This document shows positions 1-5,415 of a DNA stretch of 5,415 bases, one piece after another. The stretch spans positions 1 to 5,415 of the forward strand of contig JACETJ010000112.1 in the NCBI GenBank assembly GCA_013911345.1, in the 5' to 3' direction. The position numbers and the translations under genes were made by a program. The notes below the pieces were generated by a model. The model was not told the origin of the DNA. It did not search any database and saw only the letters and a list, made by a program, of their open reading frames with translations. Source of the DNA: Congregibacter sp. Its GTDB lineage: Bacteria > Pseudomonadota > Gammaproteobacteria > Pseudomonadales > Halieaceae. The stretch's first letter is position 1. Each line of letters begins with the position of its first letter.

Positions 1-529
1 GCTGATCGAATGGCTCCACTTTCAGCCCCTCGCCCACTATGAAGATGGCGTGACGATGGTGCATGCGGGCATACCCCCCATTTGGACCGTGCAGGACACG
101 CTGGATCGCGCCTGGGAGGTCGAGAACGCCCTGCAAGGCGCGCGCTGCGAGGAGTTCCTGACCGAGATGTACGGTAACGACCCCTACGTGTGGGACGACA
201 GCCTGAGCGGCATGACCCGGCTACGTGTGATTACCAACTACCTCACCCGCATGCGTTACTGCACCCGCAAAGGCAAGCTCGATCTCATCAGTAAGGGTCC
301 CCAACCCATTCCCGACGCGTTAGCAGGCAAAAAGGTCGCGCCATGGTTCAGCCACAAGCGCCGCCTGACCAAGGGCCAAACCATCATATTTGGTCACTGG
401 GCTTCTCTAGAGGGCATCACAGATGACCCCAAGACCATCGGCCTTGATACAGGCTGCGTCTGGGGCGGGACCATGACCTTTTATGAGCTCGAGACTGGGC
501 GCAGGATCAGCTGCGCATGCGGGCACTAG
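1..529 (+). CDS. apaH: ApaH, symmetrical diadenosine tetraphosphatase (5'-truncated by window edge)
   Basis: Seen: an open frame runs from base 2 to a TAG stop at 527-529, giving 175 residues. It has no start inside the window, so the gene begins upstream; the ATG at 50 is internal, because matching family sequence (LIEWLHFQPL) precedes it. Known family: ApaH hydrolyses Ap4A symmetrically to two ADP, in the cytoplasm, and belongs to the calcineurin-like metallophosphatases. E. coli ApaH is about 280 aa, so roughly the last 60 percent is visible. The metal-site segments are present: HAGI at 62-73 and GHW at 392-400 (within FGHWASLEG), followed by the family signature LDTGCVWGG. The TRMRYC and PWF segments also match the family. 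The C-terminus (GRRISCACGH) is slightly shorter than in E. coli but not obviously broken. The next gene is convergent, so apaH is the last gene of its transcription unit here. Identification is near certain. Confidence 0.96.
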   Translation, partial: LIEWLHFQPLAHYEDGVTMVHAGIPPIWTVQDTLDRAWEVENALQGARCEEFLTEMYGNDPYVWDDSLSGMTRLRVITNYLTRMRYCTRKGKLDLISKGPQPIPDALAGKKVAPWFSHKRRLTKGQTIIFGHWASLEGITDDPKTIGLDTGCVWGGTMTFYELETGRRISCACGH

Positions 530-638
530 CGCTCACATAGACGACCTCTTGAAAACAACCAAAGAGCTCGCCGAAGGTCGTGTGGTGACGCTGGGCGCGC
601 CGCTAAGTATCAATCGTGTGTACACAGGAGCTCGCCCA
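530..638. other. convergent intergenic gap with a weak hairpin
   Basis: These 109 bases separate the apaH stop from the stop of the opposing protease gene. A perfect 7-base inverted repeat, ACGACCT at 541-547 and AGGTCGT at 575-581, could form a stem with a 27-base loop, with a small inner CTT/AAG pairing. There is no T-run after the stem on either strand, so it is not a typical intrinsic terminator. A short plus-strand open frame crosses the gap, but it starts inside apaH and ends inside the protease gene, and I recognise nothing in it. Confidence 0.4.
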
Positions 639-3600
639 TCACGGACTGCTCTTAGACGCCTCGTAAAGTAACCATGCAGGCAGGCCTTGAACCGCGGGGT
701 CTGGCATCAAAGCATCTGGGTAGAAGGTCGCGACACTGGCGCCCAAGTCATTGATCGCCACAACCGAGCACGTGTACTCCACCTCATTAACAAGGCCCGT
801 GATGAGAATTGAGGAGCCGGCGGTCGTCGCCGAGTAAGTAGTGGTGCCATCTGAGCACGATGCTTGATAGCTCAACACCTCAATATCATCAGACGGTGAG
901 ACCTGAAGCCAGATCTCTTCGTCGCCTGTCTCTACCCGAGCGATCACAGGCGCTGAAGGTGGGGATGTCACCTCCCTCAAGAGCACGTTTAATAAATTGG
1001 AGGGTTGGCTGGCTCCGTAACTGTTAGTGGCAACCACCGAACACTGGTACTGCGTCTCCAACTCAGCTCCCTCAAGTATCAGAGGAGACAACGCTCCAGT
1101 GACGGAGAGAGCGCCACCTGTGTCGATGCGAAACAAACTGGGCCGGTAGTTCACCAGGCTGCATACCATTCGGTTGGACTGCTCCTCGGTGAAGCGGTCC
1201 ATGCAGCCATCATCCGAGTAATTCATAAAATTTTCGATTTGAGATACCCCGCCACAAACGTTGCTAGCACTGCAGCCGTAATCAGGTGAGCCATGAGGGG
1301 GTGTATCGAAAATGTAGTCCCCGGAGGTATAGCTGTTCGCACATGCGCCGCCATTGCCCTGAAACGTGTGCCAGAGCCCAAGGTAATGGCCGATCTCATG
1401 GACCAGCGTTCTGCCTTGGTCAAAGCTGCCGTAGCCATTGTCGCGACCACCCGTGGCGCTGTGCAGATTGACCACCCCGTCTAATACGCCTCCAGCGCTC
1501 TCGGCAGGAAACGTAGCGTATCCAAGATACCCGCTCGCATCATTGGTATACACGTTCAGGAATCGACTCTGATCCACACCCAATGCACTCTTATATGCCA
1601 GCTCGTCCAAAGCGGAATCAGTGAACCACTCATCATTTTGCGTGTAGGTAATGCCCTCGAGTTCAAAGCGAATTGACGTGTTAAAAATCGCCGCAAAATC
1701 CTCGTTCAACACATCGACTTGCGCAAGAATGCGGCTCTCCGAGATCCAGCCCTCGTTACTAGAGGTGTAGATCACGTGGAAATAAATGGGAATCACATAG
1801 GCGCCGACCGATAGCGAGTCGTACTCATTTGAAATGGTCGTTTGACTTAGGCTGCAATCTGCCTGACTCGCAGACGGGACTATCTTCGCTTGTTGACCTA
1901 AAACATTCCGCCCAGACATGTGGTCAGAACCACACCGTAGTCCCGATTCCCTGAACAAGGACGAAGCGTGTTGTGCCTCGAGCGACAGACTCATCGCTCT
2001 GGAGACATGTGGCTGCGGCGGGGCCATTCGAGCCTCGAGCAAACTACTGCTTGTTACGGGCTGACACGTCGCAGTGAAATTGTCCGCTACGCCACCCCCG
2101 GTATTTGGTGCGAAAGCGACTGCAATTGTGCCGTTAGATGACGACCCGGCAAGCGATGTCACAGTGGGCGCCAATGGGAAATTCGGGTCAATTTCAAAAG
2201 AGACCGCCACACTACAGTCACCGTTAATGGGGCCAGCCGAATGGGTTAGTTCACCTGGCTGATAAGCCCCGGGGCAAGATCCCCCTACGCTAGCAACCCT
2301 GTAGCCGGCATCTGGGGTCAAATTAAAGCTGATGCTATTGCCTTCAGTGACTGGCTGTGGCGACGCCGGGCTGATAGCGCCGCCTGTCCCGGCTGAGGGT
2401 GTCACCGTGAACACATTGGCCGTACTGGCTGTCAACACAGCGCCAGAGAAGCTGGACCAGCCGTTTACTCGTATGTAGTAGGTGCCCGGCTCGGGATCAT
2501 CGAAACTGCAAATCTCATCCTCTGGATAATTCACTGAACTACAGAGGGGATACGGCGGATTGTCATACAACGGCGAATTGGTAACCGGAGGAAAGGTGGT
2601 GTCAACAAAGATATCCGGATCTCCTGAATCGACCTCCAGCGTGACTTCAAGTCTGCCCGTGCCCTCCAGCACTTCGAATGAAAAATCCTGATTGCTCCCC
2701 GCGTCGCCCGACAGCGGCCCAACAGGTACGTTGTCCTGCAACGGCGAAATGGTGCTTTCACTCTCAAAGTTCGCTGTCACCTGCAAGGACTGATTCATGG
2801 TCACATCACATGAAGCGTCAAAGCCACTGCAGGCCCCGCCCCAACCGGCAAACACAGAACCAATACCAGCATTAGCTGTGAGCGTAACCAGAGTGCCAGA
2901 TGGAAAAACCTCGCTGCAGTCCTCGCCACAGTTAATGCCGGTTGGCGAGCTGGTCACAATACCTTCGCCACCTCCTGCGGCATTGAGGGTCAGCGTGATG
3001 TCACTGCTGTCGTCCACGATGCTGATACAGCTCCCCGACAGAGCGCTGGCGTTCTCCACTGCCATCGACATCCGCTGCGCGACTCGCTCGGGCAACACAC
3101 CTGATTGATGGTTCTGACCAAAGGTTCGGCTGATATTGCCGAGACCACCGCCAAGTAGATGGCAGTAACTCATGATCACCCCATCTCCTCCACCCGAAGT
3201 CCCCCCGGTTAACGCATTGTTGCTCGGCAACGAAGCCGAGCCCTTAGCACACAAGTTGCCAGGGCCGTCGGGCTCACTGATATTGCACGCGTCGACAGGG
3301 TCAACACTCTGAGAAAGGGTGCCGCCGTTCAGGTTGCCATAGCAGTGTGAGTGGGGAGAACTGAAATTATGGCCAAGCTCGTGGGCAGTAACGATCGCGT
3401 CCCAGCTGTTTGAAATGGGAGTGGTTGCATTGGGGGCTAAGCCAGTGATGTTATTCACGGAAACCCCATAAGACGCGTCACAGAGAACGCCTGAAAAGCT
3501 ATTGTCTCCCGCATTGGCATAAGGCGTGTAGGCGACACCGCAATCACCACCGCTGGGACTAAAGTGGGCGAGAAGCGCTCTGTTGATACTCGTGTTGCCA

Positions 3601-4811
3601 GCGTAACGCTGTTCCACCTCTGAGAGGCGGGCACCGCAACCCGCCCAGCTTTGGTAGGGATCCTCGGAAGCCGATTGCGGGATAATCTGATCACCAATAA
3701 GAAGACGGGTAGAAATCTCCGCCTCATACGTGACATTGAGATAGGCAAACAAACTGGCAAAGTAAGCCTGCACATCGCCGACAGACCCCAGCGTTTGCAC
3801 CAACTCATAATCGGTATCGATGGCTATGGTGGCGCCATACAACTGTCCAGCGCCTAGATTCGCCAATACTTCGAAGTCTAGAGACACCGTGCCGTACTGC
3901 GTATTGGTGTGCACCGCAAGCAGGTATTCGCCACTTTGATTCAATTCGCGAATGACACAGCTTTCCTGTGAGCCCGCCAGCAGAGGCGCGCATAAAAAGG
4001 TATCGGTGTCCGATTGCTCGCCATCCACCACATATAAATCGGCGTCACCAACACCTTGCAGGTCGACTCGAAAACCTTTGACGCCCTGCGGCACTTTGAT
4101 GCGGTAGACATCCGGCTCACCGTCCACGCCACCCATCAGCTGAACCGATTGGCCCGGCTTGAGTTCGCGTACAGCGGTGCGCTGCGCTGCCAAACTAAAG
4201 GGCAATACGCTGCCGCTGGGACGGTATTTCGGCGCTATGACCGATGGATCAACATCAGGTCTGACCTCGTCATCCTCAAAAGGATTACCAAGAATGAGTT
4301 CTGGCGGTCGATCGAAGGCTCGGATTCGATCTTCTGAAACCTCCATCGCCAGTTCATACCTGGCACCTTGGTCCTGCCAACTGCCCTGAAGCCGGCCATC
4401 GGCTCTGCGAATCAGTATCGCAACGCCGTCAGCAGAAGTAGCACTCTCGCCGACAAAAACTCGAAGCGGCTCAAGTGCCTGACGCTCAAAGCCATCCTCG
4501 GTAGGCCTCAGTAACCTCGCATTTGGCGCGTACAGGTGCACCTCACGGAAAGTCAGTTCTAGATTCTGCTGCGAGGGCAAAGTGAGTCCCTCTAGCCGCC
4601 ATCTGGACGCTCCGCCATTTAAAACTGTGTCGATCGCTGCACGCTCGTTGGCAGTATCGGGAAGTGCCGCCCATGCAAGCGGATCAAATAGTATGAAACA
4701 GAAAGCGATTAGAGCCCTGAACGCCCTACCGCCAAGTCGGACGAGAGCAGGCTCCGAGGCCGCCGCGCTAGAAATCACCCGCTGCCCGTCCCTGTGATGA
4801 TTTGCATCCAT
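639..4811 (-). CDS. Secreted dual-catalytic zinc metalloprotease: M12-like plus M43/pappalysin-like, with PPC, InlB-like and FN3 domains
   Basis: Role (inferred): an exported endopeptidase of 1390 aa acting outside the cytoplasm, probably degrading extracellular protein; the substrate is unknown. Domain order by residue: signal peptide 1 to about 48; cysteine-free presumed propeptide about 50-215; PPC-like domain about 218-315 (DADLYVVDG, then GEYLLAVHT); M12-like catalytic domain about 325-590, with zinc ligands H477, H481, H487, catalytic E478 and Met-turn M547; InlB-B-like repeat about 606-683 (FAGWGGACSG); PPC about 690-797 (GDPDIFV, GTYYIRVNGW); second InlB-like repeat about 799-874; first half of an FN3-like domain about 879-919; M43 unit about 920-1229, with ligands H1138, H1142, H1148, catalytic E1139 and Met-turn M1196; second half of that FN3 about 1230-1278; complete FN3-like domain about 1284-1369; short tail 1370-1390. 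The start is supported by an AGGAGGT ribosome binding site. Both active sites look intact and the frame is unbroken. There are no RTX repeats, so type II secretion is more likely than type I, but this is inference. The gene stands alone, opposing both neighbours. Confidence 0.93.
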   Translation of the reverse strand: MDANHHRDGQRVISSAAASEPALVRLGGRAFRALIAFCFILFDPLAWAALPDTANERAAIDTVLNGGASRWRLEGLTLPSQQNLELTFREVHLYAPNARLLRPTEDGFERQALEPLRVFVGESATSADGVAILIRRADGRLQGSWQDQGARYELAMEVSEDRIRAFDRPPELILGNPFEDDEVRPDVDPSVIAPKYRPSGSVLPFSLAAQRTAVRELKPGQSVQLMGGVDGEPDVYRIKVPQGVKGFRVDLQGVGDADLYVVDGEQSDTDTFLCAPLLAGSQESCVIRELNQSGEYLLAVHTNTQYGTVSLDFEVLANLGAGQLYGATIAIDTDYELVQTLGSVGDVQAYFASLFAYLNVTYEAEISTRLLIGDQIIPQSASEDPYQSWAGCGARLSEVEQRYAGNTSINRALLAHFSPSGGDCGVAYTPYANAGDNSFSGVLCDASYGVSVNNITGLAPNATTPISNSWDAIVTAHELGHNFSSPHSHCYGNLNGGTLSQSVDPVDACNISEPDGPGNLCAKGSASLPSNNALTGGTSGGGDGVIMSYCHLLGGGLGNISRTFGQNHQSGVLPERVAQRMSMAVENASALSGSCISIVDDSSDITLTLNAAGGGEGIVTSSPTGINCGEDCSEVFPSGTLVTLTANAGIGSVFAGWGGACSGFDASCDVTMNQSLQVTANFESESTISPLQDNVPVGPLSGDAGSNQDFSFEVLEGTGRLEVTLEVDSGDPDIFVDTTFPPVTNSPLYDNPPYPLCSSVNYPEDEICSFDDPEPGTYYIRVNGWSSFSGAVLTASTANVFTVTPSAGTGGAISPASPQPVTEGNSISFNLTPDAGYRVASVGGSCPGAYQPGELTHSAGPINGDCSVAVSFEIDPNFPLAPTVTSLAGSSSNGTIAVAFAPNTGGGVADNFTATCQPVTSSSLLEARMAPPQPHVSRAMSLSLEAQHASSLFRESGLRCGSDHMSGRNVLGQQAKIVPSASQADCSLSQTTISNEYDSLSVGAYVIPIYFHVIYTSSNEGWISESRILAQVDVLNEDFAAIFNTSIRFELEGITYTQNDEWFTDSALDELAYKSALGVDQSRFLNVYTNDASGYLGYATFPAESAGGVLDGVVNLHSATGGRDNGYGSFDQGRTLVHEIGHYLGLWHTFQGNGGACANSYTSGDYIFDTPPHGSPDYGCSASNVCGGVSQIENFMNYSDDGCMDRFTEEQSNRMVCSLVNYRPSLFRIDTGGALSVTGALSPLILEGAELETQYQCSVVATNSYGASQPSNLLNVLLREVTSPPSAPVIARVETGDEEIWLQVSPSDDIEVLSYQASCSDGTTTYSATTAGSSILITGLVNEVEYTCSVVAINDLGASVATFYPDALMPDPAVQGLPAWLLYEASKSSP
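1128..2054 (-). other. M43 / pappalysin-like metzincin unit with propeptide, nested in an FN3 domain
   Basis: Residues about 920-1228. The zinc motif HEIGHYLGLWH (bases 1368-1400) followed by THR1149 fits the M43 pattern. The Met-turn segment NFMNYSDDGCM has its methionine codon at 1224-1226. Upstream stand the typical family strands PIYFHVIY (1008-1015), LNVYTND (1085-1091) and GYLGYATFP (1094-1102), and DTPPHGSPDYGC (1169-1180) lies between the zinc motif and the Met-turn. RCGS at 959-962 (Cys960 codon at 1932-1934) sits in the propeptide position where M43B proteins often have an RCG motif, proposed to act as a cysteine switch. The unit has no signal peptide of its own. FN3-like sequence lies immediately on both sides. 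Confidence 0.88.
3042..3839 (-). other. M12 (reprolysin-like) metzincin catalytic domain
   Basis: Residues about 325-590 of the protease. The zinc motif HELGHNFSSPH (bases 3351-3383) has all three histidines and the catalytic glutamate. The Met-turn is VIMSYC (methionine codon at 3171-3173). The residue after the third histidine is Ser488, followed by HCY. Classical adamalysins have Asp there, so this is a bacterial M12-like branch rather than a true ADAM-type enzyme. Many cysteines (392, 424, 444, 490, 509, 521, 550) suggest disulfide stabilisation, as expected for an exported enzyme. The upstream propeptide lacks cysteine. Confidence 0.88.
4665..4811 (-). other. signal peptide of the metalloprotease
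   Basis: Residues 1-49 comprise a long polar, basic n-region of about 32 residues, a hydrophobic core (ALIAFCFILF, 33-42) and a small-residue end, LAWAA, with likely cleavage after A48 or A49. The n-region is longer than usual for Sec signals, but the strong ribosome binding site in front of M1 supports this start, and no internal methionine lies before the core. The cysteine at 38 is not in a proper lipobox (IAFC, with Phe at -1), so a lipoprotein is unlikely. Confidence 0.75.
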
Positions 4812-4815
4812 GCAA

Positions 4816-4822
4816 ACCTCCT
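4816..4822 (-). promoter_or_regulatory. ribosome binding site of the metalloprotease gene
   Basis: On the minus strand AGGAGGT stands 4 bases before the ATG at 4811-4809. It is close to a perfect Shine-Dalgarno sequence and fixes the start codon. It suggests strong translation initiation. Confidence 0.85.
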
Positions 4823-4904
4823 ATTTAGGCGCCAAAATTGCGCTTGAGGCCACCGGTCGGAAAAGATCAGTGGGCGGCGACTATCGAATCCAAACAATAC
4901 ACTG

Positions 4905-4910
4905 GATAAT
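4905..4910 (+). promoter_or_regulatory. cca: possible -10 element for cca
   Basis: GATAAT matches the sigma-70 -10 consensus at five of six bases and lies about 36 bases before the cca ATG, which would give a leader of roughly 30 bases. No good TTGACA-like -35 is seen at 16-18 bases upstream, so the assignment is weak. Confidence 0.3.
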
Positions 4911-4946
4911 CGTCCACTTCAGCCGCATTTCTGCACCAATCTGCTT

Positions 4947-5415
4947 ATGAACAGCTACCGCGTTGGCGGCGCCGTCCGCGACACCCTACTGGGCTACCCG
5001 CACCATGAAAATGACTGGGTGGTGGTCGGCAGTACGCCCGAAGAGATGATCTCTGCGGGATACACGCAGGTCGGCAGAGATTTCCCCGTTTTCCTGCACC
5101 CTGACTCCAAAGAGGAGTACGCACTGGCGCGCACCGAGCGGAAATCCGGGCCCGGCTATCATGGATTTGTTGTGCACGCTGATCCTTCAGTCACGCTGGA
5201 GGAGGATCTTGAGCGCCGTGATCTGACGATTAATGCCATGGCTATGGATGGGTCCGGCGCGGTGATTGACCCTTACGGTGGCCGGGCTGATCTTGATGCC
5301 AAAATCCTGCGGCACGTTTCGCCGCATTTTGTGGAAGACCCACTGCGAGTATTACGCGTTGCGAGATTTACCGCGCGCTACCACCACATCGGCTTTACAG
5401 TCGCCGAAGAAACCC
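4947..5415 (+). CDS. cca: Cca, CCA-adding tRNA nucleotidyltransferase (3'-truncated by window edge)
   Basis: Seen: 156 complete codons from ATG 4947, open to the right edge. Known family: this class II nucleotidyltransferase adds or repairs the CCA end of tRNAs using CTP and ATP, in the cytoplasm. The nucleotidyltransferase head is visible: GGAVRD at residues 7-12; the metal-binding acidic pair E21 and D23 in [12 protein letters not shown] at 45-52; [13 protein letters not shown] at 56-68; [10 protein letters not shown] at 90-99; DPYGG at 108-112; and EDPLRVLR at 130-137, which carries the nucleotide-selecting residues. All are intact and closely match E. coli Cca. The start is fixed by alignment with the E. 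coli N-terminus (MKIYLVGGAVRD). No clear Shine-Dalgarno sequence precedes it. The C-terminal part lies outside the window, so whether this is the long gammaproteobacterial form with an HD phosphohydrolase domain cannot be told. Confidence 0.97.

Follow-up and report, generated by a model that had tools for sequence, protein, structure and literature searches.

Ulilysin is a separate secreted enzyme. In the insulin receptor, the insert domain sits in the C–C′ loop of the FnIII-2 domain. In the available extracts of two papers on this receptor, the long insert domain is described as cut by furin, while the chains are still disulfide-linked through Cys647–Cys860 (PMC2577065, PMC7039211). For the M43 protease mirolysin, the extracts name Cys23 as the cysteine-switch residue of the propeptide (PMC8259862). 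Cytophagalysin CPL1, as far as the extracts of its description go, carries eight Ig-like domains after M43, one of which is an FN3, and a predicted disulfide joins its catalytic domain to the next domain (PMC11674741).

Domain insertion as such is already common, being present in 20% of multidomain proteins according to the abstract of a 2026 survey (PMC13114784). The words fibronectin, immunoglobulin, peptidase and protease are absent from the main text of this survey. The open-licence literature searched, largely seen in extracts and with subscription papers mostly outside, contained no description of a protease nested in an FN3 and no wording of the kind "split" or "interrupted" FN3.

Here, a protein encoded on the window, i.e., on the whole analyzed stretch of 5,415 nucleotides, is described. 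With a probability of about 0.8, it is a secreted-type polyprotease with a complete M43 pappalysin zymogen in the C–C′ loop of an FN3, in which the FN3 would serve as a socket and the chain would be held together after propeptide cutting by the FN3 sandwich and a presumed C916–C1257 bond.

Results

Gene and Domain Layout

From its N-terminus on, the encoded protein has a probable signal peptide, a PPC, an M12B protease, an InlB-like repeat and a stretch that is probably another PPC; then come the split FN3 holding the M43 zymogen, a continuous FN3 and a C-terminal tail (Table 1). The two neighbours of its gene, the housekeeping genes apaH and cca, are both in the opposite orientation. P0007, labelled Luminiphilus sp., shares 64% identity with the protein over residues 870–1390 and 74% over residues 320–925, which makes a related gammaproteobacterium of marine origin the probable source.

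Table 1. Features of the window and of the encoded protein, with nucleotide positions in the window.
Feature	Residues	Positions	Strand	Basis or remark
apaH, partial		2–529	+
ORF of 1390 aa		639–4811	−	long minus-strand ORF
Probable Sec signal peptide	1–48	4668–4811	−	cleavage after AWA, reading from sequence
PPC domain	234–301	3909–4112	−	PF04151, best of 2 passing stretches
M12B reprolysin-like protease	328–509	3285–3830	−	profile match and motif, HELGHNF at 477
InlB-like repeat (Flg_new_2)	620–685	2757–2954	−	second stretch also above threshold
Stretch like solved chain 2luw ("Metalloprotease"), probably a second PPC	691–793	2433–2741	−	E 1.2e-6
FN3 left half, strands A–C	876–920	2052–2186	−	FN3 model positions 2–45; FN3 profile and structure models
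Insert between FN3 halves: linker, M43 propeptide, M43 catalytic domain	917–1230	1122–2063	−
Cys916, end of FN3 strand C	916	2064–2066	−	invariant across aligned nested rows
Cys960, putative cysteine switch of propeptide	960	1932–1934	−	86/86 rows, nested and free; promirolysin alignment
Cys986, second propeptide cysteine	986	1854–1856		86/86 rows, nested and free
M43 catalytic domain	1005–1226	1134–1799	−	profile, structure and family matches
Zinc-binding motif HEIGHYLGLWH	1138–1148	1368–1400	−
FN3 right half, strands C′ to G	1231–1273	993–1121	−	FN3 model positions 44–86
Cys1257, FN3 strand F	1257	1041–1043	−	presumed disulfide partner of Cys916
Second FN3, continuous	1283–1362	726–965	−	FN3 profile; Pfam fn3 stretch 1285–1358
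C-terminal tail GLPAWLLYEASKSSP	1376–1390	642–686	−
cca, partial		4947–5414	+

The tail motif GLPxWLLYxAxQ ends 58 of 70 nested M43 proteins, is internal in seven more, and was seen near the end of three of 208 other proteins (P0052, P0193 and P0229). It comes after FN3, InlB, Big_9 or calcium-repeat-like sequence and may be a sorting tag. The string GLPIWLLY was absent from the open-licence literature searched.

The Two FN3 Halves

An earlier note on this DNA had read the protein as having two FN3-like domains near its C-terminus, the first interrupted by M43. The motifs of this reading were found at their quoted places, i.e., NFTATC (911–916) and ETQYQCSVVATNSYGAS (1252–1268) in the split copy, and SYQASC (1314–1319) and EVEYTCSVVAINDLGAS (1343–1359) in the continuous copy. 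As claimed, ETQYQCSVVATNSYGAS and EVEYTCSVVAINDLGAS were identical at 11 of 17 positions, and the offset from half to half was 336 in the split copy versus 24 in the continuous one, a difference of 312. C1257 and C1348 each close a stretch of 24 residues, and these two stretches align without a gap, with eight identities. The junctions, placed by the note at 917–922 and 1230–1234, were refined: strong conservation of the FN3 type reaches as far as 916 and sets in again at 1233–1238, and residues 917–942 form a variable linker.

An FN3 profile was built from 37 continuous FN3s, which were selected by a pattern that demands the cysteine pair and from which the closest relatives of the window were excluded. 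It matched the left half with 10.0 bits and the right half with 21.1 bits, i.e., with modest scores, and the two matches were complementary in model coordinates with a two-position overlap (Table 1). The continuous copy scored 76.4 bits, and a further match at residues 658–693 (1.5 bits) was at chance level. When a split pair was defined as a left half followed by a right half more than 60 residues apart, 65 pairs were detected in 62 proteins among 279 sequences and none in the 279 reversed sequences. Pfam fn3 reports a single stretch in the window protein and leaves the split copy uncalled; a profile bridges a gap of about 310 residues poorly. This calls for caution in profile searches, as split domains can be missed in this way.

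Structure models were predicted for residues 870–1390 and 870–1282 from alignments that had mostly common rows, chosen as nested; in both models, the two FN3 halves formed one sandwich, and M43 was placed in the loop after strand C, i.e., the C–C′ loop, as the note had proposed. Single-FN3 structure matches spanned both ends of each model. For the model of residues 870–1282, these were 2xyc (92 aligned, rmsd 1.6), 3mtr_B (94 aligned, rmsd 2.1) and 2haz (96 aligned, rmsd 2.5). The matches ranged from 3–8 to 412–413 of the predicted model and thus described a seven-stranded FN3 sandwich.

The note had also expected a rigid scaffold with both ends of the protease tethered. A rigid mount was not supported on the left side, because the linker at about 917–942 is variable and of low confidence, with a mean pLDDT of 35 for model residues 51–70 (920–939). 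The propeptide was of low confidence in the model of residues 870–1390; a deeper alignment raised part of it, with model residues 95–111 still below 50.

Features of the M43 Zymogen

The insert had been interpreted as M43 propeptide plus catalytic domain. This was borne out, as the insert of the predicted model matched the whole pappalysin zymogens proulilysin and promirolysin. In a viral structure library, six matches at E up to 0.001 were named metalloproteases or ulilysin. The M43 profile PF05572 scored 47.2 bits, compared with a cut-off of 23. The zinc ligands of HEXXHXXGXXH were present in 86 of 86 aligned rows, and so was M1196, which from a reading of the motif would be the Met-turn methionine. 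Promirolysin was aligned from model residue 89, corresponding to its chain residue 21; therefore, Cys960 (model residue 91) falls on promirolysin Cys23 if this stretch is ungapped. Cys960 is thus a putative cysteine switch of the M43 propeptide, and latency is predicted. Since the conservation shared with free-standing M43 zymogens spans about 943–950 to 1226, the insert corresponds to a zymogen of the secreted kind that lacks just the signal peptide.

Nested and Free-Standing Relatives

The search for relatives, in which candidates were limited to 0.55–1.75 times the query length, found 138 proteins, of which 120 were listed. M43 was present in 117 of these and absent from three. Among the matches listed, M43 was classed as nested in the same FN3 loop in 64 of the 117 proteins and as not nested in 53. 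Both halves were called in 50 of the nested proteins, the right half only in 11 and the left half only in three; for these 14, alignment A1, which contains the window protein and 50 of the 64, served to identify the missing half, except in P0049 and P0054, where the cysteine columns of alignment A2 were used. The 53 free proteins comprised 45 without either half and eight with a right-half match of at most 1.1 bits, which was taken as chance. Alignment A2 covered most of the nested proteins (58 of 64) and about half of the free ones (26 of 53), together with the window protein and the free-standing relative L001 (59 nested and 27 free rows). All 59 nested rows of A2 have both C916 and C1257, and none of its 27 free-standing rows has either. 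Identities to the window segment reached down to 38% among 50 relatives. Named hosts of the nested form were Luminiphilus sp. (P0007, P0022) and "Proteobacteria bacterium" (P0035).

In the 53 listed free-standing M43 proteins, M43 lies near the N-terminus, and many of them carry PF19190 or PF17957. A scan of genome contigs yielded 15 stretches that fit a search pattern, one of which encodes a relative, namely L001 from a Desulfocapsa MAG. The L001 ORF is 333 aa long and incomplete where the contig starts; it holds the same zymogen alone and ends shortly after it. Of the genomes in the phylum of this MAG, 4 of 297 matched; the M43 ORFs L001, L005 and L008 were free-standing, and the matches of L006, L007 and L009 cover query residues 362–502 only, i.e., past M43. 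Ten plasmid records matched, none with a single place spanning 80% of the query.

The note had suggested a search for homologues with the same FN3 lacking the insert. Among the 120 of 275 matches listed for residues 320–925, which were mostly InlB-repeat proteins, there was no orthologue whose FN3 is empty at this site. The empty form was represented by continuous FN3s only: 47 were found, 46 of them different, including four in P0116, a protein without M43.

Other Domains in the Same Loop

Judged from sequence, the same type of FN3 loop appears to hold M12B zymogens and a P-domain in relatives. Six of the 65 split pairs enclosed cargo other than M43, and the remainder enclosed M43. In P0193, which represents a single sequence cluster, a P-domain (PF01483, residues 746–834) lies between FN3 halves at 666–710 and 842–876. 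M12B zymogens together with InlB repeats lie between the FN3 halves of P0013 and P0014, and another M12B lineage does so in P0044, its near-copy P0228, and P0229. The right-half scores were modest, with 7.6 bits for P0044 and P0228 and 6.4 bits for P0229. All FN3 halves around M12B or P-domain cargo were read as having a cysteine at both places.

The nested M12B of P0014 shares 55% identity over 551 residues with the un-nested, N-terminal M12B of P0228, which argues that the loop of P0014 holds a whole M12B zymogen. The nested M12Bs of P0044 and P0229 are 64% identical to each other, and their best un-nested matches among those compared, in P0020 and P0009, reach 30–36% identity. The M12B-in-FN3 cases would thereby represent at least two lineages.

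P0013 and P0014 differ both in the M12B zymogen that occupies their common FN3 slot and in their upstream protease (S8 or M12B). Their M43 rows in the tree are identical, and the longest contig of each has 18,574 bases; they are possibly neighbouring paralogues. P0228 has two M12B domains, and the first, within 222–395, reads HTMGHNFGLGHD, with the catalytic HEXXH glutamate replaced; this first domain may be an inactive enzyme kept within a multi-protease protein.

Descent of the Nested Proteins

A tree of 123 M43 rows was calculated with a quick method and rooted on 11 hand-chosen rows; P0202 and P0115 were excluded, as their M43 matches were shorter than 170 residues. The nested rows formed one group with a support of 99, which contained a single free row, P0052. 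The nested and free states require two changes on this tree, which does not tell their direction. Since un-nested P0052 lies within the nested clade, the history was not a single clean gain. In P0052, M43 is free-standing, numerous Big_9/cadherin-like repeats come after it, and the tail motif is kept (LPMWLLFEA). This protein may have left the FN3 socket; such an escape is possible because its tail is of the same type as that of the nested proteins.

P0009, with M12B upstream, and P0010, with S8 upstream, are 95% identical over their last 715 residues, and these are the sole collinear match between the two. P0017, with trypsin upstream, and P0020 are 84% identical over their last 515 residues, from the FN3 left half on. 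Because the members of each pair share their C-terminal parts, the cassette FN3[M43]-FN3-tail is, on the evidence of these comparisons, a unit that travels.

Discussion

The proposed mechanism gives the FN3 the role of a socket. With a C–F cross-strand cysteine pair pinning its sandwich, the FN3 would tolerate C–C′ loops of very different lengths and could therefore carry a whole folded domain with both ends fixed in one place. Cutting of the propeptide from M43 and release of the cysteine switch would break the chain inside the FN3. The chain would then still be joined via the sandwich and the presumed C916–C1257 disulfide, so that active M43 would stay attached to M12B and the accessory domains. 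The cut propeptide would remain tethered near its enzyme until degraded. Since the uninterrupted FN3s of these proteins, found by a pattern requiring the pair, have the same two cysteines, the C916–C1257 bond, if formed, was not invented for the insert.

A broader reading, put tentatively at just short of even odds, is that the cysteine-pinned C–C′ loop of FN3 is a general socket in a group of secreted bacterial polyproteases. Whole zymogens, of M43 and of two or more M12B lineages, would have been loaded independently, as would a P-domain; two loaded sockets would be possible per chain (P0013, P0014, P0044), and activation would proceed without enzyme release, with the propeptide kept on the scaffold. 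The FN3 loop looks like a reusable socket because related proteins appear to hold other domains there.

The strongest competitor is neutral insertion, in which the M43 piece landed by illegitimate recombination and was kept since the FN3 still folds, the nesting having no function of its own. FN3 loops in general tolerate insertions, and since the nested rows form one clade with a single exception, most of the conservation of nesting is inheritance, as this explanation would have it. It is nevertheless considered doubtful, although of real weight: this one loop appears to have received several domains with distant relationship or none to one another, M12B was nested in FN3 in what seem to be at least two lineages, and the nested form was retained while the upstream protease was swapped. 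The halves might instead be parts of separate small beta domains flanking an ordinary M43, in keeping with the Pfam fn3 call of the continuous copy only; this is highly improbable in view of the complementary model coordinates, the single sandwich in both structure models, the lack of split pairs in reversed sequences, and the presence or absence of C916 and C1257 together. A fusion of two genes through misassembly or misannotation can practically be dismissed, even though a good many relatives stem from metagenome data and fragments are among them (P0228, for instance, stops within an FN3 left half), as the protein is encoded by one open frame in the window and the same junctions recur in 64 of the 117 listed relatives, with identities to the window segment down to 38% among 50 relatives.

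That a domain as small as an FN3 hosts a complete inhibited protease throughout a family, and that sister FN3s apparently have other domains in this loop, points to a natural acceptor scaffold. Such a scaffold would account for the way in which multi-protease proteins are built and for their integrity through zymogen activation. FN3 is a scaffold already used in protein engineering, and its C–C′ loop could offer a ready-made site for displaying folded enzymes.

Among the relatives, the free-standing M43 proteins (L001 and the 53 listed) belong to the same M43 subfamily and have the propeptide cysteines in the 27 aligned rows, whereas the FN3 cysteines are absent from these rows. Mirolysin is, in the extracts of its description, a separate secreted enzyme (PMC8259862), whereas the M43 zymogen of the window protein lies between FN3 halves and lacks a signal peptide of its own. 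Cytophagalysin CPL1 resembles the window protein in being a secreted protein in which an M43 zymogen is accompanied by domains of the Ig/FN3 type; it differs in that its domains follow the enzyme in series, none being described as interrupted by the enzyme in the extracts available (PMC11674741).

The closest working precedent for cleavage with retention would be FnIII-2 of the insulin receptor, as a comparison of how the two work. We know of no homology between FnIII-2 and the split FN3 of the window protein. Both are FN3s with an insert, and retention of the chains by a disulfide would be common to both if the C916–C1257 bond is formed. They differ in their cargo: the insert of the insulin receptor is described, in the extracts of the respective papers, as disordered and non-enzymatic (PMC2577065, PMC7039211), whereas that of the window protein is an M43 zymogen.
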